Part shown: piece by piece, positions 1-64,000 of the stretch
Numbering within the stretch: position 1 is the first letter of the stretch
Layout: every line of letters begins with the position of its first letter
Origin: Zhongshania sp. R06B22
Lineage (GTDB): Bacteria; Pseudomonadota; Gammaproteobacteria; Pseudomonadales; Spongiibacteraceae
Length of the DNA stretch: 64,000 bases
Direction of reading: 5' to 3'
Assembly: GCF_040892595.1 (NCBI RefSeq)
Contig: NZ_JBFRYB010000001.1
Span: 2,852,001-2,916,000, forward strand
Position numbers and translations under genes: made by a program
The notes under the pieces: generated by a model
Seen by the model: only the letters and a program-made list of their open reading frames with translations
Database searches by the model: none
What the model was told of the DNA's origin: nothing

Positions 1-16
1 CCGGCCGGCAAGGCCG

Positions 17-340
17 CTAGACGGTGAAACTCTCACCGCAGCCACATTCAGCCGACACATTGGGGTTATTAAATTTCAGACCTTCGTTTAGCCCTTCTTT
101 CACGAAGTCTAATTCGGTGCCATCAAGATACACCATGCTCTTTGGGTCGATATAGACTGAGGCTCCATCACGTTCAAAAACCTGATCTTCAGCCTGCGAT
201 TCGTCGACAAACTCCAGCACATAGGCCATACCGGAGCAGCCTGATGTGCGCACTCCAATACGAATACCTAAGCCGCGGCCACGACCAAGCATCTGTCGCT
301 TTATATGACTTGCCGCTGCACTACTTACTGAAATTGGCAT
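17..340 (-). CDS. iscA: Iron-sulfur cluster assembly protein IscA
   Basis: A-type carrier that takes Fe-S clusters or iron from the IscU scaffold and passes them to apo-proteins in the cytoplasm. The 107-residue protein has the three family cysteines: C35 in the SGCSGMAY stretch, and C99 and C101 in the C-terminal ECGCGESF motif. Length is normal for IscA. It is the last visible gene of iscR-iscS-iscU-iscA, 20 bp after iscU, and is presumably co-transcribed under IscR control. The next genes of a typical operon (hscB, hscA, fdx) would lie beyond the left edge. ErpA is the nearest alternative, but the position in the isc operon supports IscA. Confidence 0.95.
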
Positions 341-360
341 CTATCCTCTCCTGCTGCGAT

Positions 361-747
361 TCAGGACGCAGCTCTTTTCTTGCGGTAATCTGATACCGCT
401 GCTTTGATCGCATCTTCTGCCAATACCGAACAGTGAATTTTCACTGGTGGCAAAGCCAACTCTTGAGCGATCTCGGTATTTTTAATGTGCTCTGCTTCTT
501 CTAGCGTTTTGCCCTTCACCCACTCAGTGAGCAACGAACTAGACGCGATGGCAGAGCCGCAACCGTAGGTTTTGAACTTGGCATCTTCAATAATGCCCTG
601 CTCATTCACCTTGATTTGTAGACGCATTACATCGCCGCAGGCTGGTGCACCAACCATACCAGTGCCAATTTCATCGGCACTGTCGTCGAACTTACCGACG
701 TTGCGCGGATTCTCGTAGTGATCTAATACTTTTTCGCTATATGCCAT
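361..747 (-). CDS. iscU: Fe-S cluster scaffold protein IscU
   Basis: Scaffold on which the 2Fe-2S cluster is built from IscS-derived sulfur. The 128-residue protein carries the three ligand cysteines C37 (in GAPACGDV, with D39), C63 (YGCGSAIA) and C106 (KIHCSVLA). The LPPVK motif at residues 99-103 is the one recognised by the HscA chaperone. I chose the ATG at 747 (MAYSEKVLDHY) and not the ATG 42 bases upstream, because GAGAGGA lies just before it and the product then starts like known IscU proteins. It sits 26 bp after iscS and 20 bp before iscA. Confidence 0.96.
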   Translation of the reverse strand: MAYSEKVLDHYENPRNVGKFDDSADEIGTGMVGAPACGDVMRLQIKVNEQGIIEDAKFKTYGCGSAIASSSLLTEWVKGKTLEEAEHIKNTEIAQELALPPVKIHCSVLAEDAIKAAVSDYRKKRAAS

Positions 748-773
748 GATATCGTCCTCTCGCGCTGAACAGC

Positions 774-1988
774 TTAATGAGCCGCCCATTCAATACTGTC
801 TAAATCCACGCCGTCTTTGTACATATCCCACAAAGGCGACAACTCTCGCAATTTGTCAACTGCGCCGCGAACCTGCTTGATCGCGTAATCTACTTCTTCA
901 GCTGTTGTGAATCGCCCGAAGGAAAAACGCAGTGAGCTGTGTGCTAATTCATCATTAAGGCCAAGTGCACGCAATACATACGAAGGCTCCAAGCTAGCCG
1001 ATGTACAGGCTGACCCTGATGACACCGCCAAATCTTTGAGAGACATAATCAACGATTCGCCTTCTACAAACGCTAAGCTGACATTCAAATTGCCCGGCAG
1101 GCGCTTTTCAGCATCACCATTGATGTGAACTTGCTCAATATCTTTCAAGCCATCCCAAAACTGATTGCGCAAGGCCAAGGCATGCACTGCATCCTGCGCC
1201 ATTTCTTTGCGGCCAATTTCACAGGCTTCGCCCATTCCGACAATTTGATGCGTTGGCAAAGTACCTGAACGCATGCCGCGCTCGTGTCCACCGCCATGCA
1301 TTTGTGCCTCTAACCGTATACGCGGTTTACGGCGAACGTACAGAACGCCAACCCCTTTGGGACCGTACATTTTATGCGCACACATCGACAATAGATCGAT
1401 TTTCATTGTCTCCATGTCGATAGGGATCTTACCCGAGGTTTGCGCAGCATCAACATGAAACACCACCCCATTGGCGCGGCACACTTCGCCGATTCCGGCG
1501 ATGTCACTAATAGTGCCGATCTCATTATTGGCGTGCATGATACTAACTACAACGGTATCTTCGCGAAGCGCAGCAGCAACCGCTTCTGGCGTAATAAGAC
1601 CTTTATCTGTCGGGTCGAGATATGTCACTTCAAAGCCTTCACGCTCTAGCTGGCGACACGCATCCAAGACCGCTTTGTGCTCAATTTTCGAGGTAATTAT
1701 GTGCTTACCTTTTTTACTATAAAAGTGCGCGGCACCTTTAATAGCAAGATTATTTGACTCGGTAGCACCAGAAGTCCAAACAATCTCCCGAGGATCCGCA
1801 TTCAATAGATCGGCAACCTGGCGGCGTGCGTTCTCTACCGCCTCCTCCGCTTTCCAGCCAAACATATGAGAGCGTGATGCCGGATTACCAAACACACCAT
1901 CGGTGGTCAGGCAGGCCATCATTTTTTCTGCAACCCGGGGATCAACGGGCGTCGTCGCGGAGTAATCCAAGTAAATCGGCAATTGCAT
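774..1988 (-). CDS. iscS: Cysteine desulfurase IscS
   Basis: PLP-dependent enzyme converting L-cysteine to alanine and giving persulfide sulfur to IscU, and in many bacteria to tRNA thiolation as well. The 404-residue protein has the PLP lysine K206 in [10 protein letters not shown] and the catalytic persulfide cysteine C328 in [10 protein letters not shown], the same positions as in E. coli IscS. The N-terminus [19 protein letters not shown] is family-typical. It starts 40 bp after iscR and is followed by iscU, so it belongs to the IscR-controlled operon. Confidence 0.97.
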
Positions 1989-2028
1989 ACACTTATCTCC
2001 AGATTCCCGATCACAGTCGGGGGGTAAA

Positions 2029-2505
2029 CTAATCTAACGCTGTTAAAGTAATCGACTGGGTATTGCGCGCCCGCTGTATTTGGCGCGCCGACACGTTTTG
2101 AACATCACGTCGATCAACTAAACTAGCTAAACTGATGTCACTTAAAAAGTGATGGATCTGATCGCTGAGATCCGACCACAAATTGTGTGTCAGACACGTT
2201 TCACCGTCTTGACAGTCACTTTTCCCTGCACAACCGGTGGCATCTACTCGCTCATCGACTGCGTCAATAATCTCAGCAACAAAAATTGTCTCGCTGGGCC
2301 TACTTAAACGATAGCCGCCGCCGGGACCGCGCGTACTAAACACTAAATCTTTGCGACGCAACTTGGCAAACAGCTGCTCCAAATACGAGAGCGATATATC
2401 TTGTCGCCCCGACACATCAGCTAAGCTGATGGGGCCGCGGTCACCGTACAGCGCCAAGTCCAACATGGCTGTCACTGCGTAGCGGCCTTTTGTCGTTAGT
2501 CGCAT
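2029..2505 (-). CDS. iscR: Fe-S sensing Rrf2-family repressor IscR
   Basis: Transcription factor that reports Fe-S status: with a 2Fe-2S cluster it represses its own operon, and without it acts on a second class of sites. The 158-residue protein has an N-terminal winged helix ([19 protein letters not shown], with [13 protein letters not shown] as recognition region). The cluster ligands are C92, C98 and C104, with H107 just after. It is the first gene of the isc operon and has a matching type-1 operator in its own promoter at 2542-2566, so autoregulation is likely. The C-terminal tail is divergent, as is common. Confidence 0.96.
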
Positions 2506-2533
2506 AAACTCACCTACATTTTTCTACGGCCCA

Positions 2534-2562
2534 ATTATGCAATAACCTAGCAAAACAGTCAA
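2534..2562 (-). promoter_or_regulatory. Predicted sigma-70 promoter of the isc operon
   Basis: Read on the minus strand, a -35 box TTGACT (2557-2562) is followed by 17 bases and a -10 box CATAAT (2534-2539), about 30 bases upstream of the iscR ATG. The -35 box lies inside the IscR operator, which fits repression by occlusion. Box quality and spacing are seen directly; activity is inferred. Confidence 0.7.
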
Positions 2563-2566
2563 CTAT
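2542..2566 (-). promoter_or_regulatory. IscR type-1 binding site
   Basis: A 25-base site on the minus strand begins ATAGTTGACT and ends GGTTAT. It fits the E. coli type-1 IscR consensus (ATASYYGACT, then a W-rich centre, then a TAT end) at most positions; the conserved AGTC of the right half-site is only partly kept. It covers the -35 box of the iscR promoter. The match is seen; binding by this organism's IscR is inferred from the family. Confidence 0.75.
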
Positions 2567-2614
2567 ATACCCGATGGTTTTAGTAGGACTTAAACAAGCA
2601 ATTGCGAGCGCCGA

Positions 2615-3424
2615 TTAGGCTCCGTTACTGCCGTCATCATCCTTCATTTTTGCCTTGCGCACCCAGTATTGAGTAGAGGTGAGAATACCCCGCAGAATGT
2701 TCACTTCCATCTCATCTAAGCGAGTACGCTGATACAGGCGACGCAGTCTGGTCATCAGTTTTTTAGGCGCCTCTGGCCGCAAAAAATTAATCTCGCGCAA
2801 GGTTTCTTCAAGATGCACCAAGTAGCGATCTAGATCATCCGCGCCCGCAACAGGCACATCCCACTCCGCCATATCATTGCTACTCAACTCGCCGCTGAGG
2901 TGGGCCATCCGCAACTCATAGCTCAAGACTTGAACAGCCATCGCAATATTTAGCGAACTGTAATCAGGGTTGGCTGGAATATGGACATGCAAATTGCAGC
3001 GCTGCAATTCTTCATTGGTTAAACCCCGGTCTTCCCGCCCAAACACCACAGCGACCTGATGATCTACTGCGGCTTCTTGATAGGCCCGCTCCATGCAGTT
3101 GCGAGGGTCTAACATCGGCCATGGCACCGTGCGCTCGCGGGCACTGGTACCGATAACCAACTGGCAACCAGCTATGGCGTCAGCCAAGGTTTCGCAGACT
3201 ATCGCCGACTCCAAGATGTCACCCGCGCTAGCGGCACGCCAGATTGCTTCATCATGGGGATATCTCTGAGGCTCGACTAAATACAGCTGCGATAAGCACA
3301 TATTCTTCATCGCCCGCGCCACTGCGCCAATGTTACCGGGGTGGGAAGTGTTCACCAGCACGACACGAACATTATCTAGCGGACTAGCGGAAGTCTCTTG
3401 CGGGTTCAAATTCTGCGGACTCAT
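2615..3424 (-). CDS. trmJ: tRNA (cytidine/uridine-2'-O-)-methyltransferase TrmJ
   Basis: SPOUT-class methyltransferase that 2'-O-methylates position 32 of several tRNAs using S-adenosylmethionine. The SPOUT motifs are present: NTSHPGNIGAVARAMKN near the N-terminus, VFGREDRGLTNEEL in the middle, and IPANPDYSSLNIAMAVQ, which forms the knotted cofactor site. A basic C-terminal tail follows. I chose the ATG at 3424. A GTG six bases upstream is possible, but GAG spacing favours the ATG. It lies just upstream of iscR on the same strand, an arrangement common in gammaproteobacteria, but the iscR promoter separates the two. Confidence 0.93.
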   Translation of the reverse strand: MSPQNLNPQETSASPLDNVRVVLVNTSHPGNIGAVARAMKNMCLSQLYLVEPQRYPHDEAIWRAASAGDILESAIVCETLADAIAGCQLVIGTSARERTVPWPMLDPRNCMERAYQEAAVDHQVAVVFGREDRGLTNEELQRCNLHVHIPANPDYSSLNIAMAVQVLSYELRMAHLSGELSSNDMAEWDVPVAGADDLDRYLVHLEETLREINFLRPEAPKKLMTRLRRLYQRTRLDEMEVNILRGILTSTQYWVRKAKMKDDDGSNGA

Positions 3425-3476
3425 AATCACGGCTCTTGTGAGAAGCCGCGCATTCTAACAGAAGCTTTCGTACAGG

Positions 3477-4808
3477 TCAGCGACTCAAAAGCCAACGTAG
3501 GCTCAGTCCGGTCTCACCAGCGCCAGCCTGAAAACCCTCACAAACCGCGATATCCGCAATTGCTGCTATTTCATCATCGCAATATATTAAAGGCAGAACA
3601 TCCCGCTTCCATGGCGGCACATCCCACTCCTGGAGTAGCTTCTTTAGCGGCCTACTGTGCTCATGGCCTGCTATGCGGCAGCGCTCGCCACCACTACGGA
3701 AACGTACCGTCATTTTGCCGCGGGGCAGAAACTTACCACCAGCCTCAGCACTAAGGCGCCCCAAGCCCCTTATCAAACAGACTTGCTGGCCATCCCAGTC
3801 CTGCACAAGACCGCGATCGAAAACGTATCCCACTGGATCTCGCTCACAGGAAAGACGCCCGCGAAACGCTCGAATGGTCATACCATTATTTAGCTCGAAT
3901 ACCGGCTGACTATCGGGACTAGAGTGCAAAAACTGTCCCACAAGCTCTTCACTTTGAGCCTTATCTAAACGAATCCCAAGATGCTGAAGAACATAATGAC
4001 GCAGCACCGCTCGCTGCCGCAAAGCATCAAACTTCATCAAGGCCTTAAGATCTAAGCTACCGTCAGCATCACTAATCGTGGTCACATCAGTGCTGAGATA
4101 GGCGCTCAATAAATTGTTCGTTTCAGCCTGCAACTCCGCGGCGCGAGCAATGCTATGTCGGTAAGCCGGCCAGACCTCTGCCAGTACTGGCATCACACGA
4201 TGACGAAGAAAATTACGCCGGTAGTGCGGGTCGCGGTTGCTGGGGTCATCGATAAATTCAAGACAGTGCTCAGCCGCGTAAGCTTCAAGTTGTGAGCGCG
4301 CCATATTTAACAGCGGCCTAAACAGCGTAGCTCGCCCCAGTGGTCGGCTTACCGGCATTGCCGCTAAACCGGCCGCACCGGCACCGCGCATCAAGCGCAG
4401 TAAAAATGTTTCCGCTTGATCATCTTGGTGATGCGCTATTAACAGCACACTGCGCTCATCGACGATATCTTCAAACACTTTATAACGGGCCGCCCTAGCA
4501 AGACTTTCTACGCCCTGCCTGCGCCCCTCAATACTGACCGCTCGAACGTCGATGGCAATCCCATATTCATTGCACGTGCTTGTACAGTGAGCAGCCCAAT
4601 GGGGTGAGTCTGCCTGCAATTGATGATTAACATGGATGGCACAAAGTTCTGGAAAGGGCTTGCCAGCACGCAAGGCTTCCTGCCGCAATCGCCAGGCAAG
4701 ATGAAGCAAGACATGGGAGTCTAGACCGCCACTATAGGCAATATACCAACGCTGACAAGCCAAGTAAGGGGCCAGCGTTGCTGAAATAGGGGACAGTAGT
4801 TCAGTCAT
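3477..4808 (-). CDS. tilS: tRNA(Ile)-lysidine synthetase TilS
   Basis: ATP-dependent enzyme that attaches lysine to C34 of the CAU-anticodon isoleucine tRNA, so that it reads AUA. The 443-residue protein has the N-type ATP pyrophosphatase P-loop SGGLDS at residues 26-31, then the AHHQDDQAETFLLRL and GAGAAGLAAM stretches of the catalytic domain. A C-terminal TilS domain follows, including FRSGGERCRI and LKKLLQEWDVPPW. I chose the ATG at 4808 because GGAG lies six bases before it; an in-frame ATG 27 bases upstream has no such site. It follows accA by 54 bp, the usual order accA-tilS. Confidence 0.94.
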   Translation of the reverse strand: MTELLSPISATLAPYLACQRWYIAYSGGLDSHVLLHLAWRLRQEALRAGKPFPELCAIHVNHQLQADSPHWAAHCTSTCNEYGIAIDVRAVSIEGRRQGVESLARAARYKVFEDIVDERSVLLIAHHQDDQAETFLLRLMRGAGAAGLAAMPVSRPLGRATLFRPLLNMARSQLEAYAAEHCLEFIDDPSNRDPHYRRNFLRHRVMPVLAEVWPAYRHSIARAAELQAETNNLLSAYLSTDVTTISDADGSLDLKALMKFDALRQRAVLRHYVLQHLGIRLDKAQSEELVGQFLHSSPDSQPVFELNNGMTIRAFRGRLSCERDPVGYVFDRGLVQDWDGQQVCLIRGLGRLSAEAGGKFLPRGKMTVRFRSGGERCRIAGHEHSRPLKKLLQEWDVPPWKRDVLPLIYCDDEIAAIADIAVCEGFQAGAGETGLSLRWLLSR

Positions 4809-4862
4809 ATAAGCTCCGCGCCCAGACGAACGCATTGCAGGCAGGACTTAGCCTAACAAAGC

Positions 4863-5813
4863 TTAGCTAACACCGTAAGACATTAAACGCTCGTAGCGCG
4901 TATCAAGCAGTTCTTTTTCTGACAAGCCCTGCAATCGGGTAATTTCGGTCGCAATATGATCACGCACCCGCGCCGCACTCAGATCAATATCGCGGTGCGC
5001 GCCACCACGTGGCTCGGGAATAGTGGCGTCCACAATACCCAGCTCTTGAAGAATGGTAGAGGTCAAACCCATCGCCTCTGCCGCATCTGGCGCAAACTCT
5101 GAGCTCTTCCAAATAATATTGGCGCAGCCTTCTGGCGAAATAACAAAGTAGGTTGAATATTGCAGCATCGCAATATGATCACCAACACCGATACCCAGGG
5201 CTCCACCGGAACTCCCCTCACCAATCACAACGCAGACTATCGGTGTTTTGAGGCGTGACATCACCGCAAGGTTTTGTGCAATCGCCTCACTGATGCCGCG
5301 CTCTTCACTGTCGATACCTGGGTATGCGCCCGGGGTGTCAATTAAAGTGACAATTGGTAAGTGATAACGCTCTGCCAGCTCCATCAAACGCAGGGCTTTG
5401 CGATAACCCTCGGGTTTAGGCATGCCAAAATTGCGTTTTACTTTCTCAGTGACACCGCGGCCTTTTTCCTGACCAATCACCATTACCGGCATGCCGTTAA
5501 GCTTACCAATACCGGCCACTATCGCGGAATCATCACCAAAATGACGATCGCCGTGCAACTCGTCGAAGTCGGTAAAAATACGACGAATATAGTCAAGCGT
5601 GTAGGGCCGCATTGGGTGACGAGCGATCTTGACCACATTCCACGGAGTCAGATTTGAGAAAATCTTTTCCGTCAGCTTGCTACTTTTCTCACGCAGCTTG
5701 GCGATTTCTTCAGTGATATTGAGGTCGTTGTCGCTTCCGACTAGCTGTAGCTCTTCGATTTTGGCTTCCAGCTCAGCAATCGGTTGTTCAAAATCAAGAT
5801 AGTTCGGATTCAT
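4863..5813 (-). CDS. accA: Acetyl-CoA carboxylase carboxyltransferase subunit alpha
   Basis: Alpha subunit of the carboxyltransferase that moves carboxyl from carboxybiotin to acetyl-CoA, forming malonyl-CoA in the first committed step of fatty acid synthesis. It works as an alpha2-beta2 complex with AccD, which is not in this window. The 316 residues match the family length (319 in E. coli). Recognisable stretches are the N-terminal helix [19 protein letters not shown], the [18 protein letters not shown] region, and the crotonase-like core [15 protein letters not shown]. It follows dnaE after an 85-bp gap, the conserved order. Confidence 0.97.
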
Positions 5814-5898
5814 TGCTCTACTTTATTCGCTTGTCAAATTCAGGAAACGACCACATTTCATGCCGATAAATGGGCCCACTCAGACGTTAGATTATACG

Positions 5899-8800
5899 TT
5901 AATCGTAATTGATCACCACGTTATTTGCGCCACACTCGTCACGCAATCGCAGTAATAACTCATCATTTGGCAGGATTCGCCAATTGTCACCCAGACAAAT
6001 ACGACCTTCGCCCTCTGGGCGACGGTAATGGATAACTACCGGGCAACGACCACCTCTGGCCACATTTAAAGCCCCTTTCAGGCGATCAAGACCTTCATTT
6101 CCCAAGCTGTCAGCGGAAACCGAAATCTGCAATTCTTTGGCGCTCTGATCCCTTGCCTCAGCGATACTTCGCACCGCCTTAACGCGCATCTTTTTGCCAC
6201 CGCTATACTCATCATTGCTACAGACACCCTCAACGACGATCACGGTATCCTTCACCAGCTTCTCACGGCAGGCGTCATACGCGTCGCTGAACAAGGCAAC
6301 TTCGATGCGAGCGGTGCGATCATCCAATAACACAAAGGCCATGGTATCACCGCGCTTATTTCTCATGGTCCGCGTACTCATCACTAAGCCGGCAATGGTT
6401 TGCGGATGCTTTTCCGGGTTTAGATCCACAATCTTTTTTGGCACGAAACGTCGTAGCTCAGCTTCGTAGTCGTCGATAGGGTGCCCGGTAACATAAAGTC
6501 CAAGGGTTTCCTTCTCACCCAGCAAGCGCTCCTTACTCGTCCAGCGACGCACGTCTTGAAAGGGTGCATATACATCGCGGCTGACGACGGCTAAGGTCTC
6601 GCCAAACAAGTCAGTCATACCGCTGTCGGTATTCTTAGCTGACTGCTCGGCCCCTTTTACAGCCTCAGGCATGGCCGCCATCAAGATGGCGCGATCTTCA
6701 CCCCAGTCGTCAAAAGCACCCGAGCGAATCAGCGCGTCTATCGCTCTCTTATTTACCTTTCGCGGATCAGTGCGCTCACAAAATTCAAACAAGTTTACAA
6801 ATGGCCCGCCCGCATTGCGCGCCGCTATCATATTCTCAACTGGGCCTTCGCCCAAACCTTTAATCGCGCCCAGCCCGTAAACGATCTGACCGCGATCGTT
6901 AACCGTGAACATATACTCACCTTCATTTACCGAAGGCAGTTTATAGTCCAGTTTCATTTCCCGACATTCTTCGATAAAAATAACGATCTTATCGGTATTA
7001 TCCAATTCCGAACTCATTACCGCGGCCATAAATGGCGCCGGATAATGGGTCTTCAACCAGGCGGTTTGATAGGAAACTAAGGCGTATGCAGCAGAGTGCG
7101 ATTTGTTAAAACCGTAGCCGGCGAATTTCTCCATCAAGTCAAAGATGTTAGACGCGAGCTCTTCCTGAAAGCCTTTTTCAACCGCACCAGCCTGAAATAA
7201 GACCCGCTGTTTTTCCATCTCCTCGGGCTTTTTCTTACCCATGGCGCGACGCAATAGGTCAGCACCACCAAGAGTGTAGCCACCCATTTCCTGGGCAATC
7301 TGCATTACCTGCTCTTGGTACAAAATAATACCGTAGGTCGGCCCCAAAACCGGCTTCAAACAATCATGTTGATATTGGGGATGCGGATAGGCTACCTCTG
7401 CCCGCCCATGCTTGCGGTTAATAAAGTCATCAACCATCCCTGACTGCAGAGGTCCCGGACGGAACAGGGCCACAAGAGCGATAATATCTTCAAAGCAATC
7501 TGGCAGTAAGCGCTTAATCAGGTCTTTCATACCCCGAGATTCCAACTGGAATACCGCGGTGGTTTCGGCCCGTTTTAACAGTTCAAAGGTAGCCCTATCC
7601 TGCAAAGGAATCGCCATGATGTCCAGGGCGGCTTCATCTACTTGAGCGCGCTGAGCATTTATAATTTTGAGCGCCCAATCGATAATTGTCAGGGTTCGTA
7701 AACCCAAGAAATCAAACTTAACGAGACCCGCGTCTTCGACATCGTTTTTATCAAACTGGGTTACCAGACCACCGCCGGCATCATCGCAATACAGGGGAGC
7801 GAAATCCGTCAGCTTCGATGGCGCAATCACCACCCCGCCTGCGTGTTTACCCACGCCGCGCACCACACCTTCTAATTGCACTGCCATGTCCCAAATTTCT
7901 TGGGCGGCTTCGTCGTTTACCAAAAACTCACGCAAGACTTCTTCTTGTTCATGGGCCTTGGTAAGTGTCATCCCAACTTCAAATGGAATCATTTTTGAAA
8001 GTTTATCAGCAAGACCATAGGGCTTGCCCTGCACCCTCGCAACATCACGCACCACAGCTTTTGCAGCCATCGTACCAAAGGTAATAATTTGACTAACCGC
8101 GTCGCGACCATAATTGTCGGCGACATAATTGATAACCCGGTCGCGACCGTCCATACAAAAATCGACATCGAAATCGGGCATCGATACCCGCTCAGGGTTC
8201 AAAAATCGTTCGAACAGTAAGTCATATTGAATAGGGTCAAGATCAGTAATCTTTAAGGCATAGGCTACCAGTGATCCCGCACCGGAACCCCGACCAGGAC
8301 CCACAGGAATGTCATGATCTTTGGCCCACTGGATGAAATCCATAACGATCAGGAAGTAACCCGGAAACCCCATTTGCAGAATAACGTTGAGTTCAAAATC
8401 GAGACGATCTCGATATTCTTTTTGATGATCGACAAACTCAGGCGAGTTGCTATCAAAAAGAAAGTCCAAGCGCTCGTCCAGGCCGTTATGACATAGCTCA
8501 CGGAAAAACTCTTCCTGGGTTTGGCCCGCTGGAATGGGGTATTCGGGAAGATAATAAGTACCGAGTTGAATAGTTAAATTACACCGCTTGGCTATTTCAA
8601 CGCTATTCTGCAAGGCCTCAGGAATATCAGCAAATAAGGCCTGCATCTCTTCGGCGCTGCGCAAGCATTGTTGCTCGCTGTAATTTCGCGGCCGGCGCGG
8701 ATCATCCAAGACTCGACCATCGCGAATACAAACCCGCGCCTCATGAGCATCAAACTCATCGGAATCTAGAAACCGGACATCATTGGTGGCCACCACCGGA

Positions 8801-9381
8801 CAGTCGGCCTGTTCCGCCAAGGCAACAGCCGCATGCAGATACTCATCTTCGTACTGCCGACCGGTTCGCTGCAATTCAATATAGAAGCGATCTGGAAAAA
8901 CGCCGAGCCAACGAGCGAGACTAGCAGCCGCTGCCTGTGGTTTACCTGCCATCAGCAATTGACCCACATCGCCCTCACGGCCGCCAGACAAGGCAATAAG
9001 CCCCTCACTTGCCTGCTCCACCCAGCTGCGATTAACGTAAGCCCGACCCTGATACTGGCCCTCTAAATAAGCGCGCGATATTAGTTCTGTAAGATTGCGG
9101 TAGCCCGTTTGGTTTTGCGCTAGTAAGCACAGCACACTCGTCTGATCGGGATCATCGTCGTCACGCACTAACAGGTCACTGCCGAAAATCGGCTTAATAC
9201 CTGCGCCGGTCGCCGCCTTTTGAAATTTGATCAGCGCGTAAAAATTATTGAGATCAGTCAATGCAACCGCCGGCATATTAAGATCGGCGACCCGCTTCGC
9301 CAAAGCCTTAACGCGTATTAAGCCATCGACGATTGAATATTCGGAATGCACACGCAGGTGAACGAATTGATCTGCAATCAT
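5899..9381 (-). CDS. dnaE: DNA polymerase III subunit alpha
   Basis: Catalytic subunit of the replicative polymerase. At 1160 residues it is the same length as the E. coli enzyme. The N-terminal PHP domain starts at [14 protein letters not shown]. The catalytic aspartates lie in [12 protein letters not shown] near residue 400 and [10 protein letters not shown] near residue 555. A helix-hairpin-helix region, an OB fold (around [18 protein letters not shown]) and a C-terminal tau-binding tail follow. Its ATG overlaps the rnhB stop by four bases, so the two are translationally coupled. Confidence 0.98.
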
Positions 9382-9989
9382 TGCTCAGCCTCTAAGATAG
9401 CCCGGACTGGAGCATAACTACGCCGATGAATTGGCGTAACACCTAGGGATCTCAAAGCCGCCAAATGGACCTTGGTTGGATACCCTTTGTGACCCGCCAT
9501 GCCATAGCCTGGATATAAAACATCCATTTCAGCCATTTCGCGGTCGCGGATTACTTTTGCCAAAATCGACGCAGCGGCGATAGCAGGCACTCGGCTGTCA
9601 CCTTTGACTACCGCTTGGGCGCGGTAGGGCCAATTTGGCAGACGATTACCATCTACCAACACAAATTCGGGTTGCACTGCCAAACCAGCGACGGCGCGAT
9701 GCATGGCCAATAGACTTGCCTGTAATATATTCAGCTCGTCGATTTCGGCCACCGACGCTCTGGCAATGCAATAACTCAGGGCCTTCTCTTTTATTTCGAT
9801 AAAAAGTGCTTCGCGGCGTTTTTCTGTCAATTTTTTAGAATCATTCAAACCGGAAATAGGTTTTTGAGGATCCAGAATAACGGCGGCCGTCACAACGTCA
9901 CCGCACAAGGGCCCCCGCCCCACCTCGTCAACACCTGCGGTTAATAGCGGAACATCAAACTCGGCAAATAAGTCATCAATCTCAGACAT
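9378..9989 (-). CDS. rnhB: Ribonuclease HII
   Basis: Endonuclease that cuts RNA in RNA-DNA hybrids and starts removal of misincorporated ribonucleotides. The 203-residue protein has the type-2 RNase H signature [14 protein letters not shown] with catalytic D21 and E22. [16 protein letters not shown] (third acid) and [14 protein letters not shown] (fourth acid region) follow. I chose the ATG at 9989 ([11 protein letters not shown]), which overlaps the lpxB stop by eight bases; a longer frame to 10043 would lie deep inside lpxB. It overlaps dnaE by four bases, giving the usual lpxB-rnhB-dnaE coupling. Confidence 0.95.
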
Positions 9990-11133
9990 CCTCGACTCCG
10001 GCGCATTGCAGCACAATGTCAGCAGCGCGCTCGCTAGCTCCACGCGCTAACTGCCGGTGAATAATTTGGAATTCGGCTACCAAGGTGTCGCGGTGATTCG
10101 CATTATTTAGCTGCTCTAATAATAGCGGACCAATCACCTCTGCACACACCTCATCTTGCAATAACTCAGGCACCAATGCTCGCTGCGCTAATAAATTAGG
10201 TAGCGAGAAGAACGGCGTCTTCACCAGGCGAGAAAATATTTGGTAAGACCATTTACCAAATCGATAAGCGACCACCATCGGCCTCTGCAGAAGTAAGGCT
10301 TCAAGACTGGTAGTACCGGACGCCATTAACACCACATCCGACGCCGCCATCACGGTGCGAGACTGGCCAAGCACCACGCGCACTGGTAAGTCCCTAGAAA
10401 GTGTCGCCACCGCCTGCAATATCTGCTGCTTGCGCTCCACATTGGCGGCCGGAATTAAAAATTCAATATTTGGCTGCGCAGACCGCAACCATTGCGCCGC
10501 ATTTAGAAAGGGCTCGATAAGCTGGGCGACCTCCCCACTGCGGCTTCCGGGCAAAATCGCTAGCACCGGATGACCATCCTCAACATCAAGTTCTGTTCTG
10601 GCCTCTGCACGCTGATCATGCAGTGGAATCTGATCTGCCAAGGGGTGGCCCACACAGGTCACCGGAACACCGTGTTCTTGATAGAACTGCTCTTCAAAGG
10701 GAAACAGGGTAAGCATATGATCTACCGCCTTAGCGATTTTCTTCACCCGCCCCTGTCGCCAAGCCCATACCGATGGACTGACATAGTGCAGTGTTTTCAT
10801 ACCACGCTGACGCAGATACAGTTCAATATTTAGATTAAAATCAGGGGAATCAATACCGATAACAATAGCAGGCTGCCAGGTCAAAAAATGCGCCTTTAAT
10901 AAGCGCCGCAGACGCAGCAACTCAGGCAGCCGCTTCAGCGGCTCAACAAGACCCATCACCGACAAGCGGTCCATATCGCACAGACTCCGGCAGCCCTGCT
11001 CGATCATCAGCGGGCCACCCACACCTTCAAAGATGGCACTGGGGTGACGTTGCTTAATTGCGCGAATTAAATCAGCGCCCAAAATATCACCAGAGGCTTC
11101 TCCAGCAATAATACCGATTCGCAATACAGTCAT
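9982..11133 (-). CDS. lpxB: Lipid-A-disaccharide synthase LpxB
   Basis: GT-B glycosyltransferase (family GT19) that joins UDP-2,3-diacylglucosamine and lipid X into the lipid A disaccharide at the inner membrane. The 383-residue product begins [20 protein letters not shown], the canonical N-terminal glycine-rich motif. [23 protein letters not shown] and [20 protein letters not shown] near the C-terminus are also family hallmarks. The start at 11133 follows family alignment; its ribosome binding site is weak. An upstream in-frame ATG at 11178 overlapping lpxA cannot be excluded. Confidence 0.95.
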
Positions 11134-11167
11134 AATATAGCCATTTATCGCGGCCGGATGGTGCGAA

Positions 11168-11971
11168 TTAACGCACAATGCCGCGTTGAGATTGTTTCAA
11201 TGAATCTACCAACAATTGCACTTCGGGGAACTCAGCAGAAATAGGTGCTAACGCCATTAAGGCTTCTTCTACCGTTTTGTTCTGACGATAAATAATTTTA
11301 TAAGCGCGGCGAATGGCCGCAATAGCGTCCGCAGTAAACCCGCGACGCTTTAAGCCTTCACTATTGATGGTCTTTGCTTGCGCGGGTGTACCACTCACGG
11401 TCACATAGGCGGGGACATCTTTACTAATCCCGCAACCAAACCCGGCAAAACTGTGGGCACCAATATGACAAAACTGATGAACAAGTGTGAAGCCGCTTAA
11501 GATAGCCCAATCGCCAACAACCACATGACCGGCCAGCGCTGCATTATTAACGAGAATACAGTTGTCTCCGATCACTGAATCATGACCGACATGCACATAA
11601 GCCATCAGTAAATTCTTATTACCTATAATGGTCTTACCGCGATCTTGAATCGTACCGCGGTGAATAGTGACGCCTTCGCGAATCACATTATCGTCGCCGA
11701 TAATTAGCTCCGTGGCTTCACCCTTATACTTCAAGTCAGGGGTATCATCACCAATAGTCGAAAACTGGTAGATGCGATTATTCTTACCAATTTTTGTTGG
11801 CCCCATCAGCACAACATGAGAGCGAATATCAGAACCTTCGCCGATCTCTACGCCTGCACCCACTATTGTCCAGGGGCCCACTTTTACACCCGCGGCGAGT
11901 ACCGCGCTGGGGTCAATAATCGCGCGGGGATCAACTACTGCGGATGGATGAATATTATCTGTCACTATCAA
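11168..11971 (-). CDS. lpxA: UDP-N-acetylglucosamine acyltransferase LpxA
   Basis: First enzyme of lipid A synthesis: it transfers a 3-hydroxyacyl chain from ACP to the 3-OH of UDP-GlcNAc. The 267-residue protein shows left-handed beta-helix hexapeptide repeats, then the C-terminal helical part after LKRRGF. The catalytic histidine is H130 in [10 protein letters not shown] (E. coli H125). At the acyl-chain ruler position (E. coli G173) I align F178 in [10 protein letters not shown] bulky residue there is known to shorten the chain in Pseudomonas LpxA. It overlaps fabZ by four bases (ATGA). Confidence 0.97.
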
Positions 11972-12408
11972 CGCTGCCGATCAATGCACAAAATGGTTGC
12001 CGAACAGGCCAGTTTATCGTCAACAAATGCCTGGCAATTGAACTTCCACAGCCCTCTACTATCGGATACATACTGCGCTTTTAACACCAACTGATCGCCA
12101 GGTACTACTTGACGTTTAAAACGCGCCTTATCTACCCCGGCAAACATATAGATCGACCCTTCTGAAGGTCTTTTATCCAGTGTTTTAAAGCCCAAAATAC
12201 CTGCGGCCTGAGCCATTGCCTCAATGATCAACACACCCGGCATAATCGGTAAATCCGGAAAATGGCCGTTAAAAAAGTCTTCATTTCCGGTCACGTTCTT
12301 TATAGCAACGATAGATTCTCCGAGTGTTAACTCCAACACTCGATCAACCAACAAGAACGGAAAACGTTGCGGCAGGTATTCCTTTATTTCATTAATGTCC
12401 ATCAGCAT
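11968..12408 (-). CDS. fabZ: 3-hydroxyacyl-ACP dehydratase FabZ
   Basis: Dehydrates 3-hydroxyacyl-ACP to trans-2-enoyl-ACP in fatty acid elongation, competing with LpxA for the 3-hydroxyacyl substrate. The 146-residue hotdog-fold protein has the catalytic histidine in [19 protein letters not shown] and the glutamate in the same helix. The ATG at 12408 is preceded by GAAGG at a seven-base distance. An ATG six bases downstream is the alternative. It begins just after the stop of the decayed lpxD and overlaps lpxA by four bases. Confidence 0.96.
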
Positions 12409-12411
12409 GTC

Positions 12412-12860
12412 TCAGCCTTCACCCTCGTGATTATTCTTTAATCGCTTTTCTGAAAGAGCCAAACGTAAATAAAGCTCACTAAACCGCGCAGCGGTTTTTT
12501 GTCGCACAGCAAATTCAGTCGCTGCGAACGTCCCTGAGTAAAACCCAGACTACACAATCAACTTAGCAATCCAAGCCGACACCGCATTAAAAACGTCTAC
12601 AACACTTGCAATATGAGCACTGTCCACGACCAGTAGATGCACTACCCTCGTTCAGTAAAACTATTGCTGCATCTTTGGCTGTATCCAATCCACCACCTCC
12701 AAGAACTGCGGCAGAATGCGGCGGGCAAGATACCTTGGACGCTAATTTCAAACACAGTATTTGAGAAAAAGTTTAACCAGGATGATTAGACACTACTCAA
12801 TGAGACTAGTCTGCAAGGAGATTCCTGACTGCCTTTTAAAACCAAGTTATTAGGCAGCCA
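12412..12860 (-). pseudogene. lpxD: Degenerate relic of lpxD
   Basis: No intact reading frame lies here, but minus-strand translation shows LpxD pieces in the right order. N-terminal pieces in one frame are KAVRNLLAD (about 12835-12809), VVSNHP (12796-12779), FSQIL (near 12760) and PPHSAAVLG (about 12724-12698); they resemble the family's NPKYRKYLA, VV-NPYLAYARISQ and GIHPSAVI. A C-terminal piece in another frame runs AHI (12618), AKLIV, a TAG stop (12552-12550), SGFYSGT, KTAARFSEL and EKRLKNN, ending in TGA at 12414-12412. It resembles GHIE, TKSI-EPGVYSSGT and the terminal RLK helix. About 450 bp remain of an expected gene of roughly 1020 bp, with stops, frameshifts and lost hexapeptide repeats. 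The position between skp and fabZ is exactly where lpxD belongs. The relic is seen in the sequence; its family assignment rests on my reading by eye. Confidence 0.8.
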
Positions 12861-12864
12861 AGCA

Positions 12865-12892
12865 CTAAGCGAGACTAAACACTCTCGCTTAG
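12865..12892 (-). terminator. Stem-loop after skp, possible weak terminator
   Basis: A perfect 10-bp inverted repeat (CTAAGCGAGA and its complement) with an eight-base loop lies nine bases after the skp stop. There is no strong U-tract on the minus strand, so termination may be partial or the hairpin may protect the 3' end. It stands between skp and the lpxD relic. Confidence 0.5.
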
Positions 12893-12900
12893 ATAATTAT

Positions 12901-13410
12901 CTACTTTGTTTGATTCAATTTATCTGCGACTTTTGCCGTGATATCGAAGCTAACATCAGCATGCAGCACCTGCTTACGCGGCAACAGCAAACCAATATTC
13001 TCTGCCTTGATAAGGTCTGGCAAAATTTGCTGTAGCTTTGGTCCCAGCTCTTGAAGAATAGACTGAGCTTCCTGCTGATTTGCCGCCTCTATTTTACGCG
13101 CAAGGTGCTCGCCATCATCTCGAGCAGTATCAATTTTATTTTTAACAGCCAGACGTTGCTCGGCGCTCAAAATATCAAAATCACGCTGAAACTGCTCAAC
13201 CTGCTTGTCATAATTCTTCTTTAATGCTTCTAGTTCAGAAACATTTTTTTTGTATTCTGCTTGATTGCGCATAGCCGTCAAACGCTTCTTCGCGACATCG
13301 GTATTAAGTACCGCAGCCTCAACATCAAAAACGGCGACTCGGCCTTCTGCCATAGTGCCGCAAGCCCACAATACCATTACTGCCGCCGCGATAACTTTGG
13401 AAAACTTCAT
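12901..13410 (-). CDS. skp: Periplasmic chaperone Skp/OmpH
   Basis: Periplasmic holdase that carries unfolded outer membrane proteins to the BAM complex as a trimer. The 169-residue product has a signal peptide (MKFSKVIAAAVMVLWACGTMAEG, cleavage likely near GTMA). A mature part with the OmpH start GRVAVFDVEAAVL follows, then a long charged coiled-coil arm around residues 45-115. I chose the ATG at 13410, six bases after AGGAG; a TTG six bases upstream is less likely. It lies 52 bp after bamA, as in other gammaproteobacteria. Confidence 0.9.
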   Translation of the reverse strand: MKFSKVIAAAVMVLWACGTMAEGRVAVFDVEAAVLNTDVAKKRLTAMRNQAEYKKNVSELEALKKNYDKQVEQFQRDFDILSAEQRLAVKNKIDTARDDGEHLARKIEAANQQEAQSILQELGPKLQQILPDLIKAENIGLLLPRKQVLHADVSFDITAKVADKLNQTK

Positions 13411-13462
13411 ATACAACTCCTACTGATTATTGTGTTAATAATTAAATTCTTTCAAACAGGGT

Positions 13463-16054
13463 TTAAAAACTACGCCCTAATGAGAATTGGAATATTTCTT
13501 CTTCATCAATCTTTTCAGCGTTCAGCGCTCTACCGAGGCTAAAGGTCAAGGGACCAAAGCCAGTGATCCAGGTTACACCAACACCAGCAGACGTTCGCAA
13601 ACCTGAAATCTCTGGGGTTGAGCAGTTAACCTGAGTAGAACCGCACTGGGTGCTAAATACATTACCTGCATCAAAAAACAAACCACTGCGGACAGAACGT
13701 TGATCTTTCACAAAAGGAAGGGGAAACAGTAATTCTATACTGCCCTCTATTAATACATTGCCACCGAAGGGGTCTGGGTCACGAGTGAAGCTATTGGCGC
13801 TATCTACCACCAATAAGCCGGTCGCAGGATCTAAAATATAAGCCCCTTGTGCTGACAGTGCCAAGGCATTGCCCGAAGAATCGATGGCCGTAGCAGCCTG
13901 GCTAATTCTATAAATATCGGCAATAGAGCTACGGGGACCTAAGGTATTAGCTTGATAACCCCGCACCGAACCAAAACCGCCCGCGTAGAAATTCTCATAG
14001 AACGGGAGGTTTTCTAGCTCACCATAGCCATCACCATAGCCCAATTGAGTTCTGAACCTCAGGGTAAAACTATTAGTAACAGGAACGTATATCTGCCCTT
14101 CATAGCCTAGCTTGAAATACTCTAGGTCAGAGCCTGGCACCGCCACTTGTAAAGACAAAGATTGCGCGGCACCGCGAGTCGCTAACAAACCGCGGTTTAG
14201 AGTCGATTGACGCCAAGAAATACCGGCGGTGAAGTTATCAAACTCTTCGCCATATTTATCTAAGAACCCTTCTTCGCCGCTATCAACTAAGGCATTGGCA
14301 GGCAAATTATTAATATTCTCGAGCACCTCGGCCACATTGTAAGTCCCGGTTACGGGATCTAGCTGACTCACAAAATAGTTGTCGATAATATCTAATAAGC
14401 GCGGGCTACTCTTAATTTCTTTTACTGCGCTTAGACCCGCATCGATTGAAGTCCGATTAACACCAAGATCGAAACCAAGACGCTCAGTTTCAGAAATAGG
14501 GTAGCCAAAGTTAACGCTGGCGCCATAAGTGTCAGAGGTGTAACTGGCGACGTTTATTTCTTCAAAATCGGTAGCACGGTAAAAGATGGAAAAACCGCGA
14601 CTCACACCATCTTCTGTAAAATAGGGATCTAGATAATTGAAATTAGCACTGCTCGCAAAGTTACTGCGGGAAATACCGAAACCAACTTGCTTACCGGTGC
14701 CAAAGAAATTATTTTGCTGGATATTGGCGCTCAGGAGCAAACCACTGTCCTGCGAGAAACCAACACTTGCACCAAGACTACCAGAGCTTTGCTCTTCAAC
14801 TTCATAGCGCAGATCGATCAAGTCGTCGGTACCTGGAACTTCTAAAGTGTCCACCTTGGCTTCTTTAAAGTAACCAAGGCGCTCCAAACGAATCCGCGAC
14901 AATTCAATTTTATCTGCCGACGCCGGCGCACTTTCAATCTGACGCATTTCTCGACGTAATACTTCGTCAGAAGTCCGCGCATTACCTTCAAAATCAATGC
15001 GTCGGACATAAGTGCGTTTGCCGGGATCAATAAAGAATTTTATATCTACGGTTTTGTCTTCTTCATTGGTCTCAGGTATGCCGCGGACCTTGGCAAAATT
15101 ATAGCCTTCGTTGCCTAAGCGTTTGGTAATAAACTCTTCCGAACTGGTTACCAAAGCCTGTGAGAAAACCTGGCCTTTCTGCACCAAGACGAAGCGCTTT
15201 AAGTCGTCTTCAGGCAACACTAGATCACCGGATAACTCTGCGCTGCTGATGGTATATTTTTCACCTTCAATGACATTCACGGTGATATATACAGATTTTC
15301 GATCAGGACTAATCGCAACTTGAACCGAGTCCGAGTTAAATAATAGATAGCCGCGATCTAAGTAATAGGAATTAAGCTTTTCTAGATCGCCTTTGAGCTT
15401 TTCGCGAGAATACTTATCACTACTACTGAAGAAGGAAAATAAACCGCCTGCTTTTAACTCAAACAAATCCAGAAGAGTGTCGTCGTCGTACACGGTGTTG
15501 CCAACAATATTGATGTGTTCAATGGTCGCATTACTGCCTTCATCAATATTGATACTGACCGAAACACGGTTGCGCGGCTCAGCGACAACATCGGTTTCAA
15601 TACTGGCGTCATAGCGGCCCTGAGATACGTACTGCCGAGTCAACTCCATTTTCATGCCGTCAAGCGTGGAACGCTTAAAGACTTGGCCTTCAGCAAGACC
15701 TGAATTTTTCAAGCCATCCAGCAGGGCGTCGGTAGCCAGCGCTTTGTTTCCCTCTAAATTAATCGTGCTGATCGCGGGGCGCTCAACGACTTTCACCACA
15801 AGTATGTCACCATCCATACCAATCTGGATATCGTCGAAGTTACCCGTACCAAACAGCGCCCTAGACGCGTTTGCTACGCTACGGGTACTGACCAAATCGC
15901 CAATACTTATTGGCAGAGCGGAGAACACCGTCTCCGACGATATTCGCTGTAGGCCTTCTACGCGAATATCTGAAATCGGCAGTGAATTTTGGGCAACAGC
16001 GAAAAGACTCACCGACCACAGGAAAAAACTAAATGCTAAAAAGCGTTTCATCAA
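13463..16054 (-). CDS. bamA: Outer membrane protein assembly factor BamA
   Basis: Essential Omp85 protein that inserts beta-barrels into the outer membrane. The 863-residue protein has a signal peptide (MMKRFLAFSFFLWSVSLFAVAQ). About five POTRA repeats follow to roughly residue 420, starting at ISDIRVEGLQRISSETVF, then a 16-strand barrel. The lid-loop motif VRGY (in GGFGSVRGYQANTLGP) is the family VRGF/Y signature, and the last residue is the expected phenylalanine (FSLGRSF). It follows rseP after 88 bp. Confidence 0.97.
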   Translation of the reverse strand: MMKRFLAFSFFLWSVSLFAVAQNSLPISDIRVEGLQRISSETVFSALPISIGDLVSTRSVANASRALFGTGNFDDIQIGMDGDILVVKVVERPAISTINLEGNKALATDALLDGLKNSGLAEGQVFKRSTLDGMKMELTRQYVSQGRYDASIETDVVAEPRNRVSVSINIDEGSNATIEHINIVGNTVYDDDTLLDLFELKAGGLFSFFSSSDKYSREKLKGDLEKLNSYYLDRGYLLFNSDSVQVAISPDRKSVYITVNVIEGEKYTISSAELSGDLVLPEDDLKRFVLVQKGQVFSQALVTSSEEFITKRLGNEGYNFAKVRGIPETNEEDKTVDIKFFIDPGKRTYVRRIDFEGNARTSDEVLRREMRQIESAPASADKIELSRIRLERLGYFKEAKVDTLEVPGTDDLIDLRYEVEEQSSGSLGASVGFSQDSGLLLSANIQQNNFFGTGKQVGFGISRSNFASSANFNYLDPYFTEDGVSRGFSIFYRATDFEEINVASYTSDTYGASVNFGYPISETERLGFDLGVNRTSIDAGLSAVKEIKSSPRLLDIIDNYFVSQLDPVTGTYNVAEVLENINNLPANALVDSGEEGFLDKYGEEFDNFTAGISWRQSTLNRGLLATRGAAQSLSLQVAVPGSDLEYFKLGYEGQIYVPVTNSFTLRFRTQLGYGDGYGELENLPFYENFYAGGFGSVRGYQANTLGPRSSIADIYRISQAATAIDSSGNALALSAQGAYILDPATGLLVVDSANSFTRDPDPFGGNVLIEGSIELLFPLPFVKDQRSVRSGLFFDAGNVFSTQCGSTQVNCSTPEISGLRTSAGVGVTWITGFGPLTFSLGRALNAEKIDEEEIFQFSLGRSF

Positions 16055-16142
16055 CAGCTAAAAACCAAGGCTTTGTGCCAACGCCAAATCAAAACTGACG
16101 CCACCACTGTGTAAGATTAAAAGTATTGCATTATCTTAGAGA

Positions 16143-17501
16143 CTAAAGGCGCAACACATCGTTATATATCGCAAAAACCATCAAACATACTACTAGTACC
16201 AAGCCCGTCTGATTAGCCCACACCTGTACCTGTTCTGCCACCGGCTTACCGGTGAGCCACTCTACCAGAGCGTAGACAATATGCCCGCCATCCAATACAG
16301 GAATTGGTAATAAGTTTAAAACGGCAAGGCTGACACTCAACAATGCCAAAAACGTCAGCCATGCAAAAAATCCGTACTGCACTGAGGAGCCCGCCACTTT
16401 AGCAATGGTTATCGGCCCACTCAAGTTTTTCGGCGATAACAGACCCATCAACATCTTTTTAATTGACGATAAGGTAAGAGCGCTCATCGTCCAGGTTTTG
16501 TCAACTGCTGCAACAGCCGCGCCAATAAACCCGTATTCCGTCATTCTCTGCATTTCCTCAGGCCAAGAGGGCATTGCAACACCCACTCCAACATAGCCAT
16601 ATGCCTTAGATCCCTCATCGAGCTTGCGTTCTGGCGTCATTGTGAGCATGACGCGCTGATTGTCACGCTCAACCGTCACCGAAACCGCTTGTTCTGGCTT
16701 TAGCCTTACCTGCTCCACCCATTCCAACCAAGTGTTAATAGGCTGACCATCCGTCTCAAGAACCAAATCTCCAGCACGCAGCCCCGCTCGCTCGGCCGGG
16801 CTTTCCGGCATGACTGATTCTATTCTTGGAATAACTTCCGGCACGAATAAGGTCACGCCCAACTCGCGCACCGGATTTGGCTCTTCTACGTCATGCATCC
16901 AATCGGTCAAGGACACAACTTTTTCGCTCACCAGACCTGTGTCAGATGAGCGCATATTGACTAGGATTTCGCCGTTTTCCCCAATGCGATCCAGAAGCTG
17001 TAGCTGCAGAGCTTCCCATGTCGGGGTCGCCTTGCCGTCGACGGACAAAAATTCTTGGCCGGCGATAATCCCTGCTCTCTCGGCCAGAGAACCTGCTTCT
17101 ACCTTGGCGACGATTGGCGCAACACCGCTAACGCCATTTAAGAAGATCAACCAATAGACCAGAATAGCCAGGATAAAATTTGCCAAGGGCCCAGCCGCCG
17201 CAATGGCAATGCGCGAACGGGGTGTTGCGCGATTAAACGTTTGATCTAGTAACTCTTCAGGAACATTACCCTCGCGCTCGTCCAACATTTTAACGTAGCC
17301 ACCGAGTGGAATGCCGGCGATAACATATTCAGTGCCACTGCGATCAGACCAAGATAGCAAAGGCTTGCCAAAGCCCACGGAAAACCGCAAAACTTTGACG
17401 CCACAACGCCGCGCGACCCAAAAATGACCGAATTCGTGCACTGTTACCAAGATGGCTAAGGTTAGCAGTGTCACTAGTATCGTCTGTAATATGTCCAACA
17501 A
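16143..17501 (-). CDS. rseP: Site-2 intramembrane zinc protease RseP
   Basis: Inner membrane metalloprotease that cuts the anti-sigma factor RseA after DegS in the envelope stress response, and also clears signal-peptide remnants. The 452-residue protein has HEFGH at residues 22-26 in the first membrane segment. Two periplasmic PDZ domains follow (about 125-190 and 215-300). The third zinc ligand region NLLPIPVLDGGH is near residue 400. It lies between dxr and bamA in the conserved order, linking outer membrane stress sensing to assembly genes. Confidence 0.96.
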   Translation of the reverse strand: MLDILQTILVTLLTLAILVTVHEFGHFWVARRCGVKVLRFSVGFGKPLLSWSDRSGTEYVIAGIPLGGYVKMLDEREGNVPEELLDQTFNRATPRSRIAIAAAGPLANFILAILVYWLIFLNGVSGVAPIVAKVEAGSLAERAGIIAGQEFLSVDGKATPTWEALQLQLLDRIGENGEILVNMRSSDTGLVSEKVVSLTDWMHDVEEPNPVRELGVTLFVPEVIPRIESVMPESPAERAGLRAGDLVLETDGQPINTWLEWVEQVRLKPEQAVSVTVERDNQRVMLTMTPERKLDEGSKAYGYVGVGVAMPSWPEEMQRMTEYGFIGAAVAAVDKTWTMSALTLSSIKKMLMGLLSPKNLSGPITIAKVAGSSVQYGFFAWLTFLALLSVSLAVLNLLPIPVLDGGHIVYALVEWLTGKPVAEQVQVWANQTGLVLVVCLMVFAIYNDVLRL

Positions 17502-17567
17502 ATTCTTTGCCCTATTTCATGCTAACGGTCAGTCTATTCAAAACCACTGAGCCGTATCGATTATCAA

Positions 17568-18761
17568 TTAAATCAAGGCTTTCTCGGCAATAATTGCCAC
17601 TGCCAAAACACGAGACTTGCTGTCCGCTTGTTGGACATCCGCGAGTGATTGCGGTTCAACAATTTCTAGCGTCAACATAACCTGCTCTATAACCGTGGCA
17701 ATATCGACAAACGCCAAGCGCCCATCAAGAAATGCTTCAACAGCAATTTCATTCGCCGCATTCAACACAGCTGGCGCTGTTCCGCCCCGCACTGCAGCCT
17801 CACGCGCCAGCCGCAAACACGGAAAACGGTGTTCGTCTGGCGCCTCAAAATCCAAACGCGCCTGACTAATAATATCTAAAGTGCCAACCCCGGACACAAT
17901 ACGCTCCGGCCACGCCAAGGCATGTGCGATAGGCGTACGCATATCTGGATTACCAAGCTGCGCCAATACCGAGCCGTCAATATACTCAACCATCGAGTGA
18001 ATAACACTCTGGGGATGAACAATAATATCAATATTCGAGGGGGCTGTATGAAATAACCAACAAGCCTCAATTAGCTCTAGGCCCTTATTCATCATAGTTG
18101 CTGAATCAACGGATATTTTGCGCCCCATTGACCAATTAGGGTGCGCGCATGCCTGATCTGGTGTCACACCAGCTAAGTCTGCCAAGGCTGTGGTCCGAAA
18201 CGGCCCGCCTGAACCGGTCAGCAAAATACGTCGAACGCCATTAGCAAAGGGGCTGCCCTGACCGCTGCCTAACTGATTTTGGGGCGGTAAGCATTGAAAA
18301 ATCGCATTGTGCTCGCTATCTATCGGCAATAAAATTGCGCCATGACGCTCGACAGCGTCCATAAACAGCGGCCCAGCCATCACTAAAGCTTCTTTATTTG
18401 CTAATAAAACCTTTTTACCCGCTTCAACCGCCGCCATGGTTGGCAGCAAACCCGCCGCCCCCACAATCGCCGCCATCGTCACGTCAGCCTCACGCGCCAC
18501 TGCACACAGGCCGTCTTCCCCGCCAAGCACCTCGGTACTCAGACCAGCAGACGCAAGTCGATCGGCAAAGGACTTAACAAGAGTCGTATCAGCCAATACC
18601 GCATAGCGCGGAGAAAACACTTCAATCTGTTCAAACAATGTATCTAGATTGCGATTAGCCGTTAAGGCGTAAACGCAATAACGCTCAGGATGACGCGCCA
18701 ATACGTCTAATGTGCTGACACCTATAGAGCCGGTAGAACCCAGCACAGTAACTGACTGCAT
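17568..18761 (-). CDS. dxr: 1-deoxy-D-xylulose-5-phosphate reductoisomerase
   Basis: NADPH-dependent enzyme turning DXP into 2-C-methyl-D-erythritol 4-phosphate, the first committed step of the MEP isoprenoid pathway. The sequence has the cofactor motif [13 protein letters not shown] at the N-terminus, the substrate/metal region [13 protein letters not shown] and the active-site loop [20 protein letters not shown] chose the ATG at 18761, which gives [14 protein letters not shown] as in the family and overlaps the cdsA stop by one base (TGATG). An ATG nine bases upstream is the alternative. Confidence 0.96.
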
Positions 18762-19609
18762 CAGGCCCATCCCGTTGCCATCAAACCCAAGGCAAACACC
18801 GGTGCTGCGGCCGTAATACTGTCTATACGGTCCATTATTCCGCCATGCCCCGGCAACAGGTGGCCACTGTCTTTAATACCGCGATGGCGCTTGACCATAC
18901 TTTCCAATAGATCCCCTAAGACCGAGGCCAAGACGGTCACTATCACAAGACAGATCAAGGGCAATAAACCGATTGGTATCGCTCCCGGCGACATCCGCGC
19001 CAATACCACCCACAACAAGGCAGACAGTAAAGTACTTGATGCCAAACCACCCCAAAAACCCGCCCAAGATTTTCCTGGACTCACCGCAGGAGCAAGCTTG
19101 GCTTTTCCAAAGGCGCGGCCCACAAAATAAGCACCAATATCAGCAGAAGCAACAAGGGCTATTACGAGTACAATCAACCACACCCCGCCGCTTAAGCTTC
19201 TTAAATAACAAAGGGCCAGCCACGCCGGCACCAAAACCAGAAAGCCCATTAAGGCCCTCATCCAAAGCGGACCCCAAAGCCCCGCACTTGACGGGTAGGA
19301 CTTAACCCAAAGCAAGGCGATAGCCCACCAAAGACTGGCAGCAACAACAATTTCCTGGACCTCGGCCTGATCAACACTGCCAAGTAAATCTATCTTCCAC
19401 CCAGCGACCGCCATCAGCAGGCCACATGCTGCGACATAGAAAATGCGGGATAAATTACTAGAGAAGCCAGTCATATCTGACCATTCCCAGGCAGCCAGCA
19501 ACACAACAAGCGCAAACACTGCCGACAAAGCAGGCAGAGACAAATAAGCCAGTGCCGCCGATAGCGTGGCTACGATCAACACCGCGGTGATGATCCGCTG
19601 CTTTAACAT
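18761..19609 (-). CDS. cdsA: Phosphatidate cytidylyltransferase CdsA
   Basis: Integral inner membrane enzyme making CDP-diacylglycerol from CTP and phosphatidic acid, the branch point of phospholipid synthesis. The 282-residue protein has about eight hydrophobic segments. The C-terminal signature is [20 protein letters not shown], followed by GGIMDRIDS, as in all CdsA proteins. It overlaps dxr by one base and starts 12 bp after uppS, so uppS-cdsA-dxr probably form one transcript. Confidence 0.96.
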
Positions 19610-19621
19610 AAACTGATTCCT

Positions 19622-20380
19622 TTATTCAGGCGTTTCTGCATTATTATCATTATTTCGACCGCCAAACCGCCGCTCTCGAAACGCATAGGCATCAAGCGCC
19701 TTATCTAACTCTTCTGCGTTAAAATCAGGCCAAAAACAATCGGTAAAATATAATTCGCTATACGCTAACTGCCACAGCATAAAATTACTAATTCGCTGTT
19801 CACCGGCAGTGCGAATGCAAAGATCTGGCTTAGCAACATCTGCAAGTGCAAGATAGCTATCAAATAACTCAACACTAAAATCATCAGTGCTGAGCTCGCC
19901 AGCTTTGACTTTTTCTGCCATTGCTTTAGCAGCGCTAACAATGTCCCACTGGCCGCCGTAATCAACCGCGATGACCAACTGCGTGTCTCGATTAAAACGG
20001 GTTAGCTGTTCGCTGTAATCCATTTGCTTGCGAAGCGCCGCTGAAAATTGGCTGCGTTCACCAATAAACCGCATTCGCACGCCATCAGCATGTAGCTGCT
20101 TGGTTTCACTATCGAGATAGCTTGAAAATAGCCGCATTAAGGCTTGAACTTCGAGGGTTGGCCGCTGCCAATTTTCGCTAGAGAAAGCAAATAAAGTAAC
20201 AATTTCTACGCCGCGCTCTCGGGTTTTCTTTAATAGCGGACGTATTACCTCGACGCCGGCGCGATGGCCAGCGGACGATTTCAAACCCTGCTGTTTAGCC
20301 CAGCGATTATTGCCATCCATAATGATGGCAACGTGCCGGGGAACACTCTTAGGCGCGGAATCCCGCGTTGTTACTGGCAT
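19622..20380 (-). CDS. uppS: Undecaprenyl diphosphate synthase
   Basis: Cis-prenyltransferase that extends farnesyl diphosphate with isopentenyl diphosphate to the C55 carrier lipid for peptidoglycan and O-antigen. The 252-residue protein has HVAIIMDGNNRWAKQQGL with catalytic D22, FAFSSENWQRP and the C-terminal FRERRFGGR-type basic motif. Family members usually end near here. It lies 21 bp after frr in the conserved frr-uppS-cdsA run. Confidence 0.96.
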   Translation of the reverse strand: MPVTTRDSAPKSVPRHVAIIMDGNNRWAKQQGLKSSAGHRAGVEVIRPLLKKTRERGVEIVTLFAFSSENWQRPTLEVQALMRLFSSYLDSETKQLHADGVRMRFIGERSQFSAALRKQMDYSEQLTRFNRDTQLVIAVDYGGQWDIVSAAKAMAEKVKAGELSTDDFSVELFDSYLALADVAKPDLCIRTAGEQRISNFMLWQLAYSELYFTDCFWPDFNAEELDKALDAYAFRERRFGGRNNDNNAETPE

Positions 20381-20401
20381 TTAAACAATTCAGCTCAACG
20401 C

Positions 20402-20959
20402 TCAAATTTCCATCAGGTCGGCTTCTTTCGCCGCCAGTGCTTTATCAACTTCAGCAATATACTGATCGGTGATTTTCTGCACATCATCCTGCGCGCGACG
20501 CTCTTCGTCTTCGCTAATTTCTTTCTCTTTTAGCAAGTCTTTCAAGTCAGACAGCACGTCGCGACGCGCATTGCGAATTGATACCCGCACGCTTTCAGCT
20601 TCCTGCCTAGCCTGCTTGATATAACCCTTGCGGGTTTCTTGGGTAAGCATAGCCATTGGAATACGGATCACGCTGCCAGCAGAGCTAGGATTCAAACCCA
20701 GGTCTGACTTCATAATCGCCTTTTCAATGTCGGGAACAATATTCTTTTCCCAAGGCGTTACTGTCAATGTTCTTGAGTCTTCGACACCTATATTCGCTAA
20801 TTGCGATAGGGGCGTATCGGTACCGTAGTAAGACACCCGCAAGCCATCTAATAAACTAGGGTGTGCGCGGCCGGTACGAATTTTATTGAAATTAGTTCCC
20901 AAGGCCTCGATAGTCTTGGCCATACGCTGCTTAGCGTCTTCCTTCAAATCATCTATCAC
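20402..20959 (-). CDS. frr: Ribosome recycling factor
   Basis: Splits post-termination ribosomes together with EF-G. I chose the GTG at 20959: it gives [20 protein letters not shown], the family start, and exactly 185 residues, the standard length. AGGAG lies eight bases upstream. A longer frame reaching 21022 reads through pyrH and is not needed. The GTG start overlaps the pyrH stop by 11 bases, so frr is probably coupled to pyrH translation. Family stretches include [27 protein letters not shown] and [17 protein letters not shown]. Confidence 0.95.
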
Positions 20960-21710
20960 GACGTTTCTCCTCGCGTGTTGCGGCGGCACCAACCAGAGTA
21001 CCCTCTTCGCCTCCCACCACAATATTCAATAAAGCCCCCTGCTGCTCCATCGCAAAAACCCGCAACGGCATATTATGGTCACGACACAAGCAAATCGCGG
21101 TCAAGTCCATAACTTCGAGCTTTTTATTCAACACTTCATCGTAGCTGAGATAATCATACTTTACAGCATCGGGATCGAGCATGGGATCTGCACTGTAAAC
21201 ACCGTCTACTTTTGTTGCCTTCAATACCAAATCCGCATCAACCTCAATGCCGCGTAAGCACGCTGCAGAGTCGGTTGTAAAAAACGGATTACCTGTACCG
21301 GCGGCAAAAATAACTACTTCACCACGGGATAAGGCACGAATCGCCTTGCGACGATCATAGTGATCAACAACACCACTCATGGGAATCGCAGACATCACCG
21401 AAGATTTTATATTACTGCGCTCTAACGCATCACGAAGCGCCAAGGCGTTCATTACTGTAGCCAACATACCCATATGATCGCCAGTCACACGATCTAAGCC
21501 AGCGGTTTGCAGTGCCGCGCCACGGAACAAATTCCCGCCGCCAACCACTAGACCAACCTGCACACCGATACCAACCAGTTGACCAACTTCAAGCGCCATA
21601 CGGTCTAATACCTTGGGATCAATACCAAATCCCAGGCCACCCATCAAAGCCTCACCGCTTAATTTAAGCAGTATGCGCTTGTATTTCTTATCTCGAGCTT
21701 GGCTAGACAT
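20949..21710 (-). CDS. pyrH: UMP kinase
   Basis: Hexameric bacterial UMP kinase of the amino acid kinase fold, making UDP for pyrimidine nucleotides. The 253-residue protein has the phosphate-binding [10 protein letters not shown] near residue 16, GGGNLFRG and GVYSADP. It follows tsf and its terminator, so it probably has its own promoter in the 94-bp gap, and overlaps frr by 11 bases. Confidence 0.96.
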
Positions 21711-21765
21711 TTTTCCTACCCCACCACATTACACGATATTATCAAGACACCTGCATATCGCCTAA

Positions 21766-21792
21766 AGTAAAGCGGGGCCCGCAGGCCCCGCT
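21766..21792 (-). terminator. Rho-independent terminator after tsf
   Basis: On the minus strand a 9-bp GC-rich stem (AGCGGGGCC and its complement) with a four-base loop is followed by TTTA. It lies 12 bp after the tsf stop and separates rpsB-tsf from pyrH-frr. Confidence 0.75.
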
Positions 21793-21804
21793 AACATTAG
21801 TGGC

Positions 21805-22668
21805 TTAGCCTTTCAGCTGAGCAGCCACCTCGGCGGCAAAGTCTACTTCTTCTTTCTCGATACCTTCGCCCACTTCAAAACGCAAAAATGTTTGAATATC
21901 GGCATTGCTGTTTTTCAGCAACTTGCCCACGGTAAGCTCAGGGTCTTTAACAAACGCCTGATCAACCAGAGAGCTTTCAGACAAGAACTTGCGAATCCGG
22001 CCTTCAATCATCTTTTCAATGATCTCAGGTGGCTTGCCGCTCTCGGCCGCTTGCGCTGTAAAGATTTCACGCTCTTTGGTGATTTCTTCTTCAGGCATAT
22101 CGGCAGATTTAGCAACCCGCGGATTTACTGCAGCAACGTGCATAGCAACATCGCGTGCCAACTCAGAATCGCCGCCCTTCAGTGCAACCAATACCGCAAT
22201 ACGGTTATTAGAATGCACATAGCCATCAACTACGCCATCTTCTGCACTAACAACCAATGAGCGACGCACGGAAATATTCTCACCGATTTTTTGAACCAGC
22301 GCTTCACGTGCAGACTCCAGCTCACCACTCATCAATTCAGCAACATCAGTCGCCTTAGTAGCGAAAGCCTTATCAACTATTTGGGCAACAAATGCCAAGA
22401 AGCTGGCATCACGCGCTACAAAATCTGTCTCGCTGTTCACTTCAACCGCAACGCCGTAGCTGCCATCTTCTGCAATTTTGATGCTAACAACGCCATCGGC
22501 CGCAGTACGACCCGCTTTTTTAGCTGCCTTAAGACCGCTAGACTTGCGCATTTCTTCAATCGCTAATTCGATATCGCCATTGGCCTCATTAAGTGCTTTT
22601 TTACACTCCATCATGCCAAGACCAGTACGATCGCGTAATTCTTTTACCATTGATGCTGTTACAGCCAT
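21805..22668 (-). CDS. tsf: Elongation factor Ts
   Basis: Nucleotide exchange factor for EF-Tu. The 287-residue protein has the N-terminal UBA-like domain with [14 protein letters not shown], then the EF-Tu contact motif SETDFVAR, then the core repeats. It follows rpsB after 132 bp, with an attenuator-like hairpin between them, the arrangement known from other gammaproteobacteria. Confidence 0.97.
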
Positions 22669-22752
22669 CCTAAAATCCTCTTAATTACCTTAAGCGTGTT
22701 AACTCAAGTTCGAGATCAGACACAAAAACAGGCGTCTGCTCAGTCAATATCC

Positions 22753-22777
22753 AAAAAAAGGGGGCCTTGCCCCCTTT
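22753..22777 (-). terminator. Attenuator/terminator hairpin between rpsB and tsf
   Basis: On the minus strand, GGGGG and CCCCC arms with an extra C-G pair and a short loop, flanked by AAA/TTT pairs, are followed by a run of T. This looks like a full intrinsic terminator placed between two co-transcribed genes. In such rpsB-tsf operons it reduces tsf transcription instead of ending the operon. Confidence 0.75.
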
Positions 22778-22800
22778 CGCAGACTGCTTAGCGGGCCAAT

Positions 22801-23544
22801 TTACTCGGCGGCGCTTTCGCCTTCTGGTGCAACTTCAACAAACTCGTCTTTAGCAACAAGTTCATTGGCAGCCGCACTAATAGCAACATCGGCAATGGCA
22901 GTGACATACAATTTAATCGCGCGAATTGCGTCGTCATTACCTGGAATAACAAAATCTACGCCATCTGGGTTGCTGTTAGTATCAACGATACCGAACACTG
23001 GAATACCCAGCTTGTTAGCTTCCTGGATAGCAATACGCTCGTGATCTACATCGATGACGAACAGTGCATCAGGCAAACCAGACATGTCTTTAATACCGCC
23101 AATGGAGCGCTCTAGCTTCTCCATATCACGGCGACGCATCAGCGCTTCTTTCTTGGTCAACTTATCAAACGTACCGTCTAAGCTCTGTGCTTCAAGCTCA
23201 CGCAAACGACGCACAGATTGACGAATAGTTTTGTAGTTAGTGAGCATGCCGCCCAACCAACGATGACTTACAAAAGGCATACCAGCGCGGGCAGCTTGTT
23301 CACCGATAATCTTACTTGCAGCACGTTTAGTACCAACAAATAGGATTTTGTTCTTATTAGCGGCCATTATAGCAATGGCATCCAAGGCACTATTCAATGC
23401 AGGAACGGTGTGCTCGAGGTTAATAATGTGGATCTTGTTACGCGCACCAAAAATGTATGGTGCCATTTTTGGATTCCAATAACGGGTCTGGTGACCAAAG
23501 TGAACACCGGCTTGCAGCATTTCACGCATACTTACATGAGACAT
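22801..23544 (-). CDS. rpsB: 30S ribosomal protein S2
   Basis: Small-subunit ribosomal protein that binds late in assembly. The 247-residue protein starts [20 protein letters not shown] and has the S2 signatures [17 protein letters not shown] and [21 protein letters not shown], ending in an acidic tail. A 139-bp or longer leader precedes it. S2 is known to repress rpsB-tsf translation through the leader in E. coli; the same is only inferred here. Confidence 0.98.
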
Positions 23545-23682
23545 GACTTTTCCTTAATAAACATCGGGTTACAAACTTGCAGAGATCCCATAATCCAACC
23601 CCAACACATGTTGAAGCACCCGGGATTACGTGCCGATTTCTGCGCGTCATTAATCCAATAATAGCTCGTGCCATTATTGGGG

Positions 23683-23712
23683 CGCGTATTTATACCACAG
23701 ACCCCCTATCAC
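23683..23712 (-). promoter_or_regulatory. Candidate rpsB promoter
   Basis: On the minus strand TATAAA (23689-23694) is preceded by a weak -35-like TTTATG at 17-base spacing. A start near 23682 would give rpsB a leader of about 140 bases, long enough for S2 feedback. The -10 is good and the -35 poor, so the call is tentative. Confidence 0.35.
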
Positions 23713-23830
23713 ATAAAGTACAAACCGCTTTTGAGGCTAAAATTCCGCGATGTCTTCGCTACCCATAAAGCGATGGTTTACAATAGCCGGCTTTGAATCG
23801 CCAGATGACGCTGCAAACCGGTATAGCCCT

Positions 23831-24625
23831 ATGAATGTAAGCATTAAAACGCCAGACGAAATTGCCGCCATGCGTATTGCCGGCCGACTCGCCGCCGACG
23901 TATTAGAAATGATCACCCCGTATGTCAAGCCGGGCATCAGCACTGGCGAGCTAGATCAAATTTGTCATGACTATATAGTTAACGTGCAAAACGCCATTCC
24001 TGCGCCACTAAATTACAATGGCTTCCCCAAATCTGTTTGCACCTCGGTAAATGAAGTCATTTGTCACGGTATTCCATCAGACAAAAAAATACTCAAGGAT
24101 GGTGACATCTTAAATATTGATGTCACCGTAATAAAAGACGGCTGGCACGGTGACACTAACCGCATGTATTACGTCGGCACAGTGCCTGAGCACGCCAAGC
24201 GCCTGTGCGAAGTCACTCAGGAATGCTTATACCAAGCGATTGCGCTGGTTAAGCCCGGCTGCACACTTAGCGACATAGGCACTACTATCGCCAAACATGC
24301 GCGCGGCAAACACTACAGCGTTGTAGAAGAGTACTGCGGACACGGCATCGGTCTTGTGTTCCATGAAGATCCGCAGGTACTGCATTACGGCGAAGGCTAT
24401 AACCGTCGCAATGATCTAGTGTTAAAGGAAGGCATGACCTTCACCATTGAACCGATGATCAATGCAGGAAAAAAGCAAACCAAACTCAATACCAAAGATG
24501 GCTGGACCGTTACCACACGAGATCGCCGCCTGTCGGCACAATGGGAACACACCATGGCCGTAACCGCGGACGGTGTCGAAGTCCTTACTGCACGTCCCGA
24601 TGAACCTTTCTATCGAGAGCTATAA
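23831..24625 (+). CDS. map: Methionine aminopeptidase type I
   Basis: Removes the initiator methionine from nascent proteins. The 264-residue length equals the E. coli enzyme. I chose the ATG at 23831 (MNVSIKTPDEIAAMRIAGR) over a longer frame that adds 27 non-family residues. Metal ligands sit in NIDVTVIKDGWHGDTNRMYYVG (two aspartates), EYCGHGIGLVFHEDP (histidine), TFTIEPMI and QWEHTMAV (glutamates). It is divergent from rpsB, as is common, and its TAA overlaps the glnD ATG by one base. Confidence 0.96.
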   Translation: MNVSIKTPDEIAAMRIAGRLAADVLEMITPYVKPGISTGELDQICHDYIVNVQNAIPAPLNYNGFPKSVCTSVNEVICHGIPSDKKILKDGDILNIDVTVIKDGWHGDTNRMYYVGTVPEHAKRLCEVTQECLYQAIALVKPGCTLSDIGTTIAKHARGKHYSVVEEYCGHGIGLVFHEDPQVLHYGEGYNRRNDLVLKEGMTFTIEPMINAGKKQTKLNTKDGWTVTTRDRRLSAQWEHTMAVTADGVEVLTARPDEPFYREL

Positions 24626-27279
24626 TGAGTCAATCTGCACTCCCGGACATCCATGCGCTGGCGCAGCCCGGTGAGTCCATAAAGACTTACAAAAATTATC
24701 TGAAAACGCTGGCCAGCGACCTAAAAACCAGTTTCGAGGCTGGTGAAAACATTCGCACCCTCGTCACACTGCGTTCACAGCGTATCGATGAATTATTGCA
24801 GGGCATTTGGCAAAGCTACCAGTGGGGCGACGATATAAGCCTCATCGCCGTCGGTGGCTATGGGCGGGGCGAGTTACACCCCTACTCCGACATTGATCTG
24901 CTCATCCTCACCAGCGACGACTGCGCGGATTACCGCGACAATATCGAGAGCCTCATCACGCTACTCTGGGACATTAATCTGGAGATTGGTCATAGTGTCC
25001 GCAGTATGGGTGAGTGCTGCCAAACCGCAGCTGACGACATCACGGTAGCCACCAACTTGATGGAATCGCGCACTCTGGCCGGGAACCCCGAGCTGCACAC
25101 CGAATTAATGCACAAGGTCGGCCCCGACAATATCTGGCCGAGCAGCGAATTTTTCCGCGCAAAATGGGACGAGCAAATATCCCGTCACCGCAAATACGCC
25201 AATTCCGAATACAATCTAGAACCCAATGTTAAGAGTTCTCCCGGCGGCCTGCGCGATATTCAAATGATTGGCTGGGTTGTTAAACGCCATTTCGGCGCCC
25301 AATCTATCGACGAGCTAGTAGAGCGCCAATTCCTAAGCAAAGAAGAGCTGGACACACTCAAGGATGGCCAGGACTTTTTGTGGAAGATGCGATTTGCCCT
25401 ACATCTATTAGCGGGACGCGAAGAAGATCGGCTGGTATTTGACCATCAACGCACCCTAGCCGCGCAATTTGGCTTTACTGATGGCGACGGCAAGCTCGCC
25501 GTAGAGCAATTTATGCAGCAGTATTATCGCTGGGCAATGCATCTTGGCGAACTTAACGATGTGTTAATGCAGCACTTCGACGAAACCATATTGCGGGCTT
25601 GCGAGGCAGAGACTGTCTTCGAAATTAATAGCCGCTTCCGGGTGCGCAACGGCCACATTGAAGTTTGTAATGCCAAGGTATTCAGCAAAACCCCCTCCGC
25701 GCTGATGGAAATATTTGTATTAATGGCGAGTAATGACGCCATTGATGGCGTGCGCGCGAGCACCATTCGGCTGATTCGAAAATCTCATCATCTTATCAAT
25801 GATAGCTTTCGCGCCAACCCCAAAAATAAACGCTACTTCTTAGAATTGCTGCGCTCACCACAAAGAGTGGCGCTAAGCCTACGCCGCATGAAGCGCTTTG
25901 GCATACTCGACAAATTCATTCCGGCCTTTGCCGGCATTGTCGGTCAAATGCAGCACGACCTTTTCCATATTTATTCAGTCGATGCGCACACCTTAGAGCT
26001 AATCAAGAATATAAGCCGCTTCCGTTATCCAAGCATGGTGGAAACCTACCCGATGGCCTGCAGAATTATGCAGCGCCTACCTAAACCCGAGCTATTGTAT
26101 TTAGCCGGTTTATTTCACGATATCGCCAAAGGCCGCGGCGGCGACCACTCCAGCCTAGGCGCGGTTGATGCGCGGGAGTTTTGCGCGCACCTGGGCCTCA
26201 ATAAGCGCGATGGCAATCTGGTGGCGTGGCTAGTAGAAAAACACCTAGAAATGTCCTCAGTATCGCAGCGCAAAGATATTCAAGATCCCGAGGTCATTCG
26301 GGAATTCGCCTTAACTATGGGCGATATACAACACCTAGATTATTTATTCTGCCTCACCGTCGCTGACATTAACGCAACCAACCCCACACTGTGGACATCG
26401 TGGCGCGCATCATTAATGCGCCAACTATACGCCGAAACCAGACGGGCCTTGCGCCGCGGTTTAGAAAACCCTATCGACAAACAGGAATGGATTGCCGAAA
26501 CTCAGCTCGGCGCCATTGAAAAGCTTGAAGACTATGGCTTTACTGAGACAGAAATTCGCGAACTGTGGGCCGACACCGGCGAAGATTATTTTATTCGCGA
26601 GCAGATCGACGACATCGTTTGGCACACCCGCGCCATTGCTGACCGTGTAAAAGCCAATGCTACCGTGGTACTGATTAAAGAAGGCGGTCTGCTGGACCAC
26701 GCTGGCGTTAGCCAAATATTTGTCCACACCCACGCGCGAGTGGGCTTGTTTGCACAGCTCGCAGAGGCCATGGAACAGCTAGATCTAAGCATTCAAGACG
26801 CCCGCATTTATAATAGTGGCACCGGCTACACACTGGACACATTCTATGTGCTGGGTGCAGATGGTGAGTCCATTGGCGACAACCCTAACCGCATTGCACA
26901 TATTATTGAGTTTATGCGTGAACATTTAGAAAACCCTGATGACTTCTCTGCAGCCAGTCGACGCACACCGCGCCAAATGCGCTTATTTTCCACGCCAACC
27001 AGAACCAGCATGACCACAGATTTAAATAAAGCGCAGACTGTACTGGAAGTCATTACCCCCGACCGGCCGGGTTTACTCGCACACTTAGCGCGTATTTTTA
27101 ATCAGTATAATATCCAACTTCAAAACGCAAAAATTGCCACACTCGGCGAGCGGGTAGAGGATGTATTTTTTATTACCGATGAGAATCAACAGCCCATCGA
27201 CGACCCCCAAATTTGCGAAGAGATACAGCAGGCAATCTGTCGTGAACTAGATGAGAAGGCGAGTAGAAAGGTCCTATGA
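24625..27279 (+). CDS. glnD: Bifunctional uridylyltransferase/uridylyl-removing enzyme GlnD
   Basis: Nitrogen sensor that uridylylates PII proteins when glutamine is low and removes UMP when it is high. The 884-residue protein has the nucleotidyltransferase motif GGYGRGELHPYSDIDLLIL at about residues 77-95 and an HD phosphohydrolase site LFHDIAKGRGGDHS near residue 497. Two C-terminal ACT domains follow (about 705-780 and 810-884, the latter with EVITPDRPGLLAHLARIF) that bind glutamine. It overlaps map by one base and dapC by four. Confidence 0.97.
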   Translation: MSQSALPDIHALAQPGESIKTYKNYLKTLASDLKTSFEAGENIRTLVTLRSQRIDELLQGIWQSYQWGDDISLIAVGGYGRGELHPYSDIDLLILTSDDCADYRDNIESLITLLWDINLEIGHSVRSMGECCQTAADDITVATNLMESRTLAGNPELHTELMHKVGPDNIWPSSEFFRAKWDEQISRHRKYANSEYNLEPNVKSSPGGLRDIQMIGWVVKRHFGAQSIDELVERQFLSKEELDTLKDGQDFLWKMRFALHLLAGREEDRLVFDHQRTLAAQFGFTDGDGKLAVEQFMQQYYRWAMHLGELNDVLMQHFDETILRACEAETVFEINSRFRVRNGHIEVCNAKVFSKTPSALMEIFVLMASNDAIDGVRASTIRLIRKSHHLINDSFRANPKNKRYFLELLRSPQRVALSLRRMKRFGILDKFIPAFAGIVGQMQHDLFHIYSVDAHTLELIKNISRFRYPSMVETYPMACRIMQRLPKPELLYLAGLFHDIAKGRGGDHSSLGAVDAREFCAHLGLNKRDGNLVAWLVEKHLEMSSVSQRKDIQDPEVIREFALTMGDIQHLDYLFCLTVADINATNPTLWTSWRASLMRQLYAETRRALRRGLENPIDKQEWIAETQLGAIEKLEDYGFTETEIRELWADTGEDYFIREQIDDIVWHTRAIADRVKANATVVLIKEGGLLDHAGVSQIFVHTHARVGLFAQLAEAMEQLDLSIQDARIYNSGTGYTLDTFYVLGADGESIGDNPNRIAHIIEFMREHLENPDDFSAASRRTPRQMRLFSTPTRTSMTTDLNKAQTVLEVITPDRPGLLAHLARIFNQYNIQLQNAKIATLGERVEDVFFITDENQQPIDDPQICEEIQQAICRELDEKASRKVL

Positions 27280-28496
27280 ATCCACATTTAAGCGCACTGC
27301 ACGCCTATCCATTTGAAAAACTACGACTGCTATTTGAAGATCTAACTGCGCCGTCACTGACACCCATCGCGCTGTCAATTGGCGAGCCAAAACACCAATC
27401 GCCTCAGTTTGTCAGCGAAGCAATTAGCCAAAACTTAGACAGATTAAGCAACTACCCCACCACCAAGGGCATTCCTGAATTACGTCAGGCGATCTCAAGG
27501 TGGGCTTGCAAGCGCTTTACCCTAAAGCAACTCAATCCCGACACCCAAATACTACCCGTCAATGGCACCCGTGAAGCCTTGTTCGCCTTCGCACAAACCG
27601 TGGTCAACCCAAGCCCAGAGGCCTTGGTGTGCAGCCCCAACCCCTTCTACCAAATTTATGAAGGCGCGGCTTTACTCGCCGGAGCCACACCAGAATTTCT
27701 AGCGTGTCGACCTGAGAACGGATTTATTCCAAACTTTGACGCTGTCAGCCCTAACATTTGGCAACGCTGCCAATTGCTATACATTTGTACGCCGGGAAAC
27801 CCTAGTGGCGCGGTGATGAACTGCCAACAGATGCAAAAGCTAATCTCTCTTGCAGATCAATACGACTTCATCATTGCCAGCGACGAGTGTTATTCCGAGC
27901 TCTATTTTGACGAAGGCTCGCCGCCGCCGGGATTGCTGCAAGCCTGCGACGAATTAGGTCGCAGTGACTACCACCGCTGCGTGGTCTTTCACAGCCTGTC
28001 AAAACGCTCAAATTTACCGGGCTTAAGATCGGGCTTTGTCGCCGGCGATGCAGAAATACTCAAAGACTTTTTGCTATACCGCACCTATCACGGCTGCGCC
28101 ATGCCCGTTCAACATCAACTTGCTAGTGCTGCTGCGTGGCAGGACGAAGAACACGTTAAAGCCAATCGGGTATTGTACCGGCAAAAATTCAATCAGGTTC
28201 TCGACATCCTTGATGGCTGCCTCGATGTCAGCCTTCCCGAAGCGTCCTTTTATCTGTGGGCTAAAACCCCAATAGCCGATACCGAGTTTGCACGCGGCTT
28301 GTTTGAGCAGCAGCATGTCACCGTATTACCCGGAAGCTATTTATCCAGAGAAGTGGATGGTTTTAATCCCGGCGCCAACTATGTGCGCATGGCTCTAGTT
28401 GCCGAACCGGAGCAATGCGCGGAAGGTGCACGGCGCATTAAAGCCTATGTTCAAAGCCTTAAAAACACCGCAGGGAACGATCAAAGCCAATGCTAA
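27276..28496 (+). CDS. dapC: Succinyldiaminopimelate transaminase
   Basis: PLP aminotransferase (class I) of the succinylase lysine/diaminopimelate pathway, converting N-succinyl-2-amino-6-ketopimelate with glutamate. The 406-residue protein has SIGEPKHQSPQF near the N-terminus, CTPGNPSGAVM, SDECYSELYFDEG and the PLP lysine K243 in SLSKRSNLPGLRSGF. The map-glnD-dapC order matches pseudomonads, which supports DapC over a generic aminotransferase. The start overlaps glnD (ATGA) and the end overlaps nth by seven bases. Confidence 0.92.
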   Translation: MNPHLSALHAYPFEKLRLLFEDLTAPSLTPIALSIGEPKHQSPQFVSEAISQNLDRLSNYPTTKGIPELRQAISRWACKRFTLKQLNPDTQILPVNGTREALFAFAQTVVNPSPEALVCSPNPFYQIYEGAALLAGATPEFLACRPENGFIPNFDAVSPNIWQRCQLLYICTPGNPSGAVMNCQQMQKLISLADQYDFIIASDECYSELYFDEGSPPPGLLQACDELGRSDYHRCVVFHSLSKRSNLPGLRSGFVAGDAEILKDFLLYRTYHGCAMPVQHQLASAAAWQDEEHVKANRVLYRQKFNQVLDILDGCLDVSLPEASFYLWAKTPIADTEFARGLFEQQHVTVLPGSYLSREVDGFNPGANYVRMALVAEPEQCAEGARRIKAYVQSLKNTAGNDQSQC

Positions 28497-29143
28497 AAAA
28501 AGAGCGCGCGGCTTATATTGCTCAGCGTCTGCAAGAGCTCTATCCAGAACAACCGATCCCGCTGGATCATAAAGATCCCTACACATTACTGGTCGCCGTT
28601 TTACTTTCAGCGCAGTGTACCGATGCTCGCGTTAATCAAATCACCCCAGCACTGTTTGAATTAGCTGACAATCCCTTTGATATGGCTAAGCAGAACGTGG
28701 AAATTATTCGGGCTATCATTCGCCCCTGCGGACTATCGCCACAGAAGTCCAGCGCCATCAAACGCCTGTCAGAAATCTTGGTTGACAAATATAACGGCGT
28801 CGTCCCGCAAAGCATGGCCGCCTTAGAAACCCTGCCCGGTGTTGGCCACAAAACCGCCAGCGTGGTTATGTCCCAAGCCTTTGGCGTGCCCGCCTTCGCG
28901 GTCGATACCCACATTCATCGCCTGGCACAACGCTGGGGCCTGACCAACGGTAAAAATGTGGTGCAAACAGAGAAAGATCTAAAATCGCTGTTTCCCAAGG
29001 ATCGCTGGATCGCCCTGCACCTGCAAATTATTTTCTATGGACGTGAGTACTGCAGCGCTAGGGGCTGTGATGGCAGGGTCTGTGAAATTTGTACCACCTG
29101 CTACCCGCGCCGCCGCAATCCCAAGATAGTTCACAAACCCTAG
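28490..29143 (+). CDS. nth: Endonuclease III (unusual Fe-S cysteine spacing)
   Basis: DNA glycosylase/AP lyase for oxidised pyrimidines. The 217-residue protein has the helix-hairpin-helix LPGVGHKTASVV with catalytic lysine K121, and catalytic D139 in AVDTHIHRLAQRWG. The C-terminal cysteines are C188, C193, C198, C201 and C204. The classic E. coli pattern C-x6-C-x2-C-x5-C is not kept: the second ligand position holds glycine, with cysteines at offsets 5 and 13 instead. The loop CSARGCDGRVCEIC recalls variants I remember from non-proteobacterial phyla. It overlaps dapC by seven bases. Confidence 0.9.
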   Translation: MLKKERAAYIAQRLQELYPEQPIPLDHKDPYTLLVAVLLSAQCTDARVNQITPALFELADNPFDMAKQNVEIIRAIIRPCGLSPQKSSAIKRLSEILVDKYNGVVPQSMAALETLPGVGHKTASVVMSQAFGVPAFAVDTHIHRLAQRWGLTNGKNVVQTEKDLKSLFPKDRWIALHLQIIFYGREYCSARGCDGRVCEICTTCYPRRRNPKIVHKP

Positions 29144-29494
29144 CAGGCACTAGGACTAGATGACGCGTGACAAGACAGTCTTCGCATAAGACACCCAGCT
29201 CCCGCAGTGGATTCTCGGCTTTGAATTGACTCATTCATATAGATTCACCCATAAGTAGTCCGCTTTGGACACCTTATGGGTGTGGATTCAAGTGATCAAA
29301 AACTCTACATTAGTATCGTCCGCCCCGTAACATTTTCATATCGAGCGTTCTCAGCTTTCTATGCGAGGCTATCCGTGAAAATTAGTATTTTTTAGTTAGT
29401 TTTTTAAAAATAATACGCTGAATCAATGCCTTGTTTTAACAAGGTTGTAAGTCCCGCGAAAAATAATCAGAAAAGCCACGACCGGGCAATCCTG
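29144..29494. other. Intergenic region between convergent nth and hydrolase genes
   Basis: There is no credible reading frame here. It is AT-rich toward the right and holds a strong stem-loop (29246-29282) and a small palindrome CCTTGTTTTAACAAGG (29429-29444). It probably holds the 3' ends of both flanking transcripts. Confidence 0.6.
29246..29282. repeat. Long imperfect inverted repeat (stem-loop)
   Basis: Arms CACCCATAAG (29246-29255) and CTTATGGGTG (29273-29282) pair perfectly over 10 bp. Inside them, after a 2x2 internal loop, GTCC and GGAC add four pairs around a short loop. There is no T-run on either side, so it is not a classic terminator. It could be a 3'-end stabiliser or a single copy of a palindromic repeat family. 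Confidence 0.6.
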
Positions 29495-30319
29495 TTAAGA
29501 TAAGTGTTCTAGTATTAGCTGATTCACGCGCTCAGGTTGCAGCAATGATATCCAGTGATGACCACTCAGACGCTCATATCGCCAAGAGCCGTCCAAATAT
29601 TTTTCTGATTCCAGCATTTGCTCTTCCGTCAAAAAGCGATCTCCGTCGCTCCATATCGCTAGCGTGGGTGCAGACACTCGCGGTTGCCTATGAATCAATA
29701 TAGGTAGCAATCCCGCTCGGTAAATACGTAACGCGGCAGTCATCCGACCTGGTTCACGCAGGCGTTGCATCACCTCGTCCATGTCAGGATGCGTTGCGAA
29801 TACTTTGCGCAAAGAAAATCGCCCCTCTCCGCTCAATAGGTATTCCGCCAGACCACCAAACTGGAAAAAGATGGTGTACCAACCCAGCAACTTTTGTTTG
29901 AAGCCCGCACGCCCATATGCTGTGGGATGTCCTACGGACATCACAAGCAACTTATTGCTACGTTGTGGGTGGTATGCAGCGAAAAACCAGGCAACAACAG
30001 CACCCCAGTCGTGCCCTATAATATGTGCCTTATCAATACCTAAATGATCCAGCAAGGCTGCACGATCACCAGCGATTCTAATGGCATTGTAATCGCGAAC
30101 TCGCGGTGCTATGTCGGACTCACCACACCCGAGGGTATCAGGTGCAATACATCGGTAGCCCGCCGCATGCAGAGTATCGATCTGTGCTTTCCACATAGCT
30201 GCGGTATCCGGAAAACCATGCAGCAGCATTACCACAGGGCGATCTCGAGCACCCGGCGCTGAATCCAGATACGAATGACTAAATCCGCGATGTTCGAATT
30301 TAGCGCGAGTTAATTCCAT
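29495..30319 (-). CDS. Alpha/beta hydrolase, epoxide hydrolase/haloalkane dehalogenase-like
   Basis: A soluble 274-residue alpha/beta-fold hydrolase. The oxyanion motif is HGFP at residues 34-37, the nucleophile is D104 in GHDWGAVVAW, and the base histidine is H254 or H255 in SGHHWISLL near the end. Asp as nucleophile with HGFP and GHDWGA is typical of epoxide hydrolases and haloalkane dehalogenases; substrate cannot be read from the sequence. The ATG has GAGG eight bases upstream. It stands alone, convergent with nth. Confidence 0.85.
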   Translation of the reverse strand: MELTRAKFEHRGFSHSYLDSAPGARDRPVVMLLHGFPDTAAMWKAQIDTLHAAGYRCIAPDTLGCGESDIAPRVRDYNAIRIAGDRAALLDHLGIDKAHIIGHDWGAVVAWFFAAYHPQRSNKLLVMSVGHPTAYGRAGFKQKLLGWYTIFFQFGGLAEYLLSGEGRFSLRKVFATHPDMDEVMQRLREPGRMTAALRIYRAGLLPILIHRQPRVSAPTLAIWSDGDRFLTEEQMLESEKYLDGSWRYERLSGHHWISLLQPERVNQLILEHLS

Positions 30320-30376
30320 TATGATGACCTCATTAATTTGCCATGTTTAAGCATCAAGCGGCGTATATTAAATCTC

Positions 30377-30565
30377 ATGAACCCAAAGAAGCCACTCGGC
30401 AAGTGGCTCGCGACAAAGCGCGCGTGCGTATATATTTTTTTCGGGGCTCTCATATGTCTGGTCTCCCTTTCATATGTGATTGATCTTAAAATCTTGTTTT
30501 TTAGGAGAACTGGAGAAAAAGCACTCTCCTCCACCAGACCGAGCGTAAATCCTAGAGAAGAATAA
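30377..30565 (+). CDS. Possible small single-span membrane protein
   Basis: A 62-residue frame with one strongly hydrophobic segment (VYIFFGALICLVSLSYVI) between basic flanks. The ribosome binding site is weak, and an upstream TTG start is possible. It lies in the promoter region of the hydrolase on the opposite strand. I recognise no family. It could be a chance frame; membrane-type composition is the only support. Confidence 0.3.
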   Translation: MNPKKPLGKWLATKRACVYIFFGALICLVSLSYVIDLKILFFRRTGEKALSSTRPSVNPREE

Positions 30566-30845
30566 ATATACCGTTATATTCAGCTTTACAAGATACCTAT
30601 ATGAAGCGGTGTGTATGGCCGCTATTGTGACAGTCCGGCAATAATATGGACGATTTTTTGGTTATATCATCGGTAAAACGCCAGCTAGGAACTGGACACC
30701 ATACCGCAGCAAGCGCTCATTTTGGCGAACTTATGGTTCAACTACCCTGCCTAGTTATAGGTGAATCACAATTCAATTAAATAATAGCTGCTGTTGTTTT
30801 ACAGGAACTCGCAGCTTACCGCGCCTCATTTCAGTTCTGAGTTGC

Positions 30846-32171
30846 CTACTCAGAACGAGGCTCTTCATGAGATGACCTTCCAGTGAGCGACTCCTCTTCA
30901 GACTGAGACGCTTGAGCCTCAGGGTTTTGAGGTACGGCGTCTTCAAGCCACGATTCCTCATCGGGCAACATTTCTAAAACCGTGGGCGTGGTGCGCACCA
31001 TCGCCACAAAGTGCGCGCTATTATCTTCTGGCTGTATTTTATTTTCTGCTAAATGCCGCGCCGTGAATAAACACAGGGCGAGCTGCATAATCACAAAATA
31101 TCCGACCAAGGCATGCTGATCAAATAAAGCCATACCTTGGCCTGCAAGTGCAGGCCCAAGAGCCGCGCCTATACCGTGTATAAATAACAGGGTACTGGCG
31201 CCCGACAGAATATTTTCATGCTCTAATTTATCCATCAGTATGGCAACAGACACTGGATAAACACAAAATGCAAAACCGCCGTATACGGCCGCCATTAAGA
31301 ACACCCAATTTCCAAAATACGACGCTACCCACATCAAACATGCCGACACAGCCGCCAATGCAGTAACCGCTATGATTACTCGGCGACGATCGTGGGTATC
31401 TGAATACCGTCCAAGTGGGTATTGAAATAAGGCGCCACCAAGTATGGCGCAGCTCATAAATGTCGCAACGCCGCTACTCGTTAGGCCAATAGCGCTGGCA
31501 TATATAGCCGACAGCCCCCAAAAGCCCCCCATCGCCAAACCCGACAACAACGAACCGGCAACCGCTACTGGCGATGATTTAGCGATGGCGCTAATTTTAA
31601 GACGGGGTACAACGGTTATTTCAGGCTGATTCATGCGGGTCAGTGCTATTGGCATTAAACTTATAGTGATTAGCATTGCTGAAATGGCAAACAATATAAA
31701 ACCACTGGGTGAACCGAAGCGAATAAATTGCTGCGCGATCGCAAGCGAGCCCAGATTCACCACCATATACACCGCAAAAACCCGACCACGCTGAGCACCA
31801 GTAGCCTGGGAATTTAGCCAACTTTCAATCACGGTATACAAAATAACTAGGGCGGCGCCAGTCATAATACGCAGCAGCAACCAGCTAAGCGGGCTTACAA
31901 ACAAGACATGCAGAAGCACTGAACACGATGCCAATGCGGCGCAGCAAGTGAAGGCGCGAATATGGCCAACTCGCTGAATTAACGGCAGGGCAATAAAAGT
32001 ACCGACAAAAAAGCCAACAAAATACCCGGACATAATCAAGCCCATGGTGTCGTCGGGATAAGCTTCAAGCCCGCCACGAATTGCCAACAAGGTATTAAGT
32101 AGACCGCTGCCAAGCAGCAGAAGCGAAGCGCCAAGAAGCAGCGCGGTAATGGGCACAATTAGACGTAACAT
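30846..32171 (-). CDS. MFS transporter, YcaD-like
   Basis: A 441-residue inner membrane protein with about 12 hydrophobic segments. The loop after helix 2 (LIQRVGHIRAF) and the QYPLGRYSDTHDRRRV loop are the two MFS A-type motifs. The fold and the ESWLNSQATGAQRGRVFAVY stretch recall the YcaD/Major facilitator group of unknown substrate. The hydrophilic acidic C-terminal tail (from about residue 400) is longer than usual. It is divergent from the ArsC-like gene. Confidence 0.85.
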   Translation of the reverse strand: MLRLIVPITALLLGASLLLLGSGLLNTLLAIRGGLEAYPDDTMGLIMSGYFVGFFVGTFIALPLIQRVGHIRAFTCCAALASCSVLLHVLFVSPLSWLLLRIMTGAALVILYTVIESWLNSQATGAQRGRVFAVYMVVNLGSLAIAQQFIRFGSPSGFILFAISAMLITISLMPIALTRMNQPEITVVPRLKISAIAKSSPVAVAGSLLSGLAMGGFWGLSAIYASAIGLTSSGVATFMSCAILGGALFQYPLGRYSDTHDRRRVIIAVTALAAVSACLMWVASYFGNWVFLMAAVYGGFAFCVYPVSVAILMDKLEHENILSGASTLLFIHGIGAALGPALAGQGMALFDQHALVGYFVIMQLALCLFTARHLAENKIQPEDNSAHFVAMVRTTPTVLEMLPDEESWLEDAVPQNPEAQASQSEEESLTGRSSHEEPRSE

Positions 32172-32313
32172 GCATTAGTAAATGCAATGAATGTACCAAT
32201 CATGGCTGACTATGGATTCAGATCAAGCACAAGTGCCGTGATCCACGCTGGAGAATTTGCTATCCTTGGCGGCCGAATTTTACCGCCTGTCCTCAGCAAT
32301 ATAGAGAAGACAC

Positions 32314-32673
32314 ATGAGCACCAAACTATACGGCATCAAAAATTGCGATACCGTCCGCGCTGCAAGGCGCTGGCTGGAATCCCACAACGTTGATTTCGAC
32401 TTTCAGGATGTACGAGATACGCCACTCAAGGCCGAGCAACTCACAACATGGCTGCAACAACTCGGCCTCGACGCGCTGGTCAATAAACGCAGTACCACAT
32501 GGAAACAGCTGTCTGAAGAGCAACGCCATACTTTAAGTGAAGACAGTGCAGTTGCATTGCTTCTTGAGCATCCGACGCTAATGAAACGCCCCCTACTGGA
32601 CACCGGCAGCGCCTTACATCTGGGCTTTAAAGCCGCCGACTATGAATCGCTCTTTACCCATCACACCCTTTAA
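32314..32673 (+). CDS. ArsC/Spx-family thioredoxin-fold protein (YffB-like)
   Basis: A 119-residue ArsC-like protein with a single conserved cysteine C11 in GIKNCDTVRAARRWL, RSTTWKQL, and the family LMKRPLLDTG motif. The YffB branch typically lies just before dapD or dapE in gammaproteobacteria, as here (21 bp before dapD). Glutathione-dependent reductase activity has been proposed for YffB; true arsenate reduction is not supported by the motif CDTV alone. Confidence 0.88.
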   Translation: MSTKLYGIKNCDTVRAARRWLESHNVDFDFQDVRDTPLKAEQLTTWLQQLGLDALVNKRSTTWKQLSEEQRHTLSEDSAVALLLEHPTLMKRPLLDTGSALHLGFKAADYESLFTHHTL

Positions 32674-32694
32674 ATCAATATACGAGACGCACTA

Positions 32695-33732
32695 ATGACT
32701 CAAGCATCTTTCGCATTCGGCCTCGGCCTTGGCACTCAAAATAGCAAAGGCGAATGGCTGGACACGTTTTACCCGAGCCCACTATTAAATCCTAGCGAAG
32801 ACCTTATTAAGGCAGTACAAACCGTCATTGCCCCATTACAGGGCAATACCGCTATTGCCGTGACTAGTGAGCAAATGGCACAAATTGCCGACGCAATCGC
32901 GGCAAGCGACAGCGCCGCGCAAGCCACTATTGCCGCACAGCTTGCCAGCGGCGACCAGCCCTTGGTCATCACTCTATTAAGCAGCGATGATGCCCCCGGA
33001 TCTGTACCCGAAGGCTATTTGAAACTTCACTTGTTATCGCACCGTCTCGTTAAGCCCCACAGCATCGATCTAACTGGTTTATTCGGCGTTTTACCGAATG
33101 TCGCGTGGACTAATTTGGGCGCGGTCGATATTAGTGAGCTAGCGGATCGTCAGCTCAAAGCCCGCCTAAAAGGTGAGCTTCTGGAAGTGATGTCGGTAGA
33201 TAAATTTCCAAAAATGACTAACTACGTTGTGCCTGCAGGCGTTCGTATTGCCCACACCGCGCGGGTTCGTCTAGGGGCTTACTTGGGCGAAGGTACAACT
33301 ATTATGCACGAGGGCTTCGTCAACTTTAACGCCGGCACCGAAGGCCCCGGCATGATTGAAGGTCGAATTTCTGCCGGTGTGATGGTAGGTTCCGGCTCCG
33401 ATCTCGGTGGCGGCTGCTCTACTATGGGCACACTATCAGGCGGCAATAATATTATTATTTCGGTCGGCAAAGAATGTCTGATCGGCGCCAATGCCGGTGT
33501 CGGTATTCCCCTGGGAGATCGCTGCACTATTGAAGCCGGCCTTTATATTACTGCGGGCTCAGTACTCACCATGATAGACGCAGACGGCGCAGTAGCTGGT
33601 ACGACCAAGGCCCGCGAATTATCTGGTCAGTCTGACTTACTGTTTCGCCGCAACTCTAAAAATGGCGCTATTGAAGTATTAACAAATAAGTCTGCCATCG
33701 CACTAAACGAGATGCTGCACGCCCACAACTAA
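32695..33732 (+). CDS. dapD: 2,3,4,5-tetrahydropyridine-2,6-dicarboxylate N-succinyltransferase
   Basis: Succinylates tetrahydrodipicolinate from succinyl-CoA in lysine and peptidoglycan precursor synthesis. The 345-residue length matches the long Pseudomonas/actinobacterial form, not the shorter E. coli one. A family N-terminal domain is followed by left-handed beta-helix repeats (VRLGAYLGEGTTIMHEGFVNF, GSGSDLGGGCSTMGTL). The downstream terminator closes the two-gene unit. Confidence 0.94.
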   Translation: MTQASFAFGLGLGTQNSKGEWLDTFYPSPLLNPSEDLIKAVQTVIAPLQGNTAIAVTSEQMAQIADAIAASDSAAQATIAAQLASGDQPLVITLLSSDDAPGSVPEGYLKLHLLSHRLVKPHSIDLTGLFGVLPNVAWTNLGAVDISELADRQLKARLKGELLEVMSVDKFPKMTNYVVPAGVRIAHTARVRLGAYLGEGTTIMHEGFVNFNAGTEGPGMIEGRISAGVMVGSGSDLGGGCSTMGTLSGGNNIIISVGKECLIGANAGVGIPLGDRCTIEAGLYITAGSVLTMIDADGAVAGTTKARELSGQSDLLFRRNSKNGAIEVLTNKSAIALNEMLHAHN

Positions 33733-33752
33733 GCCGCTTTTTAATGGCTATG

Positions 33753-33780
33753 CGCCCTGCCCTCGCAGGGCGTTTCTTTA
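33753..33780 (+). terminator. Rho-independent terminator after dapD
   Basis: A perfect 8-bp GC-rich stem (CGCCCTGC and its complement) with loop CCTC is followed by TTTCTTTA, 20 bp after the dapD stop. Confidence 0.85.
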
Positions 33781-33896
33781 TCTACTGGTGAACTCCTCGC
33801 CACTAAACTACTCTACTGATAGACATCGATTGACTAGTATTTACAAGTAATAATAGGCTACAAAGCATTAGCCAATACATTTAGCAGGAGAATGAT

Positions 33897-34082
33897 ATGG
33901 AGCTTCAGATTACCGGTGTCTTAGGGTTTCTAATTTTCATCGCCGATATTTGGGCAATTCTCAATATTGTAGAAAGCCGAGAAACCTCGACTAGTAAATT
34001 ACTTTGGATCGTACTAATACTCCTACTACCTTTCCTCGGTCTGCTAATTTGGTGGTTTGCCGGCCCGCGCGAACGGACTTAA
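33897..34082 (+). CDS. Small PLDc_N-domain membrane protein
   Basis: A 61-residue inner membrane protein with two hydrophobic helices (LGFLIFIADIWAILNIV and LLWIVLILLLPFLGLLIWWF) and a basic end GPRERT. This matches the phospholipase D-nuclease N-terminal (PLDc_N) family, small proteins of unknown role. GGAG lies eight bases before the ATG. It stands alone between the dapD terminator and the next gene, with about 190 bp on its 3' side. Confidence 0.8.
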   Translation: MELQITGVLGFLIFIADIWAILNIVESRETSTSKLLWIVLILLLPFLGLLIWWFAGPRERT

Positions 34083-34269
34083 CTTCATAAGTTCCAGGCA
34101 ATTCCGCAAACTACTTGCCGTATATAAAGTCGTCATAAAAATCAAAATTTTCACACTACAATATCGACGGCTGTTTATATCTGATCAATAAAGTGCAAAC
34201 ACACTCTTATAGCCCGGCTAAATTAGGGAAAACATACGCCCACGCGTTAATTATCAACAAAGAAAAAAT

Positions 34270-35343
34270 ATGGATATTAATAGTAATCACAAGTCAGACT
34301 GGGCAACTAGAATCATCGCTATTCTTGCCGTACTGTATACCCTGCAAGTCGCAAGAGATGTAATACTACCGATTACACTCGCCCTCATTTTTGCGCTTCT
34401 ACTGGCACCTGCAGTAAGTCGACTGCAAACTCTCGGCCTGCCGCGCGGTCTAGCCGCAATCATACTCATTACGCTTGGTCTGGGCGTCATCAGCGGGGCA
34501 GTCTACGTGCTTGCATCGCCGGCAAGCGATTGGCTCCAACGGGTACCTGAGGCCATTTCAGTGCTGCGCGATCAGCTCAGCAACGTAAATTCTGACAGCA
34601 GTAATGTCGACGCCGCCAGTCGCAGTATCGACTCCCTAGCAAAGGAGTTTAGTACTAGCTCTAAAGATCCGCAGTTAACCCAAGTGGTCATTGCAGATGC
34701 GGGCTGGCGCTCAGATCTCGGAGAAATCGCCAAGAATTTTGGGGTTTACGGCACACTCAGTATTATTCTGTTGTTCTTCCTGCTAACTTCTGGAGACGCT
34801 CTAATGAGGCGTTTTATCCGCAGCCTGCCGACCCAGAGAGATAAGGCCGTGGTGACACGAATAGCGGAGCTAGCGCAAACCCAAATGTCACGTTATTTAA
34901 TGACAATTACGGCTGTAAATATCGCGGTTGGAGCGACAACGATATTCGGCCTATGGCTAGCCGACTTTCCAGATCCGGCACTTTGGGGCGCCATTGCGGC
35001 TCTACTGCGCTATATCCCTTATCTCGGCGTCAGCATCACAATGATTCTATTTACGATTGTCAGCGCCGTTAGCTACAGCAATCCTATTGCTATCATTTCG
35101 GCGCCACTGTCATACGGTCTATTTACCGCTTTTGTAGGACAATTTATTGACCCCTTTGTACACGGCATGCGGTTTAGCCTAAACCCCATTGTCGTGTTTT
35201 TATGGATATTTTTCTGGGGTTGGTTGTGGGGAGCGCCCGGGGTTTTACTCGCTGTTCCCCTACTCACCCTTTTTCAGGTGATCTGCCAACATACCGAACG
35301 TTTATTACCCGTCGCTCATATTATTGGAGATGCCCATGAATAG
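34270..35343 (+). CDS. AI-2E family permease (PerM-like)
   Basis: A 357-residue inner membrane protein of the AI-2E transporter family. Two hydrophobic segments lie in the first 80 residues, a polar periplasmic-type stretch covers about 85-145, then several more segments follow, with LIAD/GLWLADFPDPALWG and FVGQFIDPFVHGMRFSLNP near the C-terminal end. Substrates in this family vary, and transport of AI-2 should not be assumed. Its stop overlaps the amidoligase start by eight bases, which suggests that it moves or senses something made by that system. Confidence 0.88.
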   Translation: MDINSNHKSDWATRIIAILAVLYTLQVARDVILPITLALIFALLLAPAVSRLQTLGLPRGLAAIILITLGLGVISGAVYVLASPASDWLQRVPEAISVLRDQLSNVNSDSSNVDAASRSIDSLAKEFSTSSKDPQLTQVVIADAGWRSDLGEIAKNFGVYGTLSIILLFFLLTSGDALMRRFIRSLPTQRDKAVVTRIAELAQTQMSRYLMTITAVNIAVGATTIFGLWLADFPDPALWGAIAALLRYIPYLGVSITMILFTIVSAVSYSNPIAIISAPLSYGLFTAFVGQFIDPFVHGMRFSLNPIVVFLWIFFWGWLWGAPGVLLAVPLLTLFQVICQHTERLLPVAHIIGDAHE

Positions 35344-36352
35344 CTCGCTGGATACGTATCGAAAATCCTTGTGGCCGCTGCCTCAACATAGCAAAACGTC
35401 CAGCGGCAAGATGAGACGACTCGGCGTAGAAATTGAATTTACCGGCATGGAAATTGACGACATTGTCGATACCACAATCTCGCTCTATGGCGGCAAGGCC
35501 GAGACGGTTTCTGACTACGAAATCAATGTTGTTGACACATCACTAGGAAAATTTGGTGTTGAGTTAGATTTCTCCTACATCAAACGAATCAGTCGAGAGC
35601 GCCACGAAGCGACCGACAATCGCGATCTGGAAGAACTCGCCGAAGCCATTGTCGGCGCCATTGCCAAACAATTGGTACCCTTTGAAGTTGTTGCCCCGCC
35701 CATCGCCATGGACGAACTATGGCAACTGGAAACACTATTCCAAAAGTTACGCGACTCAGGCGCACAGGGCACCCACGGATCGGCAAAAAACGCCTTTGGG
35801 CTGCAGTTAAACCCGGAGATGCCAGACTGCAAGGCAGATACCATTCGCGATTATCTGCGCGCCTTCTTATGTCTTTATGACTGGTTAAAAATGCGCTGCG
35901 ATGTTGATTTTAGTCGACGTCTAACCTCCTACGTCGACCCCTTTGGCAAAGACTATGTAAAATTACTGCTACGGGAAGACTACCAACCCGATATTGGTCA
36001 ACTCATTGACGATTATCTGGAATACAATCCAACCCGCAACCGCGCACTCGATATGCTGCCGCTGTTCTCTCATATTGATGACGAGAGGCTTCGTCGCAAA
36101 GTTCAGGATGACCGGGTAAAGCCACGCCCCACTCTTCACTATCGACTACCAAACAGCCTGATTGATGACCCACAGTGGGGTCTAATTCACCCCTACAGGG
36201 ACTGGCTGCAGGTCGACAATTTAGCGATGGACAAAAAACGACTGGATTCGGTCTGTCATGCTTATCGACAGTATCTCAACAAGCCTACCGCCAATCTCTT
36301 CACCAACTGGGCCAACAGCGTAAGCAGTTGGCTAATACCGGAGCTACTGTGA
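35336..36352 (+). CDS. Putative amidoligase (Amidoligase_2 family)
   Basis: A 338-residue predicted ATP-dependent carboxylate-amine ligase of the glutamine-synthetase-like fold. Likely metal/ATP-binding acids are E32 and E34 in RRLGVEIEFTG. FGVELDF (E76, D78), HGSAKNAFGLQLNPE (H147, Q157, N159) and PTLHYRLPN (H268, R270) follow. I chose the ATG at 35336 because GGAG lies seven bases before it. It overlaps the permease by eight bases and the amidotransferase-like gene by four. Comparative work (Iyer and co-workers) linked such pairs to unknown peptide or small-molecule amide synthesis. The actual substrate is unknown. Confidence 0.85.
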   Translation: MNSSLDTYRKSLWPLPQHSKTSSGKMRRLGVEIEFTGMEIDDIVDTTISLYGGKAETVSDYEINVVDTSLGKFGVELDFSYIKRISRERHEATDNRDLEELAEAIVGAIAKQLVPFEVVAPPIAMDELWQLETLFQKLRDSGAQGTHGSAKNAFGLQLNPEMPDCKADTIRDYLRAFLCLYDWLKMRCDVDFSRRLTSYVDPFGKDYVKLLLREDYQPDIGQLIDDYLEYNPTRNRALDMLPLFSHIDDERLRRKVQDDRVKPRPTLHYRLPNSLIDDPQWGLIHPYRDWLQVDNLAMDKKRLDSVCHAYRQYLNKPTANLFTNWANSVSSWLIPELL

Positions 36353-37014
36353 ACAAACCTTTAATTGGCGTCACCGGCGACGACACCAGACTACCGCTGG
36401 CATGGTGGTTCATTCGCTGGGCGCTGTGGCGCAGCGGCGCCGTGGCTTATCGCCTGACACCGCAGCGCTGTAAAATCCCAAGCGAACTCGACGGAATTAT
36501 CATTAGTGGCGGCGACGATATTGATCAGCGCCTTTATATGCCTGACGCGCCAGAGACCGCACCCATCAATCGCGAGCGCGACCGTTTTGAAATGCTAGCC
36601 CTAGAGCACAGCCTCGCAAAAGACTTACCCATTCTTGGCATCTGCCGAGGCGCGCAACTATTTAATATTGTCCTCGGCGGCACGCTGCATACCGACTTGC
36701 GCGAGCATCGTCGCCTTACATCAAATAAGCGAATGCTCATCCCACGGAAATCCCTAAGGGTAGATCCCCAAAGTTCGCTATACAAAATACTAGGCAGCAA
36801 ACATTGCCACATCAATAGTCTTCACCACCAAGCGATTGATAAATTAGGCGAGGGCTTACAAGTTACCGGGCGCGACGCCGACAACATCATTCAAGCCGTA
36901 GAATCACCAGACCATCGCTGCCGAATTGGGGTGCAATGGCATCCCGAATATCTCCCCTTCCAAGGACGCCAACTACATATTTTTAAACACCTCGTCGCGA
37001 GCAGTAGAAAGTGA
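36349..37014 (+). CDS. Class-I glutamine amidotransferase-like hydrolase (peptidase C26 family)
   Basis: A 221-residue protein with the full class-I amidotransferase triad: C99 in LGICRGAQLFNIVLGG, H198 and E200 in GVQWHPEYL. Members of the C26 group such as PuuD cleave gamma-glutamyl amide bonds. Paired with an amidoligase it may supply ammonia or undo the amide bond. The start is the GTG at 36349, with GGAG five bases before it, overlapping the amidoligase stop as GTGA. A longer frame from 36175 would run inside the amidoligase gene. Confidence 0.88.
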   Translation: MNKPLIGVTGDDTRLPLAWWFIRWALWRSGAVAYRLTPQRCKIPSELDGIIISGGDDIDQRLYMPDAPETAPINRERDRFEMLALEHSLAKDLPILGICRGAQLFNIVLGGTLHTDLREHRRLTSNKRMLIPRKSLRVDPQSSLYKILGSKHCHINSLHHQAIDKLGEGLQVTGRDADNIIQAVESPDHRCRIGVQWHPEYLPFQGRQLHIFKHLVASSRK

Positions 37015-37436
37015 TCAGCCAGTACCTACTGATGTTTGCGGTCGCCTTTGGCGCGGCCACATTACTGCCCTTCTACTCTGAGATTTTACTGATAACGCAG
37101 CTTAACGCGGGTCTGCACCCTGCCTGGCTATGGCTGGCCGCGACCGCCGGCAATACGCTAGGCGCCGGAGTAAACTGGTGGATGGGAATGAAACTGAGCC
37201 AATATTCAGACCGCCGCTGGTTTCCTGCCCGCAAGTCAGATCTCCTGCGCGCCCAAAACTGGTTTAATCGCTACGGAAAATGGACCTTGCTGATGTCGTG
37301 GATGCCCATAGGCGGCGATGCTCTTACTGTCGTGGGTGGTATTATGCGCATTCCTGCCACGCCATTTTTCATCCTCGTCGCTATTGGCAAGGGTCTGCGT
37401 TATGCCATTGTTATTGCTGGCGTCAGTGCAATGTAA
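37011..37436 (+). CDS. YqaA/DedA-like small membrane protein
   Basis: A 141-residue inner membrane protein related to the SNARE-associated (DedA/YqaA) group. Hydrophobic segments lie at about residues 1-30, 40-60 and 115-141. Family stretches include AATAGNTLGAGVNWWMG and FNRYGKWTLLMSWMPIGGDALTVVGG. The GTG start overlaps the previous stop (GTGA), so it belongs to the amidoligase operon. DedA relatives flip lipids such as undecaprenyl phosphate, but no such function is shown for YqaA. Confidence 0.85.
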   Translation: MISQYLLMFAVAFGAATLLPFYSEILLITQLNAGLHPAWLWLAATAGNTLGAGVNWWMGMKLSQYSDRRWFPARKSDLLRAQNWFNRYGKWTLLMSWMPIGGDALTVVGGIMRIPATPFFILVAIGKGLRYAIVIAGVSAM

Positions 37437-37481
37437 ACCAGCGTATAATAGCCATCCCTGACCGCAAGCGAATCTAAATAT

Positions 37482-38018
37482 ATGGCACTGAACGCAACAC
37501 TCTTTAAGACCAAACTCGATATCAGTGATATGCGCCGCCACTATTATCAGCGTCATCAGTTCACCGTTGCCCGTCACCCCTCAGAAACTGATGAGCGAAT
37601 GATGTTGCGCATTCTGGCCTTTGCCTTGTACGCCGACGAACATCTTGAGTTCACCAAGGGATTGAGCACCGACGATGAGCCGGATTTATGGCTCAAATCC
37701 CTGACCGGCGAAATTGATATATGGATAGAGATGGGGCTACCCAGCGAAAAGCGGGTTCGCAAAGCTCGCGGTATTGCCAAGCAGGTGGTTATTTTTATTT
37801 ATGGCGGTCGCACCGCAGAAATGTGGTGGGAGGAGCATCGCAATAAAATCATACAACACGGCAATGTCAAAATTATCGAGGTCAGCTTAGATGACTCCAC
37901 AGCATTAAAGAACATTGCCCAGCGCACAATGAAACTGCAATGCACCATCGACGAAGATTCGCTGTGGTTGTCAGACGCCGAAAACAATCTTGAAATCAAA
38001 CTATTGGAACACTGCTAG
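37482..38018 (+). CDS. yaeQ: YaeQ family protein
   Basis: A 178-residue protein clearly alignable with YaeQ: it begins MALNATLFKTKLDISDMRR and has ARHPSETDERMMLRILAFAL, FTKGLSTDDEPDLWLK, IDIWIEMGLPSEKRVRKA and SDAENNLEIKLLE. YaeQ has a PD-(D/E)XK nuclease-like fold; its role is unclear, with an early suggestion that it can affect RfaH-dependent expression. It follows the membrane protein by 45 bp and is probably co-transcribed. Confidence 0.92.
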   Translation: MALNATLFKTKLDISDMRRHYYQRHQFTVARHPSETDERMMLRILAFALYADEHLEFTKGLSTDDEPDLWLKSLTGEIDIWIEMGLPSEKRVRKARGIAKQVVIFIYGGRTAEMWWEEHRNKIIQHGNVKIIEVSLDDSTALKNIAQRTMKLQCTIDEDSLWLSDAENNLEIKLLEHC

Positions 38019-38215
38019 TCGGTATTACTATTTTTCCCTAGATTAGGGTGCCATTAGGGCTATAGTCATAAGTCCAATGGCGCTCTATGCGATGAAGTTT
38101 GAAACATTTCACGTAATCAAACAACAAGGTATTAGTCGCAAAACTCCAATCGCACTTATTCCACGTAGAACGCTCAACACGTAGAAAGTGCAATAAGTTC
38201 AACTCTGAGGTCGTT

Positions 38216-38677
38216 ATGAAAATTCAAACCCGTCTTATCACCCGCATTGCCGCTATGCTCGGTGCCACCCTATTGCTCGGCGCCTGCAGCACCCCGCAAC
38301 TTGGCGTTAGCAATGGTAAATTCCAAGCCTGCTCCTTTGCACCCCACTGCGTCTCGAGTACCGAAAGCGATCCCAAAAAATATATTGCACCAATTACGGT
38401 GAGCACCCCGCAAGAATGGCAGCGCTTACAAGCGCTGGTATTAGCAATGCCGCGCACCGAGGTCGCGGTACGGGATGTTAACTACCTTCACGCCGTTACC
38501 CGCACAGACATCATGGGCTACAAAGACGACGTAGAATTATTATATACACCCGCTAAAAATGCGGTAGATATTCGCAGCTCATCACGCGTTGGCTATTACG
38601 ACTTTGGCATAAACCGCGCAAGGCTAGAACAATTGCGCAGCCAACTAAAAGGCGGAAGCTCGGGGCAAGAACAGTAA
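38216..38677 (+). CDS. DUF1499 lipoprotein
   Basis: A 153-residue predicted lipoprotein. The signal peptide ends in the lipobox LLGAC with C24 as lipidation site; Ser at +2 favours the outer membrane by the Lol rule. The mature part has the DUF1499 features FAPHCVSSTESDP and VAVRDVNYLHAVTRTDIMGYKDDVELLY. The function of the family is unknown. Two direct copies of CACGTAGAA (38162-38170 and 38178-38186) lie about 30 bp upstream. Confidence 0.85.
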   Translation: MKIQTRLITRIAAMLGATLLLGACSTPQLGVSNGKFQACSFAPHCVSSTESDPKKYIAPITVSTPQEWQRLQALVLAMPRTEVAVRDVNYLHAVTRTDIMGYKDDVELLYTPAKNAVDIRSSSRVGYYDFGINRARLEQLRSQLKGGSSGQEQ

Positions 38678-38719
38678 TTTATGACAGCTAAATCCGCTGC
38701 GCTAACTAGAGAGTAGCGA

Positions 38720-41449
38720 CTAGGATAGCGTAGCGTTTAGGCATGTAAAATTATTCCCAGCCAAGGCAATCAAAGTCTGCCTGCGCTCTGTAGACAAGAT
38801 AAATTGCCCGGGCTGTGCAAGACGTTGATCAGTCATGAGGGTCAAATTGTTCAAGAACTCTTGATCTGCTTGCAGCAGAGCAGTAGGCATCTCCAGTAAT
38901 TCTAGTAAACCCGCGACCTTTGGCGTATTGCTCGCCGTAACAATAAACGGTGTTTCCAAAAAGGCCGCAGCAATGCTGTGATGGAAGCGGCCAGAGACTA
39001 ACAGGGCGGCATTGGCGATACACTCCAGCCACGCCTGTTCAGTGTCGGTAACACACAGCTCAAACTGGCCAGCCGCTTTGCGCTGCATCCACTGCACAAA
39101 AACAACATCATCCGCCGCCAAAAATGCACTGGCGCCTATCAATAATTTAATACTATATCCAACAGCCAGCCGCTGCTGCAAGAATTGCGTCAGTGGCTCC
39201 GCGATGGCTTCTCCCCATGCAACCGATCCGGTCAAGACAATATACGGCTTATCGCTAACGCGCTTAGATTGTAGTGCCTGCAAACTATCAATAAAAAGGG
39301 GTAAGCAATCGAAGCTTTGCACACAGGGAATATCCAAAGACTGAAGCAAGCGCAAGCTCACCGGCTCGCGCACGGCAATAAAGTCGAGCTGCTGATACAC
39401 CCTTTGGTAAAGCCGATTCAATGGGCCATCGCTGCTCGTGTCGGAACCCTGCGGATAGCAGGAGTGATTTATTATTTGCACTGTTTTTGCCAAGCGGGTT
39501 TTGGCCACAAAGGCGATATACAAAAGCCCTATCGGCACTATTCCGCCGCCGTGCAAACTGCCCTCGCCATTTATCACTACGATGTCAGCCGCGCTCACCT
39601 GACTAACTAAGCTGGTATTTTTTGAGGTAAAAGCAGCATAGACCTCATCGCTATCAAATTCCTCCGGGCTTGTGGGCAGGCCCGCCAAGCTCTGGGTCAA
39701 GGCAATTGGCAGTGCTTGCACATCATAGCCTCGCCCACGCAGAGCGCGGTGAATACTTAAACTGGTGCCGCTACATCCCCAGTGATACCAGTTAGAGGTG
39801 TCATTTAGAAATACACAGGTTTTAGCGTCCGCAGTGCTAGGGAGCATAGGCTCAGGGATATCGCTGATATCACTAATTCTAGCTTCGGCAGGTCTGGCAG
39901 GTTTGAAACTGCTCAATTCTGCCGCTAGCTTGGCCATCACGTCACGCCAGCCGTCTTTACCGCCGCTATTACGAAATAAACGCGCAGATGAATACCAGGG
40001 GCTGTCATCGCGATCATCGACCCAGCGCCGGTCTGGACCCCGTGGCAGCAGCACCCATACTGGCACTCCCAAGGCGCCCGCCAGATGTACGGTGGTATTA
40101 TCAACCGAGATCACTAAATCTAAATTGGCCACTAATGCCGCCAAACCATCAATGTCATTGAACACATCTAAATCGCTGAAGGTGTGAACCTTATCGCCAA
40201 GCTGATCGATCTCGGCTGATTCACAGCCATATTGCAAATTAACAAAGCTCACATCTGCTTTGGCAAATAATGGCCGCCAAGATTTCAAGGCGATACTGCG
40301 CTCTTTCATAACCCGTGCTTCGGTACCGCCACGCCAGCAAATACCGACTTTTAACTTGCTGCCTAGCTGCTGAAGCTGAGTCTGCCAGCGGGCCTGTTTA
40401 TCCGCGTCGACTTTTAAATAGGGCCGCCCGCCAAAATCTTCATCCTGCTGGCGAAAGTGCATAGGCAAATCGCCGGCAGGCACAAAACTGTCTAAACCAA
40501 AGGGATTAATACTGTGTTTTGCACGCACCTCGGCCGCCGGGAATGACCGGGTATACAGCGCCACTAATCGCGGATCGCACTCCAACACACAATGTTCGGC
40601 GCTAGCAATAACATCATCAAAACACGAGGCAAACATAATTTCGTCGCCCAAACCCTGTTCGCTGGAGATAAGCAGCCGGCGCCCAGCAATACACTCAGGC
40701 TCGGTGTGCGGCAAACCCGTTGAGCGCGGCGGATTATTGGCTAGGAATGACTTTTCACTAAATCGCCAACGATACTCTCGCCAAGCACGCTGCCATTGCC
40801 CCAAGCGCAGCAAACTCCCAGACCGTTTAAGCCGCAACTCTGCATCGGCAGGTGCAATATCCAAAGCCTGCTCAAAACATCGCAGGGACAAGCTAGTATG
40901 TCCGGCTTTGAAATGTAGAGTCCCTAGGTTTTTCAAGGCAATTAGTGACAGCGGGTTTTGCTCCAGCGCCTGCTCATAGGCTTGCAGCGCCGCGTCATCG
41001 CTGCCGCTATCTTGCAGGGCAACACCCAGGTTTTCATAGGCCTGCTGGTAATCGGGTTTTAAACGAATCGCCTGCCGGTAGGCAGCGATGGCCGCGAGGT
41101 CATCCCCCTGCCCCTGCAACACCACCCCGTAATTAAAATGATATGCCGCAACCTTAGGGCTTAGCCCGATAGCTTGACTGATAAGTGAGCACGCTTGATC
41201 TGATTTATTGAGAGCTTGGGCGACTAAGCCCAATAAATGCAGGGAGTCTGGGTGTTTTGGAAACTGCGCCAAGACCCGCTCATAAAGGGGCGCAGCCAAA
41301 TGCCACTGCGCCACTTTGTGATATTCCAGTGCTTGCTGAAATACACTTTGGGCGCTGGTCGACAATACCTGAGCCGCGCCGACGGCACTGCGTTTAAGCG
41401 GCCGCGAATGAGCACCTGATACTCCGCTGTTATTTTTCTTTTTTGCCAC
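38720..41449 (-). CDS. TPR - GT9/GT41-like glycosyltransferase - polysaccharide pyruvyltransferase fusion
   Basis: A 909-residue protein with three parts. Residues about 35-235 are TPR repeats (for example AAIAAYRQAIRLKPDYQQAY). Residues about 250-515 resemble the ADP-heptose/O-GlcNAc-type GT-B half, with ISSEQGLGDEIMFASCF and SVDNTTVHLAGALGVPVWVL. Residues about 543-890 match polysaccharide pyruvyltransferase, with WGCSGTSLSIHRAL and VVINGEGSLHGGG. The GTG start has GGGAAG six bases upstream. No signal peptide or membrane span is seen, so it is likely cytoplasmic or peripheral. The domain calls are motif-based. No glycan cluster surrounds it. Confidence 0.82.
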   Translation of the reverse strand: MAKKKNNSGVSGAHSRPLKRSAVGAAQVLSTSAQSVFQQALEYHKVAQWHLAAPLYERVLAQFPKHPDSLHLLGLVAQALNKSDQACSLISQAIGLSPKVAAYHFNYGVVLQGQGDDLAAIAAYRQAIRLKPDYQQAYENLGVALQDSGSDDAALQAYEQALEQNPLSLIALKNLGTLHFKAGHTSLSLRCFEQALDIAPADAELRLKRSGSLLRLGQWQRAWREYRWRFSEKSFLANNPPRSTGLPHTEPECIAGRRLLISSEQGLGDEIMFASCFDDVIASAEHCVLECDPRLVALYTRSFPAAEVRAKHSINPFGLDSFVPAGDLPMHFRQQDEDFGGRPYLKVDADKQARWQTQLQQLGSKLKVGICWRGGTEARVMKERSIALKSWRPLFAKADVSFVNLQYGCESAEIDQLGDKVHTFSDLDVFNDIDGLAALVANLDLVISVDNTTVHLAGALGVPVWVLLPRGPDRRWVDDRDDSPWYSSARLFRNSGGKDGWRDVMAKLAAELSSFKPARPAEARISDISDIPEPMLPSTADAKTCVFLNDTSNWYHWGCSGTSLSIHRALRGRGYDVQALPIALTQSLAGLPTSPEEFDSDEVYAAFTSKNTSLVSQVSAADIVVINGEGSLHGGGIVPIGLLYIAFVAKTRLAKTVQIINHSCYPQGSDTSSDGPLNRLYQRVYQQLDFIAVREPVSLRLLQSLDIPCVQSFDCLPLFIDSLQALQSKRVSDKPYIVLTGSVAWGEAIAEPLTQFLQQRLAVGYSIKLLIGASAFLAADDVVFVQWMQRKAAGQFELCVTDTEQAWLECIANAALLVSGRFHHSIAAAFLETPFIVTASNTPKVAGLLELLEMPTALLQADQEFLNNLTLMTDQRLAQPGQFILSTERRQTLIALAGNNFTCLNATLS

Positions 41450-41602
41450 TCGGACTTCCCATATCGTATTTCGGGACAGAAATCCCGATAGCGTCCCCGC
41501 CCGAAAAATAATAAGCTTGCCAGTGACAAACCACTATTACGAATAACCCTTATATTTGCCGTCGAAATCCAATCTAGATCGAAGAAACTTAGCCCCTTAC
41601 TA

Positions 41603-42592
41603 TCATCGCCGCCGCTGGCATTGCCTGGGCGTTAGTCCGGTCTCACGTTTAAAAGCACGATTAAAAGCACTTTGTTCTGAATACCCTAGCAATAGCGCAA
41701 TTTCACTTTGGCTAAGCCGGGCGTCGGCAAGATATTCACGCGCTAGCTGCACTCGCAGCTGTGAAAGCACCCTCTTAAAACTCAAGCCCTGCTCATTCAA
41801 ACGTCGAAATAAGGTTCGCTCTGACATATTCAGCGTTGCAGCTACGTCGGCCGATCCGGCGCGTCCATTTTGCAAGGCCCGAACTAATACACCACGTAAT
41901 AGCTGGGTAAATCCTTCGTTATCAGGAAGTACTGCCAAGGCGGCCTGGGCCTGCCGCTCCAGTATATGACGCAAGCCCGCGTCGCTATTACTGACTGGTA
42001 GGCTAAGATAAGACAGTGGAAAATGTATTGCCGTCGCAGCTTGCGAAAACAACACAGGCGCATTAAAAACCTGACGATACTCCTCGCTAAACACCGGCGC
42101 AGCATAAGTTAAATCAACCTGCAGCGGCGCCAGGTCAGGTTTAGCCGTTATCTGGCGGATAAAAGACAATAATCCAGCCAGTAGCACTTCGTCTGACAGC
42201 GGCGTAGATGGCCCAAAATTGCTAGTCCAGCTCATCACCATCACATTATTTTGAATACTTATAGTCGCTTTATCGCCGTCATGGAGTAAGCGTTGATAGC
42301 GCTGAAATGCTGTCAGCGCTTCAGCCAAGGTATCACTTGCCAGCGTCAGATAGCCCAACACCCCCAAATGCTTAGAACGCACGCTCTGACCAAGCGCTAG
42401 ACCAATACTGCGCGCCGGAAATCTCGCCTGCATTTTATCCAGCAGCGTCCACCACTGAGCAAAGCTCATGCGGCTACTAAGACTAAAAGACTGCAAACCA
42501 GTATAGAGATCACAGTGGACGTCGCCCTGCTGCTCTAAAAAATCTCTAAGCAACTCTGCCAGATCGCCACTAAGCTGTAATTGCGCGAGCAT
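41603..42592 (-). CDS. AraC-family transcriptional regulator
   Basis: A 329-residue regulator with an N-terminal arabinose-binding-like (PF12625-type) domain to about residue 210. An intact double helix-turn-helix follows: SADVAATLNMSERTLFRRLNEQG, then LSQSEIALLLGYSEQSAFNRAFKRETG. It is divergent from the fatty acid hydroxylase/sterol desaturase gene across a 139-bp region with a palindrome, so that gene is the most likely target. The ligand is unknown. Confidence 0.9.
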   Translation of the reverse strand: MLAQLQLSGDLAELLRDFLEQQGDVHCDLYTGLQSFSLSSRMSFAQWWTLLDKMQARFPARSIGLALGQSVRSKHLGVLGYLTLASDTLAEALTAFQRYQRLLHDGDKATISIQNNVMVMSWTSNFGPSTPLSDEVLLAGLLSFIRQITAKPDLAPLQVDLTYAAPVFSEEYRQVFNAPVLFSQAATAIHFPLSYLSLPVSNSDAGLRHILERQAQAALAVLPDNEGFTQLLRGVLVRALQNGRAGSADVAATLNMSERTLFRRLNEQGLSFKRVLSQLRVQLAREYLADARLSQSEIALLLGYSEQSAFNRAFKRETGLTPRQCQRRR

Positions 42593-42617
42593 CGATATTC
42601 CTTACATTATGCTTGCC

Positions 42618-42635
42618 CCATCATCACAATGATGG
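42618..42635. promoter_or_regulatory. Candidate operator between the AraC regulator and desaturase genes
   Basis: A perfect inverted repeat CCATCAT-CACA-ATGATGG lies in the divergent promoter region. Direct TGTC-like repeats follow (AATGTCAAAAATGTGTC near 42641-42657), and AraC regulators often use direct repeats. Binding is inferred. Confidence 0.4.
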
Positions 42636-42731
42636 CGGAAAATGTCAAAAATGTGTCTGAAATAGTCAATATCATCAATATACAGTTAGATAGAATGATA
42701 GCCGTTACTAAACATACAGTGAGGTCTGCTC

Positions 42732-43628
42732 GTGCAAGACGTTCTTCATGCTCTATTCTTTGTTACCGCCTTCGGCATGGTATTCCTCGCTGTAATTGCC
42801 GCCGAGTACCTCTATGTTCGCCGAGCCGGTAAAACCGGTGTCTATCATCCTCGCGAGACTGTGGCGAACCTAGCCGCCGGATTTTCATACAAAATAGTTG
42901 ATGGCATCGCTATTGCGCTCTTCATTCAGGCTTTTTACCTATGGGTTTACCAATACGGCTTGCAGTGGAATCCCAGCGCCTCGGTAATCAGCATTATCGC
43001 CTTGATCGTATTCATCGATTTTTGCTTTTACCTAAACCACTACATGATGCATAAAGTGCGCTGGTTCTGGAGCGGGCACATCACCCATCACTCCTCAGAA
43101 CACATGAATTTTTCTACGGCCTTGCGCCAAAACTTTACCTTTGCTTTTTCCGGCAGCTGGGTACTGTGGTGGATTCCCGCAGCCTTAGTGGGCTTCGACA
43201 AAAACTGGGTGCTCTTAGCCATTGAGGGCAATCTGGTTTACCAATTCTTTTTACACACCGAGCAGGTTCGCAAACTAGGTGTACTAGAGAAAGTGATGAA
43301 CACGCCATCCCATCACCGGGTCCACCACGGTAGCAACCCAGCTCAAATTGATCGTAATTTTGGTGGTATCTTTATTTTTTGGGACAAGCTATTTGGCACC
43401 TTTCAAGACGAAGACACCGCTGGCGAAATTAAATATGGCGTCAACCATATGCCAGCAAAACCCTACAACCCCTTTTACTTGCAAGTGCATGGCTGGGTAG
43501 AGCTTGCGCAAGATGTATGGCGCTTTAAGGATTTGCGGATACTCTATAAGCATCCTGAATGGGCAGATGAACACTACGGTGATAGTAATCAGTCAATGGC
43601 CGAAATACCGCCAACAGAAAAAGCCTAA
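42732..43628 (+). CDS. Fatty acid hydroxylase/sterol desaturase superfamily protein
   Basis: A 298-residue integral membrane di-iron protein with four or so hydrophobic segments. The histidine boxes are complete: HYMMH (H103, H107), HITHH (H116, H119, H120) and HHRVHH (H194, H195, H198, H199). The family inserts hydroxyl groups or double bonds into lipid chains or sterols; the substrate here is unknown. The GTG start has GAGGT seven bases upstream. It is divergent from the AraC regulator. Confidence 0.88.
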   Translation: MQDVLHALFFVTAFGMVFLAVIAAEYLYVRRAGKTGVYHPRETVANLAAGFSYKIVDGIAIALFIQAFYLWVYQYGLQWNPSASVISIIALIVFIDFCFYLNHYMMHKVRWFWSGHITHHSSEHMNFSTALRQNFTFAFSGSWVLWWIPAALVGFDKNWVLLAIEGNLVYQFFLHTEQVRKLGVLEKVMNTPSHHRVHHGSNPAQIDRNFGGIFIFWDKLFGTFQDEDTAGEIKYGVNHMPAKPYNPFYLQVHGWVELAQDVWRFKDLRILYKHPEWADEHYGDSNQSMAEIPPTEKA

Positions 43629-43651
43629 AAAGCAATACTCTGTGCCAGGGC

Positions 43652-44014
43652 CTATGCTTTTAAAGGCTCTGACCACACGGCAAATTCGTTGCCGTTGGGA
43701 TCGCTGAAGTGGAAGCGGCGACCACCGGGGAAATCAAATATTTCCTTGGTGATTGCACCCCCAGACTGTATCACCCTATTTCGAGTGTCCTCTAGGGCCT
43801 CGCTATAAAATACAATCAATGCGCTGCCCCCAGCCACACTGGCAGACGCCTCTGCCCGATAAAAGCCACCATCTACTCCCTCGTTGGCAAACGCCGTATA
43901 ATCTGGACCATAATCAGTAAACGACCAGTCAAAGGCCTTACTGAAAAAGTCTTTCACTGCCCCAATATCGGCAGCAGGCAATTCAATATAATTAATTTTT
44001 CCATGAATATTCAT
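43652..44014 (-). CDS. VOC family (glyoxalase-like) protein
   Basis: A 120-residue vicinal-oxygen-chelate fold protein with INYIELPAADIGAVKDFFSKAF at the start and FHFSDPNGNEFAVWSE at the end, the usual halves of this family. I chose the ATG at 44014; the longer frame adds 35 unrelated residues. The substrate cannot be deduced. It converges with the desaturase gene 23 bp away. Confidence 0.85.
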   Translation of the reverse strand: MNIHGKINYIELPAADIGAVKDFFSKAFDWSFTDYGPDYTAFANEGVDGGFYRAEASASVAGGSALIVFYSEALEDTRNRVIQSGGAITKEIFDFPGGRRFHFSDPNGNEFAVWSEPLKA

Positions 44015-44164
44015 ATACGCGCCCAAAAATCTGCATTTCAATAATTTATAATGCCCAGTGCCCAGGCGCAATCGACGATTTTCTATCACTACAATAATAT
44101 TGCCACAGCTATATACCACACATAGTACAGTGCCTTATTTATAGCGAACTCATTGACAGCTAAT

Positions 44165-44449
44165 ATGCGAAAAACCGACAAAAAACTAGAAAATACGATC
44201 CGCGCCGAGCTTACCGAGGTCTGTGAATACGCCTTGGATCACACTCAGGGCTTTCTGTGGTTAACACACACTGTGGACTACCAGCGCTTTCCCAGCAGCC
44301 TAGAAGTTCGCTGTGTGTTCACACCCGAATCACTGCAAGCCGCCATTCAAGATCGACCGCTCAATAGCTTGATCATCAGTAAACTCAAGAATGTCGACAT
44401 TACTATTCAAAACGAAAAAATCCGCTACACCCTCGAGATCATTCACTGA
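44165..44449 (+). CDS. Conserved small protein of unknown function
   Basis: A 94-residue hydrophilic protein starting MRKTDKKLENTIRAELTEVC and containing HTQGFLWLTHTVDYQRFP. I recall similar proteins in pseudomonads, sometimes labelled Fis-family regulators; no helix-turn-helix is evident here, so I do not adopt that label. A TTG 12 bases upstream is an alternative start. It is monocistronic, divergent from the VOC gene. Confidence 0.65.
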   Translation: MRKTDKKLENTIRAELTEVCEYALDHTQGFLWLTHTVDYQRFPSSLEVRCVFTPESLQAAIQDRPLNSLIISKLKNVDITIQNEKIRYTLEIIH

Positions 44450-44642
44450 AGCCGGGGCGCAGGGCAGCTCATAGTATTCAAGGGAGTACCCAAGAACAGC
44501 TCATATCTCGCGTTGCAGGATTGTTATTAAAATCTATTACGCCATTATTAAAGCAATAAGTAGGCGATGATTATTTTAAAATAGGATCTCAGCAAGGATG
44601 CGGCACATCGTTGTTAAGCAATAATATGCCGCGCAGAATTTA

Positions 44643-44831
44643 TTATAAGGCTTCCGTAATCACCGCATTACTAATACGAACCGCGCGGTGAGGTTGGAAC
44701 TGGGGGCCGTTGAGTTTCTCTATTTTGCCGCCTCTGCGCAAAAAGTCATCGATCTGACGAGAAATTTCAGCTCTAGCATGTTCTTGATGCAAGTTGGAGT
44801 AGGTGCCATGCTGCTTAATATAACGATTCAT
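44643..44831 (-). CDS. Small hypothetical protein (62 aa)
   Basis: A 62-residue basic protein: a polar N-terminus MNRYIKQHGTYSNLHQEHAR, a helical EISRQIDDFLRRGGKI, and a tail with PHRAVRISN. AGAAGGG lies seven bases before the ATG, a good ribosome binding site. I do not recognise the family. Charge and size would fit a nucleic-acid or protein-binding regulator, but that is a guess. It stands alone. Confidence 0.6.
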   Translation of the reverse strand: MNRYIKQHGTYSNLHQEHARAEISRQIDDFLRRGGKIEKLNGPQFQPHRAVRISNAVITEAL

Positions 44832-44974
44832 ATCACAACCCTTCTAGCTCATTAAATATTCGAAAGCCAATAGTCAAATGACTATGCCCGCAGTGCCTTT
44901 CAGCACAGAGAATGCTATACCTGAGAGATGACAAAATTAGGATGGTTTTATGACAAGTCGGCAACAGTCAAACC

Positions 44975-45000
44975 AAAAAAAGGCCGCTTTCGCGACCTTT
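44975..45000 (-). terminator. Rho-independent terminator after the acyl-CoA ligase gene
   Basis: On the minus strand a 6-bp stem (GGTCGC with GCGGCC) closed by a GAAA loop and flanked by AAA/TTT is followed by a run of seven T. It lies 28 bp after the ligase stop. Confidence 0.85.
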
Positions 45001-45028
45001 GACTGCTAGAAGAAATGAAACTAGAAAA

Positions 45029-46639
45029 TTATGCTAGCGGCATTTCATCAGCGATTTCCCGCAACTTATTTTTAGCTACTTTTTCTAAGGTCGCACGCGG
45101 AAACTCCTCAACAAAATACACCGCGCGAGGCACTTTGAAATCGGCAAGATTAGCTTTGCAGTGATCGAGTATCGCCTGGCCAAAGGCAGCTTCGTCTTCC
45201 GGTGCTCCCCAGCCTTTAATCACAAACGCTACTGGTACCATATCTAGCATCTCGTGAGATTTGGCCACAATGGCGACCTCACCAATACCGCCGCCGGGCA
45301 CTTGCATGCAAACTTCTTCAACCTGACGGGCTGAGACATTTTCGCCACCCACTTTAAGCGCGTCTTTGTCGCGATCAGTAAAGAAGAAATTACCCTCGTC
45401 ACCGACGTTGACCATGTCCCCGGTTTTAAACCAGCCATTCGGTGTGAACGATTTGGCCATCGCCTCTTCATTTTTATAATACTCAAGGAAGATATTCACG
45501 CCCCGTGTACCATGCACCCACAGCTCGCCAATCTCGCCTTTTTTACACATGGCGCCGGTTTCAGGATTTACCACTGCTAGGTGATACCCTGGCGTCGGCT
45601 TGCCGATTGAACCCTGCGGCCAGTCACTTACAAAGTCTGAGCGAGTGGCGTGGGTTACGGTTTCGGTCATACCCCAACTCGCAAACGGTTTGGCCTTGAG
45701 CCAACCTTCAATCTCTTTCCAAATAATACCCATCGGCATTACCTTTAAGCTGTGCTTCTCGGGTACGGCTTGCACGCCAATGGCTTTAAAGACGAAGGGA
45801 ATCATTGAGCAATGACTGACCTGGTGCTTTTCAATAATCTCCCAAAAGCGACTTGCAGAGAACTTGGGTAGCAGCACCGCTGTGGCGCCCACACCTAGTG
45901 AACCCCAAAACGCCCAGCTTTGGCAGTTAACATGAAAGAATGGCAGAAAGCCCAAATACACGCTGTCGGTGTCCATGCCCATACTTTGCGAGCCCATATT
46001 GCCAGACCACAGTGCGTTGGCATGAGTGTGCACCACCGCTTTGGGCAAGGAGGTTGTACCAGAGGTAAACATAATACCGGCCGGCAACATGGGTTCAGCG
46101 GGGCGCGTCGGCAATGAATCTGGCTCGCCGTATAAACTACTGAAAAGCTCGGCACCGGCTACAGATTCTTCAGCCACTTCACCGGAGTTATTATCGGTGC
46201 TCACAATCCATTTCAGACTGGTGGCACTGTTGCGAACTTCCTTTAAAAATTTAGGTTGGGTAATAGCGCCAACCGCCTCGGTATGACGGGCGAAATATTC
46301 TATTTCCCCGCCCACACTGCGCGTATTCGTGGTGACGCCAACGGCACCCACCTTGGCGCAGGCATACCACGCCAATACCATTTCTGGGCAATTTTCCGCG
46401 TGGATCATCACCTTGTCGTGCTTGCGAACACCTTTTGCATATAAACCAGCGGCAATTTTTGCAGTTTCTTCGTCGAAGTCTTTATAACTCCAGCTGCGAT
46501 CTTCCCCAGAGCGCGGCTCCCAAATCATAAAGGGATGGTCGGGTTTCACACGCGCCCAATGGCGCAACCGTTGTGGAATATCCTGATCGGCAAAATCGAA
46601 TTCGGCGGCAGCCACCGCGATGTCCAAATCCATACTCAT
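45029..46639 (-). CDS. AMP-dependent acyl-CoA synthetase/ligase
   Basis: A 536-residue ANL-superfamily enzyme that activates a carboxylic acid as acyl-AMP and then acyl-CoA. Motifs: FTSGTTSLPKAVVHTHAN (phosphate loop), SWGMTETVTHATRSD, GWFKTGDMVNVGDEGNFFF and the C-terminal lysine region LEKVAKNKLREI. It somewhat resembles crotonobetaine/carnitine-CoA ligases, but the substrate is not certain. The ATG at 46639 is preceded by GGAAGGG; an upstream frame to 46678 is less likely. It is monocistronic with its own terminator. Confidence 0.88.
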   Translation of the reverse strand: MSMDLDIAVAAAEFDFADQDIPQRLRHWARVKPDHPFMIWEPRSGEDRSWSYKDFDEETAKIAAGLYAKGVRKHDKVMIHAENCPEMVLAWYACAKVGAVGVTTNTRSVGGEIEYFARHTEAVGAITQPKFLKEVRNSATSLKWIVSTDNNSGEVAEESVAGAELFSSLYGEPDSLPTRPAEPMLPAGIMFTSGTTSLPKAVVHTHANALWSGNMGSQSMGMDTDSVYLGFLPFFHVNCQSWAFWGSLGVGATAVLLPKFSASRFWEIIEKHQVSHCSMIPFVFKAIGVQAVPEKHSLKVMPMGIIWKEIEGWLKAKPFASWGMTETVTHATRSDFVSDWPQGSIGKPTPGYHLAVVNPETGAMCKKGEIGELWVHGTRGVNIFLEYYKNEEAMAKSFTPNGWFKTGDMVNVGDEGNFFFTDRDKDALKVGGENVSARQVEEVCMQVPGGGIGEVAIVAKSHEMLDMVPVAFVIKGWGAPEDEAAFGQAILDHCKANLADFKVPRAVYFVEEFPRATLEKVAKNKLREIADEMPLA

Positions 46640-46845
46640 AGCCCTTCCTCTGATTATCGTTATGGTCTTTAAAAGCACGCCGCCTTTTTAAAGGCAGCAT
46701 TACCATGCTGGCTAGGATCATAGCTAAGCTACTCCACTGTCTCTATGACATTTCCACTCATTCAAGCCCGTAATGAGTGTTTCGGTCACTGCCCGCTCGC
46801 GCCGACAACAGCGCCTGTCAGCTCCCCTAGATTCTGTTAGAATAG

Positions 46846-48048
<1,203 letters not shown>

Positions 48049-48052
48049 GCAA

Positions 48053-48841
48053 TTATTTAGCAAAGGCTTTTAAGGGATAAATATCAAAGCGCACCGCTTT
48101 TCCCGCAATAGATAACTGCGGTTTGCGCTCGCCCAAATACGGCGCCTTTGGTGGTCGCTTTACCACCACCCGGTGCCGTGCACGCTGCAGCGCCAAATCC
48201 AATAGCACGCCACTGTCTTCATCCAAGCCCACTAAAGAATGAAATAAACGCATTTCTTTTTTTACCAGCGCCGACTTGCCGGACACCGGAAACATCGGGT
48301 CTAGATACACCACATCAGGACAGTCAGCCTCAGCTAAGCCCGCCAAATATGCGGCGGCATTTTCTTGGCGCAAATCCATGCGGCTCGCAATCTCGGCGCA
48401 GTCATAAGAACGTCCAGCGCGGCGTAAACCATCAGCCAATAGCGCAGCCACCACCGGCATGCGCTCGCACATTGTGACCGTGCAGCCATAGCTCGCCATT
48501 AAAAAACTGTCTCTGCCCAGCCCTGCGGTCGCATCTAGCACCGTGGCGCGATTGCGACTCCCACCCACCGCCTTAAGCAGTAACTCTTTGCCGGGATGAC
48601 GGTTGCGCAAGCTTAATTCAAAATCAACGGCGACGGGGTTTTCACGGTTGTGTGGCGCCAAGCCGATCACTAGACGACCTTCATCAAAAAATACATGCAG
48701 CTGATCAGGCTGTTCGCTCCACTCATCAACCAGGCGCAGACCCAGACTACGTGCCAATTCAACGCTAGCACTGGTGGTATTTAACACAAGGGGAACTGAT
48801 GGGGCGCTCACAACAACCTGTCTATTTAGGATTAAGGGCAT
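48053..48841 (-). CDS. rsmJ: 16S rRNA (guanine(1516)-N(2))-methyltransferase
   Basis: Methylates G1516 of 16S rRNA with S-adenosylmethionine. The 262-residue product has VLDATAGLGRDSFLMASYGC (cofactor site), VYLDPMFPVSGKSALVKKEM and VVVKRPPKAPYLG, all RsmJ hallmarks. The start is uncertain: the ATG at 48841 has no clear ribosome binding site, and a GTG at 48811 is an alternative. A frame to 48886 is less likely. Confidence 0.92.
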   Translation of the reverse strand: MPLILNRQVVVSAPSVPLVLNTTSASVELARSLGLRLVDEWSEQPDQLHVFFDEGRLVIGLAPHNRENPVAVDFELSLRNRHPGKELLLKAVGGSRNRATVLDATAGLGRDSFLMASYGCTVTMCERMPVVAALLADGLRRAGRSYDCAEIASRMDLRQENAAAYLAGLAEADCPDVVYLDPMFPVSGKSALVKKEMRLFHSLVGLDEDSGVLLDLALQRARHRVVVKRPPKAPYLGERKPQLSIAGKAVRFDIYPLKAFAK

Positions 48842-48962
48842 GATGTTAGGATATTTATCGCAGCGCGAACAGCCACAAAGCACCATTTCAGGTAAAGATA
48901 GCAGGCGAAGATAATACCCATACCCGCTATAATCCCCGTCATATCACAACAACGGCAGCGCC

Positions 48963-49265
48963 ATGAAACTATTGATTCGCAATTTGAACCGCACGACCAC
49001 CGAAGCCGAGCTTCTAGACCTGTTTGAAGAATTCGGCATCGTCCAATCCCTAAGCCTAGTCAGAGACGAAGAAGCAAAGCTGTCAAAGGGCTTTGGCTTC
49101 GTTAATATGCCCAAAGCCGGTGAAGCCAAAGTGGCTATGCAAAATCTGAACGGCAAAATCATTGCTGGTTTTAAAATCCGCGTCAAAAAGGCCGACGTGA
49201 GCCCGGTAGCCACCGAAAGTGATGATGTGGATAGCAGCGAAGACGAAAACAGCGATGAACGCTAA
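48963..49265 (+). CDS. RNA recognition motif (RRM) protein
   Basis: A 100-residue single-RRM protein. RNP2 is LLIRNL near the start and RNP1 is KGFGFVNM near residue 41; an acidic tail [14 protein letters not shown] follows. Small bacterial RRM proteins resemble eukaryotic glycine-rich or cyanobacterial Rbp proteins; their RNA targets are unknown. Its end overlaps the VF530-family gene by 11 bases, so the two are coupled. Confidence 0.88.
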
Positions 49266-49509
49266 AGACCCCGGCAAAACTGCCACTGGCTCAAAAGATC
49301 CCTTGCACGGGCTTACCCTAGAAATGGTTATCACTAGGCTGGAAGCGCAATTCGGCTGGGAAGAACTGGGACGCCGCGTAAAGATTAAATGCTTTACCGA
49401 CGACCCTAGCGTGTCCTCTAGCCTGAAATTTCTACGCCGCACCCCATGGGCAAGACAAAAAGTAGAAGCGCTGTATATTCGCAGCCAGCGCTCCGCCCGC
49501 AAGTCCTAA
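49255..49509 (+). CDS. VF530 family (DUF2132) DNA-binding-like protein
   Basis: An 84-residue protein with [39 protein letters not shown] and [20 protein letters not shown], the full VF530 signature. The fold has been solved for a Vibrio member, but the function is not settled. I chose the ATG at 49255; it overlaps the RRM gene by 11 bases. It converges with the molybdoenzyme gene four bases away. Confidence 0.88.
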
Positions 49510-49513
49510 GCCA

Positions 49514-51673
49514 TCAGGCGCTAATCGCAGCATCAAGCTTAATAAGTGCAAGTGTCACCGGAACCCCGTTCAGCACAGCATTGCCAGAAAGCTCATCAAT
49601 ATGCATTTCGTCGGTCAGGTCGTTAACACTGACGCCGGCGTGCTCTTCTGCTATTTGCCACTGGGTACCACTAAGCGTATGCCCCCAACCGTGGGGAATA
49701 CTAATTACCCCAGACATCATTTCATCACTAAGCTGCGCCGCCAACTCAACGCTGCCCACCCGTGAGCTTACCTTGACCATATCGCCCTCGGTGATCGCCA
49801 ACTTCTGCGCATCAATGGGATTGATTAAGGCCGTGCAGCGGGGCTTACCTTTTACCAGTCGACGGCTATTGTGCAACCACGAATTATTGCTGCGCACATC
49901 GCGGCGACCGATGAGCAAAAACTGCTCAGGCTTGCTGTCTTGATTAAAGAATTTTGCCTCCACCCGCGCCAAGTCCTTTAGGAAAAAGTCAGCTTCTAGG
50001 TGTATTTTGCGATCGCGATGATACAGCCCCTCTGGCAGGACTGGTTTGAGTGCGCCCAGATCAATGCCGTGGGGAGACTTTTTCAATTTAGTCAGCGACA
50101 AACCTTTGAAGGGATTTAAACCGCCACCATAGGGGCCCTGACGAAGCAGAAACCTAAGTAATCCAGAGGGACCCGCGCGGCGCAGTAACTCCCGACTCAA
50201 CTTATCTTTAAGCCCCTTAGCTGGCTGGAGACGATCTTGTAAGCCAAGCAGAATTTCCCAATCGTGTCTGGCATTGGCCTTTCTTGGGAATAGTGCCTTG
50301 GCATATCTCGCATTATTGCGGACGGCTAATACATTAAAAATAACGTCGTAGTGTTCACGCTCCAGCGGACTCACCGGCGGCAGAATAAAATCTGCATGAC
50401 GACTGCTTTCATTAATATAAAAATCGACAGCAACCAATAAATCTAAGCCCTTAAACGCGCGATCTAACTGTTCACCATTTGGCGTAGACAGCACCGGATT
50501 ACCGGCCATCAACACCATACCCTTAATCTGGCCTGCGCCCGCGGTGGTAATTTCCTCAGACAAAACGGCGACAGGCAACTCGCCGTTAAATTCCGGCAGA
50601 CCGCGAACCCGGCTGTGGAAGCGGCCCATATTGCCGCGGCCACTCTGGGCAAGAATATCGACAGCGGGCTTGGTAAACATTAAGCCCCCCACGCTATCCA
50701 AGCGCCCGGTGAGAATATTAAACAACATAATCAGGTACTGGGTGAGCGTGCCAAACTCTTGCACTGACACGCCCAAACGACCATACATCACCGGTGCCTT
50801 GGCCGCACAAAAATCCGTAACCAAGCCGCGAATAACCTCGGCTGACATACCGGTTTGCGGCGCAACTTTCTCTGGCGTGTATGAGCTAAATTTATCCGCC
50901 AAGCTCATTGGCCCCAGATCTAAATGCTTGGCCAAACTGCCGGTATTCACAAGACCTTCAGCAAATAACACATTAAGCATTGCCAGCAATACCAACACGT
51001 CGCTGCCGGGCCGCACAAAGTGATGGGCATCGGCCAGCTCTGCCGTGGCCGTGCGCCGAGGATCAATAACAATCACTTTACCGCGTTTGCGCACGTCTTT
51101 GAGTCGCTGCTTAACATCCGCCACACTCATAATGCTGCCATTAGAAGCCAGCGGGTTGGCACCCATGATAAGAAAATGATCGGTGTTGTCGATATCGGGG
51201 ACAGGAATTCGCAGCTGATGGCCAAACAACTTCCACGACACAATATGGTGGGGAAGCTGATCTACCGACGTTGCCGAAAACTTATTATTGGTTTTTAGCG
51301 CCCGCAATAGACCACCGCTCATCAAAATGGCCCCGGTGTTGTGAACATTGGGATTACCGAGATAGACGCCCAATGAATCGTTGCCATGCTGGGCTTGCAA
51401 AGATTGAATACGCGCGGCGACTTTGTCTAAAGCCTCGTCCCAAGCCAACTCTCGCCATTCGCCATCGACTTTTTCCATTGGCGTGCGAATACGGTCTGGA
51501 TCTTCGTACAAATCTTTGAGGGCAATCGCCTTAGGGCAGATATGGCCGCGACTAAAGCTGTCGTCCGCATCACCTTTGATGGTGGTTATTTTGTCGTTTT
51601 CCACCGTGATTTCGATACCGCACATGGCTTCACATAAATTGCAGGTACGGAAATGTTTGACTGTAGATCCCAC
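49514..51673 (-). CDS. Molybdopterin-containing oxidoreductase
   Basis: A 719-residue DMSO-reductase superfamily enzyme with an N-terminal 4Fe-4S site (C11, C14, C18 and C46; CNLCEAMCGIEI and HICPKAIALK). Molybdopterin domains follow, including MGANPLASNGSIMS and VIDPRRTATAELADAHH, and a C-terminal domain with VKVSSRVGSVEL. There is no Tat or Sec signal, so it is probably cytoplasmic. No partner electron-transfer subunit lies next to it. The GTG at 51673 is chosen for its GAGGGG site; a GTG 15 bases upstream is possible. The substrate is unknown; assimilatory nitrate reductase and formate dehydrogenase relatives are possible. Confidence 0.88.
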   Translation of the reverse strand: MGSTVKHFRTCNLCEAMCGIEITVENDKITTIKGDADDSFSRGHICPKAIALKDLYEDPDRIRTPMEKVDGEWRELAWDEALDKVAARIQSLQAQHGNDSLGVYLGNPNVHNTGAILMSGGLLRALKTNNKFSATSVDQLPHHIVSWKLFGHQLRIPVPDIDNTDHFLIMGANPLASNGSIMSVADVKQRLKDVRKRGKVIVIDPRRTATAELADAHHFVRPGSDVLVLLAMLNVLFAEGLVNTGSLAKHLDLGPMSLADKFSSYTPEKVAPQTGMSAEVIRGLVTDFCAAKAPVMYGRLGVSVQEFGTLTQYLIMLFNILTGRLDSVGGLMFTKPAVDILAQSGRGNMGRFHSRVRGLPEFNGELPVAVLSEEITTAGAGQIKGMVLMAGNPVLSTPNGEQLDRAFKGLDLLVAVDFYINESSRHADFILPPVSPLEREHYDVIFNVLAVRNNARYAKALFPRKANARHDWEILLGLQDRLQPAKGLKDKLSRELLRRAGPSGLLRFLLRQGPYGGGLNPFKGLSLTKLKKSPHGIDLGALKPVLPEGLYHRDRKIHLEADFFLKDLARVEAKFFNQDSKPEQFLLIGRRDVRSNNSWLHNSRRLVKGKPRCTALINPIDAQKLAITEGDMVKVSSRVGSVELAAQLSDEMMSGVISIPHGWGHTLSGTQWQIAEEHAGVSVNDLTDEMHIDELSGNAVLNGVPVTLALIKLDAAISA

Positions 51674-51984
51674 GGTATCACCCCTCACACATCGTTATTA
51701 TCATTCAGTACGCTGAACCTACGCACAAAGTAGCTCGATGTTATCAGCGATTACACCCAATTAGCTAATTTCGATAAAATTTGCGCCATAGCTCTACGAC
51801 ACATTGCTAGGAATACCACCTAAGATGCTAAGCTGGCGGCGATAGATCACCTTAGCCTTTCTATAAAGATCATTCACACTAAACGACGCTCCCATACAAA
51901 ACGATTTATGTCACAGCCGCAAAGATGTTCGGCATAAAATTTGCAAGCACAAAAAGACCATGAAAACGACAAAAAGTAGGTGAT
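51674..51984. other. Divergent intergenic region
   Basis: About 310 bases between the molybdoenzyme and the AraC-like gene. There is no convincing reading frame. It must hold both promoters; a TAAAAT box near 51936 may serve the AraC-like gene, but no good -35 pairs with it. Confidence 0.5.
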
Positions 51985-53040
51985 ATGAAGCAAACTCTGA
52001 CTGAAGACGAGGATGTCCTCCACGCGTTGTTTGAAGCGTGTAAAAGTCTAGGCATTGATCTCAAGGACGCCGCGAGTAAATCAGGCCTACCCGCCAAATT
52101 ACTGACATTACCCAATCATTTTGTGCCCAGTCATCTACTTAACTACCTACTTGAAAACATCGCCAAGAAATACCACTGCCAAGACTTCGCCCTCCACCTA
52201 GCGAACAAACTTCAAACACCAGAGCTGGGCCTACCCACCACCGTAATGTCACTGAGCTCTGACTTTAAAACCGGACTAGAGCACGCTAGCCACTACAGCG
52301 CGTACTATCAAGACACTGGATATTGGCGCCACGAAATATGCGACGAGCAAGTTACGCTCGTCAAGTCTGCCAATAGTCTCAGCAGCAAGTATTACCGCCA
52401 GCGGAATTTACTTGGCACGGCACAGATGTTTTTGCTGCTAAACACGCTGTCCAGCCATCTCTGGCAACCCAAAAAAGTCTGCTTTAGCTTTTCCGATCCC
52501 GGCGCCAATTTTTCCGACACCTTCCACGAGTTCTTTGATTGCGAACTTATTTTTGATCAGCCAAATGACAGCATTTCCTTTCCTGCGGATTATTTGGAAT
52601 TCAGCATTAGCAGCAGTGATCCCATGCTCTTGCGGAGCATGGAAGTACACATAAGGGGCTTGCAAGAGGAGTTACTTCAGGGCCGTGATGTCGTAGAACG
52701 CGCCCGTTTACTCATAGATGAACGCCTGAGGTTTTCCCATTGTTCTGAGGAGGAGCTGGCATTTTATATGAAGCTGTCCACCGCCGAATTGCGGAGTGAA
52801 CTTGGACAAGCCAATACAAATTTTAAGCAGCTAGTTGAGCAGCAGATAAGTGATAGAGCGGCATTTTACACCGAACGCTGCCATGTCCCCATGGATATCG
52901 TTCTCTCCTCGCTAATGCCATACGATGAGGACCGACTATACGAGCTACTTAAAGAGAGAGAAAAGGATCCCACTGAACCGACCTTGAGACAGGACGACAT
53001 TATAAGAGGCGGTATCAGCAAACCACCCTCGACCCACTAA
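51985..53040 (+). CDS. AraC-like protein with eroded DNA-binding domain
   Basis: A 351-residue protein whose N-terminal two thirds match the arabinose-binding-like domain of AraC regulators (ALFEACKSLGIDLKDAASKSGLP and FHEFFDCELIFDQPNDSISFP). The C-terminal region starts with VVERARLLIDERL and SEEELAFYMKLSTAELRSEL, where basic residues normal in the first recognition helix are lost. The second helix-turn-helix is replaced by LSSLMPYDEDRLYELLKERE. It probably no longer binds DNA normally and may act as a ligand-binding partner or be decaying, although the frame is intact. It is divergent from the molybdoenzyme. Confidence 0.75.
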   Translation: MKQTLTEDEDVLHALFEACKSLGIDLKDAASKSGLPAKLLTLPNHFVPSHLLNYLLENIAKKYHCQDFALHLANKLQTPELGLPTTVMSLSSDFKTGLEHASHYSAYYQDTGYWRHEICDEQVTLVKSANSLSSKYYRQRNLLGTAQMFLLLNTLSSHLWQPKKVCFSFSDPGANFSDTFHEFFDCELIFDQPNDSISFPADYLEFSISSSDPMLLRSMEVHIRGLQEELLQGRDVVERARLLIDERLRFSHCSEEELAFYMKLSTAELRSELGQANTNFKQLVEQQISDRAAFYTERCHVPMDIVLSSLMPYDEDRLYELLKEREKDPTEPTLRQDDIIRGGISKPPSTH

Positions 53041-53070
53041 TCAAGCACCAAGAATTATAATTAAGATGTA

Positions 53071-53105
53071 AAAAAGCCGGAGTGTTTAGCTCCGGCTTTT
53101 TTATT
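53071..53105. terminator. Bidirectional rho-independent terminator
   Basis: A 7-bp stem GCCGGAG/CTCCGGC with a seven-base loop lies between an A-run and a T-run, so it can work on both strands. It lies between the convergent AraC-like and sat genes. Confidence 0.9.
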
Positions 53106-53134
53106 TACCCTATCTATCGATGGCGCCTTAGCGA

Positions 53135-54331
53135 TTAAGCCTTAGCATCTTCAATTTGATAGTAATCCATCAGAATTTTAGCCACTTCTGGGCGTGAAAA
53201 TTCTGGCGGTGGCGCAATGCCATTACCCAACATTTCACGTACTTTGGTGCCTGACAGCAAAACAAAGTCTTCTTTATCGTGATCTGGTGCATCGCGCATC
53301 ATCACTACTTTATCGAGTTTCTTCGAGTATGCGGTGTGGTCTGCACGATAGATTTCGATATCCATTGCACCCGCTGGCACTTTCTCATCGAAAATTGTCT
53401 GTGCGTCGAAACCGCCGTAGTAGTCACCTACACCGGCGTGATCACGACCGACAATCAGGTGAGTACAACCACAGTTTTGACGGAACAAGGCGTGCAGCAC
53501 TGCTTCACGTGGGCCAGCGTACAACATATCGAAGCCGTAACCAGTGATCATTACCGTGTTCTTGGGGAAGTAGACATCAACCATTTTACGGATAGACGCG
53601 TCACGTACGTGAGCAGGAATATCGCCAGGTTTCAATTGACCCAATAGCATGTGGATCAAAATACCGTCGGTGCCAAGGTCTTCCATAGCCATGCGGCAAA
53701 GTTCTTCATGCGCGCGGTGCATTGGGTTACGGGTTTGGAAGGCAACAACTTTTTCCCAGCCACGCTCAGCAATTTCATTGCGAATCTCAACCGCAGTGCG
53801 GAAAGTATCGGGGAAATCAGCTTGGAAATAAGAGAAGTTCAAAACCTGAATAGGACCTGACAACAAAGTGTTGCCCTGCGCCTTAAAGGTTTGCACACCT
53901 GGGTGCTTATCATCCAAGGTGCCAAAAATATTCTCGGCCATGAAATCGATTTGCTCAGCGCTAACCGCTTCAACTGCTTCCACGTCCATAATGGCAAGAA
54001 CAGGGTTACCTTGAACATTGGGGTCGCGCAGAGCAATACGCTGACCGGCAGTGATGCCTTGGGCGTCTTTACTCAGGTTCACAATAGGCACGGGCCAGAA
54101 AAGACCTTCGGTAGTGCAAAGATCTTTAGCCACTGCCATCGAGTCGGCCAGGTTCATATAGCCTTTTAGCGGCGTGAAATACCCTGCACCCAGCATCACC
54201 GCGTTGGCGGCCGCAGCAGAGCTAATTAGAAGCGATGGCAATGTTTCCGCTTCCGCATTTAGGGCATGGTGTTTTTCGGTGTCGTATACAAATAATGGGC
54301 TTAACTCATCAGCACCATGTGGCTTAATCAT
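53135..54331 (-). CDS. sat: Sulfate adenylyltransferase (ATP sulfurylase)
   Basis: Makes adenosine 5'-phosphosulfate (APS) from ATP and sulfate. The 398-residue homo-oligomeric form has a PUA-like N-terminus (PHGADELSPLFV). The catalytic motif QTRNPMHRAH spans residues 199-208 and VGRDHAGVGDYYGG follows at 294-307. This Sat form differs from the CysDN heterodimer of enterobacteria. Pairing with cysC points to assimilation or sulfate ester making; no dissimilatory genes are near. It follows cysC by 83 bp. Confidence 0.95.
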   Translation of the reverse strand: MIKPHGADELSPLFVYDTEKHHALNAEAETLPSLLISSAAAANAVMLGAGYFTPLKGYMNLADSMAVAKDLCTTEGLFWPVPIVNLSKDAQGITAGQRIALRDPNVQGNPVLAIMDVEAVEAVSAEQIDFMAENIFGTLDDKHPGVQTFKAQGNTLLSGPIQVLNFSYFQADFPDTFRTAVEIRNEIAERGWEKVVAFQTRNPMHRAHEELCRMAMEDLGTDGILIHMLLGQLKPGDIPAHVRDASIRKMVDVYFPKNTVMITGYGFDMLYAGPREAVLHALFRQNCGCTHLIVGRDHAGVGDYYGGFDAQTIFDEKVPAGAMDIEIYRADHTAYSKKLDKVVMMRDAPDHDKEDFVLLSGTKVREMLGNGIAPPPEFSRPEVAKILMDYYQIEDAKA

Positions 54332-54414
54332 TTACTGTACTCCCTTAAAAAATAAGTATGTCTATATTTGCTAGTGAACAAAGCATATGAAACCGCTGTT
54401 TAATCAGGGGCTTC

Positions 54415-55026
54415 TTAGATAATGCCGCGCTCAGTCATCATCGCTAATAGGATCTCGACCTCTTCTTCCAAGCTCTGCTCGTGGCTATTCAATACCAGCT
54501 CGGCATTCAGTGGCGCTTCGTAGGGATCAGAAATACCGGTAAAGTTTTTGATTTCACCCGCGCGGGCTTTTTTGTATAGTCCTTTTGGATCGCGCTGCTC
54601 AGCAACATCCAGTGGCACATCAACAAATACTTCAAAGAAAGCCATCTCACCAGCGTCATGCAATTCGCGAACGATATCGCGGTCAGCGCGGTAAGGGCTT
54701 ACAAAGCTAGACAAAACGATAACGCCAGTGTCCACAAACAGCTTAGAAATCTCACCGATACGGCGTATATTTTCTGTGCGATCTTCCGCACTAAAACCCA
54801 GGTTTTTATTGATACCCAAGCGAATATTATCGCCATCTAAACGGTAGCAAAGGTGCCCCTTCTCCATCAGTGCTTTTTCCAAGGCCACTGCAACGGTGCT
54901 TTTGCCACTGCCAGACAAACCCGTGAACCACAGGGTCGCGCCCTTTTGCTTCAATAAGGTGTTGCGATCTTCGCGGCTGACTTCGCCATCATGCCAATAC
55001 ACATTCGTTGCTTTAACGTCGGTCAT
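54415..55026 (-). CDS. cysC: Adenylylsulfate kinase
   Basis: Phosphorylates APS to PAPS for sulfate reduction or sulfation. The 203-residue protein has the P-loop GLSGSGKST at residues 36-44, LDGDNIRLGINKNLGFS, SSFVSPYRADRDIVRE and FVDVPLDVAEQRDPKGLYKKA. It is the first gene of the cysC-sat pair, divergent from a LysR regulator with an inverted repeat in the shared 222-bp region. Confidence 0.96.
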   Translation of the reverse strand: MTDVKATNVYWHDGEVSREDRNTLLKQKGATLWFTGLSGSGKSTVAVALEKALMEKGHLCYRLDGDNIRLGINKNLGFSAEDRTENIRRIGEISKLFVDTGVIVLSSFVSPYRADRDIVRELHDAGEMAFFEVFVDVPLDVAEQRDPKGLYKKARAGEIKNFTGISDPYEAPLNAELVLNSHEQSLEEEVEILLAMMTERGII

Positions 55027-55164
55027 TCTTCCATCTCCACGGCTAATACTAAATCATGATCTTTACTATGGCCGCTGCGTTTAAACCCGCAAAGCGACCT
55101 AGTGCTAACAGGCCGCCATACTAAAAGTATTTTTATCACAAGTAAAACGGGATATTATTATAGT

Positions 55165-55187
55165 TAGTATCGATTTTATAGATACTA
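55165..55187. promoter_or_regulatory. Candidate LysR operator in the cysC/LysR intergenic region
   Basis: A perfect inverted repeat TAGTATC / GATACTA with a nine-base AT-rich centre lies 61 bp upstream of the LysR ATG and about 140 bp upstream of cysC. Size and dyad form fit LysR-type sites, though the textbook T-N11-A core is only one possible reading. Binding is inferred. Confidence 0.6.
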
Positions 55188-55248
55188 TGAGCTTTCAGGT
55201 GAAAAGCTAAAACTGGCTATCACGGGCCAAGAGTAAAGAGGTATCACC

Positions 55249-56130
55249 ATGAATTTTACTATTCGTCAGCTGGAAATATTCCTGTCGGTCGCCAAATATC
55301 AAAGTGTTTCTAAGGCCGCTGATACGCTCTGCCTGTCCCAATCGGCTGCCAGCGCAGCGCTGCAAACCTTAGAAAAGGCCTATGGCGTCAATTTATTTGA
55401 TCGCCAAGGCAATAAAATCAAACTCAATGCCATCGGTCATACCCTGCGCAAAGAAGCCGAAACCTTATTTGCCCATTGCCAGCAATTTGACGACGCCTTA
55501 AAACGCCATGCGGATATCGGCCATCTGCGGGTTGGCGCCAGTTTCACCATTGGCAATCACCTCGTGGTGCGTTACCTAGCCGATTATCTCAACAACTACC
55601 CAGATGCGGATGTTCAGTTTGATACCGCCAACACCCCCGATATTGTCGCCAAGGTGCTTAATTACGAGGTTGACGTGGGTATGATTGAACGAGAGGTCCA
55701 GCACCGTGAACTAGAGCTGATTCCGTGGAAAGAAGACGAGCTGGTCGTCTTTTGTAGCGCCTCGCACCCGCTGGCAAAAAAAGGCGTTCTCAAGGATAAA
55801 GATATAAGAGAAGCCCGCTGGATTTTACGCGAACCGGATTCCGGTGCCCGCCATACCTTTGACCGCGCCCTTGCCGGGCTATTACCAGATATTGAAATTT
55901 ATCGGGAATTCAAACACAACGAGGCCATCAAAAGCGCAGTGGAATCTGGCTTAGGCATAGGCTGTCTATCTAAGGTGGTATTGCAAAACGACTTTCGCAA
56001 CGGCGACTTAGTGCCGCTGACCTTGGCCAACCGCGATATGACTCGAACCTTTTACTTCGCCCTACCCAAGCAGCGGCATAAAAAAGCCGCCGTTGAGTAT
56101 TGGATAGAGCTCTGTAAAAGCATGAACTAG
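55249..56130 (+). CDS. LysR-family transcriptional regulator
   Basis: A 293-residue regulator with an N-terminal winged helix-turn-helix (FTIRQLEIFLSVAKYQSV, then LSQSAASAALQTLEKAYG) and a LysR substrate-binding domain from about residue 90 (GHLRVGASFTIGNHLVVRYL). It resembles the CysL/YeiE/CbbR-type group, not classic CysB. Its divergent position next to cysC-sat suggests sulfur control, but that is an inference. It converges with the acyl-CoA ligase downstream. Confidence 0.9.
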   Translation: MNFTIRQLEIFLSVAKYQSVSKAADTLCLSQSAASAALQTLEKAYGVNLFDRQGNKIKLNAIGHTLRKEAETLFAHCQQFDDALKRHADIGHLRVGASFTIGNHLVVRYLADYLNNYPDADVQFDTANTPDIVAKVLNYEVDVGMIEREVQHRELELIPWKEDELVVFCSASHPLAKKGVLKDKDIREARWILREPDSGARHTFDRALAGLLPDIEIYREFKHNEAIKSAVESGLGIGCLSKVVLQNDFRNGDLVPLTLANRDMTRTFYFALPKQRHKKAAVEYWIELCKSMN

Positions 56131-56152
56131 GACAAAGACCTATCTAGAGCAT

Positions 56153-57706
56153 TCACGCGATAGGTGGATATTTTTCCTCCATCATCACTCGAATATCTTT
56201 CTTCAAAACTTTACCTGTTGGGTTACGTGGCAGGGCCGCGATATATTCCACCTTGCGGGGAATCTTGTATCCTGCCAATTTGCCGCGACAAAACTCGGTG
56301 AGTTCTTCTGCGCTAAGCTCTGGCTGGCCACCGGCCACCAACACCGCCAGGGGAATCTCGCCCCACTTTTGATCCGGCACGCCAATTACCGCCACATCTT
56401 GAATGTGATCGTGAGACATTAATAAGTTTTCAATTTCAGCCGGATAAATATTCTCGCCGCCAGATATGATCATGTCTTTAAGGCGGTCTTGAATATAGAT
56501 ATATCCCTCTTCATCCATACGGCCGGCATCACCGGTATGCAGCCAACCATCAACAACGGTTTTGGCAGTCGCTTCAGGATTCTTCCAATAGCCCTGCATA
56601 ATCTGCGGACCTTTTGCAACGATTTCGCCTATTTCACCCAGAGGCAGATCCTGACCTTCATTGCCTACTATTTTAATGTCGGTGCCAAACACCGCGCGTC
56701 CGCATGAGCGCAATAAATCAGGACGGCCAGCTAGGGCCTTTTTGTGATCTTCTGCGGTGAGGAAGGTCAGTGCCATCGTCGATTCAGTTTGGCCGTAGCC
56801 CTGCACAAAATCACAACCAAAGGCCGCCATACACTCCTTCAGCAAAGACTCTGAAATCGGCGAAGCGCCATAATTAATAGTATGTAGTTCGGAGAAATCA
56901 TAATCTTTGATGTTGGGCACCATCGCCAAAGAGAACTGCAGCATCACCGGAATAACGGCCACCACGCTGATATTTTCTTTGGAAATAGTTTCGATCATAC
57001 CCACTGGATCATAGTCGCTATGAATAATCATAGAGCCGCCGTAGATCACCCCCAGCAGGGAGCCGACCAGACCGACCGCATGGAAGGTGGGGGCAATAAC
57101 CAAGCTGCGCTCGCCAACCCGACTACCTTTACCCGTGGTCATGGGTGCCTGATAGGCATTAGCAAGAACATTGTAGTGATTTACCAGCACACCTTTAGGC
57201 AAGCCAGTGGTGCCACTGGTATACATTTGAAACAAAATATCGTCGCCGTTTATCTCGACTTCAGTCAATGTTGCAGGACTTAGCAACCAGTTCTCCAGCT
57301 GCGGAGCCGCTTCATCGCTATCCATGCAAATACAAGTGGTAGCGCGCAAGTAATCACCGCGAAGGCTGTCGAACTCCTTGTCAAAAAACAGCATTTGAAC
57401 ATCTGCATTACTGGCGATAAATTCGACTTCCGCCGGCGCCAATCGGTAATTCAAGCCAACCACCACCGCACCAATGCGCGCGCAGGCTAGGAAGACACAC
57501 AAATTATCGACTGAGTTCTTGGCCAAAATGGCCACTCGATCACCCTTTTTAATCCCACTGCTCTGAATATGCGCGGCAATCACAGCGGTATAGTCCCAGG
57601 CCTGGGCGTAATTCAGGGTCTTTTTACTATCGCTGGCCATCATCATGTCGCCGCGAATACCGGCATGAAACTTAGTATGGTCATTCAAATTATTAAATAA
57701 CTTCAT
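56153..57706 (-). CDS. Acyl-CoA synthetase (AMP-forming)
   Basis: A 517-residue ANL enzyme probably feeding the downstream beta-oxidation-like genes. Motifs: MYTSGTTGLPKGVLVNHYN, GYGQTESTMALTFL, GWLHTGDAGRMDEEGYIYI, DMIISGGENIYPAEIE and the catalytic lysine in LPRNPTGKVLKKDIR. The ATG at 57706 follows AGAGGA; a GTG three bases upstream is less likely. It is the last gene of the minus-strand acyl-CoA block in this window. Chain length is not readable. Confidence 0.9.
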   Translation of the reverse strand: MKLFNNLNDHTKFHAGIRGDMMMASDSKKTLNYAQAWDYTAVIAAHIQSSGIKKGDRVAILAKNSVDNLCVFLACARIGAVVVGLNYRLAPAEVEFIASNADVQMLFFDKEFDSLRGDYLRATTCICMDSDEAAPQLENWLLSPATLTEVEINGDDILFQMYTSGTTGLPKGVLVNHYNVLANAYQAPMTTGKGSRVGERSLVIAPTFHAVGLVGSLLGVIYGGSMIIHSDYDPVGMIETISKENISVVAVIPVMLQFSLAMVPNIKDYDFSELHTINYGASPISESLLKECMAAFGCDFVQGYGQTESTMALTFLTAEDHKKALAGRPDLLRSCGRAVFGTDIKIVGNEGQDLPLGEIGEIVAKGPQIMQGYWKNPEATAKTVVDGWLHTGDAGRMDEEGYIYIQDRLKDMIISGGENIYPAEIENLLMSHDHIQDVAVIGVPDQKWGEIPLAVLVAGGQPELSAEELTEFCRGKLAGYKIPRKVEYIAALPRNPTGKVLKKDIRVMMEEKYPPIA

Positions 57707-57749
57707 CACATTCCTCTGTTTTTCTCTTTATTATTTAAGCCTACATAGC

Positions 57750-58883
57750 TCACAGATAGCGCATATCGCTAAAGCGTCGACGATGGATGTCTGAGCCACC
57801 AAAATACATATCAATCATCATTAAACGCTTTAGATAATGACCTATAGGCATCTCGTTGGTAACCCCCATACCGCCGTGCAGTTGAACTGCTTCTTCCGCA
57901 ACCTTACGACCGTATTTACCCACCATCGCTTTTAAGACAGCAACGTCTTGGCTGCGCTCAGCACTGTTATCTAATATGGCACATTGGGCTCTCACTAATA
58001 AAGATCGGCATTGCTCAGTGGCCATAAACATATCAACCATACGATGCTGCAAGGCCTGAAAACTGCCAATGGTGACTCCAAACTGCTTGCGGGTATTAGC
58101 GTATTCAGCGGTTGCCTTATAAAGATAGGTCATCGCACCCACCGCTTCTGCGCACAGCGCGACCAAAGCTTCTTCGACCACATCGGCAATCAGCGGATAG
58201 GCGTCGCCCTCTGCAGTGAGCATATCCGTCTGCTTAACGACAAGATCGCTAAATTCAATATTGAGGGCGCGCTGGCCATCCATTAAGCGCACACTTTCGG
58301 TACGCAGGGCGGGGTTTTTGGCATCAACTATAAATAGACTAATACCGGACTCACTATTCAAGTCATTGGCGGTGCGCGCCGCAATCAGAAGCTGCTTTGC
58401 ACTGGCATTGAGTACTAAGCTTTTCTTGCCACTTAAGTGATAACTATCGCCGTGCTTGGTCGCGGTGCTGCTGACATGGCTCAATGAAAAACCATTCTGC
58501 GCCTCTAACCAAGCAAAGCTGCATTGTGTCTCACCAGAGATCACCTCTGGCATTAACCTAGCCTTTAACTCGTCATTGCTACAGCGCGCGATTAATTGTC
58601 CAGCCAAGACAATGGAAGACCAAAACGGCTCAACCACCAACACCTTGCCAAACTCTTCCATCACTGCTGACACATCTGCAATGTTGCCACCAAAGCCACC
58701 GACATCTTCAGAAAATGGAATCGTTAACCAACCTAATTCTGCAAACGTTGCCCAGTTTTCGGCGCTAAAACCCGCTGGGTTACTGACTACTACTTCGCGT
58801 TGATCCGGCGCGTAGTTGTCAGCTAAAAATTTTGCCACGCTGTCTTTGAGCATGACTTGTTCTTCAGATAATGAAAAATCCAT
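57750..58883 (-). CDS. Acyl-CoA dehydrogenase (small-subunit type)
   Basis: A 377-residue acyl-CoA dehydrogenase, FAD-dependent family, with N-terminal MDFSLSEEQVMLKDSVAKFL and C-terminal LHGGMGVTNEMPIGHYLKRL then MYFGGSDIHRRR. The glutamate of the MCAD-type YEGT motif is absent, and the alternative site near residue 238 reads VVEEALVALC, with no clear Glu-Arg pair. It sits 20 bp downstream of another ACAD gene, like the subunits of alpha2beta2 ACADs in steroid side-chain degraders. The non-catalytic subunit role is inferred. Confidence 0.9.
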   Translation of the reverse strand: MDFSLSEEQVMLKDSVAKFLADNYAPDQREVVVSNPAGFSAENWATFAELGWLTIPFSEDVGGFGGNIADVSAVMEEFGKVLVVEPFWSSIVLAGQLIARCSNDELKARLMPEVISGETQCSFAWLEAQNGFSLSHVSSTATKHGDSYHLSGKKSLVLNASAKQLLIAARTANDLNSESGISLFIVDAKNPALRTESVRLMDGQRALNIEFSDLVVKQTDMLTAEGDAYPLIADVVEEALVALCAEAVGAMTYLYKATAEYANTRKQFGVTIGSFQALQHRMVDMFMATEQCRSLLVRAQCAILDNSAERSQDVAVLKAMVGKYGRKVAEEAVQLHGGMGVTNEMPIGHYLKRLMMIDMYFGGSDIHRRRFSDMRYL

Positions 58884-58903
58884 TCTTTAATCCCCTAGAG
58901 CGC

Positions 58904-60076
58904 TTATAGACCGAGCGCATATTTAGCAATGATGTTGCGCTGCACTTCGTTACTGCCGCCAAAGATGGTGCAGGCGCGGCCAAACATGTATTCACGTCGA
59001 GCTATATTGCCGTCACTACCCCAGAGTTCATCGTCTGCTTCTGGCAATATACCGCCAAAACCCGCCGCAACATCCCACAGCAAAGACTGCACTGCTTGCT
59101 GCAATTCGGTGCCCTTAAGTTTGAGCAGAGACGACTCCATACCCGGTGCGCCACCGCTATCTAGATCGCTTAATACTCTAAGCTCTAAAAACTCAAGTGC
59201 CATCACTTCCATTTCTACGTCAGCTAAGCGGCCGCGAAAATCGCTATCATCAATTAATCGTGTTCCATCAGTAGCGGCCTGACTCGCCAGATCGCGAATC
59301 TTAGTCAGTATCCGCTTGCTGTAACTAACACCGGATAAGGCCGTGCGCTCATAGGTCAGCAGCGCTTTAGCATAGGTCCAGCCCTGATTTTCCTCGCCAA
59401 TACGATTCGCAATTGGCACCCGCACATTTTCAAAGTTCACTTCGTTCAAGTGGTGCTCATCATCGACCGAAATAATTGGTGATACCGTCACACCCGGCGA
59501 TTTCATATCGATTAGCAAGAAGCTAATACCCTGCTGCGGTTTACCCGAGGTGTCGGTGCGAACCAAGCAAAATATCCAGTCAGCGTACTGGGCGTAAGTG
59601 GTCCAGATTTTGGTGCCGTCGATAATATAGTCGTCGCCATCACGCACAGCGCGGGTTTGCAGCGCCGCTAAATCAGACCCCGCACCGGGCTCGGAGTAGC
59701 CTTGGCACCACCAAATTTCTGATGATTTTGTTGGCGGCAGAAAGCGCGCCTTTTGTTCTGCAGAGCCGTAGCTGTATAAAACCGGCGCCACCATTTTTAT
59801 GCCCATAGGCACCACATCCGGCGCTCCGGCCGCAGCCAACTCAGTGGTATATATATATTTCTGAGTTGCTGTCCAGCCACAACCGCCGTGCTCTTCAGGC
59901 CAGCCATTCGCTGCCCAACCCTGACCGTCCAGCAGTTTTTGCCACTCTACCATGGCATCCCGGAATGTCTTGGGGTGATGAACACGGGCCGCGAGGTCCG
60001 CTGTGAAGTGCTCGCGCATAAAACCGCGAACCTCTTCCTGAAAAGCCAATTCTTCAGGGCTAAATTTAGCGTGCAT
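58904..60076 (-). CDS. Acyl-CoA dehydrogenase (catalytic-subunit type)
   Basis: A 390-residue acyl-CoA dehydrogenase. CQGYSEPGAGSDLAALQTRA carries the substrate/FAD region and FGGSNEVQRNIIAKYALGL ends it. E243 in LTYERTALSG occupies the alternative catalytic position used by isovaleryl-CoA dehydrogenase-type enzymes, while the YEGT glutamate is missing. With the following ACAD (57750-58883) it may form a heteromeric enzyme. It lies downstream of the SDR gene, separated by a strong hairpin. Confidence 0.92.
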   Translation of the reverse strand: MHAKFSPEELAFQEEVRGFMREHFTADLAARVHHPKTFRDAMVEWQKLLDGQGWAANGWPEEHGGCGWTATQKYIYTTELAAAGAPDVVPMGIKMVAPVLYSYGSAEQKARFLPPTKSSEIWWCQGYSEPGAGSDLAALQTRAVRDGDDYIIDGTKIWTTYAQYADWIFCLVRTDTSGKPQQGISFLLIDMKSPGVTVSPIISVDDEHHLNEVNFENVRVPIANRIGEENQGWTYAKALLTYERTALSGVSYSKRILTKIRDLASQAATDGTRLIDDSDFRGRLADVEMEVMALEFLELRVLSDLDSGGAPGMESSLLKLKGTELQQAVQSLLWDVAAGFGGILPEADDELWGSDGNIARREYMFGRACTIFGGSNEVQRNIIAKYALGL

Positions 60077-60123
60077 ATGGGCTCTCTTTATATGTCATTA
60101 GATGCGAATCTGAACTTGCAAAT

Positions 60124-60154
60124 GGGCTAGTGGCGCATTTACCGCCACTAGCCC
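60124..60154. terminator. Strong intercistronic hairpin between SDR and ACAD genes
   Basis: A perfect 12-bp inverted repeat (GGGCTAGTGGCG and its complement) with a seven-base loop, 24 bases after the SDR stop. No clear T-run follows on the minus strand, so it may stabilise or partly terminate the SDR message instead of ending the operon. Confidence 0.6.
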
Positions 60155-60177
60155 AGGGCAAACAATTTTGCGAGCTG

Positions 60178-60951
60178 TTAACGAGGCTGCATGCGAATTG
60201 CGCCATCAAGACGAATGCATTCACCATTAAGGTACTCGTTTTCTGCCATCATTACCGACAAATGGGCAATCTCTTCTGGACGGCCAAGACGCTGCGGATT
60301 AACAACGGTGGACTCCAGCGACTTGTAAGCCGCTTCAGGCAGGCTCTCAAACAGAGGCGTGTGAATAAGGCCGGGAACGATAGTATTAACTCGAATACCG
60401 TAGGAGGCTAAGTCACGCGCCATAGGGAGAGTCATCCCTACCACACCACCCTTAGACGCACTGTAGGCAACCTGTCCAACCTGACCTTCATAGGCAGCAA
60501 CAGAGGCGGTATTGATAATCACCCCGCGCGCATTAGCGCCGTCGTAAGGCTCATTTTTTGCCATCTGCTCAGCAACTAAACGCGCCACATTAAAGGTACC
60601 AACCAAGTTCACATTAATAACCGTTTTATAGGCATCTAGTGGGAAGGCGCCCTTTTTACCCAAGGTTTTAATCGCGTTACCAATACCGGCATAGTTGTTA
60701 CAGATATGGATTGCGCCAAACTTCGTCATCACTTCAGCAATCGCAGTGGTCACTGACTCTTCATCGGCAACATTCACATTGTGGAAGCTGACCTTGTCGG
60801 CGCCCAACTCTGCAACAATCGCGTCGCCGCGCTCCGCATTCATATCGAAGATAGCTACCTTGCCACCCTTGGCGACGTAGGCACGTACCGTCGCTTCACC
60901 TAAACCTGAGGCACCGCCGGTAACAATCGCAATTTTTCCATTAATATCCAT
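60178..60951 (-). CDS. SDR-family 3-hydroxyacyl-CoA dehydrogenase-like protein
   Basis: A 257-residue short-chain dehydrogenase. The cofactor motif is TGGASGLG at residues 11-18; D36 in VAIFDMNAERG suggests NAD preference. The catalytic residues are S150, Y163 and K167 in NTASVAAYEG and YSASKGG. It resembles the type-2 3-hydroxyacyl-CoA dehydrogenase (HSD17B10) group. The place in an acyl-CoA cluster supports a beta-oxidation role. It starts 17 bp after an ACAD gene. Confidence 0.88.
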   Translation of the reverse strand: MDINGKIAIVTGGASGLGEATVRAYVAKGGKVAIFDMNAERGDAIVAELGADKVSFHNVNVADEESVTTAIAEVMTKFGAIHICNNYAGIGNAIKTLGKKGAFPLDAYKTVINVNLVGTFNVARLVAEQMAKNEPYDGANARGVIINTASVAAYEGQVGQVAYSASKGGVVGMTLPMARDLASYGIRVNTIVPGLIHTPLFESLPEAAYKSLESTVVNPQRLGRPEEIAHLSVMMAENEYLNGECIRLDGAIRMQPR

Positions 60952-60968
60952 GATCTTTCCTTTAATAA

Positions 60969-62135
60969 TTATTCGAAGAATGAGACAAATTTATCTGAGT
61001 ACAAATCACGACCAATAATCAGTTTCATGATCTCAGAGCTACCGGCGAAAATCCGCGTAATGCGCGCATCGGAATACATACGGCTAATGGGATACTCATC
61101 CATATAACCCGCCCCGCCATGTAACTGCACGCCTTCATCGACCATTTTGCACAGCAATTCACTGGTGTAAAGCTTGGCCTTAGCGGCATCTTCCGAGGTC
61201 AGCAAGCCTTGGTTATGCGCCGCGACACATTGATCAACAAACGATTGTGCGATATCAATTTCGGTACGCAAATCTGCCATTTTAAATTCGGTGTTCTGCA
61301 TTTTAGACAGTGGCTTGCCGAATACCTTGCGCTGCATAGTAAATTCGCGGGTGACTTCAAAGGCACGCTGAGCTCCGGACAAGAAACCACAGGCGCCAAT
61401 CAAACGCTCTTCTGCCAAACCTTCCATCAGGTATATAAAGCCTTTGCTCGCATCGCCCAGCACGTTTTCCTTGGGTACACGCACATCAGTGAAAAACAGC
61501 TCTGCGGTATCCTGGGCCTTCATACCCATCTTTTTAAGATTGCGACCGCGCTCAAAGCCTTCCATGCCACGCTCAATCAAGAACAGACCAACAGCATAGG
61601 GATTATTTTCTGGGTCAGTTTTAGCCGCCACAATAATCACGTCTGAATTGATACCATTAGTTATATACGTCTTGGTACCGTTCAACAGCCAGTGATCACC
61701 CATGTCCTTGGCATTGGCGCGCATTCCGGCCAAGTCGGAACCCGCATCTGGCTCGGTCATTGCTATCGCCAGAATCGTTTCACCGCTAGCGCACTTAGGT
61801 AAAAACCGCTCTTTTTGCTCATCATTTCCAAAGCGACTTATATAGGGACCAACCAAGCGGCTGTGCAAGGTGTTCGCCCAATCACCAGCATGAATACGGC
61901 TGGTTTCTTCGATGATAATCTGCTCAAAGCGAAAATCATTTTCGCCCATTCCGCCGTATTGCTCTTCCGGCCAAATCATCAAAAAGCCCTGCTCACCCGC
62001 CTTGGTAAAGGCCTCGCGATCGACAATACCCTGTTCGCGCCAGCGCTCTATATTCGGCTCAATTTCTTGCTCCAAAAATTTACGGTAGGCGGACCGAAAC
62101 ATATTTTGTTCTTCAGTAAAATTACGCGGCAACAT
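60969..62135 (-). CDS. Acyl-CoA dehydrogenase (long-chain/isovaleryl-like)
   Basis: A 388-residue homologue of long-chain acyl-CoA dehydrogenases: AIAMTEPDAGSDLAGMRANA, FTMQRKVFGKPLSKMQNTEF, and LHGGAGYMDEYPISRMYSDAR then IFAGSSEIM. E243 in GLAEERLIGACG is at the IVD/LCAD catalytic position, while the MCAD YEGT position reads FAGS. The start at 62135 (MLPRNFTEEQNMFRSA) fits the family but has a weak ribosome binding site; an upstream ATG at 62165 is an alternative. Confidence 0.92.
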   Translation of the reverse strand: MLPRNFTEEQNMFRSAYRKFLEQEIEPNIERWREQGIVDREAFTKAGEQGFLMIWPEEQYGGMGENDFRFEQIIIEETSRIHAGDWANTLHSRLVGPYISRFGNDEQKERFLPKCASGETILAIAMTEPDAGSDLAGMRANAKDMGDHWLLNGTKTYITNGINSDVIIVAAKTDPENNPYAVGLFLIERGMEGFERGRNLKKMGMKAQDTAELFFTDVRVPKENVLGDASKGFIYLMEGLAEERLIGACGFLSGAQRAFEVTREFTMQRKVFGKPLSKMQNTEFKMADLRTEIDIAQSFVDQCVAAHNQGLLTSEDAAKAKLYTSELLCKMVDEGVQLHGGAGYMDEYPISRMYSDARITRIFAGSSEIMKLIIGRDLYSDKFVSFFE

Positions 62136-62263
62136 AGAGGATGTACTCCGGTTATGTGCGGGCATTCATTGCGACGACTAAATAGACGTCATGAATTACC
62201 ATTTAGGTTTTTTTTATAGCGACGGTGAGTTGCCCCACCGCCATTCGTTTTGGTATTAAAAGC

Positions 62264-64000
62264 TTAAGCGAACAACTCGCCATCGGCGGCTTTCTTCAGT
62301 AGCAATGCAGGTGGGTTAAAACGCTCGCCATATAGAGCACTTAACTCTGCAGCACGATCGGCAAATTTCTGCACGCCATAGGTGTTTATGTATTGGAATA
62401 CGCCGCCGGTGTAAGGGGGAAATCCAATACCCATAATGGAGCCAATATTGCCGTCAGCCACTGATTTCAATACGCCCTCTTCCAAGCAGCGAACTGATTC
62501 AACAACTTGTCTAAATAAAATACGCTCTTTAATATCTTGATTGGGGACAGCGACATCCGCTTTAACAAAACGCTCGCGAATCGTTGGCCAAATTGTCTTA
62601 CTGCCATCGGCGGCGTAATCATAGTATCCACCTTCGTAGGCCTTACCATTGCGCTTATACTCGTCGACAAACACATTGGACATACGCGCCGATGCCGTAT
62701 CAACGCTCATATTGTCGCCAAGACGCTCGTTGAGATCGCGGTTGGTTGCCACCACTTTCTTGGTTAGCTGCTGACTGACTTCGTCGTGCACCGCTAGCGG
62801 CCCAACCGGCATACCCACTAATTTTGCAAGGCTTTCGATCAGCACTGGTTCAACGCCCTCTTCGATGAGCATCGCGCCTTCATCAACAAAGGTGCCAAAT
62901 ACCCGCGAGGTGAAGAATCCGCGAGAGTCATTAACCACAATCGGGGTTTTCTTGATTTGCAGGGCGTAGTCAAAAGCCTTGGCCAAGGTCTCTGTCGAGG
63001 TTTGATCGCCAACGATAATTTCCACCAGCGGCATTTTGTCTACCGGTGAAAAGAAGTGAACACCAATGAAGTTTTCAGGCTTAACTGAGGCTTCCGCCAA
63101 CAAGGTAATCGGTAGTGTTGAAGTGTTGGAACCCCACACTCCGCCGTCGGCCAATAGCGGCTCCAGCTCGCGGGTCATATCGTGTTTAAGATCGACATTT
63201 TCAAACACCGCTTCAATTATTAAATCGCAACCCTGCAGGGCCTTGGCATCAACTGTCGCGGTAATTCGACCAAGAATGTCAGCTTTCTTTTCTTCGGTCA
63301 TACGACCGCGGCTAATCGCTTTAGTGAGTATCTTATCGCTATAAGCTTTGCCCTTATCTGCGGCGTCTTGGCTAATATCCTTGAGCACCACATCCATGCC
63401 TGCCCGCGCAGAAACATAGGCAATGCCCTGGCCCATCATGCCTGCACCTAAGATACCGACTTTCTTAACTTTGGTTTTCGCAATGTCTTTAGGACGGCTG
63501 CCACCACCATTCACCTGATTCATTTGCAGAAAAAAGGTCATCATGTTTTTAGCTTGTGGACTGGTAACCAAGCTAGTCAGCGCGCGGCTTTCGATGCGCA
63601 AGGCGGTATCGAAATCTACCCGCAGGGTATTGGCAATAACATCCAATATTTTCTCAGGCGCCGGCATCAAACCTTTGGTTTTCTGGGCCAACATGGGCAC
63701 CGCACCCTGAATCATCTGGGCGATATTTGGCTTGCGCAAATCGCCACCCGGAATTTTAAAACCCTTCACATCCCAGGGGTTGATCGCTTCAGGGTTTGCC
63801 AATATCCAGCTTGTGGCTTTGGCCATCATGTCAGCGGTGTCACTAGCTAACTCTTCAACCAAACCGAAAGCAGCGGCTTTCTCGGCATTAAAACGGGTAC
63901 CTTCAAGCAATGGCATAATGGCTTTTTCAACACCCATTTTGCTAACCAACCGCACAATACCACCACCGCCAGGCAGTAATCCCAAGCTCACTTCTGGCAA
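62264..64000 (-). CDS. FadB/FadJ-type multifunctional beta-oxidation enzyme (5' end beyond window)
   Basis: At least 578 residues; the frame is open at the right edge, so the start lies outside. The first visible residues PEVSLGLLPGGGG are the enoyl-CoA hydratase active-site region, with the catalytic glutamate of PEV (FadB E139 equivalent). A dehydrogenase half follows with VGILGAGMMGQGIAYVSARAG (NAD loop) and GVHFFSPVDKMPLVEII (catalytic histidine). It is the upstream member of the cluster and provides hydration and 3-hydroxyacyl-CoA oxidation. FadB and FadJ cannot be told apart from this fragment. Confidence 0.93.
   Translation of the reverse strand: MPEVSLGLLPGGGGIVRLVSKMGVEKAIMPLLEGTRFNAEKAAAFGLVEELASDTADMMAKATSWILANPEAINPWDVKGFKIPGGDLRKPNIAQMIQGAVPMLAQKTKGLMPAPEKILDVIANTLRVDFDTALRIESRALTSLVTSPQAKNMMTFFLQMNQVNGGGSRPKDIAKTKVKKVGILGAGMMGQGIAYVSARAGMDVVLKDISQDAADKGKAYSDKILTKAISRGRMTEEKKADILGRITATVDAKALQGCDLIIEAVFENVDLKHDMTRELEPLLADGGVWGSNTSTLPITLLAEASVKPENFIGVHFFSPVDKMPLVEIIVGDQTSTETLAKAFDYALQIKKTPIVVNDSRGFFTSRVFGTFVDEGAMLIEEGVEPVLIESLAKLVGMPVGPLAVHDEVSQQLTKKVVATNRDLNERLGDNMSVDTASARMSNVFVDEYKRNGKAYEGGYYDYAADGSKTIWPTIRERFVKADVAVPNQDIKERILFRQVVESVRCLEEGVLKSVADGNIGSIMGIGFPPYTGGVFQYINTYGVQKFADRAAELSALYGERFNPPALLLKKAADGELFA

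Follow-up and report, generated by a model that had tools for sequence, protein, structure and literature searches.

Most Gram-negative bacteria cannot live without LpxD, and the window analysed here (the whole stretch of 64,000 nucleotides from Zhongshania sp. R06B22) raises the question of what became of this enzyme in a lineage whose LPS operon is otherwise intact and holds only a short interval at the place of lpxD, between skp and fabZ. The initial annotation read this interval as a decayed lpxD, left the choice between a functional lpxD elsewhere in the genome (moved, or replaced by a paralog) and a different way of acylating lipid A, and proposed a genome-wide LpxD search and a comparison with relatives. 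Very probably, a spare and diverged stand-alone LpxD let the operonic gene lapse and decay in this lineage, and would now be its sole LpxD. We refer to the operonic LpxD as LpxD1 and to the stand-alone LpxD as LpxD2; these names are coined here and imply no orthology to the Francisella proteins. The genome containing the window (G000) comprises 3.86 Mb in 7 contigs and is 99.99% complete, and the window sits in a 3.5 Mb contig.

The remains of lpxD between skp and fabZ

The operon and the relic within it were delimited as follows (window coordinates; each profile score is followed by its cut-off):

9982 to 11178, minus strand: lpxB, intact (TIGR00215, 370.2 bits, cut-off 190.25)
11168 to 11971, minus strand: lpxA, intact (TIGR01852, 311.9 bits, cut-off 231.05)
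11968 to 12408, minus strand: fabZ, intact (TIGR01750, 197.6 bits, cut-off 155.15)
12409 to 12565, minus strand: 3' end of the LpxD1 relic (about cds 879-1041), interrupted by one in-frame TAG and lacking 9 nt through a deletion
12566 to 12886, minus strand: probable middle and 5' part of the LpxD1 relic, heavily decayed, with large internal deletions, as placed by end-to-end alignment (about cds 16-157, 520-573 and 814-861 can still be recognised)
12901 to 13416, minus strand: skp, for an OmpH-like chaperone, intact open reading frame with a weak Skp match (31.5 bits, cut-off 237)

The name skp was given because of this weak match together with gene order, since in each of the 19 fetched loci with an operonic lpxD the gene stands between lpxD and bamA. 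The listed open reading frame of lpxB opens at an upstream TTG, and the gene probably starts at the ATG at 11133. Both lpxA and lpxB exceed their curated cut-offs, in line with their earlier description as intact. Measured between coding ends, with the skp stop codon included, the skp-fabZ interval is 495 nt in G000 versus 1049 nt in another Zhongshania genome (G017), so that on balance 554 nt have been lost. The longest open reading frame lying wholly within the gap has 54 codons for amino acids, and one of 68 aa on the plus strand (12224-12430) overlaps its edge. Stops occur in all three coding-strand frames across 12409-12886, and no frame could yield an LpxD protein.

We aligned the interval in a frameshift-aware manner with a profile built from 17 Zhongshania operonic LpxD proteins. 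Positions 12409-12900 scored 88.2, against a maximum of 36.4 for dinucleotide shuffles (n=60) and 23.6 for the opposite strand, which bears out the claim of a decayed lpxD inside an intact LPS operon. At the DNA level, the 3' part scored 71 with LpxD1, compared to 10 with LpxD2 and to a shuffle maximum of 18 (0/300 as good). Over 12412-12565, LpxD1 of G017 has the same base at about three in four of 154 aligned positions, and the match to that genome extends over 222 nt (76.6% identity) and continues into fabZ. Over the last 280 nt, pairwise identity among the intact LpxD1 of six related species is 77-92%, against 60-64% between the relic and these genes. With the gap as query, a DNA search across the genus matched the 3' end of LpxD1 in 5 of the 17 other Zhongshania genomes at E <= 4e-5, and gave nothing under E 0.14 in the remaining 12. 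Read from its sequence, the 495 bp gap represents the ancestral operonic lpxD as a pseudogene at its syntenic place between skp and fabZ (12409-12886), certainly so for the 3' end and probably for the remainder.

Upstream of the clear remnant the evidence differs from section to section. Frameshift-aware local alignment of 12566-12900 was equalled by 1 of 60 shuffles for the whole stretch, by none of 60 for 12566-12760 and by 2 of 60 for 12700-12900. The best single DNA score in each of four subdivisions of 12566-12900 was reached by 7 to 58 of 300 shuffles. With DNA scores summed over six genes, no shuffle out of 300 reached the values of 12566-12760 or 12661-12900, and 19 and 34 of 300 reached those of 12566-12660 and 12761-12900, respectively. 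Aligned end to end with cds 1-879 of LpxD1 from six species, 12566-12900 gave a z of 5.7 (0/400 shuffles as good), against 0.2 for the reverse complements (158/400) and 1.2 for LpxD2, represented by one sequence (45/400). Three local matches, pairing 12739-12879 with LpxD1 cds 16-157, 12665-12718 with cds 520-573 and 12610-12647 with cds 818-858, are collinear with the gene, their exact blocks varying with the reference. The marginal local scores would suit a reading in which these 335 nt are unrelated inserted DNA and not lpxD at all. We consider this quite improbable, since the end-to-end alignment with six LpxD1 genes beat all 400 shuffles and neither of its controls did, the summed DNA scores of two of the four subdivisions beat all 300 shuffles, and the stretch has no second copy in G000 (next match E 0.61). 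An inserted repeat or known RNA was ruled out by this single genomic copy together with an Rfam search of 12300-13000 that returned no match at E <= 0.1.

These alignments also refine the earlier description of the relic. It was correctly located in 12412-12860 and is somewhat larger, at about 12409-12886. Its pieces do follow LpxD order, with PPHSAAVLG falling on the HSGVVIGGDGFG region (window 12665-12718, cds 520-573). The exact family spacing from H to K (AHIAS to AKLIV, aligned with GHIT to SKSI) is recovered without gaps at the DNA level, but the protein-profile alignment prefers a 24-nt insertion there; because the two disagree, the spacing depends on the alignment.

The last bases of the relic are those immediately before the start of fabZ, where the sequence GAGGGTGAAGGCTGAGACATG is the same in G000, G017 and G016. 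Between 11900 and 13600 we found no terminator-like sites (1.6 expected from shuffles) and 4 promoter-like sites (2.7 expected), which is the chance level. Read-through into fabZ-lpxA-lpxB would still be possible, because the sequence before fabZ is kept and the region holds no terminator-like site. Just past the skp stop codon, a perfect inverted repeat with 10-base arms, seen by eye and without a T-run, occupies 12865-12892 and extends into the relic at its 5' end, where decay has gone furthest.

A single intact LpxD gene elsewhere in the genome

To survey LpxD genome-wide, we searched G000 with TIGR01853 (E <= 10), obtaining 20 matches of which one exceeded the cut-off (336.2 bits versus 242.5). 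This match, G000:C1:2353750-2354715, covers profile positions 1-324 of 325 and lies within an open reading frame of 357 aa (2353699-2354772); the second-best match in the genome is the lpxA of the window (84.7 bits, E 6.8e-24). The same protein, LpxD2, scored 402 bits against NF002060 (cut-off 207), and its best relatives in the PDB are the LpxD proteins of P. aeruginosa and E. coli, aligned over nearly their full length. LpxD2 keeps the histidines that align with the catalytic positions 239 and 276 of E. coli LpxD, with the IAHN and NGH motifs aligned ungapped. The position of E. coli Met290, an acyl-selectivity residue, is occupied by Ile in LpxD2 and by Leu or Met in LpxD1 of G017, G016 and G005; we treat this difference as a lead that may bear on selectivity. 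Values of dN/dS for LpxD2 were 0.03-0.07 in the 8 of 17 listed pairs with finite dS, and are rough for G000, where synonymous distance was saturated in 6 of 10 pairs. We see no acceleration of LpxD2 in G000, because its end branch (0.082) resembles that of G005 (0.079).

The branch of the initial annotation in which a functional lpxD exists elsewhere is thus the one that agrees with the genome, as far as a sequence match can tell. We infer that LpxD2 is expressed and active. Since G000 has an intact LpxD gene, an LpxD-free acylation route was rejected; a different acylation of lipid A is also superfluous in view of lpxA and lpxB and of lpxC, lpxK and lpxH, each of the last three with one match over its cut-off in G000. 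Lipid A would probably be made by the ordinary route, perhaps with altered acyl selectivity. The caution that the relic by itself shows loss at the skp-fabZ site only was apt, the pathway being most likely kept through LpxD2.

Distribution and history of the two LpxD genes in Zhongshania

We compared 18 Zhongshania genomes (G000-G017), one per species, using LpxD matches at E <= 1e-40. LpxD1 is present in 17/18 genomes and LpxD2 in 11/18: ten hold both, G000 alone holds only LpxD2, and seven hold only LpxD1, with the limit that a decayed LpxD2 in these seven would escape the threshold. One genome of the sample, G003, is 84% complete with 7% contamination. The comparison with relatives proposed at the outset places LpxD1 between skp and fabZ in all 17 other genomes. 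A tree of BamA, LpxA, FabZ and Skp places G000 as sister to G007 (SH-aLRT/bootstrap 99.2/92) inside a clade of ten species (100/100), the other nine of which all carry both LpxD genes, as does G011 outside this core clade. The loss of LpxD1 is best read as a single event on the G000 branch.

The end branches of G007 are 0.23 for LpxD1, 0.19 for LpxD2 and 0.085 for the operon proteins (0.016-0.052 in the other nine core species), and long end branches in all three protein sets suggest generally faster protein evolution in this species. Fast evolution of its LpxD1 as an omen of loss was rejected, as LpxD2 and the operon proteins are likewise long-branched and the branches show nothing particular to LpxD1. 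Elsewhere in the order, a genome of 4.4 Mb and 100% completeness (G028) had no LpxD above the cut-off (best TIGR01853 match E 1.7e-7, where in G000 the lpxA gene by itself reaches 6.8e-24), and may be without both LpxA and LpxD, that is, without LPS.

In a tree of 63 LpxD proteins, the 11 LpxD2 form one clade (100/100) outside Zhongshania LpxD1; its stem measures 0.82 changes per column, and its placement is tentative, with a risk of long branches meeting. LpxD2 is 43-51% identical (mean 46.9%) to 19 LpxD1 proteins, 17 from Zhongshania and 2 from the sister genus, and the closest LpxD2 genes of other Zhongshania contigs are 81-83% identical to that of G000. Searches for a donor outside Zhongshania gave no protein above 52% identity in a sample of the order (390 genomes, Zhongshania included, E <= 1e-98), 50% at best in a sample of the class (369 genomes, E <= 1e-98) and 47% at best in a scan of genome contigs outside the genus.

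These data bear on whether the intact gene could be the operonic lpxD itself, translocated or recently duplicated. It is indeed the sole intact LpxD found in G000, but its distance from LpxD1 and its separate clade, its coexistence with LpxD1 in ten species, and a relic whose 3' part matches LpxD1 and not LpxD2 make this extremely unlikely, and a translocation of the operonic gene was rejected on the LpxD tree. Of the two origins offered by the initial annotation, a moved gene thus falls away and a distant homologue stands. An intact operonic lpxD concealed by an assembly or sequencing error can be practically dismissed: even in the best-kept part of the relic about one site in four is different from G017, about 554 bp are missing, the interval lies inside the 3.5 Mb contig, and the assembly yielded no intact LpxD1.

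Our preferred account, the lapse of the operonic lpxD beside a spare LpxD2, would run as follows. The ancestor would have held a second, highly diverged, stand-alone LpxD2, as ten other species still do. Because LpxD2 would perform the same N-acylation of UDP-3-O-acyl-GlcN as the operonic enzyme, selection on the operonic lpxD could have lapsed, in the G000 lineage alone, and the gene would then have gained a stop, small indels and large deletions. LpxD2, which adjoins ppsA, is now the only intact LpxD found in G000. We infer that the presence of LpxD2 preceded and permitted the operonic loss, an order taken only from the distribution.

How LpxD2 came to its present places is a separate matter. 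Apart from ppsA, the names of its neighbours were assigned by reading sequences. LpxD2 adjoins ppsA in five genomes (G000, G005, G007, G008 and G015). Its neighbour in G002 and G010 is an elongation-factor-G-like gene, with ppsA about 16 and 18 kb away. In G003 and in G016/G017 it has other surroundings with one neighbour gene in common with the ppsA-type region, as would be expected if a single home region had been rearranged. The G011 copy is remote from ppsA, with panD and acs on either side; acs directly follows panD without LpxD2 in 15 of the 17 other species, and is absent from the fetched stretch in G012 and G013. The ppsA region and its vicinity therefore account for most sites, the one clear exception being G011 with its panD-acs site. 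Trees of LpxD2 do not pair G000 with G007, and this pairing is not rejected (p-AU 0.162).

Transfer of LpxD2 within the genus into G011 is favoured, because its LpxD2 is closer to that of the core species (79-88% identity) than are its LpxD1 (62-67%) and operon proteins (73-75%). These identities and the panD-acs site speak against LpxD2 being an old gene, inherited vertically within Zhongshania, lost in seven species and never passed between species. Such a history nevertheless agrees with an AU test in which a clade of the ten core sequences, excluding G011, is not rejected (p 0.176), with near-saturated synonymous sites between G011 and the core (dS 1.7-2.1 in the three pairs listed), and with the ppsA region as the apparent usual home, the scattered sites fitting a rearranged single locus; we hold it to be plausible, with the balance leaning somewhat against it. 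It alters the history of LpxD2 and leaves the reading of the relic untouched. A bolder proposal is that LpxD2 is a travelling single-gene replacement within Zhongshania, mobile alone, altering lipid A acyl chains and making the operonic gene dispensable. We think this rather unlikely; if true, G000 would be a natural enzyme swap whose effect on lipid A composition could be predicted.

Comparison with known two-LpxD systems

The genus offers a series of species with LpxD1 only, with both genes, and one with LpxD2 only and visible remains of lpxD, which permits asking whether a second LpxD fully replaces LpxD1 or changes lipid A. It also illustrates that an operon without lpxD must not be equated with a missing pathway. 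A literature search on lpxD duplication, lpxD loss and Zhongshania lipid A returned no description of this case in the opening lines of abstracts.

Genomes with two LpxD are already known from Francisella and Leptospira; Zhongshania adds a new case, in which G000 has lost the operonic copy. The two F. novicida enzymes differ in temperature and chain length, LpxD2 transferring 16-carbon chains at 18 C and LpxD1 those of 18 carbons at 37 C (PMC4688374). Francisella has two LpxD genes, each under its own locus tag, in the same genome, and ten Zhongshania species likewise carry two full-length genes; unlike Francisella as described there, where both genes are present, G000 is without its operonic copy. 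Two annotated lpxD genes are reported for all Leptospira genomes except the P2 subclade (PMC10248169), a likeness in copy number with a different phylum, and that account mentions no relic. A further study describes an lpxD duplication in Gloeobacter violaceus and, in Yersinia pestis, the persistence of the lipid A acyltransferase paralog lpxP after loss of the original lpxL (PMC3087551). As in that pair, the original acyltransferase of G000 is gone and a paralog stays, but lpxL/lpxP concerns an acyltransferase that acts late and whose paralog is much closer, whereas in G000 the remaining gene is a distant LpxD. What Zhongshania adds to these systems is that the surviving enzyme is very distant from the one lost, and that at least one species holds LpxD2 at a clearly separate site.
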